Shown piece by piece: positions 1 through 47,615 of a stretch of DNA of 47,615 nucleotides. The stretch spans positions 1-47,615 of the IMG/VR virus record IMGVR_UViG_3300044675_000835. One strand, 5' to 3'. Within the stretch, counting starts at the first letter, position 1; each line of letters starts with the position of its first letter. This stretch comes from a virus. The notes under the pieces are model-generated. The model saw nothing but the letters and a program-made list of their open reading frames with translations, was not told the DNA's origin and did not search any database. The translations under genes were made by a program, and so were the position numbers.

Positions 1-2066
1 TCTTCAGCTTCTTTACCAACCTTTTGCTCAACTGGTGTATCTGTCTGAGTGAATCCTTCTGGAATAGCAGTCATTGGCCTATCGTTAATGTATGTGATAT
101 AAATGACACGACCATCGGCATGTTTAAAATAACGAACATCAACAACTGGATTAAATTTCATTCCTTCTTTATAGGTGTTTGACATAAAACCACCAGCAGC
201 CATCTTAACTGTCTGCTCTTCGTTATCAACCTCAGACATAATCTCATCAATGCTGCTGTTGAATTCATCGTCTTCTTCAAAAGCTTCGTCAGCCTTTGGA
301 GCTTCTTCAGCATTACCCATCTGACCAACTTCTTCCATTCGTTTCAAACCTTCTTTGGCAGCATCACGAATCTTCATTAGTTTCTCAAGACCTATGTATC
401 GAACAACATCAGCAGGAAGAACAAACTCGCCCGGACTCAGACTTGCGTCAATGTCATCACGCACTTCTTCTTTAAGAGAACCAGTGGGAACATCATTACC
501 AGAAACAGGGTCAACAGCACCACCCTCTTCCATCATGCCGCCATCTGCAAGCATGCTGTCTGTTTGTGCAACAGCGCCGCCTTCGGCAAAGGTTGGACTA
601 GTCGGTTGTTTTTGATCAATTTTAAACATAGGATTATCTGGTGTTGTCTTCTTAACATTCTTTGCCATAACTAGTGGTCCAATCTGTACAACTTCATCGG
701 CAAAAGTAACTGGCAAGCCATCTGCCTTATCATAAAAATAACTGGCTCGATATGGATTCATACCGACCTGTGTCCATTCAGGGTCTTTAAATATCTTCTC
801 AGCAAAAGTCTTTGCATTGTCTGGATTGTGAGGAACCCAATCACCAAAGATACGAGCAATGGTAGCCTTACCCATACGACCACCAGATGCAAGCGGTTTA
901 CGCCTTGCGATGTCAAGCGCCACCTTTGGGTCAGATACAAACTCAACATTACGCAGCACTGCTGTCTTGGCATAGCCAACAGCTGCACCGCTTTTCTTGC
1001 TGCCATCATGCAGAGAAACAACCCATGTGTCGTAGTCGTTGTAGGCAGGAATGTCAAGGCGAGAAGACACTCGCTCTCCTGCTGGTATCTTTAGGTTGAG
1101 TCCAACAATACCCTTCTTGACTTGAGAGTCAGTGAGAGCGCCGCTGATGTCCTCATACGCTGGCATATCTGGAACTTTGTCTAGCGCAACAATCGGTTGC
1201 TTATCTTTAGAGATTTGTCTAAACTGTTCGGATGTAATTTTGTTTTCAGAAAGCTGCTGTGCTGCGTCTTCAATTTCTGGTAAGAGCTTAGAGCGCTGTG
1301 ACTTCTTATTAACACTACGCCATGCTTCTTTCTTCTCTGGTGTCATACCAAGAGCTTCAAAAGCATCTTTGCCAGACTCAGCAATCAACGGAGGTTCAAC
1401 ACCTAAGTCTGCTGTACGATCAAGTCGTGGTGCAACTAAAGGAGACTTAGTAACCTTTGATGGTTTAACAATACTGGTGTCAAGCGCTGTTTTAAATTTA
1501 GCTAACACATCTGTAATTTCTTTCCGATCATCAGCAAAACTCATTAAGTCATCTTCAAGTTTTTTAATAGCCACTTCGGGAGATTTACCACTTCGAACAG
1601 CCATAGCAGCATCCACCGCATATTTATTTAAGTGTGAAGTGCCAAACCCGTGTTCAAAAACAAAATCAGCGACCTCATTAGGGGCAAGAGTAAACCCATT
1701 CCCGCCTGTTGGAATCGCAGAATACTTACCATCTCTACTAACATAAGCCCCACCGCGTTTTTTAGCATTTGGGTACGGGATGGACGTAGAGTCACTTAAT
1801 GGGTCCCAATCTTCAAAATCATTCCATGCTCGACTTATCTCAGATTTTTCTTTTACTGTACTAGACTTGCCAGTTACTTCAATACTTTTTTTATCTAAAG
1901 GACGTGAGTCTACTGTGCGGTCAACTCGTGGCGTAACAAGGGAAGACTTAGTTACAACTGGTGCAGCCTCTTCAAGTGTTTCACCAATAGCTTTAGGAGC
2001 TATGTCATCTACTTTCTTTACAATAGATTTAGCTATTGGCTTAGTAAGTCCACTAAGAAATCCCAT
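1..2066 (-). CDS. Large virion-associated protein, 3' end beyond the left edge
   Basis: The frame is open from an ATG at 2066 to the window edge with no stop, about 688 codons, so the C-terminus is missing. I do not know the function. Near residue 540 lies a stretch (ASLSPGEFVLPADVVRYIG) that I recall from proteins of many aquatic phages, and position next to the portal suggests a virion or injected protein. Residues about 320-470 form a compact region containing WTQVGMNPYRASYFYD that looks like a conserved domain. Residues 495-516 carry GG repeats (AEGGAV, ADGGMM, EEGGAV), and a motif beginning VTKS occurs twice (near 38 and 205). Its ATG overlaps the stop of the preceding gene (TGATG), so the two are probably translationally coupled. 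Confidence 0.85.
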   Translation of the reverse strand, partial: MGFLSGLTKPIAKSIVKKVDDIAPKAIGETLEEAAPVVTKSSLVTPRVDRTVDSRPLDKKSIEVTGKSSTVKEKSEISRAWNDFEDWDPLSDSTSIPYPNAKKRGGAYVSRDGKYSAIPTGGNGFTLAPNEVADFVFEHGFGTSHLNKYAVDAAMAVRSGKSPEVAIKKLEDDLMSFADDRKEITDVLAKFKTALDTSIVKPSKVTKSPLVAPRLDRTADLGVEPPLIAESGKDAFEALGMTPEKKEAWRSVNKKSQRSKLLPEIEDAAQQLSENKITSEQFRQISKDKQPIVALDKVPDMPAYEDISGALTDSQVKKGIVGLNLKIPAGERVSSRLDIPAYNDYDTWVVSLHDGSKKSGAAVGYAKTAVLRNVEFVSDPKVALDIARRKPLASGGRMGKATIARIFGDWVPHNPDNAKTFAEKIFKDPEWTQVGMNPYRASYFYDKADGLPVTFADEVVQIGPLVMAKNVKKTTPDNPMFKIDQKQPTSPTFAEGGAVAQTDSMLADGGMMEEGGAVDPVSGNDVPTGSLKEEVRDDIDASLSPGEFVLPADVVRYIGLEKLMKIRDAAKEGLKRMEEVGQMGNAEEAPKADEAFEEDDEFNSSIDEIMSEVDNEEQTVKMAAGGFMSNTYKEGMKFNPVVDVRYFKHADGRVIYITYINDRPMTAIPEGFTQTDTPVEQKVGKEAE

Positions 2067-2287
2067 CACTTATCCCCTTTAGCAATTTCATCGCGCAGAT
2101 GTTTCAATTGTTTCAAAGCCATAACCGCACCCTGAGCGCGATAGATATCAACAGGCTCAACAGATGCTTCAAGTTTACGAATGTTCATGTCAATTTGAGC
2201 ATCAATCATTTCTTGAAATGCTTCCCATTGAATGTTGTTGTATGCAAAGGGTTTAAGCTTAGAAAGCCAAGGCTTCTCTACGATCAT
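2066..2287 (-). CDS. Small conserved protein downstream of portal
   Basis: A 73-residue protein, mostly charged and predicted helical, with no domain I recognise. Its ATG overlaps the portal stop (ATGA) and its stop overlaps the next start (TGATG), so it is a genuine member of the late operon. Position between the portal and a large virion protein would suit a minor head protein, an assembly factor or a scaffold-like component, but this is inference from context only. Confidence 0.75.
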   Translation of the reverse strand: MIVEKPWLSKLKPFAYNNIQWEAFQEMIDAQIDMNIRKLEASVEPVDIYRAQGAVMALKQLKHLRDEIAKGDK

Positions 2288-4401
2288 TGCATTGGCCCCA
2301 TTGCAGCAGCGGCACCAGCAGAAGCGCCACTAAAGCCATCCATGCCGGGAGCAGGGGCTTGACCAACACCGATGTTGCCACCACCACCACCAGATGTATC
2401 CATTGGTGAAGGAGGACCGCCAGCAGCCGCTGGAGCAGCGCCAGCCATTGGCTCAGGAGGTTGCATGCGCTGAAGCACAAGAGCCTGTCGTGCAGCTTCT
2501 TCCATGTTGTTGCTAACAAGATCAGGATCGAGGTCCATGCTCTTAGCAATCTCACGAATAATGTAAGGCATCTTAGCAAATGGAGCAAGTGTTGGATTCT
2601 GTACAACTTGCAAGAACTGAAGCAGACGCTGACTACGAACTTCATTTTGCATCAAGCTCTCTGTACCACGCGCCCTCACTTCTAAATCTCCAGCAGCTTC
2701 AGCATCGTAATCAAACTGCATATTGAAACTGAAGAACGCCTCACCCATTGGACGGAGCAAGTAGTCATCAATGTTCTTAATCACAGTTTTGATACCGCCA
2801 GAAGCAGCGTTCATCAACATTGAAATACCACTGGCTGTACGACCAACACCTGCTACACCTGTTTGTCCATGCGAGAACGATGGCAATCCTGTAGACTCAT
2901 CAGCAAGCTGACGCGCCTTGTCAAACATTTGCATGTTCTCTTGCGACACGTTTGGAAACTTTGTACCAAACAACGACTGACCCGGAGCACCACCTTGACG
3001 GCGAAAGATTTTGCCGGGGAAAATTGACATGTCTTGACCCGGCACCAAATTGGTTTCATCAATCTCAAACACCAAGTTGCCAGACAGCACAGCATTGTCA
3101 ACACCCATACGCATGAAGCCATTCATCAGCGTCTGTGTATCGTCCATGTTTTCAGCAATGCCAATACCAAAAATGGAATAGGGATTGAGTTCGTATGGAA
3201 CGGCATAATATGGAATGCGAGAAGGCTTGAAAGGATTGAGGACAAGTCGAATAACCTTGCCATTGCAATACCAGATGTTGGCTTGCAAATCATCATAGTC
3301 TTTAAGTTCTTTGGGGATGGTGATGTCATTAGCAATCAGCAACTCAACGCTGACATTGCCCCAATACTCATGCACCTCAAAGCGTTCAACGCCATAGTTT
3401 GGAGCAAAGTCATTGAGGTCATCTTCCCAATACTTCTTGGTATAGTTCTCACCCTGTGCCACCACTTCGTCAATGACATTCTTACGGAACATCGGACGCT
3501 TCTTCAGAGCAAGCACTTGTGTCTTACTCATCTTGTGACGCTCAATTATGAACTGTGCTTCCCCAGTATTATTAGCATCGGGGTCTGGATAGAAGTCCCA
3601 CACACTAACATGGGATGTTTGTGGTATTGTTTTAATAGTGGGTGAATACTCACCCTTGTCATCCCACTTAGCATATTCTTTATCAACGCCAAATGGACCC
3701 TTCATCACACCAGTGCCAAACAATGCCATCTCAAATGCAGCTGAACGCAGTTGCTTGTTAGCATTGCTTTCATCCAGCTGATCCAATATCTTCTTCTGCA
3801 TCTTCTTGGCAGCAACCATTGACGGACTAAATGTCAACGAGGTTGGTGTAACTCCAGCGCCTTCAATAACCTTCTCATCCTTCAGCGTATCCTTCAGAGG
3901 ACCAAGACGCTCAAGCAACGATTGCACAGTGGCACCGGGAGGTAAGCCTTTACCATCGCCTTTGTATCCAAACAAAGCGCCAGCATCTGGTGTCTCTGCT
4001 GGTTGGCCTTGACCAGACTTGTCAGCGGTTTCAATGTGAACGTGTTCGGCTATGCCTTCTGGTAAAATGGTGGGTTCAATTGAAAGTGGGAAGCTGTTGT
4101 TGGCAAATAAGACATCGGTGATTTGACCATATGCTGCCAGCGTCTTAGTCTTAGTTACTTTGATAAATACACGAGACTTCTCAGCTTCAGTGAACTTAAC
4201 ATCAGGGGAATAGATACCTCGATAGTTGCGGTATGCCCTCAGCCAACGCTGTTCATCATAACGGCGACTTTCTTCAGCGCGGGTAAATCTTTCTTGAACA
4301 AAAGATATAATGCCATTGCCAGCAAAAGCGTCTTGGCCTTGCTTGCCGTCTTCTAAACCTACAGACTTATCGTCCATAAAAGAGTTGTTGTTAGTTGCCA
4401 T
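2284..4401 (-). CDS. Portal protein (head-tail connector)
   Basis: This 705-residue protein forms the ring at the vertex through which DNA is packaged and ejected. Length and sequence fit portals of T7-like and related aquatic podoviruses: an N-terminal helical region (RWLRAYRNYRG), a central region with SHVSVWDFYPDPDA, and MRMGVDNAVLSGNLVFEID before a long helical part. The C-terminal 60 residues are rich in Pro, Gly and Ala (GGGGGNIGVGQ), probably a flexible tail. It lies downstream of terminase large subunit, as in most podoviruses, but an HNH gene separates them. I call it from remembered family resemblance and gene order. Confidence 0.88.
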   Translation of the reverse strand: MATNNNSFMDDKSVGLEDGKQGQDAFAGNGIISFVQERFTRAEESRRYDEQRWLRAYRNYRGIYSPDVKFTEAEKSRVFIKVTKTKTLAAYGQITDVLFANNSFPLSIEPTILPEGIAEHVHIETADKSGQGQPAETPDAGALFGYKGDGKGLPPGATVQSLLERLGPLKDTLKDEKVIEGAGVTPTSLTFSPSMVAAKKMQKKILDQLDESNANKQLRSAAFEMALFGTGVMKGPFGVDKEYAKWDDKGEYSPTIKTIPQTSHVSVWDFYPDPDANNTGEAQFIIERHKMSKTQVLALKKRPMFRKNVIDEVVAQGENYTKKYWEDDLNDFAPNYGVERFEVHEYWGNVSVELLIANDITIPKELKDYDDLQANIWYCNGKVIRLVLNPFKPSRIPYYAVPYELNPYSIFGIGIAENMDDTQTLMNGFMRMGVDNAVLSGNLVFEIDETNLVPGQDMSIFPGKIFRRQGGAPGQSLFGTKFPNVSQENMQMFDKARQLADESTGLPSFSHGQTGVAGVGRTASGISMLMNAASGGIKTVIKNIDDYLLRPMGEAFFSFNMQFDYDAEAAGDLEVRARGTESLMQNEVRSQRLLQFLQVVQNPTLAPFAKMPYIIREIAKSMDLDPDLVSNNMEEAARQALVLQRMQPPEPMAGAAPAAAGGPPSPMDTSGGGGGNIGVGQAPAPGMDGFSGASAGAAAAMGPMQ

Positions 4402-4422
4402 AGTATATTTTAGGTTATATAG

Positions 4423-4923
4423 TTAAGTTTGTGCCATGTCAGGCCAGTGCCTGTTGCCCTTGCTAATGTTGTCACTAGCTGGCATTAGCTGTAAATTTGC
4501 TTCGCAATGAAGACCACAAACTAACTTGCTCTGCAAGGGGACGATGTGATCAACTTGTAAATTCATGCCAGTGCGATTAAATACAGCAGCTAGCTGATAC
4601 ATTCCTTTGATAGCTTCTAGATCAGCCCATGCTGGTGTTGCCTTAAGTTTAGTTGATTTTCGTTTGGCGCTGTCAGCATTAACAAGGTGAGGGTTTGCTT
4701 TCTTATAGGCACTGCGATAGGCAGCTAGGAACTCTTTGTTGTCTTGATAGTAGACCTTGCTGTACACAGCAAACACTTCTTTGTTATCTTGATAATAAGC
4801 TTTTGTTCGCACAGCAGAACAACACTTGCACTCAGCCGTAACATTATACTTACCCAGCTTTTGCTTATAGTAGCTATCAACACTCTTCTCGACTTTGCAA
4901 GTAGTACAAACTTTTGTTAGCAT
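4423..4923 (-). CDS. HNH endonuclease, probable homing-type insertion
   Basis: A 166-residue protein with an HNH core near the C-terminus: LQVDHIVPLQSK, then LHCEANLQLMP and DNISKGNR, which supply the metal-binding His and Asn positions. The N-terminus has zinc-ribbon-like CxxC pairs (CTTCK at 6-10 and CKCC at 33-36). The middle carries an imperfect repeat of YYQDNKE. Free-standing HNH genes between terminase and portal are typical of homing endonucleases in phage. It is codirectional and tightly spaced (20 bp on either side), so it is cotranscribed with the packaging genes. It could alternatively have a packaging-linked nicking role, as some HNH proteins beside terminases do. Confidence 0.88.
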   Translation of the reverse strand: MLTKVCTTCKVEKSVDSYYKQKLGKYNVTAECKCCSAVRTKAYYQDNKEVFAVYSKVYYQDNKEFLAAYRSAYKKANPHLVNADSAKRKSTKLKATPAWADLEAIKGMYQLAAVFNRTGMNLQVDHIVPLQSKLVCGLHCEANLQLMPASDNISKGNRHWPDMAQT

Positions 4924-4942
4924 CTATATTCCTTTAGCAATA

Positions 4943-6550
4943 TCAATAGCCGAATACGGGGTCACAAGCAGTTATACCATACTTTTGTTTAGTAGGGTCG
5001 TAATCAAATATACTTCCACTTCTAGGCCGTGACATAAGTCCATATCTCAAAGCATCGTAGCTGTGGTCATTCTTCACTTTAGTATCAACGTCTTCTGGAT
5101 TAGATTTATCCAATGGTATAGTAGGCAAATCAGCAATCAATTGTGTGCAGCTGCTGAAGATGGTCATTCGTGGCTTCTCCGTGAATGAATCAATCTGCAA
5201 ACGGCGGTGAATCTCATTTTTACCCGCCACCCTACTACCAGCGCTACGATCAGCGGGTCGCCAGCGGCACCCTTTCATAATCATTCGCTCAGCAATAGAA
5301 GGACCAGTATCACCACGCTTATGCCATGTTGAAGAATCCAAAACTCCATACCGTATACTTTCATTTTGTTCAAGATTTAGCACCATAGCAGCCAAATCTT
5401 CTGCCAATACCTTGGTAACATACAGTTCTCTGTACACTACAATGGACTCATCTGGTGCTACAGCAAACCATAAAACACAGGAAAAACTACCATATCCGTA
5501 GTCACAAGCCCTGAATTTAGTCCAGTTATTGGGTATATTATAGGGGTCAACTACATGAATATCCCTGTTAAACTCACTAAATGCTGCGCCTTCTGCTACA
5601 TCCCAGCTGCCTTCAAGCAATTGTTTACGCTGATTCTCTGGCAGAGACAGCAACATAGTCTCATAATCACCAGAAGCTGCCAGCGCAGGGTTGTCATACA
5701 GCCTAGCAGGGATGAATCTGCGCTTAAACAGGGGCTGTCCCTCACGACTATGCCCCTTTGGGTACACCATTGTCTCACCTGTCTCAATATCGGTGGCATA
5801 AAACGCTTCACCGAATGCGGCAGGGTCAATAAACATCTTCTTTACCCACGAATGTCCCGGACCGCCGGGGTTAGTGGTCGCTCTCATGTACACTGGCAGA
5901 TCAGATGCACCTGTTCGTAGTCGAGAACGCATATAATTCCACGCAAACGGGGTCTTCCACTGCGTCAACTCATCAAAACCTACCCAAGAGAAGCTCAAAC
6001 CCTGATATCGCATGACATCTTCGTCCCTGTCTAGGAAGGACATCCACAGTTTGGCACCAGATGGGGCTTCCCACTGCATCCTACGCTCACTCCACTTGAT
6101 ACCGGGGATGATTTTGGGGTATATCTCCTGACTCTTCCAGATCAGTTCTCGTAATTCCTCTGTAGTGTGGCGCAACAGTAGGCCAGAAAACTGAGGATGG
6201 TACATATAACGCAACGGGTCAGCCAACATTGCGTAGCTTTTACCACCACCAGCACTACCACCATACAATACTTCGCGTTCAGCAGCAGCTAAGAAGGATG
6301 TTTGTGGTCCAACATTGGGCTTAAACACCACATCTTCAGTGGCATACTGTGTATCAAACGGTATTGTTGTCTCTGTTATTAAATTCGGTTGCTTTGTCGA
6401 TGAGGGAGGTGTAGTAGTCTCTTTCGAAGAACTTTGTTTGCTCTGTCCGTTGGAGTTTTTGCTCGTAGCTTTGCGCGGCCTTGATTGCTTTTTCGAGCCT
6501 TCTGGCAAGGTTGCGGTAAGTTGTAGCTTTTCTTTTACGGGACTGTTCAC
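4943..6550 (-). CDS. terL: Terminase large subunit (ATPase and nuclease)
   Basis: The 535-residue DNA-packaging motor. Walker A is GGSAGGGKS (about 97-105), Walker B is VGFDE (190-194), and the coupling motif is TTNPGG (225-230). The RNase H-like nuclease acidic residues are D350 (RACDYGYG), D405 (VLDSSTW) and D495 or D499 (NDHSYDALRYG). The start is GTG, preceded by AAGAGGAT at good spacing. The first 65 residues are Lys, Ser and Thr rich and unlike a conserved domain, because this stretch (6354-6550) also encodes the C-terminus of the upstream gene in another frame. If the GTG is not used, the conserved part begins only near residue 75 (VVFKPNVGPQ). Confidence 0.97.
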   Translation of the reverse strand: MNSPVKEKLQLTATLPEGSKKQSRPRKATSKNSNGQSKQSSSKETTTPPSSTKQPNLITETTIPFDTQYATEDVVFKPNVGPQTSFLAAAEREVLYGGSAGGGKSYAMLADPLRYMYHPQFSGLLLRHTTEELRELIWKSQEIYPKIIPGIKWSERRMQWEAPSGAKLWMSFLDRDEDVMRYQGLSFSWVGFDELTQWKTPFAWNYMRSRLRTGASDLPVYMRATTNPGGPGHSWVKKMFIDPAAFGEAFYATDIETGETMVYPKGHSREGQPLFKRRFIPARLYDNPALAASGDYETMLLSLPENQRKQLLEGSWDVAEGAAFSEFNRDIHVVDPYNIPNNWTKFRACDYGYGSFSCVLWFAVAPDESIVVYRELYVTKVLAEDLAAMVLNLEQNESIRYGVLDSSTWHKRGDTGPSIAERMIMKGCRWRPADRSAGSRVAGKNEIHRRLQIDSFTEKPRMTIFSSCTQLIADLPTIPLDKSNPEDVDTKVKNDHSYDALRYGLMSRPRSGSIFDYDPTKQKYGITACDPVFGY

Positions 6551-6824
6551 TCTTTATCCTCTTTAACAAACCAACATGAGAGATGTATCTGCCAGTTTGT
6601 TTTACCAACCAATTAGCAACAAGCCTACTGCTGTATTGCTTTAAATATTTCTTAGCCTGTTCCAGTGCTTCAAGTTCTAGCGGAACTGGTTGAAAGAAAT
6701 CATCATCTGGGTTATCCAACGTATATCCAAATGGAACAGCGCTAGACCTTAGAAATCTTGGAATTGGTACCCATACATTTTCTTCAATGGGTTGTGGCAA
6801 TATCCATGCACCTAAATCACGCAT
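6354..6824 (-). CDS. Conserved DNA-binding-like protein between terminase subunits
   Basis: A 156-residue protein. The start ATG at 6824 overlaps the terminase small subunit stop (ATGCGTGA), so I prefer it to an upstream in-frame ATG at 7001 that would lie wholly within the small-subunit gene. The middle (YLKQYSSRLVANWLVKQTGRYISHVGLLKRI) reads like a helix-turn-helix and I recall it from other aquatic podoviruses in the same position. The C-terminal third is highly basic and coiled. It overlaps terminase large subunit by about 197 bases in a different frame. It may assist DNA recognition in packaging, but that is inference. Confidence 0.85.
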   Translation of the reverse strand: MRDLGAWILPQPIEENVWVPIPRFLRSSAVPFGYTLDNPDDDFFQPVPLELEALEQAKKYLKQYSSRLVANWLVKQTGRYISHVGLLKRIKSEQSRKRKATTYRNLARRLEKAIKAAQSYEQKLQRTEQTKFFERDYYTSLIDKATEFNNRDNNTV

Positions 6825-7188
6825 CGTCTTTTGGAGGAAGGAACATAATGTTGCTACCAGTAGCCTCAACCTGAATCTTATCTGTCTTAGCAAGACCGGC
6901 ACGATCAAGCAAGTCTTTGGCAGCATTGAGCTTATCACGCATGCCAAGCTCTGTCGGGTCTGTGATGCCACTGATAACTGCCATTGCTGCTCTTGGAGCA
7001 TTCAGCGCCATGAACAGCTGTGTAGCTTCAATGACCTCTTCCTTGAGTGCAGACATGATGACTTTGGTGGAGGAGCCTTCAGCGTAGCCAGCAAGCTTAC
7101 GAGCTTTTACTGGATCACCATTAGCTTCAGCAAACAACACCTCAATAAACTTCTGCTGTTGTTCGGTCAATACTTTCTTTGTTGCCAT
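6817..7188 (-). CDS. terS: Terminase small subunit
   Basis: A 123-residue protein. The N-terminus (TEQQQKFIEVLFAEANGDPV followed by KARKLAGYAEG) matches the helix-turn-helix of terminase small subunits that recognise phage DNA and recruit the large subunit. The middle (KLNAAKDLLDRAGLAK) is the oligomerisation-helix pattern common in this group. It sits two genes upstream of terL in the same operon. The ATG at 7188 follows a purine-rich AACGAAAGACTAAA. Its last bases overlap the next start, suggesting coupled translation. Confidence 0.9.
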   Translation of the reverse strand: MATKKVLTEQQQKFIEVLFAEANGDPVKARKLAGYAEGSSTKVIMSALKEEVIEATQLFMALNAPRAAMAVISGITDPTELGMRDKLNAAKDLLDRAGLAKTDKIQVEATGSNIMFLPPKDDA

Positions 7189-7203
7189 TTTAGTCTTTCG
7201 TTA

Positions 7204-7536
7204 TTAAGAGGCTGTCAGAAATTCTTCTTTTACTTTGACAGATACAGTGATTACACTTGCAACAGAAGCTAGTCCACGCAGAGTGTCATTAGGCTGAAGA
7301 ATGAATCCGTCTGTCAGTTGAAGAACGCTATTTGGATACATCACCACTTGCTCAGCAATGGTGTAAAATGTTGTAGTCTTTGAGTCATACCAATCAAGTG
7401 AGAAGGTGACATTGCTGCTAGATGCATTGGAAACAATAATGCTGTCTACGCTAGCTTCAAAGCGTGAAGGTACGGTGTAGACAGTGCTGTTACTTGTCAG
7501 CAACTCTTTACCAAGTGTTCTGTTTTTAGATGCCAT
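7204..7536 (-). CDS. Beta-rich virion-type protein, unknown role
   Basis: A 110-residue, Ser/Thr/Val-rich protein with alternating hydrophobic residues (TVYTVPSRFEASVDSIIVSN and VTFSLDWYDSKTTTFYTI). This suggests a beta-sandwich such as a small head-decoration or tail-associated protein. I recognise no family with certainty. It lies between a 413-residue virion-type protein and the terminase small subunit in the leftward operon, 2 bp from its upstream neighbour. Confidence 0.75.
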   Translation of the reverse strand: MASKNRTLGKELLTSNSTVYTVPSRFEASVDSIIVSNASSSNVTFSLDWYDSKTTTFYTIAEQVVMYPNSVLQLTDGFILQPNDTLRGLASVASVITVSVKVKEEFLTAS

Positions 7537-7538
7537 GT

Positions 7539-8780
7539 TTATGTAAGATCATAAAAAGTAAGAGAACCAATACCACCACCAGTTCCTGTCAATGTTCTAG
7601 CAGCCAGTGTATAAATATCACTATCACCAGCTAAAGAACTGCCAAGTTGTAAATCCCAGTTGTAACCAGACCCTGTAGCTAATGGCACTCTACCTGATTT
7701 TCCTGTGGTAAATTCAGTGTAACAAATAGTTCCACCACTCATTGATGTTGATGCTATATCTTGTTCAACATTATTAGTAGAAGAAGCTGTTGTCCATGTT
7801 GGCGTTGTTAGTGTTGTATTTTTAAACAGAGCCAACTCATAATTATCCGAAGTGGTTGGTAGGAAATTTAAATTGTATGGCAAAACTACAGCACCAAATG
7901 CTGCTGAGGCTAGTCTAATAGACACCAGTGGCTTGAATGTTGTTGTTAAAAATGTACCTGTTGTAGCAGATGTCATCCTAGCTGAATGTTCTTGTGACAC
8001 CGCTTCATATCCACCTTCAGACATTACTGAAGAACAAATCTGTTTCAATGCTGATGAAGAAGCTACAGTGCCAGTATTAGTAATTTCATACCTGACAGGC
8101 AAGATTGCTGTTGTCATATACACAGCTGTCTGCTCATTGGCATTATGAAATGTATGAGCAACAATGAATACTCCATTGATGACAAATCCACACCTAACAC
8201 TACCAACACCCAACCATTCAAAATCTAGAAATAAAATCTGAGTTTTAGTTAAGTCTAGCGTAATTCCGCTAGAACCTGTACCATCTAGCTTATCCCCATT
8301 CCAACTAGCCTTAGCTGCATATCGCGCATCACTTGCGCTGCCGCTTGTGGATGTTCTTAAAACAAATGTAATGCCATTGGCACCTTGTTCTAAGAATACA
8401 CCATTGCCTGTATTAAAGTAACCAACTCGCTGTCTTAGATTGGTCTTGGCTGTATCCATTTTAAATGTAGCCAACAACAACAAACTCTTACCCGGCTGAT
8501 AAGGAAACACTCTGAATGTCTGTCTTACTACTTCATCAGCTGAAGTTGTTGACACAGCCATACTTACAGAAGACTCATTAGATAAATGAGTGGCTGCTCC
8601 ACTACCAGCAGTAGAAGTGCTAAACTGCCCATCAATAGCATATCTGTTCTGACTATCGAAAAACGTGTAAGGCTCACTAACACGAAGTCTACCAAAGGCA
8701 TCTGTGTTAGTACCACCAAAGCTAACAGTGTTGCCACTGCTAGCAATGCGTACAAGTTCTGGATAGGAGGTTATGCTCAT
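7539..8780 (-). CDS. Probable virion structural protein (tail or capsid surface)
   Basis: A 413-residue protein, rich in Ser, Thr, Gly and aromatic residues and with no obvious enzyme motif. The N-terminal stretch NTDAFGRLRVSEPYTFFDSQ is one I recall from structural proteins of many aquatic podoviruses. A beta-rich fold with surface or receptor-binding function is plausible; I infer it from composition and position. The start overlaps the preceding stop (TAATG). A C-terminal glycine cluster (TGTGGGIGSLTFYDLT) resembles ends of fibre-like or decoration proteins. Confidence 0.8.
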   Translation of the reverse strand: MSITSYPELVRIASSGNTVSFGGTNTDAFGRLRVSEPYTFFDSQNRYAIDGQFSTSTAGSGAATHLSNESSVSMAVSTTSADEVVRQTFRVFPYQPGKSLLLLATFKMDTAKTNLRQRVGYFNTGNGVFLEQGANGITFVLRTSTSGSASDARYAAKASWNGDKLDGTGSSGITLDLTKTQILFLDFEWLGVGSVRCGFVINGVFIVAHTFHNANEQTAVYMTTAILPVRYEITNTGTVASSSALKQICSSVMSEGGYEAVSQEHSARMTSATTGTFLTTTFKPLVSIRLASAAFGAVVLPYNLNFLPTTSDNYELALFKNTTLTTPTWTTASSTNNVEQDIASTSMSGGTICYTEFTTGKSGRVPLATGSGYNWDLQLGSSLAGDSDIYTLAARTLTGTGGGIGSLTFYDLT

Positions 8781-8938
8781 TATTTCTTCTTCTGTTTCAC
8801 TTTAGCTTCGGACAATGCAATGGCAATGGCTTGCTTAGGGTTGGTGACAACTTTGCCACCTTTACCACTATGCAAGCCTTTGTCCTTAAACTCACCCATC
8901 ACTTTGCCAATCTTGGCTGTTTGTTTTTTAGTAGCCAT
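8780..8938 (-). CDS. Small lysine-rich protein, DUF6496-like
   Basis: A 52-residue basic protein starting MATKKQTAKIGKVMGEFK and containing GGKVVTNPKQAIAIALSEAK. The pattern of a helix, a Gly-Lys turn and NxKQAIAIALSEA matches the small family I know as DUF6496, of unknown function and common in bacteria and phage. The ATG at 8938 overlaps the stop of the 243-residue gene, and its stop overlaps the next start (TAATG). It is one of several small basic proteins in this stretch. They could be DNA-associated or packaged, but nothing in the sequence proves it. Confidence 0.8.
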   Translation of the reverse strand: MATKKQTAKIGKVMGEFKDKGLHSGKGGKVVTNPKQAIAIALSEAKVKQKKK

Positions 8939-9669
8939 TATTTCTTTGACTTCTGTGCTGGTGGCACTGATGCTCCACAGTTTGCCATAATCATGCCGCC
9001 TTTGGCGTAGCCTTTTACCATACCACCCATGTTCATTTCTTTGCTGTCTTTCTTTTCTTCTTTGGTGTTGTACTTACGACCTTCGAAGCTGAAGCTGTCT
9101 TTGCCTTCCTTCTTAGCTTCTTTGAAAGCTTTCTGGAAAGTGTCAGCGCTTTCAGTGCCTTTCTTGTAAACAGGAAAGTCTTCTTTGTTGGTGCGCTCAT
9201 CAGCAGAAGATTTCTCTTTCTTGCTTTCTTTAGAAGCTGGTTCTTTATCTTTACCAATGGCTTCATCGATGGCACTGCCAACACCAAAGCCAGCAGCACC
9301 TGCACCGGCTACACGAACAACACGACCACCAGTACGCGCCATAGCACGATCTTCGGCGGCGGCTCGGGTGTCTGCTGTTAATCGGCTTGTTGTTGGACTT
9401 TTACCACGCGCTCTAATAATGTCGATATCACGCTGTTGATCACGAATAACATCAGCATAAAGAGATGGACTTGGATCGTTTTTATTAGACAAACCTTCTT
9501 GGCTAACTTCACGAGAATTTGTACTGCCTCGCTGTGTCAACTCCCTATCACTCATACGCCGACCAATATTAACAGGCTCTTCACCTCGTGTTCGTGATGG
9601 TGGCACTGGAGGACGCGCTGGTGCGTCTTTGGCTAATTTTTTAGCAATTGCTTTAGAAAGAACGCCCAT
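8938..9669 (-). CDS. Charged protein with C-terminal GG motif, unknown
   Basis: A 243-residue, highly charged, low-complexity protein. Residues about 114-128 (GGRVVRVAGAGAAGFGVGS) form a Gly/Ala segment that could touch a membrane. The middle is Lys/Glu rich and probably disordered or coiled. The C-terminus has NMGGMVKGYAKGGMIMANCG, a motif echoed in several other late genes here. The start follows the preceding stop by two bases. The role is unknown; a packaged accessory protein is possible. Confidence 0.75.
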   Translation of the reverse strand: MGVLSKAIAKKLAKDAPARPPVPPSRTRGEEPVNIGRRMSDRELTQRGSTNSREVSQEGLSNKNDPSPSLYADVIRDQQRDIDIIRARGKSPTTSRLTADTRAAAEDRAMARTGGRVVRVAGAGAAGFGVGSAIDEAIGKDKEPASKESKKEKSSADERTNKEDFPVYKKGTESADTFQKAFKEAKKEGKDSFSFEGRKYNTKEEKKDSKEMNMGGMVKGYAKGGMIMANCGASVPPAQKSKK

Positions 9670-9671
9670 GA

Positions 9672-9842
9672 TTATTTACCCTTCTTAGCAGCTGGCTTAG
9701 CCATCGGCTTGCCAACACCAATGATGATGGCAATACCTGATTTACCATTCTTGCCCTCTTTAGCCATACACTTACCGGCAGCTTTACATTTGGCTGGTGT
9801 GGGGCATCCCTCACAAGGTTTAAACATTTTCTTAGTAGCCAT
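9672..9842 (-). CDS. Small cysteine- and lysine-rich protein
   Basis: A 56-residue protein starting MATKKMFKPCEGCPTPAKC. Four cysteines in the first 25 residues (CEGC, then C19 and C25) could form a small zinc knuckle. A short hydrophobic patch (GIAIIIGVG) and a basic tail (KPAAKKGK) follow. It sits in the operon of small basic late proteins, 2 bp from both neighbours. No family is recognised. Confidence 0.75.
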   Translation of the reverse strand: MATKKMFKPCEGCPTPAKCKAAGKCMAKEGKNGKSGIAIIIGVGKPMAKPAAKKGK

Positions 9843-9844
9843 TA

Positions 9845-10213
9845 TCATTTACCTTTCTTAGCCATCTTCTTAACCATACCACCCTTAGCCATCTTACCTT
9901 TGCCATCAGCAGCAAAAGCTGGCACCTTCATGCCATCTTTCTCAACCATTGGCATGCCACCTTTAGCCATCTTAGTCATTGGCTCCTTCATTGCATAACC
10001 ACCACCCATCATCTTTGTTTCTTTATGCTTGGCTGTACGGCTACCCCTGACAGGCAACATTGCACCACCTTTATTCATTGTAGGCTTAGCAGCTGCTTTC
10101 TCAACTTCATTAGCTTTGTCGAGATATGTATTTTTTACAGATTGTGGCAGCTTTGGGTCTTGTGCCATCTTGCGGAATCGTGCTGCCATTTGTGCGGGAG
10201 TTTCAGTAGCCAT
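9845..10213 (-). CDS. Lysine/methionine-rich protein with repeated MAKGG motifs
   Basis: A 122-residue protein. The N-terminal third looks helical and folded (MAARFRKMAQDPKLPQSVK). The rest is a low-complexity array of Gly-Gly motifs: NKGGAM, MMGGGYAM, MAKGGMPM and KMAKGGMVKKMAKKGK at the end. Similar motifs appear in other virion-block genes of this window. The composition suggests a disordered, positively charged protein that could bind DNA or membranes; this is inference. It is in the leftward operon, 15 bp downstream of the preceding gene. Confidence 0.8.
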   Translation of the reverse strand: MATETPAQMAARFRKMAQDPKLPQSVKNTYLDKANEVEKAAAKPTMNKGGAMLPVRGSRTAKHKETKMMGGGYAMKEPMTKMAKGGMPMVEKDGMKVPAFAADGKGKMAKGGMVKKMAKKGK

Positions 10214-10227
10214 TTCATTTCTTTCAT

Positions 10228-10428
10228 TTAAACAATGCTGTTAGTGCGGTCTATACAAACAACCATCACAGCTTCAACAGGTTTGTCTTTCAACAACACC
10301 ACCAACTCTTTCATTTGCACAGACGCTGCAAGTTTGCAGCTTCTTATGTCAGTGTGCATAACATATGGCTCTTGTTTTAACACAGTGCATATCTGCGCCA
10401 TGCATACAATAAACTGAGCTATGTACAT
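10228..10428 (-). CDS. Hypothetical 66-residue protein
   Basis: It fills the gap between two convincing operon members on the same strand. It reads like a folded mixed alpha-beta protein (KQEPYVMHTDIRSCKLA and LVVLLKDKPVEAVMVVCID). No good Shine-Dalgarno precedes the first ATG, and a later ATG at residue 10 is possible. No function can be assigned. The alternative is that this interval is non-coding leader; the protein-like texture makes me favour a gene. Confidence 0.6.
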   Translation of the reverse strand: MYIAQFIVCMAQICTVLKQEPYVMHTDIRSCKLAASVQMKELVVLLKDKPVEAVMVVCIDRTNSIV

Positions 10429-10440
10429 TGTTATAACACA

Positions 10441-10674
10441 CTAGCGATACTTTGCTGTCTTTTTTGCTACATTCTTTGGCTGAGCAACAAACTGTTTACC
10501 CTTTGCTGTACCTTCACGCTTGGCTTTGGTGGTGGCAGCATACTCAGCAGGTGTCAGAGACTTGATGGCCTTCTCAGGCAGATAGCGCTCTCCTGTCTCA
10601 GACGAAGGCTTACCAGACTTTGTTTTCCATTTCTGATCGCCCCAATCTTTCAAAGACTTCTGAGGAGCTTTCAT
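10441..10674 (-). CDS. Small basic protein, possibly DUF5872-like
   Basis: A 77-residue basic protein. The sequence KSGKPSSETGERYLPEKAIK followed by SLTPAEYAATTKAKREG and a KKTAKYR end belongs to a small family found in phage, bacteria and some large viruses, which I believe is DUF5872 (function unknown; identification from memory). The start overlaps the preceding stop (ATGA). Together with its upstream neighbour it forms a pair that I recall side by side in aquatic phage genomes. Confidence 0.82.
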   Translation of the reverse strand: MKAPQKSLKDWGDQKWKTKSGKPSSETGERYLPEKAIKSLTPAEYAATTKAKREGTAKGKQFVAQPKNVAKKTAKYR

Positions 10675-10847
10675 TTGTATCCACCACCCTTAGCTTTATA
10701 TTCTTTGGCAACCATCTGCGCCTTACGAGCGCTCCATTCACCGGGATCACCACCCTTGCTACCAGCCTTCACCTTAGCCACCAACGCTTTACGCATTGTC
10801 GGTTTGGTGTAGTTACCAGCAGCATTAACAGTTGATTTTGTTTTCAT
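10671..10847 (-). CDS. Small basic conserved phage protein
   Basis: A 58-residue protein starting MKTKSTVNAAGNYTKPTM and ending GGGYK, with KAGSKGGDPGEWSARKAQMV in the middle. I recall this small family from other phages, where it often adjoins the previous entry's family. The function is unknown. RBS-like AAAGGTGAGTA precedes the ATG. Its stop overlaps the next start by ATGA, and the tRNA-Trp gene lies just upstream. Confidence 0.82.
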   Translation of the reverse strand: MKTKSTVNAAGNYTKPTMRKALVAKVKAGSKGGDPGEWSARKAQMVAKEYKAKGGGYK

Positions 10848-10860
10848 TACTCACCTTTAT

Positions 10861-10934
10861 TGGCATACCTCCAGAGATTCGAACTCCGACTAACAGTTTT
10901 GGAGACTGCTATGCTGCCGTTACATCAGAGGCAT
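10861..10934 (-). tRNA. tRNA-Trp (anticodon CCA)
   Basis: The minus strand folds as a complete 74-nt tRNA. The 7-bp acceptor pairs ATGCCTC with GAGGTAT, with a G discriminator and an encoded CCA end (10861-10863). A 4-bp D stem (ATGT/GCAT) follows. The anticodon arm is GCAGT-CTCCAAA-ACTGT, giving anticodon CCA for UGG. The T arm is CGGAG-TTCGAAT-CTCTG. It is embedded in the late operon between small protein genes, so it is probably processed from the late transcript. Phage tRNAs can supplement translation or mark integrase target sites. Confidence 0.96.
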
Positions 10935-10948
10935 ATTCTTAACAAGCA

Positions 10949-11218
10949 TTACCACTTAACCTTATCAGCCCAATAGGCTGCTGACATCTTGCCCTTAGCA
11001 ATGTTGCTGGCATGCCTAGCCTTGAAGCTCTCTTGCCTATTCTTGTCCTTCTCAGTCTTTGGAGAAGCACCAGCACCGCTAACACCCTGTTGTCCAAACC
11101 TAATGAGCTTCACGCTGTCACCATCCTTAGCCAATACGACATGACTCTTTGTCGGATGATTTGGTGTTGCTTTAGGCTTGTTGTAGCCAGCAAACTCTTC
11201 TTTGCCACGCTTAATCAT
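10949..11218 (-). CDS. Small basic conserved phage protein
   Basis: An 89-residue protein with the sequence ATPNHPTKSHVVLAKDGDSV, then VKLIRFGQQGVSG, and ending KGKMSAAYWADKVKW. I recall this family from many aquatic podo- and myoviruses, function unknown. The C-terminal part (FKARHASNIAKGKMSAAYWA) is helical and basic. Its start overlaps the stop of the upstream gene (ATGA). It lies just upstream of the tRNA. Confidence 0.85.
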   Translation of the reverse strand: MIKRGKEEFAGYNKPKATPNHPTKSHVVLAKDGDSVKLIRFGQQGVSGAGASPKTEKDKNRQESFKARHASNIAKGKMSAAYWADKVKW

Positions 11219-11460
11219 TTACGGCTCCTGCTTTTACCATCTCGCCAACCTTCTGCTTTCATCGCCTTCTCCACCTCTGGCAGAGAAAACAAAAAGCCAG
11301 AACGCTTCTCTATGGCAGCACGGCAGTAGTAAACATCTGAATGGTACAAACAAACTCTGTCTGTTCTACCAGAAGACATAGCACTGAAGGCTGCTGACAA
11401 TACGCTGTAAGGAAACGCATCAAGCATTCCTTTTTCTTTAAGCTGTTTTCTTGTAAACAT
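11215..11460 (-). CDS. Small hypothetical protein at the head of the leftward operon
   Basis: An 81-residue protein starting MFTRKQLKEKGMLDAFPYSV and containing RTDRVCLYHSDVYYCRAAIE. I recall close relatives in other phages but no function. It is the first gene of the leftward late operon. There is no clear Shine-Dalgarno before the ATG, and an AT-rich -10-like TATACT ends six bases upstream, so a leaderless transcript is conceivable. Alternatively translation starts at Met12, which follows AAAAAGGA. Confidence 0.75.
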   Translation of the reverse strand: MFTRKQLKEKGMLDAFPYSVLSAAFSAMSSGRTDRVCLYHSDVYYCRAAIEKRSGFLFSLPEVEKAMKAEGWRDGKSRSRK

Positions 11461-11466
11461 AAAACT

Positions 11467-11495
11467 AGTATATCACATTGTTTTATTTAACACAA
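11467..11495 (-). promoter_or_regulatory. Weak candidate promoter abutting the first late gene
   Basis: On the minus strand TTGTGT (11495-11490), a 17-bp spacer and TATACT (11472-11467) lie directly before the ATG at 11460. The -10 is five of six to consensus, but the -35 only three of six. If active, transcription would begin at about the start codon. Confidence is low. Confidence 0.3.
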
Positions 11496-11575
11496 CAGCT
11501 GTGACTAGCAGCTTGCTGCCACCCCTTGTTTCATTTAACAAAAAAAATGGTTATATAGGTGTTATCGTTTTGCTA

Positions 11576-11731
11576 ACATAATGGTGTTGGTATACCATTT
11601 ATTAGAATTCTGATAATTACAATATTAAACTAAAAGAAACTATTAGCTACCATGTAAGCTACTGTAAGAAAACTGTCAGCTACCAGTTGCTTACACTTAT
11701 TGTATGTTGGTTTTATACAACACCATAATGT
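11576..11731. repeat. 14-bp inverted repeat pair flanking iterons
   Basis: ACATAATGGTGTTG at 11576-11589 is matched, in inverse orientation with one mismatch, by CAACACCATAATGT at 11718-11731. The intervening roughly 128 bp holds two of the TGGTAGCT repeats. The left arm runs into a perfect GGTATACC palindrome. It could be a regulator-binding pair that loops DNA, or part of a replication or recombination site. Confidence 0.6.
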
Positions 11732-11753
11732 TTTAGACATGCCTCAGCTACCA
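11645..11753. repeat. Three short direct repeats (TGGTAGCT on the minus strand)
   Basis: AGCTACCA occurs at 11645-11652, 11678-11685 and 11746-11753. The last two share the longer TCAGCTACCAG. Starts are 33 and 68 bases apart, close to a 34-base period with one position skipped. Such spacing over whole helical turns suggests a DNA-binding protein array. Confidence 0.55.
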
Positions 11754-11992
11754 GAAGACAAAAGTCTTTCTGCTAGCATCTCTAGTCTGTTTCACATTAC
11801 GAAACAATAGAAGATGTACCAGATGATGATACATCCATGTCTAGACTATTAGAGCTATTCATCGCTCCCTATGTCACGCTCTAGACTTCATGCCCCACGT
11901 TGCTGCTTTGACACACACCCCCAGTTGCAGCGAGGAAGCTTTCACTTCCTGTTGATGCCCTGTTATGTAGACCGCCCGACATCAATGCGTCA

Positions 11993-12022
11993 GTTGTACC
12001 ACAGATCGAAACACCGTGTCAA
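11993..12022 (-). promoter_or_regulatory. Candidate sigma-70 promoter for the leftward late operon
   Basis: Reading leftward, a perfect TTGACA (12022-12017) is followed after 18 bases by TACAAC (11998-11993), four of six to the -10 consensus. It would produce a leader of over 500 bases before the first late gene. It lies downstream of the HNH gene, in the non-coding region. Confidence 0.45.
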
Positions 12023-12205
12023 TGATTTTTGCAAAATCGTTTAGGCAAACGTCAGGAAAATGTTGCTAGTCCACCCTCTACAAGACGCTGTAGATGTTAG
12101 AGGCTATGCAGCCATCGGCAACAAGTTTTGACGGCCTGTGGGTGGGCTGTAGCGTCTACAAACGCCCTCCATCGTGTACGGAAGCAGTGCTAAAAATGTC
12201 ATTGG

Positions 12206-12778
12206 TTAACAGTTGTCATTTTCCTTTCGCTGCATCCATTCCGTTATCTTTAATAAATCCTCTAAGCTTGCATCGCTTTTAATTCGGTTTGCTCGCATTG
12301 AAATGAACGCAACATTGTCTTTGACATAGCCTTTCTCTGGAATTAGTCGATCTAAACTTGGGGTGTCATTGGTTAGTTTATTAGACCAAGACATTGGCGT
12401 ATTAAAAATAGGGCATACATCAGGGACTGATAGACCCTCTAAAGTTAAATCAAATGGAATACCTAATGACCGCGCCCGAATCTTAGCTGTTACTAGTGTA
12501 CCTCTGATGAACTCTTTCTCCGTCCTAAAAGCACCAAGCCGAGGCTTCCAGTTTTTTGTTAAAACTTTACTTTTAATTTGCTTATCTAAGGTAGGATATC
12601 TTAATTCAATTTCTAATTTAACCCTTTCTTCTCTATCTTCGTCATTCAAAGGACTACCATAAAAAACGTCAATAGGTTGCCCACCTTTCTGAGCAATCCT
12701 AAGTTCACGTTGAATGTCTCGTTTAGACTTACGGTTGTTAAGTTTTGTTAATTTTGCTAGTGCTGTAGTTGCTGCCAT
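12206..12778 (-). CDS. HNH-family endonuclease, free-standing
   Basis: A 190-residue protein. The C-terminal part (VPDVCPIFNTPMSW, then PSLDRLIPEKGYVKDNVAFI and SMRANRIKSDAS) is a phage nuclease pattern in which an Asp-Arg pair, a Gly-Tyr-Val turn and an Asn complete an HNH-like metal site. Homologues I know are called HNH or homing endonucleases. The N-terminal 100 residues are basic and may bind DNA. It has its own near-consensus promoter and the RBS AAAGGAG, and stands isolated in non-coding DNA. This fits an independently mobile gene expressed early. Confidence 0.85.
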   Translation of the reverse strand: MAATTALAKLTKLNNRKSKRDIQRELRIAQKGGQPIDVFYGSPLNDEDREERVKLEIELRYPTLDKQIKSKVLTKNWKPRLGAFRTEKEFIRGTLVTAKIRARSLGIPFDLTLEGLSVPDVCPIFNTPMSWSNKLTNDTPSLDRLIPEKGYVKDNVAFISMRANRIKSDASLEDLLKITEWMQRKENDNC

Positions 12779-12797
12779 ATATAAACTCCTTTCCTAA

Positions 12798-12826
12798 GTT
12801 ATACACCAGCAACTCCCTTTTGTCAA
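12798..12826 (-). promoter_or_regulatory. Sigma-70-type promoter for the HNH gene
   Basis: On the minus strand a perfect TTGACA (12826-12821), a 17-base spacer and TATAAC (12803-12798, five of six) precede the HNH gene start by 20 bases. The RBS AAAGGAG lies between. This is the best sigma-70 promoter I see in the non-coding region. Confidence 0.75.
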
Positions 12827-13088
12827 CACCCCTATGACTCCCTTTGTAATTTCCTCTTCCGTGGGCGATGCCATGTACAATAACGCGCATACCCCGGCAT
12901 GGGCCACGCCGCCCCTATACTATGTGGGGTTATTGCTATAGAAAATAATATATTCATGTGTCAATCTATCCGGTAAAATAATTGTCTCACGCTATGCTGG
13001 AAACCCTAACAAAATCAAGCACTTAGAGTAGATTGTAGCAATTGATTTAAAATGTATTATTTCCAATAAGGCATATTTCAATTGTTAA

Positions 13089-13229
13089 GTTTGTAACCAC
13101 TAACTTAATGCATAACCCCTTGGCGTATATGGCGACATATAAATAATAAACTGCCCTACATGGTCACAATGTAAGTTAGTAGCCACTAACTAACGCATAC
13201 GCACACAGTATAAGTTAGTCTGCACTAAC
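13089..13229. promoter_or_regulatory. Three dyad operators, GTTAGT-N4-ACTAAC
   Basis: Sites are 13089-13104 (GTTTGT-AACC-ACTAAC, one mismatch), 13175-13190 (GTTAGT-AGCC-ACTAAC) and 13214-13229 (GTTAGT-CTGC-ACTAAC). The first has flanking symmetry TTAAGTT/AACTTAA. Each is followed within a few bases by an ATGCAT- or CGCATA-like sequence. Repeated identical 6-4-6 dyads are the signature of a dimeric helix-turn-helix regulator. No such regulator is obvious among the recognised genes. Confidence 0.75.
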
Positions 13230-13238
13230 ATCATCGCT

Positions 13239-13290
13239 ATGCACCAAAACGATGCACAAATGCACCAAAATGGCGCAAAATGCACCAATT
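13239..13290 (+). repeat. Iteron-like cluster of TGCACCAAAA
   Basis: ATGCACCAAAA, ATGCACAAA, ATGCACCAAAA, GGCGCAAAA and ATGCACCAATT follow one another within about 50 bases, just upstream of the first -24/-12 element. This could be an activator-binding array or origin iterons. Confidence 0.6.
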
Positions 13291-13304
13291 TAGAGCTATG
13301 CAAC

Positions 13305-13320
13305 TGGCATGATACTTGCA
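13305..13320 (+). promoter_or_regulatory. Sigma-54-like promoter element 1
   Basis: TGGCATG-ATAC-TTGCA matches the -24/-12 consensus TGGCACG-N4-TTGCW at all but one defined position. The essential GG (13306-13307) and GC (13318-13319) are exactly 10 bases apart. It lies upstream of the rightward early genes. Sigma-54 use by the phage is inferred from sequence alone. Confidence 0.5.
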
Positions 13321-13348
13321 GCATGCGAATGACAATCAATGTCGTTTG

Positions 13349-13373
13349 TGTTGTAACCCATTGATTTACAACA
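13349..13373. promoter_or_regulatory. 25-bp dyad between the two -24/-12 elements
   Basis: TGTTGTAA (13349-13356) and TTACAACA (13366-13373) are perfect 8-bp inverted arms around a 9-base spacer. Its position between two promoter-like elements suits an operator. Confidence 0.6.
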
Positions 13374-13405
13374 TGTTTTTAAATAGTTTTTAGAAAATGC
13401 AAAAC

Positions 13406-13421
13406 TGGCATAGTACATGCA
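13406..13421 (+). promoter_or_regulatory. Sigma-54-like promoter element 2
   Basis: TGGCATA-GTAC-ATGCA, again with GG and GC exactly 10 bases apart. It is a weaker match to the consensus than element 1, but it shares AACTGGCAT, TAC, TGCA and CAT with it at identical spacing. A start site about 12 bases downstream would give a short leader before the gene at 13470. Confidence 0.45.
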
Positions 13422-13469
13422 TCATAAACAACATGCCAAAATCGGCATTGTCCTTAAAGGAAACAAACC

Positions 13470-13538
13470 ATGTATACATTTCATATTGCAGTTGTATTGA
13501 TTGTTATTTTTAAATTGTGGCTTATCACTAAAATCTAA
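13470..13538 (+). CDS. Tiny membrane peptide, 22 residues
   Basis: The ATG follows a strong AAAGGAAACAAACC ribosome binding site like those of the following genes. The peptide is almost entirely hydrophobic (HIAVVLIVIFKLWLI) and would span a membrane once. It is the first frame of the rightward early unit, so it could be a host-membrane effector or a leader peptide. No function is known. Confidence 0.6.
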   Translation: MYTFHIAVVLIVIFKLWLITKI

Positions 13539-13550
13539 AGGAAACATATC

Positions 13551-13766
13551 ATGAAAACTAAACTCAATAAAATCTTTTATATCTATCATGAAGCTGCATT
13601 ATCGGTATTCTTTGCAGCATGTGCTTTGCTTGAATTTATTTGTTTCTTATTCATTCCAGCACCAATAGCATACATTGCATTATTCGGGGCAATTTGCTTT
13701 TCTATTGTTGCTGGCAGCATGGCAGCATATGTTTATCGTAGTGCTAAGCGTATTAATATTATTTAA
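13551..13766 (+). CDS. Small membrane protein, two predicted segments
   Basis: A 71-residue protein with a short basic N-terminus (MKTKLNKIF). Two hydrophobic stretches follow, about residues 14-33 (EAALSVFFAACALLEFICFL) and 38-62 (PIAYIALFGAICFSIVAGSM), then a basic end. The RBS AAAGGAAACATATC is strong. It is an early gene of unknown role; membrane targeting suggests interference with host envelope functions or superinfection exclusion, which is speculation. Confidence 0.8.
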   Translation: MKTKLNKIFYIYHEAALSVFFAACALLEFICFLFIPAPIAYIALFGAICFSIVAGSMAAYVYRSAKRINII

Positions 13767-13796
13767 TCTTTTAACTATCCTATAAGGAAACAAACC

Positions 13797-14651
13797 ATGT
13801 TTAAACTTAAATCATTCAAGCCTACAGCAACAAAATTTATAGCATTGCAAGATTTTGCTGTAGTGCTGCAAAATGGCAGCATTGCCGATATTAATGCAGC
13901 ACTGGCAGTAGTTAAAACAAAATTCACGGGCATTGCATGGCAAAGCAATTTTGCTAAGCTTGAAAGCGTTATTAATACCATGCTGCCAGAATATACAATA
14001 TTCGCAAAAGGCAATAGCAAATTACCATTCTATAGCTTTTCTACATTACCCGCTGTAACATGTGCTGGTGCTGGTGCATGTTTAGATTTTTGTTATTCTT
14101 TTCGTGCATGGCGATATCCCGCTGCATTCATGCGTCAGGCACAAAATGCTTTGCTTATGCGTTTTAACCCTGATGCTATTGTCAGTGAATTATCCGGTAT
14201 CAATGGGGCTTTTGAGTTACGCTTATATGTTGACGGTGATTTTGCCAGCGTTAATGATGTTAGTTTTTGGGTGAATACTTTGCAAGCAATGCCCTTAATC
14301 AAAGCATATGGTTATTCGAAAAGCTTTAATGAATTACTGGCATTCGATAAAATCGGACAATGGCCTACAAATTATGTTTTGAATATATCTAGCGGACATA
14401 ATCATAATGCCGATACCATTGCACTAGTTAAAGCATTGCCTATAACCCGTGGAGAATTTGTTGCTGTATCTATTGGTAGAAAAGTAAAGAGTAGTGATCA
14501 TGGCACAATTGAAATAAATAAAGCTTTGCGTGAGCATAGCATAGGTAAAATATTCCCGTGTCCCGGCACATGTGGCACATGTACGGGAAAAGGCCATGCA
14601 TGCGGCATGCCTACACTTAAGGGCATAACCATTGCCATAGCTATCCATTAA
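13797..14651 (+). CDS. Cysteine-rich protein, mycobacteriophage Gp88-like
   Basis: A 284-residue protein. It has a Cys cluster CAGAGACLDFCYSFRAWRYP (C89, C95, C99), the pattern of the family named after mycobacteriophage gene 88, followed by a region with VDGDFASVNDVSFWV and a second Cys cluster near the C-terminus (CPGTCGTCTGKGHAC). The spacing could hold a metal or iron-sulfur cluster. The function of the family is unknown to me. It is preceded by ATAAGGAAACAAACC and followed at once by three tandem repeats. Family assignment is from memory. Confidence 0.75.
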   Translation: MFKLKSFKPTATKFIALQDFAVVLQNGSIADINAALAVVKTKFTGIAWQSNFAKLESVINTMLPEYTIFAKGNSKLPFYSFSTLPAVTCAGAGACLDFCYSFRAWRYPAAFMRQAQNALLMRFNPDAIVSELSGINGAFELRLYVDGDFASVNDVSFWVNTLQAMPLIKAYGYSKSFNELLAFDKIGQWPTNYVLNISSGHNHNADTIALVKALPITRGEFVAVSIGRKVKSSDHGTIEINKALREHSIGKIFPCPGTCGTCTGKGHACGMPTLKGITIAIAIH

Positions 14652-14716
14652 TGGCAGCACCTAGCTGGCAGCATGGCAGCACCTAGCTGGCAGCATGGCA
14701 GCACCTAGCTGGCAGC
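14651..14716 (+). repeat. Perfect 22-bp tandem repeat, three copies
   Basis: Three identical units at 14651-14672, 14673-14694 and 14695-14716, each starting ATGGCAGCACC and ending TAGCTGGCAGC. The first overlaps the last base of the preceding stop codon. Each unit contains CAGC/GCTG arms. An 18-base string spanning the unit junction also occurs inside the small membrane gene near 13721. It may be an RNA hairpin array or a protein-binding site. Confidence 0.9.
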
Positions 14717-15133
14717 ATGTTTTAATAAGGCATAAACCATTATGTTTTATTAAAGCATATTAAAAATGCTTAGTGGACGGGATCGCAAATATAATGCAAA
14801 CTGTACACAAAAGGTTCTAAGGGTAAACACCTATGGTTTTTCTGTAGGACAGCCCCGATAATTTAATTGTTCACTGATAGTGGTGAACAAAAATGTTCTT
14901 TAAAAATTTAGCATGGGTATCGGTGCATTGTGACAGCATGCACTATTGGCCTACGCAAAAAGCATATGCGTTAATATGTTTTATGCCCTAGTATATGGCA
15001 TTGAAAATATACATAGGAAATAGCGGATAGTATATCGGGGTCGGTATGCATTAACCCGCTAGCTTTCAAATATATTTTGCATAGGGCAGAGTATATTTAT
15101 CGAGCTAACATTTTCTGAATAGGAAACAAAGTA
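14717..15133. other. Non-coding interval with dyads
   Basis: About 417 bp without a supported gene. It contains a TTGTTCAC-N8-GTGAACAA dyad (14867-14890) and a GTGCAT-N9-ATGCAC dyad (near 14925-14945). I see no convincing promoter, though a second early promoter would be expected here. Confidence 0.55.
14867..14890. promoter_or_regulatory. 8-bp-arm dyad, TTGTTCAC-N8-GTGAACAA
   Basis: Perfect inverted arms at 14867-14874 and 14883-14890. There is no T-run directly after it on the plus strand, so an operator or RNA structure is more likely than a terminator. Confidence 0.5.
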
Positions 15134-15562
15134 ATGGACAAATACATTAGACCATTAACCACTGGATATATTAATCACGCAGAAGAACGGGATTGTACAG
15201 TGAGAGCATTAGCAAATAGTGCTGGTATAGTATATGGTAATGCACATACTATATTAAAGAAACATGGCAGGAAAGATCGCAAGGGTTGCACCAATTTAGT
15301 ATGGCACGATGCATATACTAATACTGGACTATCCCTTGTGGGTATATATGGCACAACAAAATGTGCAAAGCATATATCAAAGCGTCTTAATATTGCAGCA
15401 CATAAAGGCATAACCCTTGGGCGTATACTGCCACAGCTTAATGACGGTAGTTATGTTGTCATTATCACAGGGCATGCGCTGGCAGTAGTTAGTGGGCATG
15501 TCATTGATAAGGGTTTGAATCGTAGTAATTCGTCAGTGGTTGCAGTTTATAAACATTCTTAA
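15134..15562 (+). CDS. Papain-like cysteine-protease-type protein
   Basis: A 142-residue protein with the arrangement of a small papain-fold peptidase. A Cys follows a charged turn (EERDCTVRALA, C21) at the start of a helix. Late in the chain comes GSYVVIITGHALAVVSG with H114, then an Asp at D125 (GHVIDKG). Phage and plasmid proteins with this Cys-His-Asp order are known, but their substrates generally are not. It could cut a host or phage protein, or a linkage such as an isopeptide or amide. It is an early gene with the RBS TAGGAAACAAA. The catalytic reading is inferred from motif order. Confidence 0.65.
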   Translation: MDKYIRPLTTGYINHAEERDCTVRALANSAGIVYGNAHTILKKHGRKDRKGCTNLVWHDAYTNTGLSLVGIYGTTKCAKHISKRLNIAAHKGITLGRILPQLNDGSYVVIITGHALAVVSGHVIDKGLNRSNSSVVAVYKHS

Positions 15563-15574
15563 AGGAAACATATC

Positions 15575-15943
15575 ATGATGGGCATTAATGTTAGAAACAC
15601 AAAGGACAAACCCTTTGCTGATTTAATTGTCGATGGTTTAAAAACTATAGAGACAAGGGAAAGTAATAGTTTGCATCCTTATTTGGACGATAGAATAGCA
15701 ATTGTCAGGACGGGTATGGGTAAGGCATTTGCCATAGGTGAAGTTACTATCACTGGTTTTAGCTGGACTAATAGCGAAAGCATATTCAATAGTTATGAAG
15801 ACATGCATATGGTAGAAAAAGGAAATCCCTTTTATATTAAACAAAATGTGGGTAAGTATATGTATTTCTTAGACAATGCTGTGCGTTATAAAACCCCTGT
15901 TGCTGTTGGCAAGGGTATAGTGGCTAGACAATTAATCTATTAA
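15575..15943 (+). CDS. ASCH-domain-like protein
   Basis: A 122-residue protein. The start KPFADLIVDGLKTIETRESN is the classic beginning of an ASCH domain (usually P-W/F-A-x-x-I-x-x-G-x-K-T-x-E-x-R), a PUA-related fold that binds RNA or modified nucleosides. Strands around IAIVRTGMGKAFAIGEVTITG fit as well. It could act on host RNA or a nucleoside. An AAAGGAAACATATC site precedes two adjacent ATGs; I use the first. Confidence 0.72.
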   Translation: MMGINVRNTKDKPFADLIVDGLKTIETRESNSLHPYLDDRIAIVRTGMGKAFAIGEVTITGFSWTNSESIFNSYEDMHMVEKGNPFYIKQNVGKYMYFLDNAVRYKTPVAVGKGIVARQLIY

Positions 15944-15954
15944 AGGAAACAATT

Positions 15955-16263
15955 ATGTTACTCAAATTAAACAAATGGAATGTTCGCATTGTTAAAACAG
16001 GCGATAAGTATGGCCTCGGTAAGCGCCTTACTAATGACAAAGCCCCAATGGTGGAGTTCTACGATAGTAGATATCCTCATACCGAATATGGACAGTTTGT
16101 CTCACGCTATTATATTTCCACTATACTAAGTCAAGACAGGTATGGTGGTAAATATTCTAATGGACTATGCTTAGATGGCAGAGTGCCAGCATGGCAAGTA
16201 TCTGCTGAGGATATGGCAGAAGTTGTTTCTTTTCTTCAAGGATTTCAAAATGGAAACACCTAA
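15955..16263 (+). CDS. Hypothetical early protein
   Basis: A 102-residue protein with APMVEFYDSRYPHTEYGQFV and SRYYISTILSQDRYGG, a phrase I have seen in uncharacterised phage proteins. No catalytic motif is obvious. RBS AAAGGAAACAATT precedes the ATG. The end overlaps the next start by 14 bases. Confidence 0.8.
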   Translation: MLLKLNKWNVRIVKTGDKYGLGKRLTNDKAPMVEFYDSRYPHTEYGQFVSRYYISTILSQDRYGGKYSNGLCLDGRVPAWQVSAEDMAEVVSFLQGFQNGNT

Positions 16264-16471
16264 ATGTTATTATAGTTTTGCCCAATATAATGATGACGAT
16301 ATTAATAATTGGAGCGTCATTGTAGATGGGATGCCAATATGCAGCAAGCGTACATTCCCTGAAGCTGTGCGCTGTGCTGAGAGTTTCAACCTAACACCAT
16401 GCGTATACTTTTGGAATGGTGTTATAGGACAGTTTGTTCAACTAGTTAATATTGAAGAGGTAACTAAATGA
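16250..16471 (+). CDS. Hypothetical early protein
   Basis: A 73-residue protein. I place the start at the ATG at 16250, which follows CAAGGATTTCAAA, rather than an upstream in-frame ATG lying inside the preceding gene. The texture (SVIVDGMPICSKRTFPEAVR) suggests a small alpha-beta fold. The stop overlaps the next start (ATGA). Confidence 0.75.
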   Translation: METPKCYYSFAQYNDDDINNWSVIVDGMPICSKRTFPEAVRCAESFNLTPCVYFWNGVIGQFVQLVNIEEVTK

Positions 16472-16638
16472 AAACATATCAGCAGACACATCACCATTTC
16501 TTCTTGAACTGTGCATACCATAGGCATACTCATGGGTTAGCAACACTGTCCCTTGACCATATACAACAGGGCAAGTGGCTGAGTGAGAATGAAATTAAAG
16601 ATTTTACAATTGCTTATATGATGGGAGATGAGTTATGA
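16468..16638 (+). CDS. Histidine-rich small protein
   Basis: A 56-residue protein starting MKTYQQTHHHFFLNCAYHRH, with eight His in the first 30 residues, possibly metal-binding. Starts and ends are coupled to both neighbours by ATGA overlaps, which supports its reality. No family is recognised. Confidence 0.72.
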   Translation: MKTYQQTHHHFFLNCAYHRHTHGLATLSLDHIQQGKWLSENEIKDFTIAYMMGDEL

Positions 16639-16796
16639 CAACAGTATGGATTGTGTGGGGTAATGATAGCGAAGGCAAGTTTATTGCTGGTATATATGAT
16701 GATAAAGTCAAGGCCGAATCTGATATGCGACTGGCTAAACAAGACACTGACACAGTGGCACATTATTATATTCAAGAAAAGGCAATAACAAAATGA
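16635..16796 (+). CDS. Hypothetical early protein
   Basis: A 53-residue protein (starts MTTVWIVWGNDSEGKFIAGI) with a strand-turn-strand opening and a charged helix. It is linked to both neighbours by ATGA overlaps. The function is unknown. Confidence 0.72.
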   Translation: MTTVWIVWGNDSEGKFIAGIYDDKVKAESDMRLAKQDTDTVAHYYIQEKAITK

Positions 16797-17011
16797 CAAC
16801 ATACATCGACATGTTTAATGTAGACAACTACTACACATGGGAAATGGCAGAGTTACAGGGTGCTGTATATACAGTAAAGATATACTCTGTTGATAATCCC
16901 AATGAGTTTCCCTGCGAACTTATTATATCAGACATACTTGATGCCATTAATGTAACATGTAATATGTTAGATGGTGGCTCACATGTTAGAACCCGTATTA
17001 GGAGCGAATAA
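16793..17011 (+). CDS. Hypothetical early protein
   Basis: A 72-residue acidic protein, translationally coupled to its upstream neighbour (ATGA). The texture (AVYTVKIYSVDNPNEFPCEL) suggests beta strands followed by a helix. No family is recognised. Confidence 0.72.
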   Translation: MTTYIDMFNVDNYYTWEMAELQGAVYTVKIYSVDNPNEFPCELIISDILDAINVTCNMLDGGSHVRTRIRSE

Positions 17012-17012
17012 A

Positions 17013-17564
17013 ATGGCTAGAGCAGAACAATCCCACGAAGACCAATTAAGCAATGTATTTTTTGCGGATGCATTTCCCGATGCTGATAGTCCCGCTGAAC
17101 TGTATCGCCAAGTGTACAAATACACCAACTGTGGTGCGTGGCTGAGCGTGCTGATTGAGTACTACAAGACCATCGAGCCTGATGGGTTTAATGACTTTCC
17201 TTTTGACAAACTTGTCAGCGAGTGGGTTCATAGTGACGCATTGCACCAACTGGGAACTTGGAAAGACTTAGACCAACAGGGAGTGCTGGTCACTGCAATG
17301 ATGGTTGGCAGCATTGTCGAAGGGGTAGACCAATGCACAGAAAGTATTGAAGTCGAAGCCAATCAATTGGACGAAGAACCAGAGGAATTTCACAAGCGCT
17401 TTTATGCCGCCTTGGGTGAAGTTGAACAGGAAGCTGAGTCTATTTGGAATGATACTCATGGATGCGAAACATGCGCTAAACATTGGGGCATTAATCTTGA
17501 CGAAGAACTGTCCCCTGTTTGGACTGAATGCCCTGATTGTCAAGGGCATGGAACATCAATTTAA
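17013..17564 (+). CDS. Acidic protein with C-terminal zinc-ribbon-like cysteines
   Basis: A 183-residue protein. I choose the ATG at 17013, preceded by TTAGGAGCGAATAAA. It is strongly acidic and helical, with many Glu and Asp residues. The C-terminus has CETCAKH and CPDCQGHG, two CxxC pairs about 24 residues apart, a probable zinc site. An early acidic protein could mimic DNA or bind a host factor, but nothing shows this directly. Confidence 0.82.
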   Translation: MARAEQSHEDQLSNVFFADAFPDADSPAELYRQVYKYTNCGAWLSVLIEYYKTIEPDGFNDFPFDKLVSEWVHSDALHQLGTWKDLDQQGVLVTAMMVGSIVEGVDQCTESIEVEANQLDEEPEEFHKRFYAALGEVEQEAESIWNDTHGCETCAKHWGINLDEELSPVWTECPDCQGHGTSI

Positions 17565-17580
17565 TTATTAGGAGCAAGTA

Positions 17581-17640
17581 ATGGAAGTATTTATATTCTT
17601 ACACATCCTTGGTGTCGTGTTACTTTTAATTATAGATTAA
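17581..17640 (+). CDS. Possible 19-residue membrane peptide
   Basis: An ATG with TTAGGAGCAAGTA at good spacing opens a short, very hydrophobic frame (FIFLHILGVVLLLII). It fits neatly between neighbours in the early operon. Being tiny, it may be a translation-coupling leader rather than a functional protein. Confidence 0.45.
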   Translation: MEVFIFLHILGVVLLLIID

Positions 17641-17652
17641 TGGAGAAATAAA

Positions 17653-17883
17653 ATGGCTAAAGTAGTATTTGAAAACAATCAATATATCTTGCGTGACGAT
17701 TGGAGCATTGAAGATGTTCGCAACATTATAGAATGTAACAACATTGAAGAGGCTGAGTCTTTCACTGATGAAGATTGTGTCCGTGTGCTTGAAAGAGTAG
17801 CAGATAATTTTGATGCTAATTATGGCATCACATGGGACAGTATAGACTTTGTTATCAATCAACTTATTGAGGAATCAAAATGA
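17653..17883 (+). CDS. Acidic early protein
   Basis: A 76-residue, acidic, mostly helical protein (DDWSIEDVRNIIECNNIEEA). RBS TGGAGAAATAAA. Its stop overlaps the following ATG. No family is recognised. Confidence 0.78.
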   Translation: MAKVVFENNQYILRDDWSIEDVRNIIECNNIEEAESFTDEDCVRVLERVADNFDANYGITWDSIDFVINQLIEESK

Positions 17884-18056
17884 AAACATTTAAAATATTT
17901 ATGACCCGTTCAGTTTATCAATGTGCTGAAATTAAAATAGAAGCATCCTCTAAATCAGATGCCATACAGAAAGTATTAGATACTCCGGAGCAGCATGTGT
18001 GGCAGACAGACCATATATTAGATTATAAAATTTCTTACTTAGAGGAAACAAAATGA
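17880..18056 (+). CDS. Hypothetical early protein
   Basis: A 58-residue protein (starts MKTFKIFMTRSVYQCAEI) with a strand followed by a helix (SSKSDAIQKVLDTPEQ). It is coupled to both neighbours by ATGA overlaps. The beginning resembles that of the protein at 18283 (MKTFTVIV), but the similarity is too short to claim paralogy. Confidence 0.75.
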   Translation: MKTFKIFMTRSVYQCAEIKIEASSKSDAIQKVLDTPEQHVWQTDHILDYKISYLEETK

Positions 18057-18286
18057 AACAATCAGACTATTCAAGACTTGAAGACATGTTAGGTCGTGCC
18101 TATGAATTGGCAGTACAGGTGGTGAACGGAGACAAGGCATCCATTTCACTTGCTGAGGAAGTATCAGGTGAGTGCGCTGAGTTGCTAGCCCTGATGGATG
18201 GCGACATGGGTGCATTCGGTGAAGAGGAAGTGATTGATAAAGAATTGCTGGCCTTAGCTAGCGCATTACAAAAGGAAACAAAATGA
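18053..18286 (+). CDS. Acidic helical early protein
   Basis: A 77-residue protein, mainly helical with a strongly acidic C-terminal half (GEFGEEE-like stretch near residue 56-60). RBS AGAGGAAACAAA. ATGA coupling to both neighbours. Function unknown. Confidence 0.75.
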   Translation: MKQSDYSRLEDMLGRAYELAVQVVNGDKASISLAEEVSGECAELLALMDGDMGAFGEEEVIDKELLALASALQKETK

Positions 18287-18558
18287 AAACATTCACAGTT
18301 ATTGTATATTCAGACCCTGCTCATGCATGGGGTAAGGTAAAGCGTCAAGTGTTGATCAATCTAGGCATTGCTCATAAGATCAGCAGCTACAGCTACCAGT
18401 ATAAAGACAATGTATATCTGGAAGAAGATTGTGATCTGTCCCTATTACATGACGCATTACTTAAGAGCGATACCAATATTAAGTTTGTTGAAAAGCATAC
18501 AAACAATATGTCTCGCATCCGTTCCTATTCATCATACTCCACAGAAAGCGCAACATGA
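18283..18558 (+). CDS. Hypothetical early protein
   Basis: A 91-residue protein with an N-terminal strand (FTVIVYSD) and a Ser/Tyr-rich C-terminus (SRIRSYSSYSTESAT). RBS AAAGGAAACAAA. It is coupled to the next gene by ATGA. No family is recognised. Confidence 0.75.
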   Translation: MKTFTVIVYSDPAHAWGKVKRQVLINLGIAHKISSYSYQYKDNVYLEEDCDLSLLHDALLKSDTNIKFVEKHTNNMSRIRSYSSYSTESAT

Positions 18559-18701
18559 TTGATACTAGAGTGCCATCAATTACACTGGTATATAAACTAG
18601 TGAACGCTGCCATACATGAGTTTAAAGATAAAGAATATGAAGAGGCTATTGAGTCACTTGAGATGGCGAAGCGAACTCTTGAGGATATAGCAGATGTTTA
18701 A
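18555..18701 (+). CDS. Small helical protein
   Basis: A 48-residue protein with a long helix that could form a helical pair (HEFKDKEYEEAIESLEMAKR). It overlaps both neighbours. Unknown function. Confidence 0.68.
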   Translation: MIDTRVPSITLVYKLVNAAIHEFKDKEYEEAIESLEMAKRTLEDIADV

Positions 18702-18933
18702 TATGCTGGCAATAAGCGCTGGTTGTTTTGCCATATTATCCTTTGCCTTTTGGGTAGGTGGTGAGACTGAGCGTATGAAACAGGAGCTAGCAGAGGCACA
18801 TACACAAAGCCGATGCTACGCTAAGGGTAAGTTCGAAGCATTCGTTGCTAAGGATGGTGTAGACTTTGTTTGTTTCAAACAAAACATTGAGACAAAGAAG
18901 ATTAGCAGATCATCAATTGTTATGGGAGAGTGA
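18694..18933 (+). CDS. Membrane-anchored small protein
   Basis: A 79-residue protein with an N-terminal hydrophobic segment (residues 4-22, LAISAGCFAILSFAFWVGG), then a charged helix and a short C-terminal domain containing two Cys. It probably anchors in the inner membrane. It overlaps the previous gene by eight bases. Confidence 0.75.
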   Translation: MFNMLAISAGCFAILSFAFWVGGETERMKQELAEAHTQSRCYAKGKFEAFVAKDGVDFVCFKQNIETKKISRSSIVMGE

Positions 18934-18935
18934 GT

Positions 18936-19100
18936 ATGTCATTGGACTATATGCTTGGATATATGCAAGGACGCAGAGGACAATTTCGTTGTCGGCAAAA
19001 TGTCAGTGATGAATACAATGCCGGATACTTAAAAGGGTTTGCATTATATGAGGGTGACATAATGATATTAAGACAACTAGTTAATAGGTACAACAAATGA
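18936..19100 (+). CDS. Hypothetical small protein
   Basis: A 54-residue basic protein starting MSLDYMLGYMQGRRGQFRC and containing EYNAGYLKGFALYEG; such YxxGYxxG phrases occur in small phage proteins of unknown function. GGGAGAG precedes the ATG. The stop overlaps the next start. Confidence 0.7.
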   Translation: MSLDYMLGYMQGRRGQFRCRQNVSDEYNAGYLKGFALYEGDIMILRQLVNRYNK

Positions 19101-19450
19101 TAAAGAAACAATACACCATTGCAGATGTGTTACATCTTGCTGCTGATAAATATTTAGTTGCTCATTCACGATATGAGGCAGATCATATTATAGAAAGGTT
19201 CTCATGCTGTGCAATTTACAGCGCCATCCGTGAGATAAATGGTAACTTGTATGGAGAAGAGTCAACAATATTGCGTGATCAAATCGTGAAAGGATTAAGA
19301 AACATGGGATGTGATGTAGAAAGTCATTCTTTGTTTGAGAAATATGGCGACAAGCCTGATGTGTATGGAAGCATCATCCACGATGTGCAAGGTATGCGTT
19401 ACATGTGGCTCAAGTGGGCAGCATTAATGGCTGAAGAGCAAGGAATTTAA
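19097..19450 (+). CDS. Hypothetical early protein
   Basis: A 117-residue protein, largely helical, with several Cys (SCCAIYSAI) and a C-terminus GMRYMWLKWAALMAEEQG. I recall similar sequences in phage genomes without function. ATGA-coupled to the preceding gene. Confidence 0.75.
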   Translation: MIKKQYTIADVLHLAADKYLVAHSRYEADHIIERFSCCAIYSAIREINGNLYGEESTILRDQIVKGLRNMGCDVESHSLFEKYGDKPDVYGSIIHDVQGMRYMWLKWAALMAEEQGI

Positions 19451-19451
19451 A

Positions 19452-19739
19452 ATGAAAGGCGCTTATATGATTACCGATATTGATATCAATGACTTCGATG
19501 TGCTGCCAGTGCGTGAGCTTTACAAAGTAAAACCACGAAGCTATGTGCAGCTACCAACTGGTGATGTGTTCTTCTTTGATCACATTGATGGTGCTTACAG
19601 CTACTGCCTGAACATGTTCGGTGATGTGTGCCACTTGGCTGCATGGCAGAGTGTGCATCCGCTTGATAGGGTCAGGCTTCGAATACCAGCACTTGATAAA
19701 GACCCTTCATCTGAGTCGGACATTGCTGACTTGCCTTGA
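19452..19739 (+). CDS. Hypothetical early protein
   Basis: A 95-residue protein with a beta-rich middle (SYVQLPTGDVFFFDHIDGAY). The ATG at 19452 follows AAGGAATTTAAA; an alternative ATG at 19467 follows AAAGG. It is the last gene before a probable promoter, so it may end the early unit. Function unknown. Confidence 0.75.
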   Translation: MKGAYMITDIDINDFDVLPVRELYKVKPRSYVQLPTGDVFFFDHIDGAYSYCLNMFGDVCHLAAWQSVHPLDRVRLRIPALDKDPSSESDIADLP

Positions 19740-19765
19740 CAAATATTTAACTTCTCTTTTACAAT
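19736..19765 (+). promoter_or_regulatory. Sigma-70-type promoter before the DUF932 gene
   Basis: A perfect TTGACA (19736-19741) starts inside the stop region of the preceding gene. After an 18-base spacer it is followed by TACAAT (19760-19765). A small GTAGC/GCTAC hairpin and the RBS TATAGGAACTACATC precede the gene at 19810. This probably starts the second rightward unit. Confidence 0.75.
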
Positions 19766-19809
19766 CAATCCCGTAGCAACTTCGCTACCTTCTTTATAGG
19801 AACTACATC

Positions 19810-20652
19810 ATGTCTAAACATGTCATCTTCTCCCGCAATGTCAACAACACTGCCCTGTCTATCGAGCGCATGCAACAGCTTACCCCTGCTGCCTTTGCCA
19901 CCACCAAGCATGAGCGTTTGACAGACCGCTACATGCCCCTGCACACCAGCAGTTTGCTGCCTGTGCTGGCAGACTATGGCTACTCACCAGTGCAAGCAGC
20001 ACAGAAGCGTAGTCGCAAGGCAAGTGCTGAGCATAGCGCCCACATGCTGGCCTTTGCTAAGACCGATCTTGCCAGCTTGAATGCTGATGACATCCGTCCT
20101 GAAATCATTTTGTACAACAGCCATGATGGTAGCGGCAGCGTCAAGCTTTTCGCTGGTGCATTCCGATTCATTTGCAGCAATGGTATTGTTGCTGGTGATG
20201 GCTTTCAAAGCCGCTTGTATCACAACAAGTCAGCAATGCTTGGCTTTGAAGACATGCTGCGTAACACTGTTGCCAACCTGCCAGCAATGATGGAGCGCAT
20301 CAATGCTTTGCGTAGTGTGCAGCTGTCCAGTGCAGCAGCGTATGAGATGGCTAAGCGTAGCGTCAATACCCGTTGGGACATGTTCGATGCACAGACAAAG
20401 GGTGTCTATGCCATCGAGAAAACCATCACCGATGTGCTTGCTGTCAATCGTAATGAAGACAACTACACTGATGCCTTCACTGTGTTCAACCGCATTCAGG
20501 AGAGCGTCATTCGTGGCAAGACATTCATCAAGAGTGTGACCGAAGCAACACCATATGGCAGCATCCGTAAGGCACGACCTGTCAACAGCGTGAAAGAAAA
20601 CATCCGCATCAATGGTGCGCTGTGGAACATTGCTGAAGAGATGACAGCGTAA
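19810..20652 (+). CDS. DUF932 family protein
   Basis: A 280-residue protein. The middle (RPEIILYNSHDGSGSVKLFA followed by GAFRFICSNGIVAGDG) is the hallmark of DUF932, a family common on plasmids and phages and of uncertain role. It usually lies near DNA-maintenance or recombination genes. Base composition becomes richer in GC from here on than in the preceding early block. It stands first behind a strong promoter and immediately upstream of the integrase. Confidence 0.9.
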   Translation: MSKHVIFSRNVNNTALSIERMQQLTPAAFATTKHERLTDRYMPLHTSSLLPVLADYGYSPVQAAQKRSRKASAEHSAHMLAFAKTDLASLNADDIRPEIILYNSHDGSGSVKLFAGAFRFICSNGIVAGDGFQSRLYHNKSAMLGFEDMLRNTVANLPAMMERINALRSVQLSSAAAYEMAKRSVNTRWDMFDAQTKGVYAIEKTITDVLAVNRNEDNYTDAFTVFNRIQESVIRGKTFIKSVTEATPYGSIRKARPVNSVKENIRINGALWNIAEEMTA

Positions 20653-20742
20653 CTGCTGCAATGGCCTTGACCGCTATGGGGTTCTTTTGTTAGACAATCG
20701 GTGACAGCATGGAGAGACATGCACTTAAACATAAGGAACATA

Positions 20743-21852
20743 ATGAAACCAGCATACCTTGTGACACATCGTGGTCAATGGCGGTATCTGCCGCCCATAC
20801 AGGCAGTCAACGATGGTGTTGTCGAGCGCTGTATGCTTGGCACTGATGACGCTGCTGCCTTTGCCTATGCTGCTGCTGGTAATGCTAAGCTTGAAGCATG
20901 GCGTAGCCATCGTAAGCATGTCAAGAGCATGGGTGCTGACAGCAACATTGGATTGCTTGTTGAAAACTATTTAGCAAGTGATGTATTCAAAGCATTAGCA
21001 CCACTGACAAGGCAGGGATATGCTCTTGCCCTTGCCCACTGGCAGGACAATGGCACTGTTGGTGGTAGAAGGCTCGACAAGATTAAGGTGTCGGGTCTTG
21101 ATGCCATCACCTGTCAGAAGATTTATGACATGATGGCAAGGGTGTCTGTCAGCAATGCCAATGGTTGCCTTGCTGTGTGGCGTTTGTTGTTCAGCTATGC
21201 CATACGCAATGGCTTCTGCCAATACAATCCATTCAAGGCTGTAAAGAAACAAACAACAAAGCCAAGGCGTGTCACATGGGAGCGTGAACATGTCAGGGCT
21301 TTCTTGAATGTGGCGTACAGCAATTGGAAGACCCGTAGCATAGGGCTTATCATTCACATGGCCTATGAGCTAGCGCAGCGTTCCACTGACATGCGCTTAA
21401 TCAAGTGGTCAGACTATGATCGTGCTAAGGGTGTGCTGGTGGTGGTGCAGAGCAAGCGTGGCAGCAGGGTTGAGCTTCCTGTCAGCAAGGGCTTGCAACA
21501 AATGCTTGAGCAGCAAGCTAAAGATTTTGATTGGCAAGCATACATTGCACCTTCACTCAAGCGTGATGGTAAGCAGGGGTTGATGCCATACAATCTTCAC
21601 AGCTTCAACAAAGCAGCAACAGCATTGATGGAGCAGTCCGATCTGCCAGAGCATCTCACTGTGCGTGACTTACGCCGCACTGCCGTCACTGAAATGATTG
21701 AAGAGGGTGTACCACTGCCATCCATCAGTGCCATGACAGGGCATGCAAGCTTAACTAGTCTTACTCCTTATGTAAGGCACACATTGCGTGGTGCTATGAA
21801 TGCACAGGCAATGCGTAACTATCCAGAATATTTAATGGAAGAACCATCGTGA
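20743..21852 (+). CDS. int: Tyrosine recombinase (integrase)
   Basis: A 369-residue site-specific recombinase. I place the start at the ATG at 20743, which has AAGGAACATA before it, rather than an earlier GTG at 20701. The C-terminal catalytic domain shows the first Arg (AYELAQRSTDMRLIKW), the strand Lys (VVVQSKRGSRVELP), the RDLRRT box, MTGHAS with its His, and the nucleophilic Tyr in LTPYVRH. The middle (TRQGYALALAHWQDNGTVGG) is a SAM-like core-binding domain. The protein suggests ability to integrate into the host chromosome. No attP was identified. Confidence 0.93.
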   Translation: MKPAYLVTHRGQWRYLPPIQAVNDGVVERCMLGTDDAAAFAYAAAGNAKLEAWRSHRKHVKSMGADSNIGLLVENYLASDVFKALAPLTRQGYALALAHWQDNGTVGGRRLDKIKVSGLDAITCQKIYDMMARVSVSNANGCLAVWRLLFSYAIRNGFCQYNPFKAVKKQTTKPRRVTWEREHVRAFLNVAYSNWKTRSIGLIIHMAYELAQRSTDMRLIKWSDYDRAKGVLVVVQSKRGSRVELPVSKGLQQMLEQQAKDFDWQAYIAPSLKRDGKQGLMPYNLHSFNKAATALMEQSDLPEHLTVRDLRRTAVTEMIEEGVPLPSISAMTGHASLTSLTPYVRHTLRGAMNAQAMRNYPEYLMEEPS

Positions 21853-22112
21853 ATAAATATTGTGATGCTATGATTGGCAAGCAGATTTTGTGTCCACATC
21901 CTGATGAGTGTGCAATAGATTGTCAATTCGACAATGCTGTTGTCACTCGCACAATCAAACCCTATCCAGCAGTAGTGCTTGATGAGGTGGATGTCAATGA
22001 ACAGTGGCAGAGTATTGGTGAGATGTTATCTGTTGCTGTATGGGCGGCTGCGTTAGTCATCATTACGCTGTTTGTATTTTCTTGTTTGTTTTTATGGGGA
22101 AAACTAGTATGA
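21849..22112 (+). CDS. Small membrane protein with cysteine-rich start
   Basis: An 87-residue protein with an N-terminal Cys-rich part (CDAMIGKQILCPHPDECAID and another Cys at 25) and a C-terminal hydrophobic segment (about 61-84, VAVWAAALVIITLFVFSCLF). It probably anchors in the inner membrane. The start overlaps the integrase stop; the stop overlaps the next ATG. Confidence 0.75.
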   Translation: MNKYCDAMIGKQILCPHPDECAIDCQFDNAVVTRTIKPYPAVVLDEVDVNEQWQSIGEMLSVAVWAAALVIITLFVFSCLFLWGKLV

Positions 22113-22300
22113 ATTACACCTTTACCGAACCGTCCTCCAAGATGTTCTTGCTGGCTACGCCACCCAAACCTGTTGGCGGCTACCGCATGGGTGAAGAGGC
22201 CAATGGTGGATATATTATTTTTAGCATACCAAATAAACCCTGCTGGATTCACCGCATGGGTGTGCGTCTGGTGCTTGGTTGGAAGTGGGTGGACGCATGA
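22109..22300 (+). CDS. Hypothetical small protein
   Basis: A 63-residue protein starting MNYTFTEPSSKMFLLATPP. I use the ATG at 22109, coupled to the preceding stop. Two GYRMG/IHRMG-like phrases recur in it. No family is recognised. Confidence 0.7.
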   Translation: MNYTFTEPSSKMFLLATPPKPVGGYRMGEEANGGYIIFSIPNKPCWIHRMGVRLVLGWKWVDA

Positions 22301-22566
22301 AAACAATCGATGAGATGGCGCGTGAGGCTGGTGATGATTGGGATCACACTCTTAAAGAAGACCGTGAATTTCTTAAACGCTTTGCTGATCTTGTTCGTGC
22401 TGATGAGCGTGATGCAATCTACGATCAGTGGCACTTCTGTGTCATGGCTGATCTTGAAAACGGCGTGAAGTGGTTGAATGAAAAGGCTGCTGCTGAATGG
22501 CATACAAACTATCCAGCACAGAGTAATCTATTTCCATCATGGGTTGAATCAAGGGGCAGCAGATGA
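22297..22566 (+). CDS. Small protein with FADLVRADE motif (paralogue 1)
   Basis: An 89-residue protein starting MKTIDEMAREAGDDWD with LKRFADLVRADERDAI. This start motif occurs in many small phage proteins of unknown role. The next gene begins with the same module, so the two are tandem paralogues. ATGA coupling at both ends. Confidence 0.78.
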   Translation: MKTIDEMAREAGDDWDHTLKEDREFLKRFADLVRADERDAIYDQWHFCVMADLENGVKWLNEKAAAEWHTNYPAQSNLFPSWVESRGSR

Positions 22567-22739
22567 AAACAAACTTTGAAATGGCGAAAGAAGCTGGCCT
22601 ACGAGACAGCGTTAACCTTGAACGCTTTGCCGCCCTTGTCCGTGCTGATGAGAAAGAGCGCATCATTAAAGTAATTGAAGGCATGGGTACATGGGCGCAC
22701 ATTAACGAAGTGATTGATGAAGTAAGGAAGAACACATGA
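22563..22739 (+). CDS. Small protein with FAALVRADE motif (paralogue 2)
   Basis: A 58-residue protein starting MKTNFEMAKEAGLRDS and containing LERFAALVRADEKERI. It aligns with the first 45 residues of its neighbour and then diverges. Unknown function; possibly a helical adaptor. Confidence 0.75.
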   Translation: MKTNFEMAKEAGLRDSVNLERFAALVRADEKERIIKVIEGMGTWAHINEVIDEVRKNT

Positions 22740-22933
22740 CTAAACTAACAGTAGACGCTGCCCTTGACCACAAAGTTGCACATGCAATGGGGCTTAAAAG
22801 CGTACACAACTGCGAGAAGTGGGTAGGACTGACGGAGGAGGAGATTAATGCCTGTGATCCATCAGAGGAAATCTGGGGCTTGCATAAGATTGCCCGAGCC
22901 ATCGAAGCCAAACTTAAGGAAAAAAACACATGA
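22736..22933 (+). CDS. Hypothetical small protein
   Basis: A 65-residue protein with KWVGLTEEEINACDPSEEIW, a helical phrase seen in small phage proteins. It is ATGA-coupled on both sides. Function unknown. Confidence 0.75.
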   Translation: MTKLTVDAALDHKVAHAMGLKSVHNCEKWVGLTEEEINACDPSEEIWGLHKIARAIEAKLKEKNT

Positions 22934-23613
22934 AAGTAACAATTGGTAAATATAAAAACTGGTTTGGTCCTTATCAACTAGCTCAGGCTCTTTGCTTTTG
23001 GATGAAAGATGACACTGATTGTGTACACAAGTTTGGTGAGTGGTTGGCACATGGTAGTGTGCGTCCTACACCAAAGAAAGGTGACACGATTGTGTTGAGG
23101 GATGATCGACCCATGACAATGCTGTATAAGTTTTTAACTTGGATACACACCTTTCGTGAACAAAACATTAAGGTGAGGATAGACCCGTGGGATACATGGA
23201 GTATGGATAATACACTTGCCCACATCGTATTGCCAATGCTTAAGCAGCTAGAGGCAAGTAAACATGGTGCGCCTCATGTTGATGACAAGGATGTGCCAGC
23301 TGAGTTGCGATCAACAGCAGCACCGCCCAAAGAAAATGAATATTGTGTTGATGACAATCATTTCAAACGATGGGATTGGGTGATGGCAGAAATGATCTTT
23401 GCTTTTGAAAGTCAATTCAATGATTGGGAAGAGAGGTTTCACACTGGCACTCATGACATAGGCTGGATTCACAATGACAGTGGAGCATATGAAATGATTA
23501 AAGGTGATAGGGATACATACAAGTATGACATGAAAGGCGCAGCCGCCTATCAGAAGCGGATATCCAATGGATATAAATTGTTCGGTAAATATTACGAAAA
23601 CTTATGGGACTAA
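22930..23613 (+). CDS. Conserved phage protein of unknown function
   Basis: A 227-residue protein. The start (IGKYKNWFGPYQLAQALCFW) and the middle (VRIDPWDTWSMDNTLAHIVL followed by PMLKQLEASKHGAP) are strongly conserved in many aquatic phages, including myoviruses, without known role. The DxWDTWSMDxTLA stretch looks like a core active or binding site. It is coupled to the preceding gene and lies before a strong RBS for a small membrane protein. Confidence 0.85.
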   Translation: MKVTIGKYKNWFGPYQLAQALCFWMKDDTDCVHKFGEWLAHGSVRPTPKKGDTIVLRDDRPMTMLYKFLTWIHTFREQNIKVRIDPWDTWSMDNTLAHIVLPMLKQLEASKHGAPHVDDKDVPAELRSTAAPPKENEYCVDDNHFKRWDWVMAEMIFAFESQFNDWEERFHTGTHDIGWIHNDSGAYEMIKGDRDTYKYDMKGAAAYQKRISNGYKLFGKYYENLWD

Positions 23614-23625
23614 GGAGAAAAACAT

Positions 23626-23778
23626 ATGAGTGCATGGTTGATCGCTACTATCGGCGTGGTATATTTAGTGGTTGCTGTTGATTTAATTATCAAAGGCAAC
23701 ATAGGATTGGGCATAGCCTTCGTTGGCTACAGCTTAGGTAATGTAGGCTTGTACATTGCAGCAAAGGGAGTGACATGA
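23626..23778 (+). CDS. Small two-segment membrane protein
   Basis: A 50-residue, very hydrophobic protein with segments at about 4-22 (WLIATIGVVYLVVAVDLII) and 27-46 (GLGIAFVGYSLGNVGLYIAA). The RBS is TAAGGAGAAAAACAT. The next start overlaps its stop. Unknown function. Confidence 0.78.
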   Translation: MSAWLIATIGVVYLVVAVDLIIKGNIGLGIAFVGYSLGNVGLYIAAKGVT

Positions 23779-23948
23779 ACACCGACACCATATTGATTCA
23801 AGAACTTCAACTCATTTATGAAACAGCATGCACATCAGAACATCCTGATGACATAGCGTACATGAAGACTGTCGAGGCAGCAGCCGAAGTGTTGCTTCGT
23901 TACAGCATGACTCCTAATCAGATCAAGAGCTACTTCGATGAGTTTTAA
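23775..23948 (+). CDS. Small acidic helical protein
   Basis: A 57-residue protein, helical throughout (IQELQLIYETACTSEHPDDI). Overlaps both neighbours (ATGA at its start, 11 bases at its end). Unknown function. Confidence 0.72.
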   Translation: MNTDTILIQELQLIYETACTSEHPDDIAYMKTVEAAAEVLLRYSMTPNQIKSYFDEF

Positions 23949-24144
23949 AATCAGCAGTGATGGCTCAGCTGCTGTTGACCCTGAGTATTATTGGATTGAG
24001 ATTGACAGCATGACACCCCGTGGTGTTAAGCTTCAACTGTTGAGCATCAGTGGTGTCGCCACCTATGGTAACTATAGTGGCGACACCTTCTGGACTCATT
24101 GGGCACCCCTACCTAAACGAAAGAAACAAAATGACATTGAATAA
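23938..24144 (+). CDS. Small beta-rich protein
   Basis: A 68-residue protein with VDPEYYWIEIDSMTPRGVKL and a Thr/Trp-rich end. Such short proteins are common in aquatic phages. It overlaps the previous gene by 11 bases and the next by 14. Confidence 0.72.
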   Translation: MSFKISSDGSAAVDPEYYWIEIDSMTPRGVKLQLLSISGVATYGNYSGDTFWTHWAPLPKRKKQNDIE

Positions 24145-24343
24145 GTGGATAATTAAATATAGTTCTGGTGCGTATGTAACACCAGCCAATGGTGATATAC
24201 CTTTCATCTTCAGCACAAGGCGTGAAGCTTTGCATGAGTCTGGTAAATACTTTGATGCTGCACCATGTGCTGTCACTGTTAGCATTGAGGAAGAAGCTGT
24301 GCCACAGAAAACGCTTACACTGAAGAAGCGTAGCATTGATTAG
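24131..24343 (+). CDS. Hypothetical small protein
   Basis: A 70-residue protein. I place the start at the ATG at 24131 (after ACGAAAGAAACAAA), not at an upstream in-frame ATG within the preceding gene. It ends in a basic stretch (KKRSID). It lies just before the primase-helicase gene. Confidence 0.7.
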   Translation: MTLNKWIIKYSSGAYVTPANGDIPFIFSTRREALHESGKYFDAAPCAVTVSIEEEAVPQKTLTLKKRSID

Positions 24344-24351
24344 TAAATAGC

Positions 24352-25962
24352 ATGGCATTCATAAAGACACACACCCGATGTGACAAATGTGGTAGCAGTG
24401 ATGGATGCGCTATCAATAATGATAGGTCAACCTATTGTTTTGTTTGTTCTGTATACACCCCTCCAGATTTAGATAAGGAAGTTAATGTGATTGATGTAGA
24501 TGTAAAAGTTCCAGATATGAGTTTCCTTAAGCAATACAATAAGGGCAACTTTGTATCCGTACTTGACAGGCGGCTTACTAAAACAACAATGGAAAGATAT
24601 GGTGTTGTCCGTGATGAGGACAAGTACTACTTCCCTTACTACGACAAAGAGCTACAGCTTGTAGCTGCTAAGGTTAGAGGTGTGAAGGACAAGACCTTCG
24701 TTGCCAGTGGTGCATGGTCTAAGGGTACGCTGTTCGGACAGAATCTTTTCCCCACTGGTGGCAAGTACATCACCATTGTTGAGGGTGAGTTTGATGCACT
24801 GGCTGCATATCAGATGACAGGTAGCAAATGGCCTGTCGTTAGTATCCGCAATGGTGCAGCTTCTGCTGTCAAAGACTGTCGTGCCAACTACGAATACTTG
24901 AACAGCTTTGAAACCATTGTCGTTTGCTTTGATGGTGATGCTGCTGGTATCAAGGCCAGCAAAGAAGTGGCTGAGCTTTTCGGTAGCAAGTGCAAGGTGT
25001 TCAAGCCTGTTGCTGATCATAAGGATGCATGTGATTGGCTTGCTGAAAGCAAAGAAGCAGCATTCGTTGACCGCTGGTGGAAGGCTGAGTCGTTTGTACC
25101 TGATGGCATCGTAGCTGGCAGCACCCTGTGGGAAGTTGTGTGTACACCTATGGCACCAGCCGACTGCGACTACCCGTGGGCAGGGTTGAACGATCTTACC
25201 TATGGTCTACGCTTTGGTGAGCTTGTCACTGTCACTGCTGGCAGCGGCTTAGGCAAGAGCCAAGTGCTGCGTGAGGTGGTGTGGCATCTGTTGCAGAAGA
25301 CTAAGGACAACATCGGTCTGATGTTCCTTGAAGAGAGTGTTCGCAAGACAGCGCTGTCGATGATGAGCTTGGCTGCTAACGCACCATTGCATCTACCTGA
25401 CGCTGTTGTGTCTAATGAAGAGCGTGAACGAGCCTTTGCTGAGACACTTGGCACAGACCGACTGTTCTTGTTTGATCACTTCGGCAGCACATCAGTGGAG
25501 AACATTGTCAATCGTGTACGCTACATGGCAAAGGGTATGGGATGCAAGTATGTATTCCTTGATCACCTGTCCATCATTGTGTCAGCACAAGACAATGGTG
25601 ATGAGCGCAAAGCCATTGACGAAATCATGACGAAGCTGCGTATGCTGGTGCAAGAAACCAACATTGCCCTCATCATTGTTAGTCACTTGAAACGACCAGC
25701 CAATGAAGGCCATGAAGAAGGTGCGCTTACATCACTGTCACAGCTTCGCGGCTCTGCCGCAATTGCACAGCTGTCAGACATGGTGATTGGTCTTGAGCGC
25801 AATGGACAATCTGAAGACCCTGTGATTCGCAACACCACTAAGGTGAGGGTGTTGAAGAATAGATACAGTGGGCAGACAGGACCAGCCTGTCACTTGCATT
25901 ACAATAAGCACACTGGTAGGATGTTGGAAGTTGAACCTGAACCTGATGGAGAATTGCTATGA
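24352..25962 (+). CDS. DNA primase-helicase, T7 gp4-like
   Basis: A 536-residue bifunctional replication protein. The zinc-binding domain has C10, C13, C29 and C32. The TOPRIM primase core has E144 (VEGEFDAL) and D194-D196 (CFDGDAAG). The RecA-type hexameric helicase has Walker A AGSGLGKS (about 296-303), EES (327-329) and a Walker B-like FLDHLS (402-407). It unwinds the fork and lays down RNA primers for the phage polymerase at 26794. Length matches T7 gp4. The start ATG lies 8 bp after the preceding stop and lacks an obvious Shine-Dalgarno. Confidence 0.96.
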   Translation: MAFIKTHTRCDKCGSSDGCAINNDRSTYCFVCSVYTPPDLDKEVNVIDVDVKVPDMSFLKQYNKGNFVSVLDRRLTKTTMERYGVVRDEDKYYFPYYDKELQLVAAKVRGVKDKTFVASGAWSKGTLFGQNLFPTGGKYITIVEGEFDALAAYQMTGSKWPVVSIRNGAASAVKDCRANYEYLNSFETIVVCFDGDAAGIKASKEVAELFGSKCKVFKPVADHKDACDWLAESKEAAFVDRWWKAESFVPDGIVAGSTLWEVVCTPMAPADCDYPWAGLNDLTYGLRFGELVTVTAGSGLGKSQVLREVVWHLLQKTKDNIGLMFLEESVRKTALSMMSLAANAPLHLPDAVVSNEERERAFAETLGTDRLFLFDHFGSTSVENIVNRVRYMAKGMGCKYVFLDHLSIIVSAQDNGDERKAIDEIMTKLRMLVQETNIALIIVSHLKRPANEGHEEGALTSLSQLRGSAAIAQLSDMVIGLERNGQSEDPVIRNTTKVRVLKNRYSGQTGPACHLHYNKHTGRMLEVEPEPDGELL

Positions 25963-26204
25963 TGAAAGATGTTAAGAAGATTGTTGACTATTATCGGACT
26001 AGAGCAAATCAATTTGAGAATCTTGAGGAAGCTATTGATTACTTTGAGAAAGGCAAGTCAGAGAATTGGATGTGGGAATATCTACTTGAGTACGGTCTGC
26101 AAAAACAAGAAGCTGACAAGATGTTTGATCTTCTTGATGACAAGACGATTGATATGTTAGCTGGATTTAAAGTAAGTTTTGTTATTTGTATTGCAGATGA
26201 GTAG
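25959..26204 (+). CDS. Hypothetical small protein
   Basis: An 81-residue helical acidic protein starting MMKDVKKIVDYYRTR. ATGA overlap with the primase-helicase stop. No family is recognised. Confidence 0.7.
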   Translation: MMKDVKKIVDYYRTRANQFENLEEAIDYFEKGKSENWMWEYLLEYGLQKQEADKMFDLLDDKTIDMLAGFKVSFVICIADE

Positions 26205-26263
26205 TTTCAAACTGTCGGTAAATGTTGATAAGTACCTACCAATTGAAACATTAAGGAGCGAAC

Positions 26264-26422
26264 ATGAGCGAGATAGAAATCTATTGGCAAGCGATAAGAA
26301 AGAAGAGTCCTAGACCTTTACCAGAGTTTAAGAATCTGGAACCAATGCACCAGCATATGATTATTCAAAGCGTCAATCTGCTACTGTCTGTCATCAATGG
26401 TGCATCTAATGACATGGCTTGA
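26264..26422 (+). CDS. Small conserved replication-region protein
   Basis: A 52-residue protein starting MSEIEIYWQAIRKKSPRPL. RBS TTAAGGAGCGAAC is strong. It lies between helicase and polymerase genes. I recall similar small proteins (IYWxAIRxKSPxPLPEF) in aquatic phage replication modules. Function unknown. Confidence 0.75.
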   Translation: MSEIEIYWQAIRKKSPRPLPEFKNLEPMHQHMIIQSVNLLLSVINGASNDMA

Positions 26423-26792
26423 CCCAACCCTAATAAGGGGTGACTTCCTTTGTTTCTGTACAACAGAGGCTGAGTTTGTAAAAGAACTTAAGCGAACAAA
26501 TGTGCCTACCCCGTGGCCTAAGTGGATTGATGATGATGCTCTTGCCATGACACACTATGTTGTCACAGCCAAAGGCAACAGAGTTAGTTTCGTATGCCTT
26601 GCTGATAAGAAACTAGACGGCATATCAATAATGGGCTTGTTGGTGCATGAAGCTGTACATGTTGTACAGGAATACTTCAGATACATTGGTGAGGAATCAC
26701 CAAGCGTTGAGTTTCAAGCTTATGCTATACAGAAAGTAAGTACTTTATTAGCACATGCTTATTTAGATAAACAAGTAAAGAAGAGGAAATGA
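26409..26792 (+). CDS. HExxH metallopeptidase-like protein
   Basis: A 127-residue protein with LVHEAVHVVQEYFRYIGEES, a HExxH zinc site (H80, E81, H84), and a downstream Glu in SVEFQAYAIQ that could be the third ligand. The start WLDPTLIRGDFLCFC is shared with phage proteins I recall near polymerase genes. It could be an active protease or a degenerate fold. I choose the ATG at 26409 because it starts the recognised N-terminus, though an ATG four codons earlier is possible; neither has a clear Shine-Dalgarno. It overlaps its neighbour by 14 bases. Confidence 0.72.
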   Translation: MTWLDPTLIRGDFLCFCTTEAEFVKELKRTNVPTPWPKWIDDDALAMTHYVVTAKGNRVSFVCLADKKLDGISIMGLLVHEAVHVVQEYFRYIGEESPSVEFQAYAIQKVSTLLAHAYLDKQVKKRK

Positions 26793-26793
26793 A

Positions 26794-28854
26794 GTGGATT
26801 GGATTTATGATTTGGAAGTTTTCCCCAACTGCTTCACCTTCACAGCCATCTGTGCAGACAACTCACGCACTCATGTGTACGAATGCTCGACACGAAAGAA
26901 TGATGTGTCGCAATTGTTTGAGTTCTTAGACATGTTGCATGACAAGAAGCACAGAATGGTGGGCTTCAACAACAAAGGCTTTGACTATCCAGTGCTGCAT
27001 GCTCTGCTTGAAGTGAGGGCTAAAGCTGTTACAGTGTCGGGCAAAGCTGTTGCCAAAAAAGCATACAAGGTTGCACAAGACCTCATTTCTGTACAAGCTG
27101 AGCATAACAACAGCCGCTTGAAGGAGTATGTTAAGCAGGTTGATCTGTTCAAGATTCATCACTTCGACAACAAGGCACGAGCCACTAGTCTGAAGATGAT
27201 TGAATTCAATATGAAGTCTGACAGCATTGAGGACTTGCCATTCCCTGTTGGCACTGAGCTTACTGACAGTGAGATTGATGTGTTGCTTAAGTACAACATG
27301 CATGATGTTATCAAGACGCTCGACTTCTACAACATATCATTGAACGCCATCCGGTTTCGTGATGAGTTGTCAAAGAAGTACAAGCGTGACTTCACCAATC
27401 ACAATGATACAAAGATTGGCAAAGACTACTTCATCATGCAGCTTGAGAAGACAATGCCTGACTCATGCTACAAGAAAGACAGTACTGGTAAGAAGGTTAT
27501 TAACCAGACTAAGCGTCCATTGATTGCCATCAAAGACTGCTTGTTCAACTACTACGACTTCCAACGACCAGAGTTTCAGGCAATCTTTAACTGGTTCAAG
27601 AAGCAGACCATCACTGAAACTAAGGGTGTGTTCTCTGACATCACTGCTGACAAGCTTGATCGTGTAGCCATGTTTGCTGACATGAATGTCATGCGTAAGA
27701 AGTTTAAAGCAGAGCAGATAGACGAAGAGCTTGTTGCGTTTAAGGCTGCTTACCCTGCTGGCTGGATTGATAAGGTGGAGTTAAAGGCCAAGAAGAAAGG
27801 CCAGCCTACCTATTCCTATTGGTATTGTTGGGATGAAGCTGAGACATTGAATGTCGTAGTCGATGGCTTTCGCTTTGACTTCGGCACTGGTGGTATTCAT
27901 GGCAGCGTGTCATCATGCATCGTAGCTGAGAGCGACACTCACCAGCTTATTGACGCTGATGTTAGCTCCATGTATCCGAACATTGCCATTGCCAACAGGG
28001 TGTTTCCAGAACACCTCACTGACAGGTTCTGTGACATCTACAAGGATGTGTACGAGCAGCGTAAGAGCTACCCCAAGACAAGCGCTGAGAACGCCATGCT
28101 GAAGCTGGCATTGAATGGTGTGTATGGTGACAGCAACAACCAGTACAGCCCCTTCTATGACCCGCAATACACCATGACCATCACCATCAACGGGCAGCTA
28201 AGCCTGTGCCTGTTGGCTGAGAAGCTGCTGACTATTGACGGCTTGTCACTTGTACAGGTCAACACCGATGGTGTCACTGTGTTGTGTCCTCGCAACATGA
28301 TGGACAAGTACAATGCCATCTGTGAAGCATGGCAGCAGCAGGTTGGATTGCAGCTTGAGTATGCCAGCTATTCTAAGATGATCATCCGTGATGTGAATAA
28401 CTACCTTGCCTTCTACACCGATGGCAAAGTTAAACGCAAGGGTGCTTATCAGTATGAAGGATTGGGCTGGCATCAGAACCAAGGTGGCCTAGTCATCCCT
28501 ATGGCAGCTGAAGCAAACATGATCTATGGTACAGACATTAAAGATTTTGTACAAACTCATAACAACTTGTACAATTTTATGCTGAGAACAAAAGTTCCGC
28601 GCAATAGCAAGCTGATGCTGGTGATGGAGGATGGCACTGAAATACAACAGCAAAACATTTGTCGCTACTATGCTTGCAAAGATGGTGGTAAGCTGGTTAA
28701 AATCATGCCAGCATTGATTGAAGGTGGTGAAGATAGACGGTTCTCAATTGACAGCAGCTGGAATGTAAAGACATGCAACAATATCAAAGACTTCAGCAAT
28801 GATATCGACTATGATTATTACATTGCAGAAGCTAAGAAGCTTGTTGTAGAATAG
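26794..28854 (+). CDS. DNA polymerase with family-B motifs
   Basis: A 686-residue replicative polymerase. The 3'-5' exonuclease motifs are DLE (6-8), GFNNKGFDYP (57-66) and YNMHD (167-171). Polymerase motifs are DADVSSMYPNIAI (387-399, the DxxSxYP of family B), KLALNGVYG (437-445, KxxxNxxYG) and VQVNTDGV (487-494, in place of YxDTD). This differs from the family A polymerase of T7. It starts with GTG after AAGAGGAAATGAA. Together with the primase-helicase, SSB and exonuclease it forms the replication core. Confidence 0.93.
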   Translation: MDWIYDLEVFPNCFTFTAICADNSRTHVYECSTRKNDVSQLFEFLDMLHDKKHRMVGFNNKGFDYPVLHALLEVRAKAVTVSGKAVAKKAYKVAQDLISVQAEHNNSRLKEYVKQVDLFKIHHFDNKARATSLKMIEFNMKSDSIEDLPFPVGTELTDSEIDVLLKYNMHDVIKTLDFYNISLNAIRFRDELSKKYKRDFTNHNDTKIGKDYFIMQLEKTMPDSCYKKDSTGKKVINQTKRPLIAIKDCLFNYYDFQRPEFQAIFNWFKKQTITETKGVFSDITADKLDRVAMFADMNVMRKKFKAEQIDEELVAFKAAYPAGWIDKVELKAKKKGQPTYSYWYCWDEAETLNVVVDGFRFDFGTGGIHGSVSSCIVAESDTHQLIDADVSSMYPNIAIANRVFPEHLTDRFCDIYKDVYEQRKSYPKTSAENAMLKLALNGVYGDSNNQYSPFYDPQYTMTITINGQLSLCLLAEKLLTIDGLSLVQVNTDGVTVLCPRNMMDKYNAICEAWQQQVGLQLEYASYSKMIIRDVNNYLAFYTDGKVKRKGAYQYEGLGWHQNQGGLVIPMAAEANMIYGTDIKDFVQTHNNLYNFMLRTKVPRNSKLMLVMEDGTEIQQQNICRYYACKDGGKLVKIMPALIEGGEDRRFSIDSSWNVKTCNNIKDFSNDIDYDYYIAEAKKLVVE

Positions 28855-28886
28855 GGTTTTCTTCTTTAGTAAAAGAAGCGGTATAG

Positions 28887-28910
28887 GTGGCCTCGTTAGC
28901 GCCACTGTTT
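28887..28910 (+). terminator. Possible weak terminator after the polymerase gene
   Basis: GTGGC (28887-28891) and GCCAC (28901-28905) form a 5-bp stem followed by TGTTTT. A second 7-bp AT-rich hairpin (CTTCTTT/AAAGAAG, 28861-28878) lies just upstream. It could limit readthrough to the SSB gene, or merely be mRNA structure. Confidence 0.4.
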
Positions 28911-28925
28911 TAAATAGGAATCGAT

Positions 28926-29321
28926 ATGGAAAATCTTGTTAAGTTTAAGTGTGACATCATGTGGGCGCAGTTGGCTAAGGTCAATGATATGAGTGGTAAG
29001 TTTCAGGTGAACCTGTGCAACCTGAGTGATGCTGCTGCCAAAGCATTGGAAGAGTTGGGTATCTCTACGCTGAACAAAGAAGGCATGGGCAATTACATTA
29101 CTTGTAAAAGCAATACGCCAATGAAGGCATTTGATACAGAGGGTGATGAGATTAGCCAACTCATTGGCAATGGCAGCAAGGCTAAGGCTGTGGTTAAGCC
29201 TTATGAGTGGGCGTACAAGAACAAGAAAGGCATTAGTCCTTCTTTGGTGAAGCTGGTCATTACCGATCTGGTTGAATACGCCAGTGCTGGTGGGAGCCTT
29301 GATGATGATGAACTCCTGTGA
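28926..29321 (+). CDS. Single-stranded DNA-binding protein
   Basis: A 131-residue protein. SGKFQVNLCNLSDAAAKALE, the middle part (GNYITCKSNTPMKAFD), the EWAYKNKKGISPSLVKLV phrase and the acidic tail DDDELL fit the gp2.5-like ssDNA-binding proteins of phages. The acidic tail typically docks to the polymerase and helicase. RBS AATAGGAATCGAT. It lies between polymerase and exonuclease genes, as in many phages. Confidence 0.88.
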   Translation: MENLVKFKCDIMWAQLAKVNDMSGKFQVNLCNLSDAAAKALEELGISTLNKEGMGNYITCKSNTPMKAFDTEGDEISQLIGNGSKAKAVVKPYEWAYKNKKGISPSLVKLVITDLVEYASAGGSLDDDELL

Positions 29322-29463
29322 ACTAGAGCAAGCTGAACGGCATGCCTACATTAGTGGTGACACTAAGAGGGCTGCTCTGCTAGCTGAGATTATTGACCTG
29401 CGACATGAGGTTGATAATCTTCAATACAGGCTTGACGAAGAAGATGACTATAGCACTGATTGA
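29302..29463 (+). CDS. Small acidic coiled protein
   Basis: A 53-residue acidic protein. I choose the first of three ATGs at 29302, which follows GGGAGCCTTG. The sequence is a coiled helix (AALLAEIIDLRHEVDNLQYR) with an acidic end. It overlaps the SSB gene at one end and the exonuclease at the other. Confidence 0.65.
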   Translation: MMMNSCELEQAERHAYISGDTKRAALLAEIIDLRHEVDNLQYRLDEEDDYSTD

Positions 29464-30166
29464 CAGTGACATTGTTGCCTATCGTATAGCATTCGCATGC
29501 GAGAATGAAAATGAAATAACTGCTAGGCGAAGGCTTGATAGTTATCTAACGGACATTCTTGTATGCGGTGTTGACAGCACATACCCTGATTGCTTTGTAG
29601 ATAGTTGGAAGCTTTTCCTTACAGGAAAAACAAACTTCCGTAAGGATGTTGCTGTAACAGCCGTCTACAAAGGAAACAGAGTTGCCCCAAAGCCTGAACA
29701 TTTGCCAGCATTACGCCAGCATATGATAGAGGAATGGGGCGCTAGTGTTTCTGAAGGGCAAGAAGCTGACGATGATGTGGCTATAGCTGGTACAGAGTAC
29801 GGCGATGACGGCATCATGGTATCGTTGGATAAGGACATTGATCAGGTGGCAGGGTGGCACTACAACTTCGTAAAGAAGACAGGCTACTATGTCTCTGAAG
29901 CAGAAGGCTTATTCAAACTATACTGCCAGATATTGACAGGAGACACAGCAGATAACATCATCGGTATCAAAGGCGTTGGTCCTGTAAAGGCTAACAAAAT
30001 ACTTGATGGTTGTGTCTATGAGTACGATATGTACTGTCGTTGTGTTGAAGCATATGATGGCAATGAAGATCGTGTAATTGAGAATGCTCGATTACTTTAT
30101 TTACGCAGAACAAAGGACGAACCTTTATGGACTCCACCGAATACCCAATTAAACCCAACGATGTAG
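29444..30166 (+). CDS. 5'-3' exonuclease, T7 gp6/FEN-like
   Basis: A 240-residue nuclease that degrades DNA from 5' ends and removes RNA primers. It starts MTIALIDSDIVAYR; I use the ATG at 29444, which places the first metal-binding Asp at residue 7. EGQEADDDVAI and SLDKDIDQ supply further acidic ligands. GDTADNIIGIKGVGPVKANK is the helix-hairpin-helix that binds duplex DNA. It overlaps the previous gene by 20 bases and the following gene by 40. Confidence 0.92.
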   Translation: MTIALIDSDIVAYRIAFACENENEITARRRLDSYLTDILVCGVDSTYPDCFVDSWKLFLTGKTNFRKDVAVTAVYKGNRVAPKPEHLPALRQHMIEEWGASVSEGQEADDDVAIAGTEYGDDGIMVSLDKDIDQVAGWHYNFVKKTGYYVSEAEGLFKLYCQILTGDTADNIIGIKGVGPVKANKILDGCVYEYDMYCRCVEAYDGNEDRVIENARLLYLRRTKDEPLWTPPNTQLNPTM

Positions 30167-30471
30167 CATTGGTGTTGCGTCCTATCGTTACAGAAGATAA
30201 TCAATGGGATGGAAACTTCGAAGTATTTATTACTGGTGCTGGACCTGTAACAATAACTGAAGAAAATACCCGTGACCTAATTAGCATGGCAATGTTAGTG
30301 GCTACTACCATCTCTATGATGGAGGAAGATGTAGACTTGACAGAGAAGATCATGACTGAATGTGCTAAGTTGTATGGTGATGCTGATGATGTTGATATTC
30401 AGAACATGATAGCTCCAGAAGAAGGATCACTACTTACGCTTACTAGCAAAACAATTGGAGGTGTGCAATGA
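30127..30471 (+). CDS. Hypothetical protein overlapping the exonuclease
   Basis: A 114-residue acidic protein with a beta-rich first part (GNFEVFITGAGPVTITEENT) and a helical middle. It starts inside the exonuclease gene and is coupled to the following gene by ATGA. It could be a regulator or a nucleotide-pool factor, but no motif decides. Confidence 0.78.
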   Translation: MDSTEYPIKPNDVALVLRPIVTEDNQWDGNFEVFITGAGPVTITEENTRDLISMAMLVATTISMMEEDVDLTEKIMTECAKLYGDADDVDIQNMIAPEEGSLLTLTSKTIGGVQ

Positions 30472-30983
30472 TTAAACATTGCAGCACTTGTTTCTATTGG
30501 AATCAAGAGGAACAACAAGAGCCTTGCTACAACTGTCATGGTTACTGTAACTGGGTAGCTAAAGACTTCTTAGCAAATGTACCAGACACACCCATGAAGA
30601 CAGCATGGTATGTTAAACCAAACTTAGATAAAGGTGCTGTTAATAATGACCACTTGATTGATGCTTTGAGATACGGCGTTAAAACTGGTGTTAAGTTCGA
30701 TCAGGACAAACCTCAGTGGACACTAGTACCCTTCAAAGCATTGGACGAAGTGGTGAAGGTGCTAACCATTGGTGCAAGGAAGTATGCTCCTGACAACTGG
30801 AAGAAAGTTCCTAACGCACGACAGCGCTACATTGATGCAGCCTTCCGTCACATGTCAGCTTACGCTGCTGGTGAAAAGCTTGATGATGAGACAGGTAAGA
30901 GTCACTTGGCACATGCTATGTGTTGCTTGTTGTTCTTGCTAGCATTTGATCTGGATAAAACTTTGGAGAAAACTAATGGCTAA
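30468..30983 (+). CDS. dATP/dGTP diphosphohydrolase-like protein with N-terminal zinc site
   Basis: A 171-residue protein. The C-terminal domain (KFDQDKPQWTLVPFKALDEV, then GARKYAPDNWKKVPNA, AAFRHMSAYAAGEKLDDETG and SHLAHAMCCLLFL) matches the family once called DUF5664 and now known as dATP/dGTP diphosphohydrolase (MazZ). The N-terminus has C5, C8, C20, C23 and C27, probably a zinc site, so the protein looks like a fusion. I see no PurZ or other Z-base gene, so it may just trim the nucleotide pool rather than serve diaminopurine synthesis. Confidence 0.85.
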   Translation: MIKHCSTCFYWNQEEQQEPCYNCHGYCNWVAKDFLANVPDTPMKTAWYVKPNLDKGAVNNDHLIDALRYGVKTGVKFDQDKPQWTLVPFKALDEVVKVLTIGARKYAPDNWKKVPNARQRYIDAAFRHMSAYAAGEKLDDETGKSHLAHAMCCLLFLLAFDLDKTLEKTNG

Positions 30984-31149
30984 AGCTACTGTCACTGTTG
31001 AGTTTCATGTAGATATAGATGATCTTGGTGCTGCTTACAGCAATGACGATTATCTGATTGAAGAACTTAAAGATCAAGTATCTTATGGCCTATACAGGTT
31101 TGATGCTCAAGAGATTGTCTTCACTCGTGTTGACATTGAAGGACTATGA
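30976..31149 (+). CDS. Hypothetical small protein
   Basis: A 57-residue protein starting MAKATVTVEFHVDIDDLG. I use the ATG at 30976 (after TTGGAGAAAACTA). The sequence is strand-helix-strand. It overlaps its upstream neighbour by 8 bases and the next gene by 4. Confidence 0.75.
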   Translation: MAKATVTVEFHVDIDDLGAAYSNDDYLIEELKDQVSYGLYRFDAQEIVFTRVDIEGL

Positions 31150-31337
31150 TGGAAAACATTGTTATTCACTTAGCCAACAATGGTTTCATTGTCACCTATA
31201 ACGAAGAGTTCTCTCAACAAGACTACATTGCATACGACATTACAGAAGTTTGCGACATTGTTCGTGACATCTTACGGGCAGAGACATACAATGTTGACAT
31301 GTCTCATGTGGTAACAGACACTGTACCAGATGCATAA
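31146..31337 (+). CDS. Hypothetical small protein
   Basis: A 63-residue acidic protein starting MMENIVIHLANNGFIVTY; it may pair in fold with its neighbour. It is coupled to the preceding gene and overlaps the HNH gene by 8 bases. Confidence 0.72.
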   Translation: MMENIVIHLANNGFIVTYNEEFSQQDYIAYDITEVCDIVRDILRAETYNVDMSHVVTDTVPDA

Positions 31338-31698
31338 CTCTGGTGAATGGACTGACGCGAGGTTCCGAAGCTTCATCACTTCGGCGCTTCGTGCTGCGTC
31401 CAGACGCTGGCCTCCTAAGTACAAGTCTTTGAAAGAAGCCTTTGTCGGTAAGAAGGTTAATGCAAAAACTGGTAAGATTGCAATGCACTACAAGTGCGTT
31501 ACCTGTGACGGCATCTTTGTTGCTGCTGATGTACAGGTAGACCACATCCACCCTGTCGTTGACCCTAAGAAGGGTTTTGTCAGTTGGGATGTGTACATCA
31601 CTAGGATGTTCTGTGAGATTGATGGGCTTCAAGTGATGTGCAAACCCTGCCATAAAGAGAAAACTACACAAGAGAAACTTGAAAGGAAAAAGAAATGA
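31330..31698 (+). CDS. HNH endonuclease
   Basis: A 122-residue protein with CVTCDGIF, then VQVDHIHPVVDP (the DH of HNH), and CEIDGLQVMCKPCHKEKT, which supplies the Asn-like and His positions and a second CxxC pair. Some phage HNH proteins of this size and site act in DNA processing during replication. It lies within the tight DNA metabolism cluster, coupled to a membrane protein gene. Confidence 0.88.
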   Translation: MHNSGEWTDARFRSFITSALRAASRRWPPKYKSLKEAFVGKKVNAKTGKIAMHYKCVTCDGIFVAADVQVDHIHPVVDPKKGFVSWDVYITRMFCEIDGLQVMCKPCHKEKTTQEKLERKKK

Positions 31699-31871
31699 GC
31701 TTCATGCCGCTGCTTGCCCTACTATTCATTGGGCTTAAGTTAACAAACTATATTGATTGGAGTTGGTGGTTGGTAACTGCTCCGCTGTATGTGCCAGCAA
31801 TCATTGCTATACTTGCACTGATAGGTGGACTTGTCGCAGGTGGTAAACTTCGTGTAAGGAGTAGGAAATGA
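31695..31871 (+). CDS. Small membrane protein, Fragile-X-F-like
   Basis: A 58-residue protein with two hydrophobic segments (LLALLFIGLKLTNYIDWSWW, then about 32-48 PAIIAILALIGGLVAGG). LKLTxxIDWSWWxVxAPL is the hallmark of the small phage family named transmembrane Fragile-X-F, function unknown. ATGA coupling to both neighbours. Confidence 0.8.
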   Translation: MSFMPLLALLFIGLKLTNYIDWSWWLVTAPLYVPAIIAILALIGGLVAGGKLRVRSRK

Positions 31872-32758
31872 GCTTCATTAAATATCAACACGTTGAGAAG
31901 TTTGGCAGCACTGAAGTAGAAGGCATTGAGGTTGGCACATGCTATGTGTTTCCAAAGCTTGATGGTACTAACGCTAGCGTGTGGATGCATGATGGCAAGC
32001 TGTGTGCTGGTAGTCGCAACCGTGAGTTGTCATTGGACGCAGACAATGCTGGCTTCATGAGAGCCATCATGGATGACTCAGATGTTGTTCCATTCATGTT
32101 CAGCAATCCCAACCTTGTGCTGTATGGCGAATGGCTTGTGCCGCATACGATCAAGACATACAGCGATGACGCATGGCGTAAGTTCTATGTGTTTGATGTA
32201 TATGACAAGATTAAGGGAAGGCTGTTGAGTTTTGACGAATATGTCAAGGACTTGGAAGCTGCTAACATCAACTACCTTGCACCACTTCGCATCATCAAGA
32301 ACGGAAGCATTGACTATTTTACTGAGTGTCTTGACCAGAACATCTTCATGATTAAAGATGGTGCTGGTGTTGGTGAAGGCATCGTCATCAAGAACTACGA
32401 CTATGAGAACAGGTATGGTCGGCAGACATGGGCGAAGATGATCACCAATGAATTCAAAGAGAAGCATCACAAGGAGATGGGCGCACCTGTCACTGGCTGT
32501 GAAATCGTTGAAGAAAAGATTGTTGACAAATTCGTAACACAGGCTATGATTGACAAGGTGGTGGCGAAGATTATCAATGACAACGATGGCTGGTCTTCAA
32601 AGAATATTCCTCAGTTGATCAACACGGTGTACTATGATTTAATTAGAGAAGAAGCTTGGGAGTTTGTAAAGGCTCATAAGAATCCGACAATCAATTTCAA
32701 AACACTGTCACACTACACAACCGCTAAGATTAAAGAACTGCGAAAGGATATCTTCTAA
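31868..32758 (+). CDS. RNA ligase, Rnl2-like
   Basis: A 296-residue nucleotidyltransferase. Motif I is KLDGTN (K30 is the adenylated Lys), motif III is NLVLYGEWLV, motif IV is GEGIVIKNYDYE and motif V is WAKMI. It seals nicks in RNA, probably repairing tRNA cut by host defence nucleases. No T4-type polynucleotide kinase gene (its usual partner) is visible. ATGA coupling to the membrane protein gene. Confidence 0.88.
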   Translation: MSFIKYQHVEKFGSTEVEGIEVGTCYVFPKLDGTNASVWMHDGKLCAGSRNRELSLDADNAGFMRAIMDDSDVVPFMFSNPNLVLYGEWLVPHTIKTYSDDAWRKFYVFDVYDKIKGRLLSFDEYVKDLEAANINYLAPLRIIKNGSIDYFTECLDQNIFMIKDGAGVGEGIVIKNYDYENRYGRQTWAKMITNEFKEKHHKEMGAPVTGCEIVEEKIVDKFVTQAMIDKVVAKIINDNDGWSSKNIPQLINTVYYDLIREEAWEFVKAHKNPTINFKTLSHYTTAKIKELRKDIF

Positions 32759-32964
32759 TGAAAATTACAGTTGAGTCTATTAAAGAGAACGAAGACGGGT
32801 CTGCTGATTGCAATATCTACCTTGATGAGGAAGCTAAAGACTTTCTAATTCGGTATGCCATCATTGGCTGTCTAACAGAAGCTATTGAACTTGGTAAGAT
32901 TGCAACCCCTCCTGTTGCAGAAACAACACAGGATGAGAATAAAGAAAGTAAGGGTGATGAATAA
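32758..32964 (+). CDS. Hypothetical small acidic protein
   Basis: A 68-residue acidic protein starting MKITVESIKENEDGSADCNI. TAATG overlap with the RNA ligase stop. A Lys/Glu tail ends it. It is followed by a strong terminator. Confidence 0.75.
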   Translation: MKITVESIKENEDGSADCNIYLDEEAKDFLIRYAIIGCLTEAIELGKIATPPVAETTQDENKESKGDE

Positions 32965-32990
32965 GGTATAACTACTGTTCTTTACCAACA

Positions 32991-33010
32991 GGGGCTTCGG
33001 CCCCTTTTTT
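32991..33010 (+). terminator. Rho-independent terminator with UUCG tetraloop
   Basis: GGGGC-TTCG-GCCCC followed by six T's, a textbook intrinsic terminator with a stable tetraloop, 26 bases after the stop at 32964. It separates the RNA ligase unit from the ribonucleotide reductase genes. Confidence 0.92.
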
Positions 33011-33028
33011 ATCCACCTGAATAGGAAC

Positions 33029-34822
33029 ATGAATAGCATTATGAATAAATACCCAGTGGTATTGGACAAATCTAGAGACTCTTTATTTGATGAACTTGGA
33101 CTTCAAAGGCTTAAAGAAAGCTACATGCGCGAGGATGAGACTAGCCCACAGGAGCGCTTTGCTGCTGTATCGTCAGCGTTTGCAACTAATGCTGCACATG
33201 CTCAGAGGCTGTATGAGTATAGTAGTAGGCACTGGCTTAGTTACTCTACACCTATCCTGTCTTTTGGTAGGTCTAAGCGTGGCTTGCCTATCAGTTGTTT
33301 TCTTAACTATATTGATGATAGTGCAGAAGGTCTTGTTGATAATCTATCTGAAACTAACTGGCTCTCGATGTTAGGTGGTGGTGTCGGTATCCACATGGGT
33401 ATCCGCAACAGCGATGACAAGTCTGCTGGCATCATGCCTCACTTGAAAATCTATGACGCTAGTTCATTGGCCTACAAGCAGGGTAGCACACGCCGTGGTA
33501 GCTATGCTGCTTACCTCAACATCAATCATCCAGACATCATTGCCTTTCTTGAGATGCGTAAGCCAACAGGTGATCAGAACCTACGCACATTGAACCTGCA
33601 TCATGGTGTCAATCTGTCTGACAAGTTCATGTCCATTATTGATGAGTGCATGAAAGACCCTGATGCTGACGATGCCTTTGAGCTAGTCAATCCATCTAAT
33701 CAACAGGTTGTTGAAGTGGTGTCAGCTAAATACTTGTGGCAAAAGATACTTGATCTTCGCATGCAAACTGGTGAACCCTATCTTGTCTTCATTGATACAG
33801 CCAATGCTGCTGTGCCACAATGGCTCAAGGACAAGGGACTCACCATCAATGGCAGCAATCTATGCACTGAAATCTTCTTGCCAACAAGTGAGAAGCGCAC
33901 AGCTGTATGCTGCTTGTCCTCTTTGAATCTTGAATACTACGATGATTGGAAGAACAATGAATATTTTATCAACGATGTTATGGAAATGCTGGACAATGTA
34001 CTTCAGTACTTTATCGACAATGCTCCTACCCACATTAGTCGCGCTAAAGTCAGTGCCACTATGGAGCGTAGTGTCGGGTTGGGCGCGTTAGGCTTTCATG
34101 CCTATCTGCAAAAGAAACGCATTAGCTTCAATGGTGTGCTGGCAAAGAGTATCAATATTGAAATGTTCAAGCACATTCATAACCAGTGTCTCAAAGCAGA
34201 TGAGCTTTTGGTTGAGCTTCGTGGTCCATGTCCTGACTCTATGTTCTCTGAGAAGCCTCGCCGCTTCAGCCATCACATGGCAGTAGCACCTAACGCTAGC
34301 AGCAGCCTTATCATGGGCAATACATCCCCATCAATCGAGCCTTATCGCGCTAATGTATACCGTCAGGATACATTAAGTGGTGCATTCGTTCACAAGAACA
34401 GGTTCCTTGTTAAAGAGCTTGAGGCGCTTGGAATGAATGACGATGACACATGGGCATCAATCATTGGCAATGACGGCTCTGTGCAGCATCTGGACATCCC
34501 TGACATCATCAAGGGAGTGTTCCAAACAGCAATGGAGATTGACCAGCGATGGATTATTGAGCATGCTGCTGACCGCCAGAAGTACATTGATCAGGGTCAG
34601 AGTGTGAATCTATTCTTTCCAGCGACTGTGAGCATCAAGTATTTGCACAGCGTCCACTTCATGGCATGGAAGAATGGCTTGAAGAGCTTATACTATCTGC
34701 GTAGTGAGAAGGTCAAGAAGGCTGACAAGGTTGGCTCACAGATCAAACGACAGCGCATTGAGGATGAGATTGATTTGAAACAAATTGCAGATGGTGACAC
34801 CTGCTTAGCTTGCGAAGGATGA
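33029..34822 (+). CDS. nrdA: Ribonucleoside-diphosphate reductase, alpha subunit
   Basis: A 597-residue class I catalytic subunit. The active-site cysteine pair and N-x-C-x-E signature are visible: C90 (LPISCFLNY), NLCTE (277-281) with C279, then C294-C295. The C-terminal pair is CLAC (592-595). PNASSSLIMGNTSPSIEP is a typical substrate-site stretch. The N-terminal ATP-cone domain is absent, as in many phage versions, so allosteric activity control is probably lost. The first ATG has a close AATAGGAAC; an ATG at 33041 is possible. The nrdB gene follows 4 bp after. Confidence 0.96.
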   Translation: MNSIMNKYPVVLDKSRDSLFDELGLQRLKESYMREDETSPQERFAAVSSAFATNAAHAQRLYEYSSRHWLSYSTPILSFGRSKRGLPISCFLNYIDDSAEGLVDNLSETNWLSMLGGGVGIHMGIRNSDDKSAGIMPHLKIYDASSLAYKQGSTRRGSYAAYLNINHPDIIAFLEMRKPTGDQNLRTLNLHHGVNLSDKFMSIIDECMKDPDADDAFELVNPSNQQVVEVVSAKYLWQKILDLRMQTGEPYLVFIDTANAAVPQWLKDKGLTINGSNLCTEIFLPTSEKRTAVCCLSSLNLEYYDDWKNNEYFINDVMEMLDNVLQYFIDNAPTHISRAKVSATMERSVGLGALGFHAYLQKKRISFNGVLAKSINIEMFKHIHNQCLKADELLVELRGPCPDSMFSEKPRRFSHHMAVAPNASSSLIMGNTSPSIEPYRANVYRQDTLSGAFVHKNRFLVKELEALGMNDDDTWASIIGNDGSVQHLDIPDIIKGVFQTAMEIDQRWIIEHAADRQKYIDQGQSVNLFFPATVSIKYLHSVHFMAWKNGLKSLYYLRSEKVKKADKVGSQIKRQRIEDEIDLKQIADGDTCLACEG

Positions 34823-34826
34823 TATT

Positions 34827-35774
34827 ATGAACGACATTACTAAAGAGCGAACCACTTTCCGTCCAATGGCCTTCCCTTGGGCGTATGACGCTTGGCTACA
34901 ACATGAACAGTCTCACTGGCTGCATTCCGAAGTTCCTATGAGCGAAGACGTTAAAGACTTCAAGAAGCTGAAGAAGGATGAGCAAGAGTTTCTGACAAAG
35001 ATACTTCGCTTCTTTGTACAGGGTGACTTAGATATTGGTAGCGGATATCATGACCACTACATTCCTGTGTTCAAGCAACCGGAAGTAAAGATGATGCTTA
35101 GCGGGTTCGCTGCCCGTGAAGCTCTGCATGTAGCAGCATACGCTCACTTGATTGAAACACTTGGCTTGCCTGAGTCTACATACAATGAGTTCTTGCAGCA
35201 CAAAGAAATGGTGGAGAAGCATGACTATGTGCAAAGGCTGGACGATGCACCGATGGCTGCAAAGATTGCCACCATCAGCGCATTCGGTGAAGGCATGCAG
35301 CTATTCTCCAGCTTTGTTATGTTGCTAAACTTCGCACGAAATGGTAAGCTAAAGGGGTTGGGTCAGATCATTGCATGGTCCATTGTTGATGAAACACAGC
35401 ATGCTGAAGGCATGATAAAGGTATATCGTGAATATGTTAAACACCACAAAGATGAAACTACACCTGAGCAAATTAAAGCTATCGCTGAAGAAATGGTTCA
35501 GATCGAAGACGCTTTCATTGATCTTGCTTTTGGAATGCTGGATGTGGAAAAGCTTACCAAAGAAGAAGTGAAGAAGTATATCCGCTACATTGCAGACAGA
35601 CGGCTGATATCTATGGGGATGAAGGGCATCTACAAGATCAAGAAGAATCCTCTGCCGTGGGTTGATGGTATGCTTGGTACATCACACACCAACTTCTTTG
35701 AGCAGCGTGTGACAGACTACAGCAAGGGTGCTACCACTGGCACATGGGATGATGTATGGGGGAAAGCAGCATGA
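34827..35774 (+). CDS. nrdB: Ribonucleoside-diphosphate reductase, beta subunit
   Basis: A 315-residue di-iron subunit. Metal ligands and the radical Tyr align with class Ia: D67, E98, H101, E155, E189 and H192, with Y105 as the radical Tyr (EALHVAAYAH). It provides the radical for the alpha subunit, giving deoxynucleotides for phage DNA. It follows nrdA by 4 bp. Length is a little shorter than bacterial NrdB. Confidence 0.95.
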   Translation: MNDITKERTTFRPMAFPWAYDAWLQHEQSHWLHSEVPMSEDVKDFKKLKKDEQEFLTKILRFFVQGDLDIGSGYHDHYIPVFKQPEVKMMLSGFAAREALHVAAYAHLIETLGLPESTYNEFLQHKEMVEKHDYVQRLDDAPMAAKIATISAFGEGMQLFSSFVMLLNFARNGKLKGLGQIIAWSIVDETQHAEGMIKVYREYVKHHKDETTPEQIKAIAEEMVQIEDAFIDLAFGMLDVEKLTKEEVKKYIRYIADRRLISMGMKGIYKIKKNPLPWVDGMLGTSHTNFFEQRVTDYSKGATTGTWDDVWGKAA

Positions 35775-35962
35775 GTGATAATGAACGACTTAAAGAACTA
35801 GTAGCTGAGTTCTTTACAAACTACTTAGACTACACTGAGGATAGCGATAGCGGTGTAATGTTTAACCCTATTTACATCTCATGTTGCAGGGCATTAAAGC
35901 TTGAGCCGCTAGAGAAACTTCTTATTGAAATGAAGACACTGGCTGGTGTTAAGAATGATTGA
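35771..35962 (+). CDS. Hypothetical small acidic protein
   Basis: A 63-residue acidic helical protein. I use the ATG at 35771, coupled to the nrdB stop (ATGA). It overlaps the next gene by 8 bases. Unknown function. Confidence 0.72.
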   Translation: MSDNERLKELVAEFFTNYLDYTEDSDSGVMFNPIYISCCRALKLEPLEKLLIEMKTLAGVKND

Positions 35963-36431
35963 GATTGCTGTTAGTGCCACCATGCTTGTCGAAGCAAGAG
36001 ATAAAGCAGCAGAGATGGGCAGGTTGCACAACAGCATCATCAGGGGTGCTGGCAACATTGCTGGTTTTATTGGTGAAGACATAGCTCAGCAGGTATTGGG
36101 TGGTGAACTAAACAACACCTACGACTACGATCTTGTGCTACCATCTGGCAAGACTGTTGATGTGAAGACAAAGCAGACCAGTGTTAAACCGCTTGAGACA
36201 TATGAGTGCTCTATTGCTGCATTTAATACAACCCAAGAGTGTGACTACTACTGCTTTGTTCGCGTCAAGAATGACTTCACTGTTGGCTGGTATCTTGGTA
36301 TGTATGACAAGAAACAATACATGCTAGATTCAGTCTTTATGAAGAAAGGAACTGTTGACTCCAGCAATGGTTATATAGTAAAATCTGATTGTTACAATCT
36401 CAAAATCTCTAGCTTGAAAGATATGATATGA
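35955..36431 (+). CDS. PD-(D/E)xK nuclease-like protein
   Basis: A 158-residue protein. I start at the ATG at 35955 in preference to a GTG three codons upstream. YDYDLVLPSGKTVDVKTKQTS supplies an Asp, a short beta hairpin and D-V-K, the core of the restriction-endonuclease fold; RGAGNIAGFIGEDIAQ before it is a typical alpha-helix with a Glu. A role in recombination, repair or host DNA degradation is possible. It overlaps the preceding gene and is coupled to the next. Confidence 0.78.
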   Translation: MIEIAVSATMLVEARDKAAEMGRLHNSIIRGAGNIAGFIGEDIAQQVLGGELNNTYDYDLVLPSGKTVDVKTKQTSVKPLETYECSIAAFNTTQECDYYCFVRVKNDFTVGWYLGMYDKKQYMLDSVFMKKGTVDSSNGYIVKSDCYNLKISSLKDMI

Positions 36432-36751
36432 ATCACCCTAACAATTTACCAGAGAAGAAAACAACCGTTGACATCACTGGTATGACGGCAAAGATTAAAG
36501 AAATTATTTACACCACAGCACCTGATAGTACATTGACAATCTGTCTCATCTACATGAAGAACGGATATGTTGTTGTAGGTAAGAGTGCATGCGTTGATGC
36601 TTCTAAATACAATGTGGCTCTTGGTGAGAAGTATGCGTATGAGGATGCGCTAAACAATCTGTGGCCTCTTGAGGGCTACTTGATGGCAGAACGATTGATG
36701 GAGCAACAACAATGGCAACAGACGCTGGAGGAAACTAAAGATGCAGGTTAA
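36428..36751 (+). CDS. N4 Gp49/Sf6 Gp66-family protein
   Basis: A 107-residue protein with LTICLIYMKNGYVVVGKSAC, NVALGEKYAYEDALNNLWPL and EGYLMAERL. The pattern of strand, K-N-G turn, strand, then helix ending WPLEGYL is that of the N4 Gp49/Sf6 Gp66 family, function unknown. ATGA coupling to the previous gene. Confidence 0.88.
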   Translation: MNHPNNLPEKKTTVDITGMTAKIKEIIYTTAPDSTLTICLIYMKNGYVVVGKSACVDASKYNVALGEKYAYEDALNNLWPLEGYLMAERLMEQQQWQQTLEETKDAG

Positions 36752-36950
36752 GTCAGAACGATTTCCACCTCTGCGAATCCAAGCAGAGCAGGGCTATAAA
36801 GCTTTCTATAAAGGCTGGATGGTCAACAGCTACAACCCTGATACCGTAGCTGGTAAGGAGTGGCAGCGAGGCTTTGACTTTGCCTACTTTGAGAACATTC
36901 ATCATTTAACCAACTGGGTTAGTGACAAGCACAAACCAGTGCAGCAGTAA
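36741..36950 (+). CDS. Hypothetical small protein
   Basis: A 69-residue protein starting MQVKSERFPPLRIQAEQGYK. The RBS GGAGGAAACTAAAG is strong. It is the last gene of the rightward unit, overlaps its neighbour by 11 bases, and is followed by a bidirectional terminator. Confidence 0.75.
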   Translation: MQVKSERFPPLRIQAEQGYKAFYKGWMVNSYNPDTVAGKEWQRGFDFAYFENIHHLTNWVSDKHKPVQQ

Positions 36951-36954
36951 TGAA

Positions 36955-36984
36955 AAAGCCAGCTTAGTTGCTGGCTTTCTTTTT
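36955..36984. terminator. Bidirectional terminator between convergent units
   Basis: AAAGCCAGC (36955-36963), loop TTAGTT, and GCTGGCTTT (36970-36978) form a perfect 9-bp stem. TTTCTTTTT follows on the plus strand and TTTTTC on the minus, so it can stop both convergent transcripts. It overlaps the end of the leftward gene stop (36983-36985). Confidence 0.93.
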
Positions 36985-39900
36985 AGACTTTGCTTAGCAT
37001 CCTGTCGGTTTGTGAAATCAAACCACCCTTTGCCTTACCAATATCAGTAGCTCGATTAAACTCACCTTCGATAATCATCATCTTCTCGATGGGTGTCTTT
37101 GGCTTGCGTTTAAACTGACTGACAAAGGCATCTTCTTGCGCTGCCTTATTCGGTGCTTTCTCATACAACGAATTGACAGCAGCATTGCCAAACTTAGAAA
37201 TGAATGTATCTCTAGCAGCTTCTTTAGATTCATTCAAAGCGCTGGTTATCCTAGTGGTGATGGCATTTCTCTTCTCTTCAGCAGACAATTGTGCATAAGC
37301 AGGGCTAGTGATAAGCTCTGTTACAGCTGGTAGAAATGCTGGTCGTGCTGTAGTGATACGCAGATTATCATAGTCCCTATTGCCAGTTGTCTTAATCACT
37401 GTGAATGGTTGTATGTCCAAACGAATCAACTCTTTCTCAATTGGAGTTGTTGGTGTTGTTGGTCGTGAGCCAGTAAACTGTCGAGCAACAGTAGGCACTT
37501 GCTGATCAGTTGTTTGAAACAAACTAGGACGGCTTTGCAAGATGTCACGGGCAACTGGTATAGGTGCTGCCACTGTTGCAATTGCAGACTCAGTGAATGG
37601 TGACACTTGACCAGACAAAGCTGTTGATGCTCTAGCATCCACCACCCGCATATCGTCACGCAAGAAGTTGACAGCATCATATATTGGATTAAAGAAGTTA
37701 TCAAATCGACTGATGAAGTCACCAGTAATTTGACCACCCTTCTTAGCCATGCTTTCACTGATGCCACCTTCAACTGTTTCTTTAACAGAATCAATAATGG
37801 TCTTTTGTGTGCCAGCAGAACGACCCATACCTAACATCAACTCTGTAAACTTACCACCATCAAATGATCGAACACGACTCAGCCCAAGCAACTCATAGTC
37901 ATTGGTGAGCTTTTGTTTCTGTGGGTCATTAACATCCAATGCATCAGCTTGCTTCTTGATATTAGCAGCCTCAGTGGCACGTTGCTCTGGTGTCATATTG
38001 ACGGTATACCAAAGCTCTTTGCCAATGTCTTTCATAACTAGGCTAGCTTCAGCCAGTGCCATAATGTTGACATACGGAAACACAGCACTGCCATCTTTGA
38101 CATTGCCGTCTTTATCTTTGTACTGATAGAACTGAGTGTCAGCATTCTCTTCACGATAGGCCATAGCGCCTAAGATGGCAGCACTGCCCACCACACTGTC
38201 CAACACCTTACGCTTGCCGTCATAGGCCATGCCAGCAGCTTCCATCACCTTGCCCTCGGCACGAAGTGCCGCTGCTTTCTGTAGCTCCTGAAGACCGCCC
38301 ATGCCACTGAATGGTGTGAGTCGGTATGTGTATCTAGCAGCATTCAACTGGAAGCGTACAAACGGAAGCATGATATCTTTGATAGTACCAGCGCCAGCGT
38401 TCTGATTCACACTTTGTAGAATACGGAATGCAGCATCTTCGGCAAAGCCTTCAACACCTTTTTCACCTGTCTTCTTAAAGTCATAAGAGAAGGTAAGCTT
38501 CATTGTATCTTCAGCAGCAGCTTTCAGCAAAGAACTGGGGACAGGTTTGTCGTTAGCCATGAAGTCTTCGAAGTCAAGACCAACATCCTTCATCCTGTTC
38601 CTAACACTCTGCAAGAAGATTGGACCACGAACAACACCATCAACCGCACGGTTAAAGATATTGATGGTACGCACAGCATCACCCACAGCACCAGCACCTT
38701 GCTGTTCAACCTCAGCACCAACATTGGTAATCAGATTGTTAAGGCGTGGGTTATTCTTCAGCGCCATTGCTGTCAACTCTTTGGTATAACCAGCATCCAT
38801 TAGTCGGGACAATACATATCCACCATCAGCAAAGATGGTTCCAATCTCTTCACCAACACGGGCAGTGTTGACAGGAGCGCCACCACCACGCAAGTCATTA
38901 ACCATGCGACCAGCAGACTTAATGGTGGCTTCCATAATATCGCCAGCAGTTTGGATGCCAATAGTTCCGGTCAAGCCAATGGCGTTCATTACGGCTGTGC
39001 TAAGGCCAGCGGTTGATGCACCAACAGATGCACCAGTAGTAGCCTTGACACCCCTCAGCAGTTTGCCTGATAGATATTCAGTGCCAGCACCAGCATTCAG
39101 CATGCGTGTGAAAGCATCTTCCAGCACAGGGTCACCACCTGTCATCTTACGCAACATGTCAGCAGTGGACTTAGCTTGTTGCAGGAAGGCACCAGCCTCA
39201 GAGGCTTGCACTTTAAACATCTCTAAGAAGTCTGCTGGCTTAACACCAGCACGGCTAGCAGCTTGTTGTATTACATCTTGATCTGCAATATTCAAAGCAT
39301 CAATGATGCCCTGCACTGTCCTAACTTCATTCAGGTTTGGACGAAGTTCTGGATTGTCAGTGAACAATTGCTTAGCAACTTTAAAGATGTCATCAACAAT
39401 AGGCTTGTTGAGGACAGCTTGATATACATTTGTAGATTCAATATATGGGTAGGTTGCTTCCCTACCTTCTTGTCGCGCTGCTGCTGATTCATACAGTGGG
39501 GCAGGGCCGGTTATCTCTTGTTCTTTTTGAATGAACTTAGCTTTAAAATCTTCTGTTGCTTTGTCGTATAGGGCTGGTGATTTCTTAGCAGCTTTCAAAT
39601 CTTCAACACGCTCAGCAACACGCTTGCCACCAGTTTTTACTGCTGTTGCAGCAACAGCACCTTCAAGCACTATTCCTGCACCCACATTAATTGCAACCTC
39701 CGCATAGTTAATGTCCTTCTGCAAACCAAGCTCAATGTCTTGTTTCTGTTTAACAATGTTTGTACCCCCACCAACAGCACCCTCAGTGAGTGCAGTTACA
39801 CCAGCCGCTTTAAGTTGAGTCATTGCAAGTGCCTGTGTTGTACGCAGAGCAGCTTGTTTATAAAGGAAGCCAGCACCAAGACCCATATAATTAACTGGGT

Positions 39901-40525
39901 CTTTAAGTGCAGTAGTAACAGTTTTGCCAATGTCCCCACTCATCTTACCTACAACGTCACGAGCTTTAAGAGACATCTCCCGTTGCTCTGGTGTAGCATT
40001 TGCTAAGTAGGTAAGCTCATTAAACTCTTCAGCAGTTGTTCGTGTAAATGAATCTCTAAACTGCTTCATCAACTCAACAGGGTCTTTAGCCTGTACATTA
40101 TTTGGCTGACGAGCCTTGAGATAGTCTCTAGCAAACGAAACAATCTCTGGAGATTTGGCAGCAGTTTCTACTGGCAGCGTTGGCTCTGGTCGTTGAAACG
40201 GTTTGCTAATCGGTCTACCAAAGCCTTCAACAGGAGCAGTTGTACTAACCTTTGGCTTTGGTGTCAGAGTTTGAATGGCAGTATCAAGCGCAGTAAAGTC
40301 TTTAGTTTTTGCCACTTCAATGGGCTTCTTAGGCTCAGTCAGTGGAGTCTTGATGCCAGCTTTTGGATAGATACCAAAGGCAGCGCCACCGCCGCCTTCA
40401 ACAACAGGAGTGGTGCTAACTACAGTATCGTTCTTACCAAACCCTGTAGGTATAGCAACATCATTTGTTCCAAACGTAGGAACAGTTGATGGAGTTACAA
40501 CTTCATCGTTGATACCGAATGCCAT
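36983..40525 (-). CDS. Large internal-virion/ejection-type protein
   Basis: An 1180-residue protein, the longest here. Ala/Gly-rich stretches (VGAGIVLEGAVAATAV, GASVGASTAGLSTAVMNAIGL) alternate with charged helices. This suits proteins stored in the head and ejected with the DNA. The C-terminus ends GKAKGGLISQTDRMLSKV, echoing GG motifs elsewhere in the late genes. I see no lytic enzyme motif. Its start overlaps the stop of the 450-residue gene. The identification as an ejection protein is inferred from size, composition and position. Confidence 0.82.
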   Translation of the reverse strand: MAFGINDEVVTPSTVPTFGTNDVAIPTGFGKNDTVVSTTPVVEGGGGAAFGIYPKAGIKTPLTEPKKPIEVAKTKDFTALDTAIQTLTPKPKVSTTAPVEGFGRPISKPFQRPEPTLPVETAAKSPEIVSFARDYLKARQPNNVQAKDPVELMKQFRDSFTRTTAEEFNELTYLANATPEQREMSLKARDVVGKMSGDIGKTVTTALKDPVNYMGLGAGFLYKQAALRTTQALAMTQLKAAGVTALTEGAVGGGTNIVKQKQDIELGLQKDINYAEVAINVGAGIVLEGAVAATAVKTGGKRVAERVEDLKAAKKSPALYDKATEDFKAKFIQKEQEITGPAPLYESAAARQEGREATYPYIESTNVYQAVLNKPIVDDIFKVAKQLFTDNPELRPNLNEVRTVQGIIDALNIADQDVIQQAASRAGVKPADFLEMFKVQASEAGAFLQQAKSTADMLRKMTGGDPVLEDAFTRMLNAGAGTEYLSGKLLRGVKATTGASVGASTAGLSTAVMNAIGLTGTIGIQTAGDIMEATIKSAGRMVNDLRGGGAPVNTARVGEEIGTIFADGGYVLSRLMDAGYTKELTAMALKNNPRLNNLITNVGAEVEQQGAGAVGDAVRTINIFNRAVDGVVRGPIFLQSVRNRMKDVGLDFEDFMANDKPVPSSLLKAAAEDTMKLTFSYDFKKTGEKGVEGFAEDAAFRILQSVNQNAGAGTIKDIMLPFVRFQLNAARYTYRLTPFSGMGGLQELQKAAALRAEGKVMEAAGMAYDGKRKVLDSVVGSAAILGAMAYREENADTQFYQYKDKDGNVKDGSAVFPYVNIMALAEASLVMKDIGKELWYTVNMTPEQRATEAANIKKQADALDVNDPQKQKLTNDYELLGLSRVRSFDGGKFTELMLGMGRSAGTQKTIIDSVKETVEGGISESMAKKGGQITGDFISRFDNFFNPIYDAVNFLRDDMRVVDARASTALSGQVSPFTESAIATVAAPIPVARDILQSRPSLFQTTDQQVPTVARQFTGSRPTTPTTPIEKELIRLDIQPFTVIKTTGNRDYDNLRITTARPAFLPAVTELITSPAYAQLSAEEKRNAITTRITSALNESKEAARDTFISKFGNAAVNSLYEKAPNKAAQEDAFVSQFKRKPKTPIEKMMIIEGEFNRATDIGKAKGGLISQTDRMLSKV

Positions 40526-41877
40526 TATTTTGCACCCTTACGTTTAATCTTACCGTCAGTATCAAGATACTCAGTGTTTGGTGGAATAGCATTATATTCT
40601 GCCTGAGTCTTTGGTGCGGGGCGTGACGTTGCTGGTGTCGCTGCTGGTGCAGCAACAGGCGCTGGCTGTGTTTCTGCTGGCGCTGTTGGACCAACAGAAA
40701 TCATTCGATCATTCATAATTCTAGCAACAGCATTATAAAGTGGAACACCTGTTGGGCTGGCAAATCCATTAGTGATTAATGCTTGTCTAGCCAACGCCCG
40801 TTCAGCAGCAAACATCTTCCGCTGTTCCTCAACTGGCATCTCAGCTTTCTGAGTACGACTTACAAATGTTGTACCATCTTCCATTTTAGTTGTTTTGAAC
40901 TCAACATATTTACGCCATGAAGCGCCCTCATCTTCTCTCATACGATTATTGACATAAGCATTAACACTGGTGTTAATTGCATTATATGTTTCTTTATTAT
41001 CAGGCTCTTTAGCAGTAGAAGTTGCCAGAGCATGGGCCTTAATACTTTGCTCAGTTCTTGCAATATCCTCAGAAAGTTGTTTCTTCTTAGCATCATCTTT
41101 TTCATCGAGTAGCTTAATACGAAGACCATCGGCGCGTTTGTTAAGAGTTTCGACAGGAGCGTCAATATAAGTTTTTGCCAGATCAAAAAGTCTTTTTGCT
41201 TCTGTATACTTAGGATTATCTTTACCTTCAGTTTTTTCAATATTAAACATATCAACTGCTGCCAAGTCCATAGCCTCTTGAACAGAACCAATTTTCTTTG
41301 GTTCTTTCTTAAACACCTCAGTGTTAATGCTACCCATAGACGGAACAGTGGCGGTAGCTGGCATACGCTCAAAGCCACGCAGTTCAGACTCTGGAATACC
41401 GGTTGCCATAGCAGCCTTCTCACCCATCTTACGCTGAGTATCAGCAGAAGGACCAAAGAACTTTGTAGACACCGGAGCAGCGGCAGCAGTTTGAGTAGGT
41501 TGAATCTTGCCAATCTCACTGACATAGTTATCAAACTTCATACCAGCCGCATTTTTACTAACCTTAATCATGTCACGAACTGTGACCTGCTTACCCTGTG
41601 CAAGCATCTGCTGATACATGTCAACAAGATTTGGAACACCGGCAGCAGCAATGCGCTCTTCCTCATTCAAATCAGGTTGAAAATTCAGAAGCTGTGCATC
41701 TCTCTTCTTGATGTCAGCACGAAGCGCTTCTGTAGTCTCTTGATATTTATTATAGTTTTCAAAAGAATTCTTAGTGCGTTGAGCAATGAGAGCATTAGTC
41801 TGCTTACGCTCTTCATCCATAATATCACCGGCAGTTGTTGCAATGCCAGTGATAAGTCCTTTTAAAGAGAACCCCAT
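40525..41877 (-). CDS. Virion-associated protein, helical
   Basis: A 450-residue, Lys/Glu/Ala-rich, mostly helical protein with probable coiled coil (RADGLRIKLLDEKDDAKKKQ). The last 60 residues are Pro/Ala/Thr rich and end RKGAK. It probably works with its 1180-residue neighbour as an internal virion or tail protein. No family is recognised. Its start overlaps the upstream gene's stop. Confidence 0.78.
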   Translation of the reverse strand: MGFSLKGLITGIATTAGDIMDEERKQTNALIAQRTKNSFENYNKYQETTEALRADIKKRDAQLLNFQPDLNEEERIAAAGVPNLVDMYQQMLAQGKQVTVRDMIKVSKNAAGMKFDNYVSEIGKIQPTQTAAAAPVSTKFFGPSADTQRKMGEKAAMATGIPESELRGFERMPATATVPSMGSINTEVFKKEPKKIGSVQEAMDLAAVDMFNIEKTEGKDNPKYTEAKRLFDLAKTYIDAPVETLNKRADGLRIKLLDEKDDAKKKQLSEDIARTEQSIKAHALATSTAKEPDNKETYNAINTSVNAYVNNRMREDEGASWRKYVEFKTTKMEDGTTFVSRTQKAEMPVEEQRKMFAAERALARQALITNGFASPTGVPLYNAVARIMNDRMISVGPTAPAETQPAPVAAPAATPATSRPAPKTQAEYNAIPPNTEYLDTDGKIKRKGAK

Positions 41878-42365
41878 TATTTTGCTCCTTTAGCCATCAG
41901 GCCACGACTTGTTACAGTCTCAGGCACTTCTTCCTTAGATAGAGGTGGCTGAGTTGCTGATTGTGTAACTTCCCTAATTGCATCACGGGCAATCTTATCA
42001 TCAACCTTATTCATCTTTTCTCCATCGTCTGCTGTTAAGATGTAGCCAATGCCGTTAAGTTCTGCAAGAGCTTTAATCATTTCAACAACAACAACAGACA
42101 CCATCATACCAGTGTCAACACTGTGAACACCATTCATTACAGAATAATTAACTAGCCCCATAACTGTTTCATGAACAGGTGCATCTTTGGATATCGCATC
42201 CATCAAAGCATCAACAAGTTCTGGTTCAGTTAAGCGTTCAGTGTAATAGTCAACAACCTCAGACAACTTAGTAAGCTGTGGAGGTTGTTCCCACGGACGA
42301 TTGCCGGGTTCCGTTGTAAGCGACATGCCGGGAATTGGAGCACTAAGAAAATCAATCTTTGCCAT
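41877..42365 (-). CDS. Hypothetical late protein
   Basis: A 162-residue, acidic, mainly helical protein (EVVDYYTERLTEPELVDALM). It ends SRGLMAKGAK, similar to the ends of other late proteins. The start lies within the tail of the upstream gene. A virion-associated or chaperone role is possible. Unknown family. Confidence 0.75.
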   Translation of the reverse strand: MAKIDFLSAPIPGMSLTTEPGNRPWEQPPQLTKLSEVVDYYTERLTEPELVDALMDAISKDAPVHETVMGLVNYSVMNGVHSVDTGMMVSVVVVEMIKALAELNGIGYILTADDGEKMNKVDDKIARDAIREVTQSATQPPLSKEEVPETVTSRGLMAKGAK

Positions 42366-42561
42366 TTAAAAGCTCCTCTTTGCGTGTGCGAATAGTGTCA
42401 ATGTAAGAAGCAATTTCATCAGTTACATCAGTGCCTCTTGTTGGTCCAACAGGAAACTTAGTTCTGGCAAGCAAACCGCTTCCAGTTAAATCAGTTTTCT
42501 TTGAGGCTTTAGCGGCAGAAATCTTTTCATCCACCTGTTTCATTATTTTATAATAGCTCAT
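42352..42561 (-). CDS. Small hypothetical late protein
   Basis: A 69-residue basic protein starting MSYYKIMKQVDEKISAAK. I use the ATG at 42561, preceded by AGGACAGGT, rather than an ATG lying inside the 667-residue gene. It overlaps the following gene by 14 bases. Unknown function. Confidence 0.72.
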   Translation of the reverse strand: MSYYKIMKQVDEKISAAKASKKTDLTGSGLLARTKFPVGPTRGTDVTDEIASYIDTIRTRKEELLNGKD

Positions 42562-42569
42562 ACCTGTCC

Positions 42570-44573
42570 TTATTTCAAAGCCCAACGAAGTGCAAGAGAA
42601 CCAATAGCAGTCCACAGTGAGTCGTTGGAAGCCTGTTTAGCAGCAGAAGTTGTAGCACTTGATGTTATCTGTGATTTAATTATTTCTACAGCGCGATCTG
42701 CTTCTTTCTCGTAGCTGCTCCATGCCATTTCAATCTGATCACGATAGAGTTGAGTGGCATTATTATACTCTGCCAATGTCATTGCTTGCAAGTTCTGTGC
42801 ATTAACATAATTGGCAGCATTAATGGCAGCAGTGTTTGCTGTGCTAATCTCACGCCGCCATTGAACATTAGACTGATCAATGACAAGACGCTGTGTGCTG
42901 TTAAACTGATCACGTAAGTTCTGTGCTTCAGCATTAAACTTGCTGATAGAGTTTGTTTGATCAGCATTGAACTGAGTCAACGCATTCTGCTGAGCAGTGT
43001 TGAACTGACTAACTTGTGTAGCCAAGTTGGCATTGAATTGATTTGATTGATTAACGCTGCTGGCATTGAATTGCTTAGAAGCATTATCAGCAGCAGTGTC
43101 AGACAACAAGGCTGTAGTAATCTGTTGTGCTTTAAACAAAGTTGTCTGCTGCTCATTCTGCAAGTTCTGCATGTCCATTTCAAGGAAGCTCTTAGCGTTA
43201 AGAACAGCAGCTTGCTGACGATTGTTCAGGTTGGTCAAATCCATATTAGCAACAGTGGCAGCATTTGCCATGATGGCTGCTTGTTGATTAGACAGGTTTG
43301 CCAAGTCCATTGTCTGAGCAAGACGGGCATTCTCAAGAGCAATCTGTTGAGTTGCCGTAAAGTTCATGTTGGCAATGTCAGATATCTTGGCAGCGTTCAA
43401 CACCTTAGTCTGGAAGGTTTGATCAAATTCTTGACCAATGAATGCTGCTCGTTGTTGTGCTGAAAGCATAGCCATCTGCTGACGATTAGAAAGGTTTTGC
43501 AAACCCATCTGTTCAAACACTTTGGCATCAGCAGCAGCAATAGGTGTAGCAGCTTCCAGAGCAGCTTGCACAATGGCTTGACCAGCCAGACTAGAAGCAC
43601 CCAATCCACGAGCAGCCAACATTGCTGTAGCTGAACGCATGGTGGCAGCAGCCCAAGGTGGTGGCTTGCCAGCGTCAAAGTCTGTCATCAACTTATTAAG
43701 CTGACCTTGCACAGTCATTTCATCAGTGACAACACCCTGTGCTGTTTCTGCCCGACTTCTAGCCAAAGCTTCTTCAGCCCTAGCCATGTCAACACCACTG
43801 CCAGAAACCATTTCACCAGCCTGAGCAACACGATCAGCAGGAGCAACCACTTTGGTGGCTGTGCCTTGTGCTGCTGTTGCCAATGCTCCTTGTGACACAG
43901 CGCCTTGCTGAGCCTGTACAATGGCTTCAGGAGTCATTTGACCAGTGGCTGGTGCTACCCCAGCCAAAGCTGTTTGAATGGCAGGAGCAGCCGCTGTAGT
44001 GGTTACAGTGGATGCCGGTGCTGTTGGTGCTGCCACAGCAGCTGTTGCTGGTGCTGCTTGAGCAATTGTTGAAGTTGCTGCTGTTGGTGGTGCAGTGCTA
44101 TCCCTGACAATTTGTTCTGGTGTTACAGGGTTTAAAGCAGCAGTTACAGCAGCTGGTTCGCCAGCAATTGGCTTACCACCAATGGGTGTATATGTAACAT
44201 CACCACCACCAGTGACGGCACCAGTTTGTGGTTGTGTCATAGTGTAATTGGTTACACCCGCTGCTCGTGCAGCCATTGGGGTATTATATTGTTTTCCATC
44301 GGGACCATATACAATGACTTGAGGGCCAGCGTCCATGCTAAGGGATGATGGTGCCACTGGATTACCAAACTTATCTACAGTGCCACCCTCAGCATACTTA
44401 CGAACAACACCACCCTTAGCCATCTTGGCAACATACTTGTCAGTGACAGCGTTGAACTTAGAAGCCAGCGATGGTGAGCTATTGAGAAACATATCGAAGC
44501 CCTGCATTGGACCATCGTAGCCCATCTTACGAGCTACAATCTCTCTTTGTTTTGCTGTAAAGTTTTCAGCCAT
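42570..44573 (-). CDS. Repeat-rich virion protein (probable internal or tail component)
   Basis: A 667-residue protein. The N-terminus has MAKGGVVRKYAEGGTVDKFG (51-70). Residues 100-270 are Ala/Thr/Pro rich and probably flexible. Two helical repeat systems follow: units like MDLxNLxNxQQAA (about 390-480) and units like QFNAxxxNQ (about 500-580). Such long coiled arrays suit a component that lines or spans a tube. I recall similar proteins in aquatic podoviruses, without known role. Confidence 0.82.
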   Translation of the reverse strand: MAENFTAKQREIVARKMGYDGPMQGFDMFLNSSPSLASKFNAVTDKYVAKMAKGGVVRKYAEGGTVDKFGNPVAPSSLSMDAGPQVIVYGPDGKQYNTPMAARAAGVTNYTMTQPQTGAVTGGGDVTYTPIGGKPIAGEPAAVTAALNPVTPEQIVRDSTAPPTAATSTIAQAAPATAAVAAPTAPASTVTTTAAAPAIQTALAGVAPATGQMTPEAIVQAQQGAVSQGALATAAQGTATKVVAPADRVAQAGEMVSGSGVDMARAEEALARSRAETAQGVVTDEMTVQGQLNKLMTDFDAGKPPPWAAATMRSATAMLAARGLGASSLAGQAIVQAALEAATPIAAADAKVFEQMGLQNLSNRQQMAMLSAQQRAAFIGQEFDQTFQTKVLNAAKISDIANMNFTATQQIALENARLAQTMDLANLSNQQAAIMANAATVANMDLTNLNNRQQAAVLNAKSFLEMDMQNLQNEQQTTLFKAQQITTALLSDTAADNASKQFNASSVNQSNQFNANLATQVSQFNTAQQNALTQFNADQTNSISKFNAEAQNLRDQFNSTQRLVIDQSNVQWRREISTANTAAINAANYVNAQNLQAMTLAEYNNATQLYRDQIEMAWSSYEKEADRAVEIIKSQITSSATTSAAKQASNDSLWTAIGSLALRWALK

Positions 44574-44590
44574 TATTACTACCTTTTATA

Positions 44591-45055
44591 TTAAGCCACA
44601 AGGCCGTTTAGATATACAGTCTTACCATCTTTTTTGACAGCTGTCAATGCTTGGCACTTGAGATTGTTACTATCGTATGATACATGAACCCATCCGCTAT
44701 CTGGAATACCCGGAGTATAAAACTCTAAAATCAATTGTGTATATTGTAAACTATCTTTGATATATTGTGCAAGTGTTGCGTTAGGAATACCAGCAATTTC
44801 AATGTCAGCCGCTTGCCCCTTGCAATGGTCGCTGGTGCGACTCCCACCAACAGCAGCATTGACATCTGGACTGCGATAGCCACTGTTGACTTTAATGCCA
44901 ACACCATAGTGGTCACGCAATGGCTGTAACACTTTCTCAGCCAGCAGCTTTAGATTTGCAATGTCAGCTTCTGTTGGTTCATTGGGCATGCCTTTACGCA
45001 GAGCAGTTTCGCTCTTTGTCATTTCATGCAAGGAGAAGTTTGCTGTCAGATTCAT
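44591..45055 (-). CDS. Endolysin, peptidase M15 family
   Basis: A 154-residue protein. SDHCKGQAADIE supplies the zinc ligands H77 and D84, and SGWVHVS the third (H124); a Glu in LILEFY (E111) fits the catalytic position. The motif is typical of M15 (VanY/D-Ala-D-Ala carboxypeptidase-like) phage endolysins that cut peptidoglycan cross-links. It follows the holin-like gene, as in a standard lysis cassette, and overlaps it by ATGA. Confidence 0.9.
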   Translation of the reverse strand: MNLTANFSLHEMTKSETALRKGMPNEPTEADIANLKLLAEKVLQPLRDHYGVGIKVNSGYRSPDVNAAVGGSRTSDHCKGQAADIEIAGIPNATLAQYIKDSLQYTQLILEFYTPGIPDSGWVHVSYDSNNLKCQALTAVKKDGKTVYLNGLVA

Positions 45056-45462
45056 TTCTTAACTTTCATATCCATGATCTTTTCTAATGTGCGTCCACCA
45101 AAATAGAAGCTCATCACCAGCATGCCCCACTGTCCTAACAAAGTAACATATACTTCATTGGCATCTAGTCCAAAGGCGCTCATCATTGCAAATGTAAAGT
45201 AACCAACAAAGATGGCGACCAGTGTCATTGGCCTAATATTCTTAGACAACCAAGAGTCTGATGCCATGTCTGACTTCAGTCTATCGGTCAGATTATTCTG
45301 TTCAGTTTTGTACAAGTCAGTATCATTAGCCATCTTAGCCAACTCACCATCCTGTGCCATTTGAGCCAAGTCAAGTTGTGCTTTAGCTTTGGCTTGCGGA
45401 TCAGGAATAAGCTTATCAATCAGCTTACCGCCGACATTTAAAAGTGCGTCAAGACCAATCAT
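45052..45462 (-). CDS. Holin-like membrane protein
   Basis: A 136-residue protein with a charged coiled-coil N-terminus and two hydrophobic segments near the C-terminus (about 81-98, PMTLVAIFVGYFTFAMMSAF, and 105-123, VTLLGQWGMLVMSFYFGG), followed by a basic end. I recognise it as like the small phage family called holin of 3TMs. It would open the inner membrane for the endolysin. Its stop overlaps the endolysin start. Confidence 0.82.
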   Translation of the reverse strand: MIGLDALLNVGGKLIDKLIPDPQAKAKAQLDLAQMAQDGELAKMANDTDLYKTEQNNLTDRLKSDMASDSWLSKNIRPMTLVAIFVGYFTFAMMSAFGLDANEVYVTLLGQWGMLVMSFYFGGRTLEKIMDMKVKK

Positions 45463-46067
45463 TGTTTACTCCTAGATAACATAGTTGCTGCGATTTGTAG
45501 CATTGCACGAGTCTTTTCTAAATTGTCAGGTGGTGATGCCCAACCAACAGTAATCTGTCCAACGAACCTACCCGGTTCCGGTGGAACACTAATACGACAA
45601 GTATAACCAACACCTTTTTCAATATACCAAATTCCCATTTCGCTTTGCGCTGATGTATATTCACCGCATGGAATCTCGTTTGCCATCAGCTTAACTACAT
45701 CCGCATTATTAGATGCGTTCTGAGTAAACAATCCAACATCAAGGCCGTCATTGGTTTTATCACGACCTTCTCTGGTGTAAGCCCTATGCAATATACGAGT
45801 TCCAAACATACTATTCACTTTAAACACTGCCACTACGACAGCACCACTTTGTTTGAATAGATGACCAGCTGCATCCTCTACACGATCTTCAGCAATGCTT
45901 GGAATCTTTTTAGATTCTTTGTAAGCACCAATCAAAAGCTCTTGGTTTTGATATACAAAATAACCACTGAAGGCAAGCACTGCCATCAATACCATTGCGA
46001 ATAGACGAAAAGGACTGCTGACATATGCCAGCACTTTATCGATTATACTAAGACGCTCATCACTCAT
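45459..46067 (-). CDS. Membrane-anchored protein in the lysis cassette
   Basis: A 202-residue protein with an N-terminal transmembrane segment (about 23-41, LFAMVLMAVLAFSGYFVYQ) and a periplasmic domain. The remaining part contains CRISVPPEPGRFVGQI and FKVNSMFGTRILHRAYT. It could be a spanin-like or periplasmic lysis helper. It is coupled to both neighbours. No family is recognised. Confidence 0.75.
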   Translation of the reverse strand: MSDERLSIIDKVLAYVSSPFRLFAMVLMAVLAFSGYFVYQNQELLIGAYKESKKIPSIAEDRVEDAAGHLFKQSGAVVVAVFKVNSMFGTRILHRAYTREGRDKTNDGLDVGLFTQNASNNADVVKLMANEIPCGEYTSAQSEMGIWYIEKGVGYTCRISVPPEPGRFVGQITVGWASPPDNLEKTRAMLQIAATMLSRSKQ

Positions 46068-46555
46068 TTCTGAAAACTACAATTACCAGCACACTGTTCA
46101 AGTATCTCAATTGAGAAATAACCAATGGTACCTACCATAATAAAAAATACAAGTCCTATTAGAATGAGTTCAATGACCTCATCCATTTCTTTCTTACGCT
46201 TTGCCGCTGCTTCTCGCTCACGCCTAGCATCATGGGCTGACTCAACATCCATTGCCGCTGCTCTAGACTTAATCTTGTTCCAGACATCTATCTTGCCACT
46301 CTGCATGAACAGCAGTTGCAACTCATCTTCAAATCGCTTAGCCTGATCTAAAGCCATCTCAATCTGGATGGCAGTACCCATTGATGACTTAGACTTCTTA
46401 GCCTGAACAACCGCTTTAGTTGCTGTTGACTTAGCATCGAAGTATTTACCAAGAACAGGACCAAGCGAAGACACATCGTCAACAGTTTTGCTAACCTTTT
46501 TGATTAGCGCAACCGCTGCCTGTATACCTGCTAGTGCTGTTAAAGGATCAATCAT
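46064..46555 (-). CDS. Membrane protein with basic coiled coil in the lysis cassette
   Basis: A 163-residue protein. I use the ATG at 46555, which overlaps the stop of the small upstream gene; an ATG in the same frame at 46582 is less likely. A long basic coiled region (HDARREREAAAKRKKEMDEV) precedes a C-terminal transmembrane segment (ELILIGLVFFIMVGTIGYF). The architecture suits a lysis regulator or i-spanin-like protein. Unknown family. Confidence 0.75.
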   Translation of the reverse strand: MIDPLTALAGIQAAVALIKKVSKTVDDVSSLGPVLGKYFDAKSTATKAVVQAKKSKSSMGTAIQIEMALDQAKRFEDELQLLFMQSGKIDVWNKIKSRAAAMDVESAHDARREREAAAKRKKEMDEVIELILIGLVFFIMVGTIGYFSIEILEQCAGNCSFQK

Positions 46556-46668
46556 TTCTTTTCTTTCCAAACAAGACACCAAACGTGCTGTCTATCGGAA
46601 GACCACGACCATCTCTTGCACTCATAAACAACATAAGCAGCAGGAGGTGGTGGTGGCAGAGCATCCAC
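46552..46668 (-). CDS. Small proline-rich protein in the lysis cassette
   Basis: A 38-residue protein from a GTG start, with ALPPPPPAAYVVYECKRWSW in the first 20 residues. The GTG overlaps the upstream stop (TAGTG) and the stop overlaps the next ATG (ATGA). These couplings on both sides make me accept it despite the small size. Proline-rich short proteins beside holins recall outer-membrane spanin (Rz1-like) products, but no lipobox is visible. Confidence 0.62.
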   Translation of the reverse strand: MDALPPPPPAAYVVYECKRWSWSSDRQHVWCLVWKEKK

Positions 46669-46898
46669 TAGTGGCTCTTGAAGTCTTGGATGAAGATGGC
46701 TATGGCAGCAATGAGGCCACCAATCCACAGCAAAGGCTTTGCCAGTTTACTCAATGTCTCAAGCACTTTAAAGGCACCCTGAGCAGCCATGAAGGCTGTT
46801 GTAACATCCTTAGTGCTTTCAGTTAAAGCATCCACCTTGCCCTCAACAGCAACAAGCCTGTCGTAGATTTCTCTATGTGTCACTTCATGGTCGCTCAT
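46668..46898 (-). CDS. Putative holin or antiholin with coiled coil
   Basis: A 76-residue protein: an N-terminal coiled coil (REIYDRLVAVEGKVDALTES) followed by a C-terminal hydrophobic segment (about 51-69, AKPLLWIGGLIAAIAIFI). It is similar in layout to XhlA-type phage lysis proteins. It is the first gene of the lysis cassette. Confidence 0.75.
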   Translation of the reverse strand: MSDHEVTHREIYDRLVAVEGKVDALTESTKDVTTAFMAAQGAFKVLETLSKLAKPLLWIGGLIAAIAIFIQDFKSH

Positions 46899-46908
46899 GG
46901 TTGTTCTC

Positions 46909-47139
46909 TTAAGTTGTTTCTACAAACTCAACATCTTGCGGGGCTGTTAGCTTATCTTTAAGCATCTTTAAGAACGATTCTTTACCAACTTGCAGTTGTT
47001 GTAATTGAAACTGAGTAGAACCAATCTTTCGATCAAGGTCTACACAATGATTCAGCAGCAAGACTTGCTCTTCGCTGAATGTGTTTGCGTCATACTCAAT
47101 ACCATCGATTGCTACGATTTGGGGCTTTTTGTTTTCCAT
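46909..47139 (-). CDS. Small conserved late protein
   Basis: A 76-residue protein with VAIDGIEYDANTFSEEQVLL and a coiled centre. I recall similar small proteins near tail genes in aquatic phages. Unknown function. It starts after the terminator at 47153-47184. Confidence 0.75.
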   Translation of the reverse strand: MENKKPQIVAIDGIEYDANTFSEEQVLLLNHCVDLDRKIGSTQFQLQQLQVGKESFLKMLKDKLTAPQDVEFVETT

Positions 47140-47152
47140 TTCGTTTTTCCTT

Positions 47153-47184
47153 TATAAAAAATGCCGTCCAATACGGGTGACGGC
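47153..47184 (-). terminator. Rho-independent terminator upstream of the lysis cassette
   Basis: On the minus strand GCCGTC (47184-47179) pairs with GACGGC (47168-47163) around a 10-base loop and is followed by ATTTTTTAT. It would end the transcript from the tail-related genes beyond the right edge, and reduce readthrough into the lysis block. Confidence 0.85.
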
Positions 47185-47195
47185 AACCCGTTAAC

Positions 47196-47483
47196 TTACA
47201 CGCTCCAAGGCATGCCGTCAAGCACCGCAGGAGCAGCCAAGGCAGCAAGCTGTGCATCAAGTGCGGCTTCCATCTCTGTCAAGTCCAGCGCCGTGCCAAG
47301 CCATGCTTTTACATTGGCTTCAGTGACATTGGCAAATGGGATGACAGTGTCGCCAGCAGTTAAGCCCACAGAGCCGTAACTAGATGCTGTGTGCTCGCCG
47401 GAGGTCTTTGATGCGCTCCAGTGGACAGTGGTAATGATGCCGGTTGAGGCAGCGCGGTTGAGTTGATTGATAGTGATTTGCAT
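47196..47483 (-). CDS. Small phage protein of the DUF7936-like type
   Basis: A 95-residue protein. The beginning (MQITINQLNRAASTGIITTV), SSYGSVGLTAG and a PWSV end belong to a family I recall from phage tail-fibre regions (possibly DUF7936; from memory). It probably supports tail-fibre or fibre-tip assembly. AAAGGAAAAACC precedes the start. It ends just before the terminator. Confidence 0.75.
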   Translation of the reverse strand: MQITINQLNRAASTGIITTVHWSASKTSGEHTASSYGSVGLTAGDTVIPFANVTEANVKAWLGTALDLTEMEAALDAQLAALAAPAVLDGMPWSV

Positions 47484-47493
47484 GGTTTTTCCT

Positions 47494-47550
47494 TTAAGTT
47501 GATTCGAGTGCGGTGATGCGGGTTGTCAGGGCTGTGATGATTTTGTGCAT
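47494..47550 (-). CDS. Possible 18-residue peptide
   Basis: An ATG following AAGGAAAGCACCT opens a short frame ending ITALTTRITALEST, 12 bp after the preceding stop and 10 bp before the next start. It resembles the end of a coiled helix. A real gene is possible but unproven; the alternative is a leader. Confidence 0.4.
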   Translation of the reverse strand: MHKIITALTTRITALEST

Positions 47551-47561
47551 AGGTGCTTTCC

Positions 47562-47615
47562 TTAACAGGCCATCAGTACACAAGGCACACAGAATGAACC
47601 ATCTGCGTAAGTGCA
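47562..47615 (-). CDS. Partial gene at the right edge (C-terminal end only)
   Basis: The last 17 codons of a minus-strand gene whose start lies beyond the right edge. They encode CTYADGSFCVPCVLMAC then TAA. I recall a Cys/Ala-rich ending of this kind in phage proteins near tail genes. Not enough remains to assign a function. Confidence 0.55.
   Translation of the reverse strand, partial: CTYADGSFCVPCVLMAC

Follow-up and report, generated by a model that had tools for sequence, protein, structure and literature searches.

Deamidases, transglutaminases, and acyltransferases are all found among the papain-fold enzymes; the third residue of the catalytic triad in papain itself is Asn, and an oxyanion Gln is usual in papain and in C39. 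The papain-like superfamily is well known and a census of it is available (PMC10318531). The active site of PCAT1, which carries a C39 domain, comprises Cys21, His99, Asp115, and Gln15 (PMC12184118). PeiR, a pseudomurein endoisopeptidase, is a lytic enzyme that cleaves pseudomurein, and the Josephin-type deubiquitinases are larger papain-fold proteins with ubiquitin-binding elements. Proteases encoded by phages are treated in a 2025 review mainly via capsid assembly, and the same review gives the sensing of viral proteases through cleavage as unknown between phages and bacteria (PMC12409349).

Here we describe a 142-aa protein encoded in a virus record (IMGVR_UViG_3300044675_000835, analysed as one stretch of 47,615 nucleotides, hereafter the window), which is almost certainly a papain-fold cysteine hydrolase. 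It is like the C39 domains of PCAT1 and ComA in size, topology, triad, and the Asp-Cys pair at the nucleophile, but differs from C39 (PF03412) in lacking an ABC transporter and Gln at the position Cys-6. With PeiR it shares the fold, whereas the sequence identity is 11-12%. Likewise, Josephin and other papain-fold deubiquitinases have the papain-fold core and the triad in common with it (Z about 6.5), a weak fold similarity without a sequence link.

The gene and its surroundings

The coding sequence of the protein, a member of the phrog_3754 family, spans positions 15134-15562 on the + strand with an ATG start and is a real gene; a probable Shine-Dalgarno sequence, AGGAA (15121-15125, + strand), is recognisable 8 bases 5' of the ATG. 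The reverse strand of 15134-15562 contains many stops and was rejected as a gene. The protein has no hydrophobic stretch at its N-terminus and is therefore probably cytosolic, and the ORF consists of a single stand-alone domain, unfused to an ABC transporter. Upstream of the gene lies a non-coding leader (14943-15115, + strand), whose identity to L002 is 91% as compared to 78% for the coding sequence, and for which a strong RNA fold is predicted (z of -3.65 on the + strand versus -1.24 on the - strand). An Rfam search of 14943-15115 gave no match, and the leader may possibly be a structured 5' leader or a regulatory RNA.

In the window, structural genes on the - strand flank both sides of a + strand block in which DUF932 and integrase genes were identified, and from their sequences further ORFs of this block are read as a primase-helicase, a DNA polymerase, and a ribonucleotide reductase. 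The gene lies near the start of this replication block, beside the divergent structural genes and away from the capsid and tail genes; because of this position, early expression fits. The integrase gene is of the tyrosine recombinase type (PF00589, 20701-21852) and is carried by a phage with its own replication module, and a tRNA-Trp (CCA) gene occurs at 10861-10934 on the - strand. The 5' neighbour of the gene for the window protein encodes GP88 (PF17338; 13797-14651, + strand), of which the predicted structure is a low-confidence model with no structural match, and directly 3' lies a gene for an ASCH-domain protein (15575-15943, + strand). Right after the GP88 gene, at 14651-14719, a 22-bp repeat unit, GGCAGCACCTAGCTGGCAGCAT, is present in three identical copies in tandem, and L001 has more copies of this repeat.

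Predicted catalytic residues and fold

In the initial annotation, the protein was called a papain-like protease on the order of C21, H114, and D125. The three residues are indeed present in that order in the ORF; as evidence for a protease, however, the order is uninformative by itself, because it arises in 96% of cases when the protein sequence is shuffled. Papain-like spacing of the three was found in 74% of the shuffled copies and also in 19 of the 54 window ORFs that are 100 aa or longer. The signal above chance lies in the conservation of the residues rather than in their order. The predicted nucleophile Cys21 (codon 15194-15196, + strand) and the predicted general base His114 (15473-15475, + strand) are invariant in 112 of 112 distinct homologues, and the predicted third triad residue, Asp125 (15506-15508, + strand), is Asp in 102 of the 112. 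The ten exceptions are nine Gly and one gap; in the relatives with Gly at 125 (the L189-L212 group) the sequences listed read ...DGVVIGN..., with an Asn one place later. Around the nucleophile we noticed a signature, E17-x-x-D20-C21-T-V-R24 (15182-15205, + strand), in which E17 is kept in 108, D20 in 110, and R24 in 99 of the 112 homologues, the other 13 having another residue in place of R24. An alignment of 62 diverse homologues has no invariant columns besides C21, R24, H114, and D125, and Cys52 and Cys77 fall outside the conserved columns. Thus the homologue comparison, both with the 62 diverse and with the 112 distinct sequences, bears out the claim for C21, which is conserved in every one of them.

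The AlphaFold2 model, computed from the 62-sequence input, has a pLDDT of 94.8 and a pTM of 0.89 and predicts a compact papain-like core of ~120 residues that is laid out like a C39 domain, which upholds the fold that the initial annotation had proposed. In the model, C21 is the first residue of the core helix (21-30) and caps it, H114 opens the strand 114-119, and D125 comes directly after the strand 122-124. This is the layout of the Peptidase_CA clan, in which Cys begins the core helix and His plus Asp/Asn lie on the beta sheet. For structural comparison VIA-align was run on chains ranked by Foldseek, and nearly all of the 50 best rows were papain-fold cysteine hydrolases. PeiR ranked first, aligning over 109 residues at 3.0 A with a Z of 7.7, and the C39 domains of PCAT1 (Z 7.3) and ComA (Z 7.2), each aligned over 108 residues at 3.3-3.4 A, and staphopain B (Z 6.8) were among the others; Z differences under 1 count as ties. 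With ~100-120 residues aligned, the papain-like assignment holds at the fold level only, because all of these Z values are under 8, where the tool warns of a possibly common arrangement. The region around Cys21 has some likeness to the OTU motif; no OTU protease was among the VIA matches listed, which carries no weight against such a likeness.

Foldseek against the PDB returned nothing at E <= 0.001, with C39 domains at ranks 1-3 (E 0.037-0.09; the best, 0.037, being ComA). The nearest models in BFVD were uncharacterised phage proteins, from TM 0.95 downwards, and one phage protein titled "Peptidase C39 domain-containing" was found at E 0.0035. The protein is C39-like in architecture, yet it is outside the C39 family. 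Membership was rejected on these grounds: no match to the family model, an insignificant profile similarity, and the missing oxyanion Gln. The PF03412 model gave no match to the window protein and matched only 2 of the 62 relatives (best E 0.045); the profile-profile comparison with hhalign reached an insignificant probability of 2.8%, with C21 aligned on the catalytic Cys21 of PCAT1. Position 15, which is Cys-6, is variable in the family alignment A3 (H, P, E, A, F, and others), but the C39 comparison alignment A5 shows a conserved Gln15. The latter set was seeded with a PCAT1 peptidase-domain sequence that matched PDB entries over its full length.

A phage-carried family with variable tails

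The phrog_3754 profile, annotated as of unknown function, matches residues 16-139 of the window protein (E 9.9e-12) as well as all 62 aligned relatives, and shares with the window protein the E-x-x-D-C motif and the C/H/D residues. Using tblastn, we found relatives in Limnohabitans phage DC31 (XLZ15390.1) and Curvibacter phage P26059A (ASJ79261.1), both at 45-46% identity, in Tunturiibacter phage Tunturi_3, and in Pseudomonas phages, mostly Otagovirus; the Otagovirus members are about 30% identical to the window protein but are shorter and lack R24. Members in Pseudomonas phages M5.1, REC, and 16Q carry the annotation "peptidase". Two scans of viral contigs yielded 137 relatives in one case and 329 in the other, the 80 best being retained from each. 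Two scans of a bacterial and archaeal genome collection, which rely on conserved peptides so that distant relatives could escape, gave no relatives, which is indicative of a phage-carried function and not of a common prophage or host gene. Searches of the window protein in Pfam, NCBIfam, and PADLOC gave no convincing family, and PDB sequence searches with the protein and with the profile gave nothing meaningful. Helix-turn-helix matches (E about 0.08) were at chance level and were rejected. No near-identical DNA was found among named phages, and we found no study of the phrog_3754 protein family in the open-access literature. In L188 (2683-4314) the family domain is fused in one ORF to an AAA_5 (MoxR/CbbQ-like) ATPase.

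The C-termini of some members resemble sliding-clamp motifs. A clade of nine distinct sequences (L041, L044, L046, L049, L051, L056, L057, L060, and L064) carries QAV[L/I]F at the C-terminus, followed by a further one or two residues, and Ala follows Gln likewise in the QADMF of Pol III alpha. A second clade, placed on the other side of a quick tree, ends in [Q/A/R]DNLELF with neighbours ending in QGSLF and QQELF (L073, L075, L076, L077, L079, L082, L176, and L178). QAVLF fits the accepted clamp motif, Q-aliphatic-x-[L/M]-[F/L] or its six-residue form (PMC11139829), and the remaining tails fit loosely. A loose clamp-motif pattern was present in 15 of 114 distinct family tails and in 16 of 892 background tails (12 of these being family members, which leaves 4 others), a comparison that is exploratory because the pattern was written after the tails were seen. 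No such motif is present at the tail of the window protein. In the members that carry them, the tails hint at a role close to the replisome. A bolder extension, in which a phage-only papain-fold protease family acts at the replisome and clamp-binding tails of some lineages would bring the protease to the host beta clamp to cut replication or clamp-loaded host proteins during takeover, is improbable in our estimate.

Probable activity and possible targets

Our preferred reading, which we hold with moderate confidence, is a stand-alone cytosolic papain-fold cysteine hydrolase, likeliest a site-specific protease or isopeptidase, that acts early on a host or replication protein. His114 would activate Cys21 and Asp125 would orient it for attack on a peptide or isopeptide carbonyl, and the oxyanion hole would be provided by backbone amides and perhaps by the Glu17/Asp20 region, in place of the usual Gln. 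Judged by gene position, the enzyme would be made early alongside the replication genes and would cut a host or replication-associated protein to aid takeover, rather than serve the maturation of capsid proteins. Considering the parts of this reading separately, a protease or isopeptidase is more likely than not and host-directed action has slightly less than an even chance. A defence protein as the target, which the initial annotation had put forward, is a poor prospect; PADLOC gave no match and nothing points to a specific defence target. Members of the family at large are likely to act on another protein, by cleavage or by modification, early in the infection.

The fold is also compatible with an enzyme that cuts no peptide bonds but alters a host protein or a small molecule, whether as deamidase, transglutaminase, amidase, or acyl/peptidyl transferase. 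Phytochelatin synthase (2bu3, VIA Z 6.2) and other non-proteases share the fold and the triad, the window protein lacks the oxyanion Gln that is usual in proteases, and the Pfam CA clan takes in acetyltransferases, transglutaminases, and amidases (PMC10318531). Nevertheless, the best-ranked structural matches are endopeptidases and isopeptidases and there is no specific tie to any transferase family, so we consider such an enzyme rather unlikely. A protease that matures a protein of the phage itself, e.g., the neighbouring GP88 protein, is more doubtful. Out of 95 loci, 22 others also have a GP88 gene, which lies either upstream or directly downstream of the family gene in different clades and adjoins it in about 18 of the 95, in both gene orders; moreover, most of the phage proteases known serve the maturation of phage proteins (PMC12409349). 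However, no GP88 gene occurs within the stretch examined in 72 of the 95 loci, and the gene sits apart from the capsid and tail genes.

The structural matches include Josephin-type deubiquitinases (3o65, Z 6.5; 9f5t, Z 6.4), which brings up an isopeptidase that removes the ubiquitin-like modifiers of bacterial antiphage systems (Bil, CBASS Cap2), and ubiquitin-like conjugation is established in antiphage defence (PMC10097602). Yet the fit to C39 domains and to PeiR is slightly closer, although by Z differences that amount to ties, and neither a neighbour, nor the host, nor PADLOC gives a link to Bil or CBASS; we regard such a role as a slim chance. A catalytically dead binding protein of papain fold is very hard to believe, given that Cys and His are invariant in all 112 distinct relatives and that an Asn, which is the third triad residue in papain, stands next to the position where Asp is lost.

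Since the superfamily is well known and some annotations already say "peptidase", the family, although unusual, is not a new kind of system. The widespread small cysteine hydrolases at the replication side of phage genomes, with 329 relatives in one viral-contig scan, are candidates for host-directed proteolysis.
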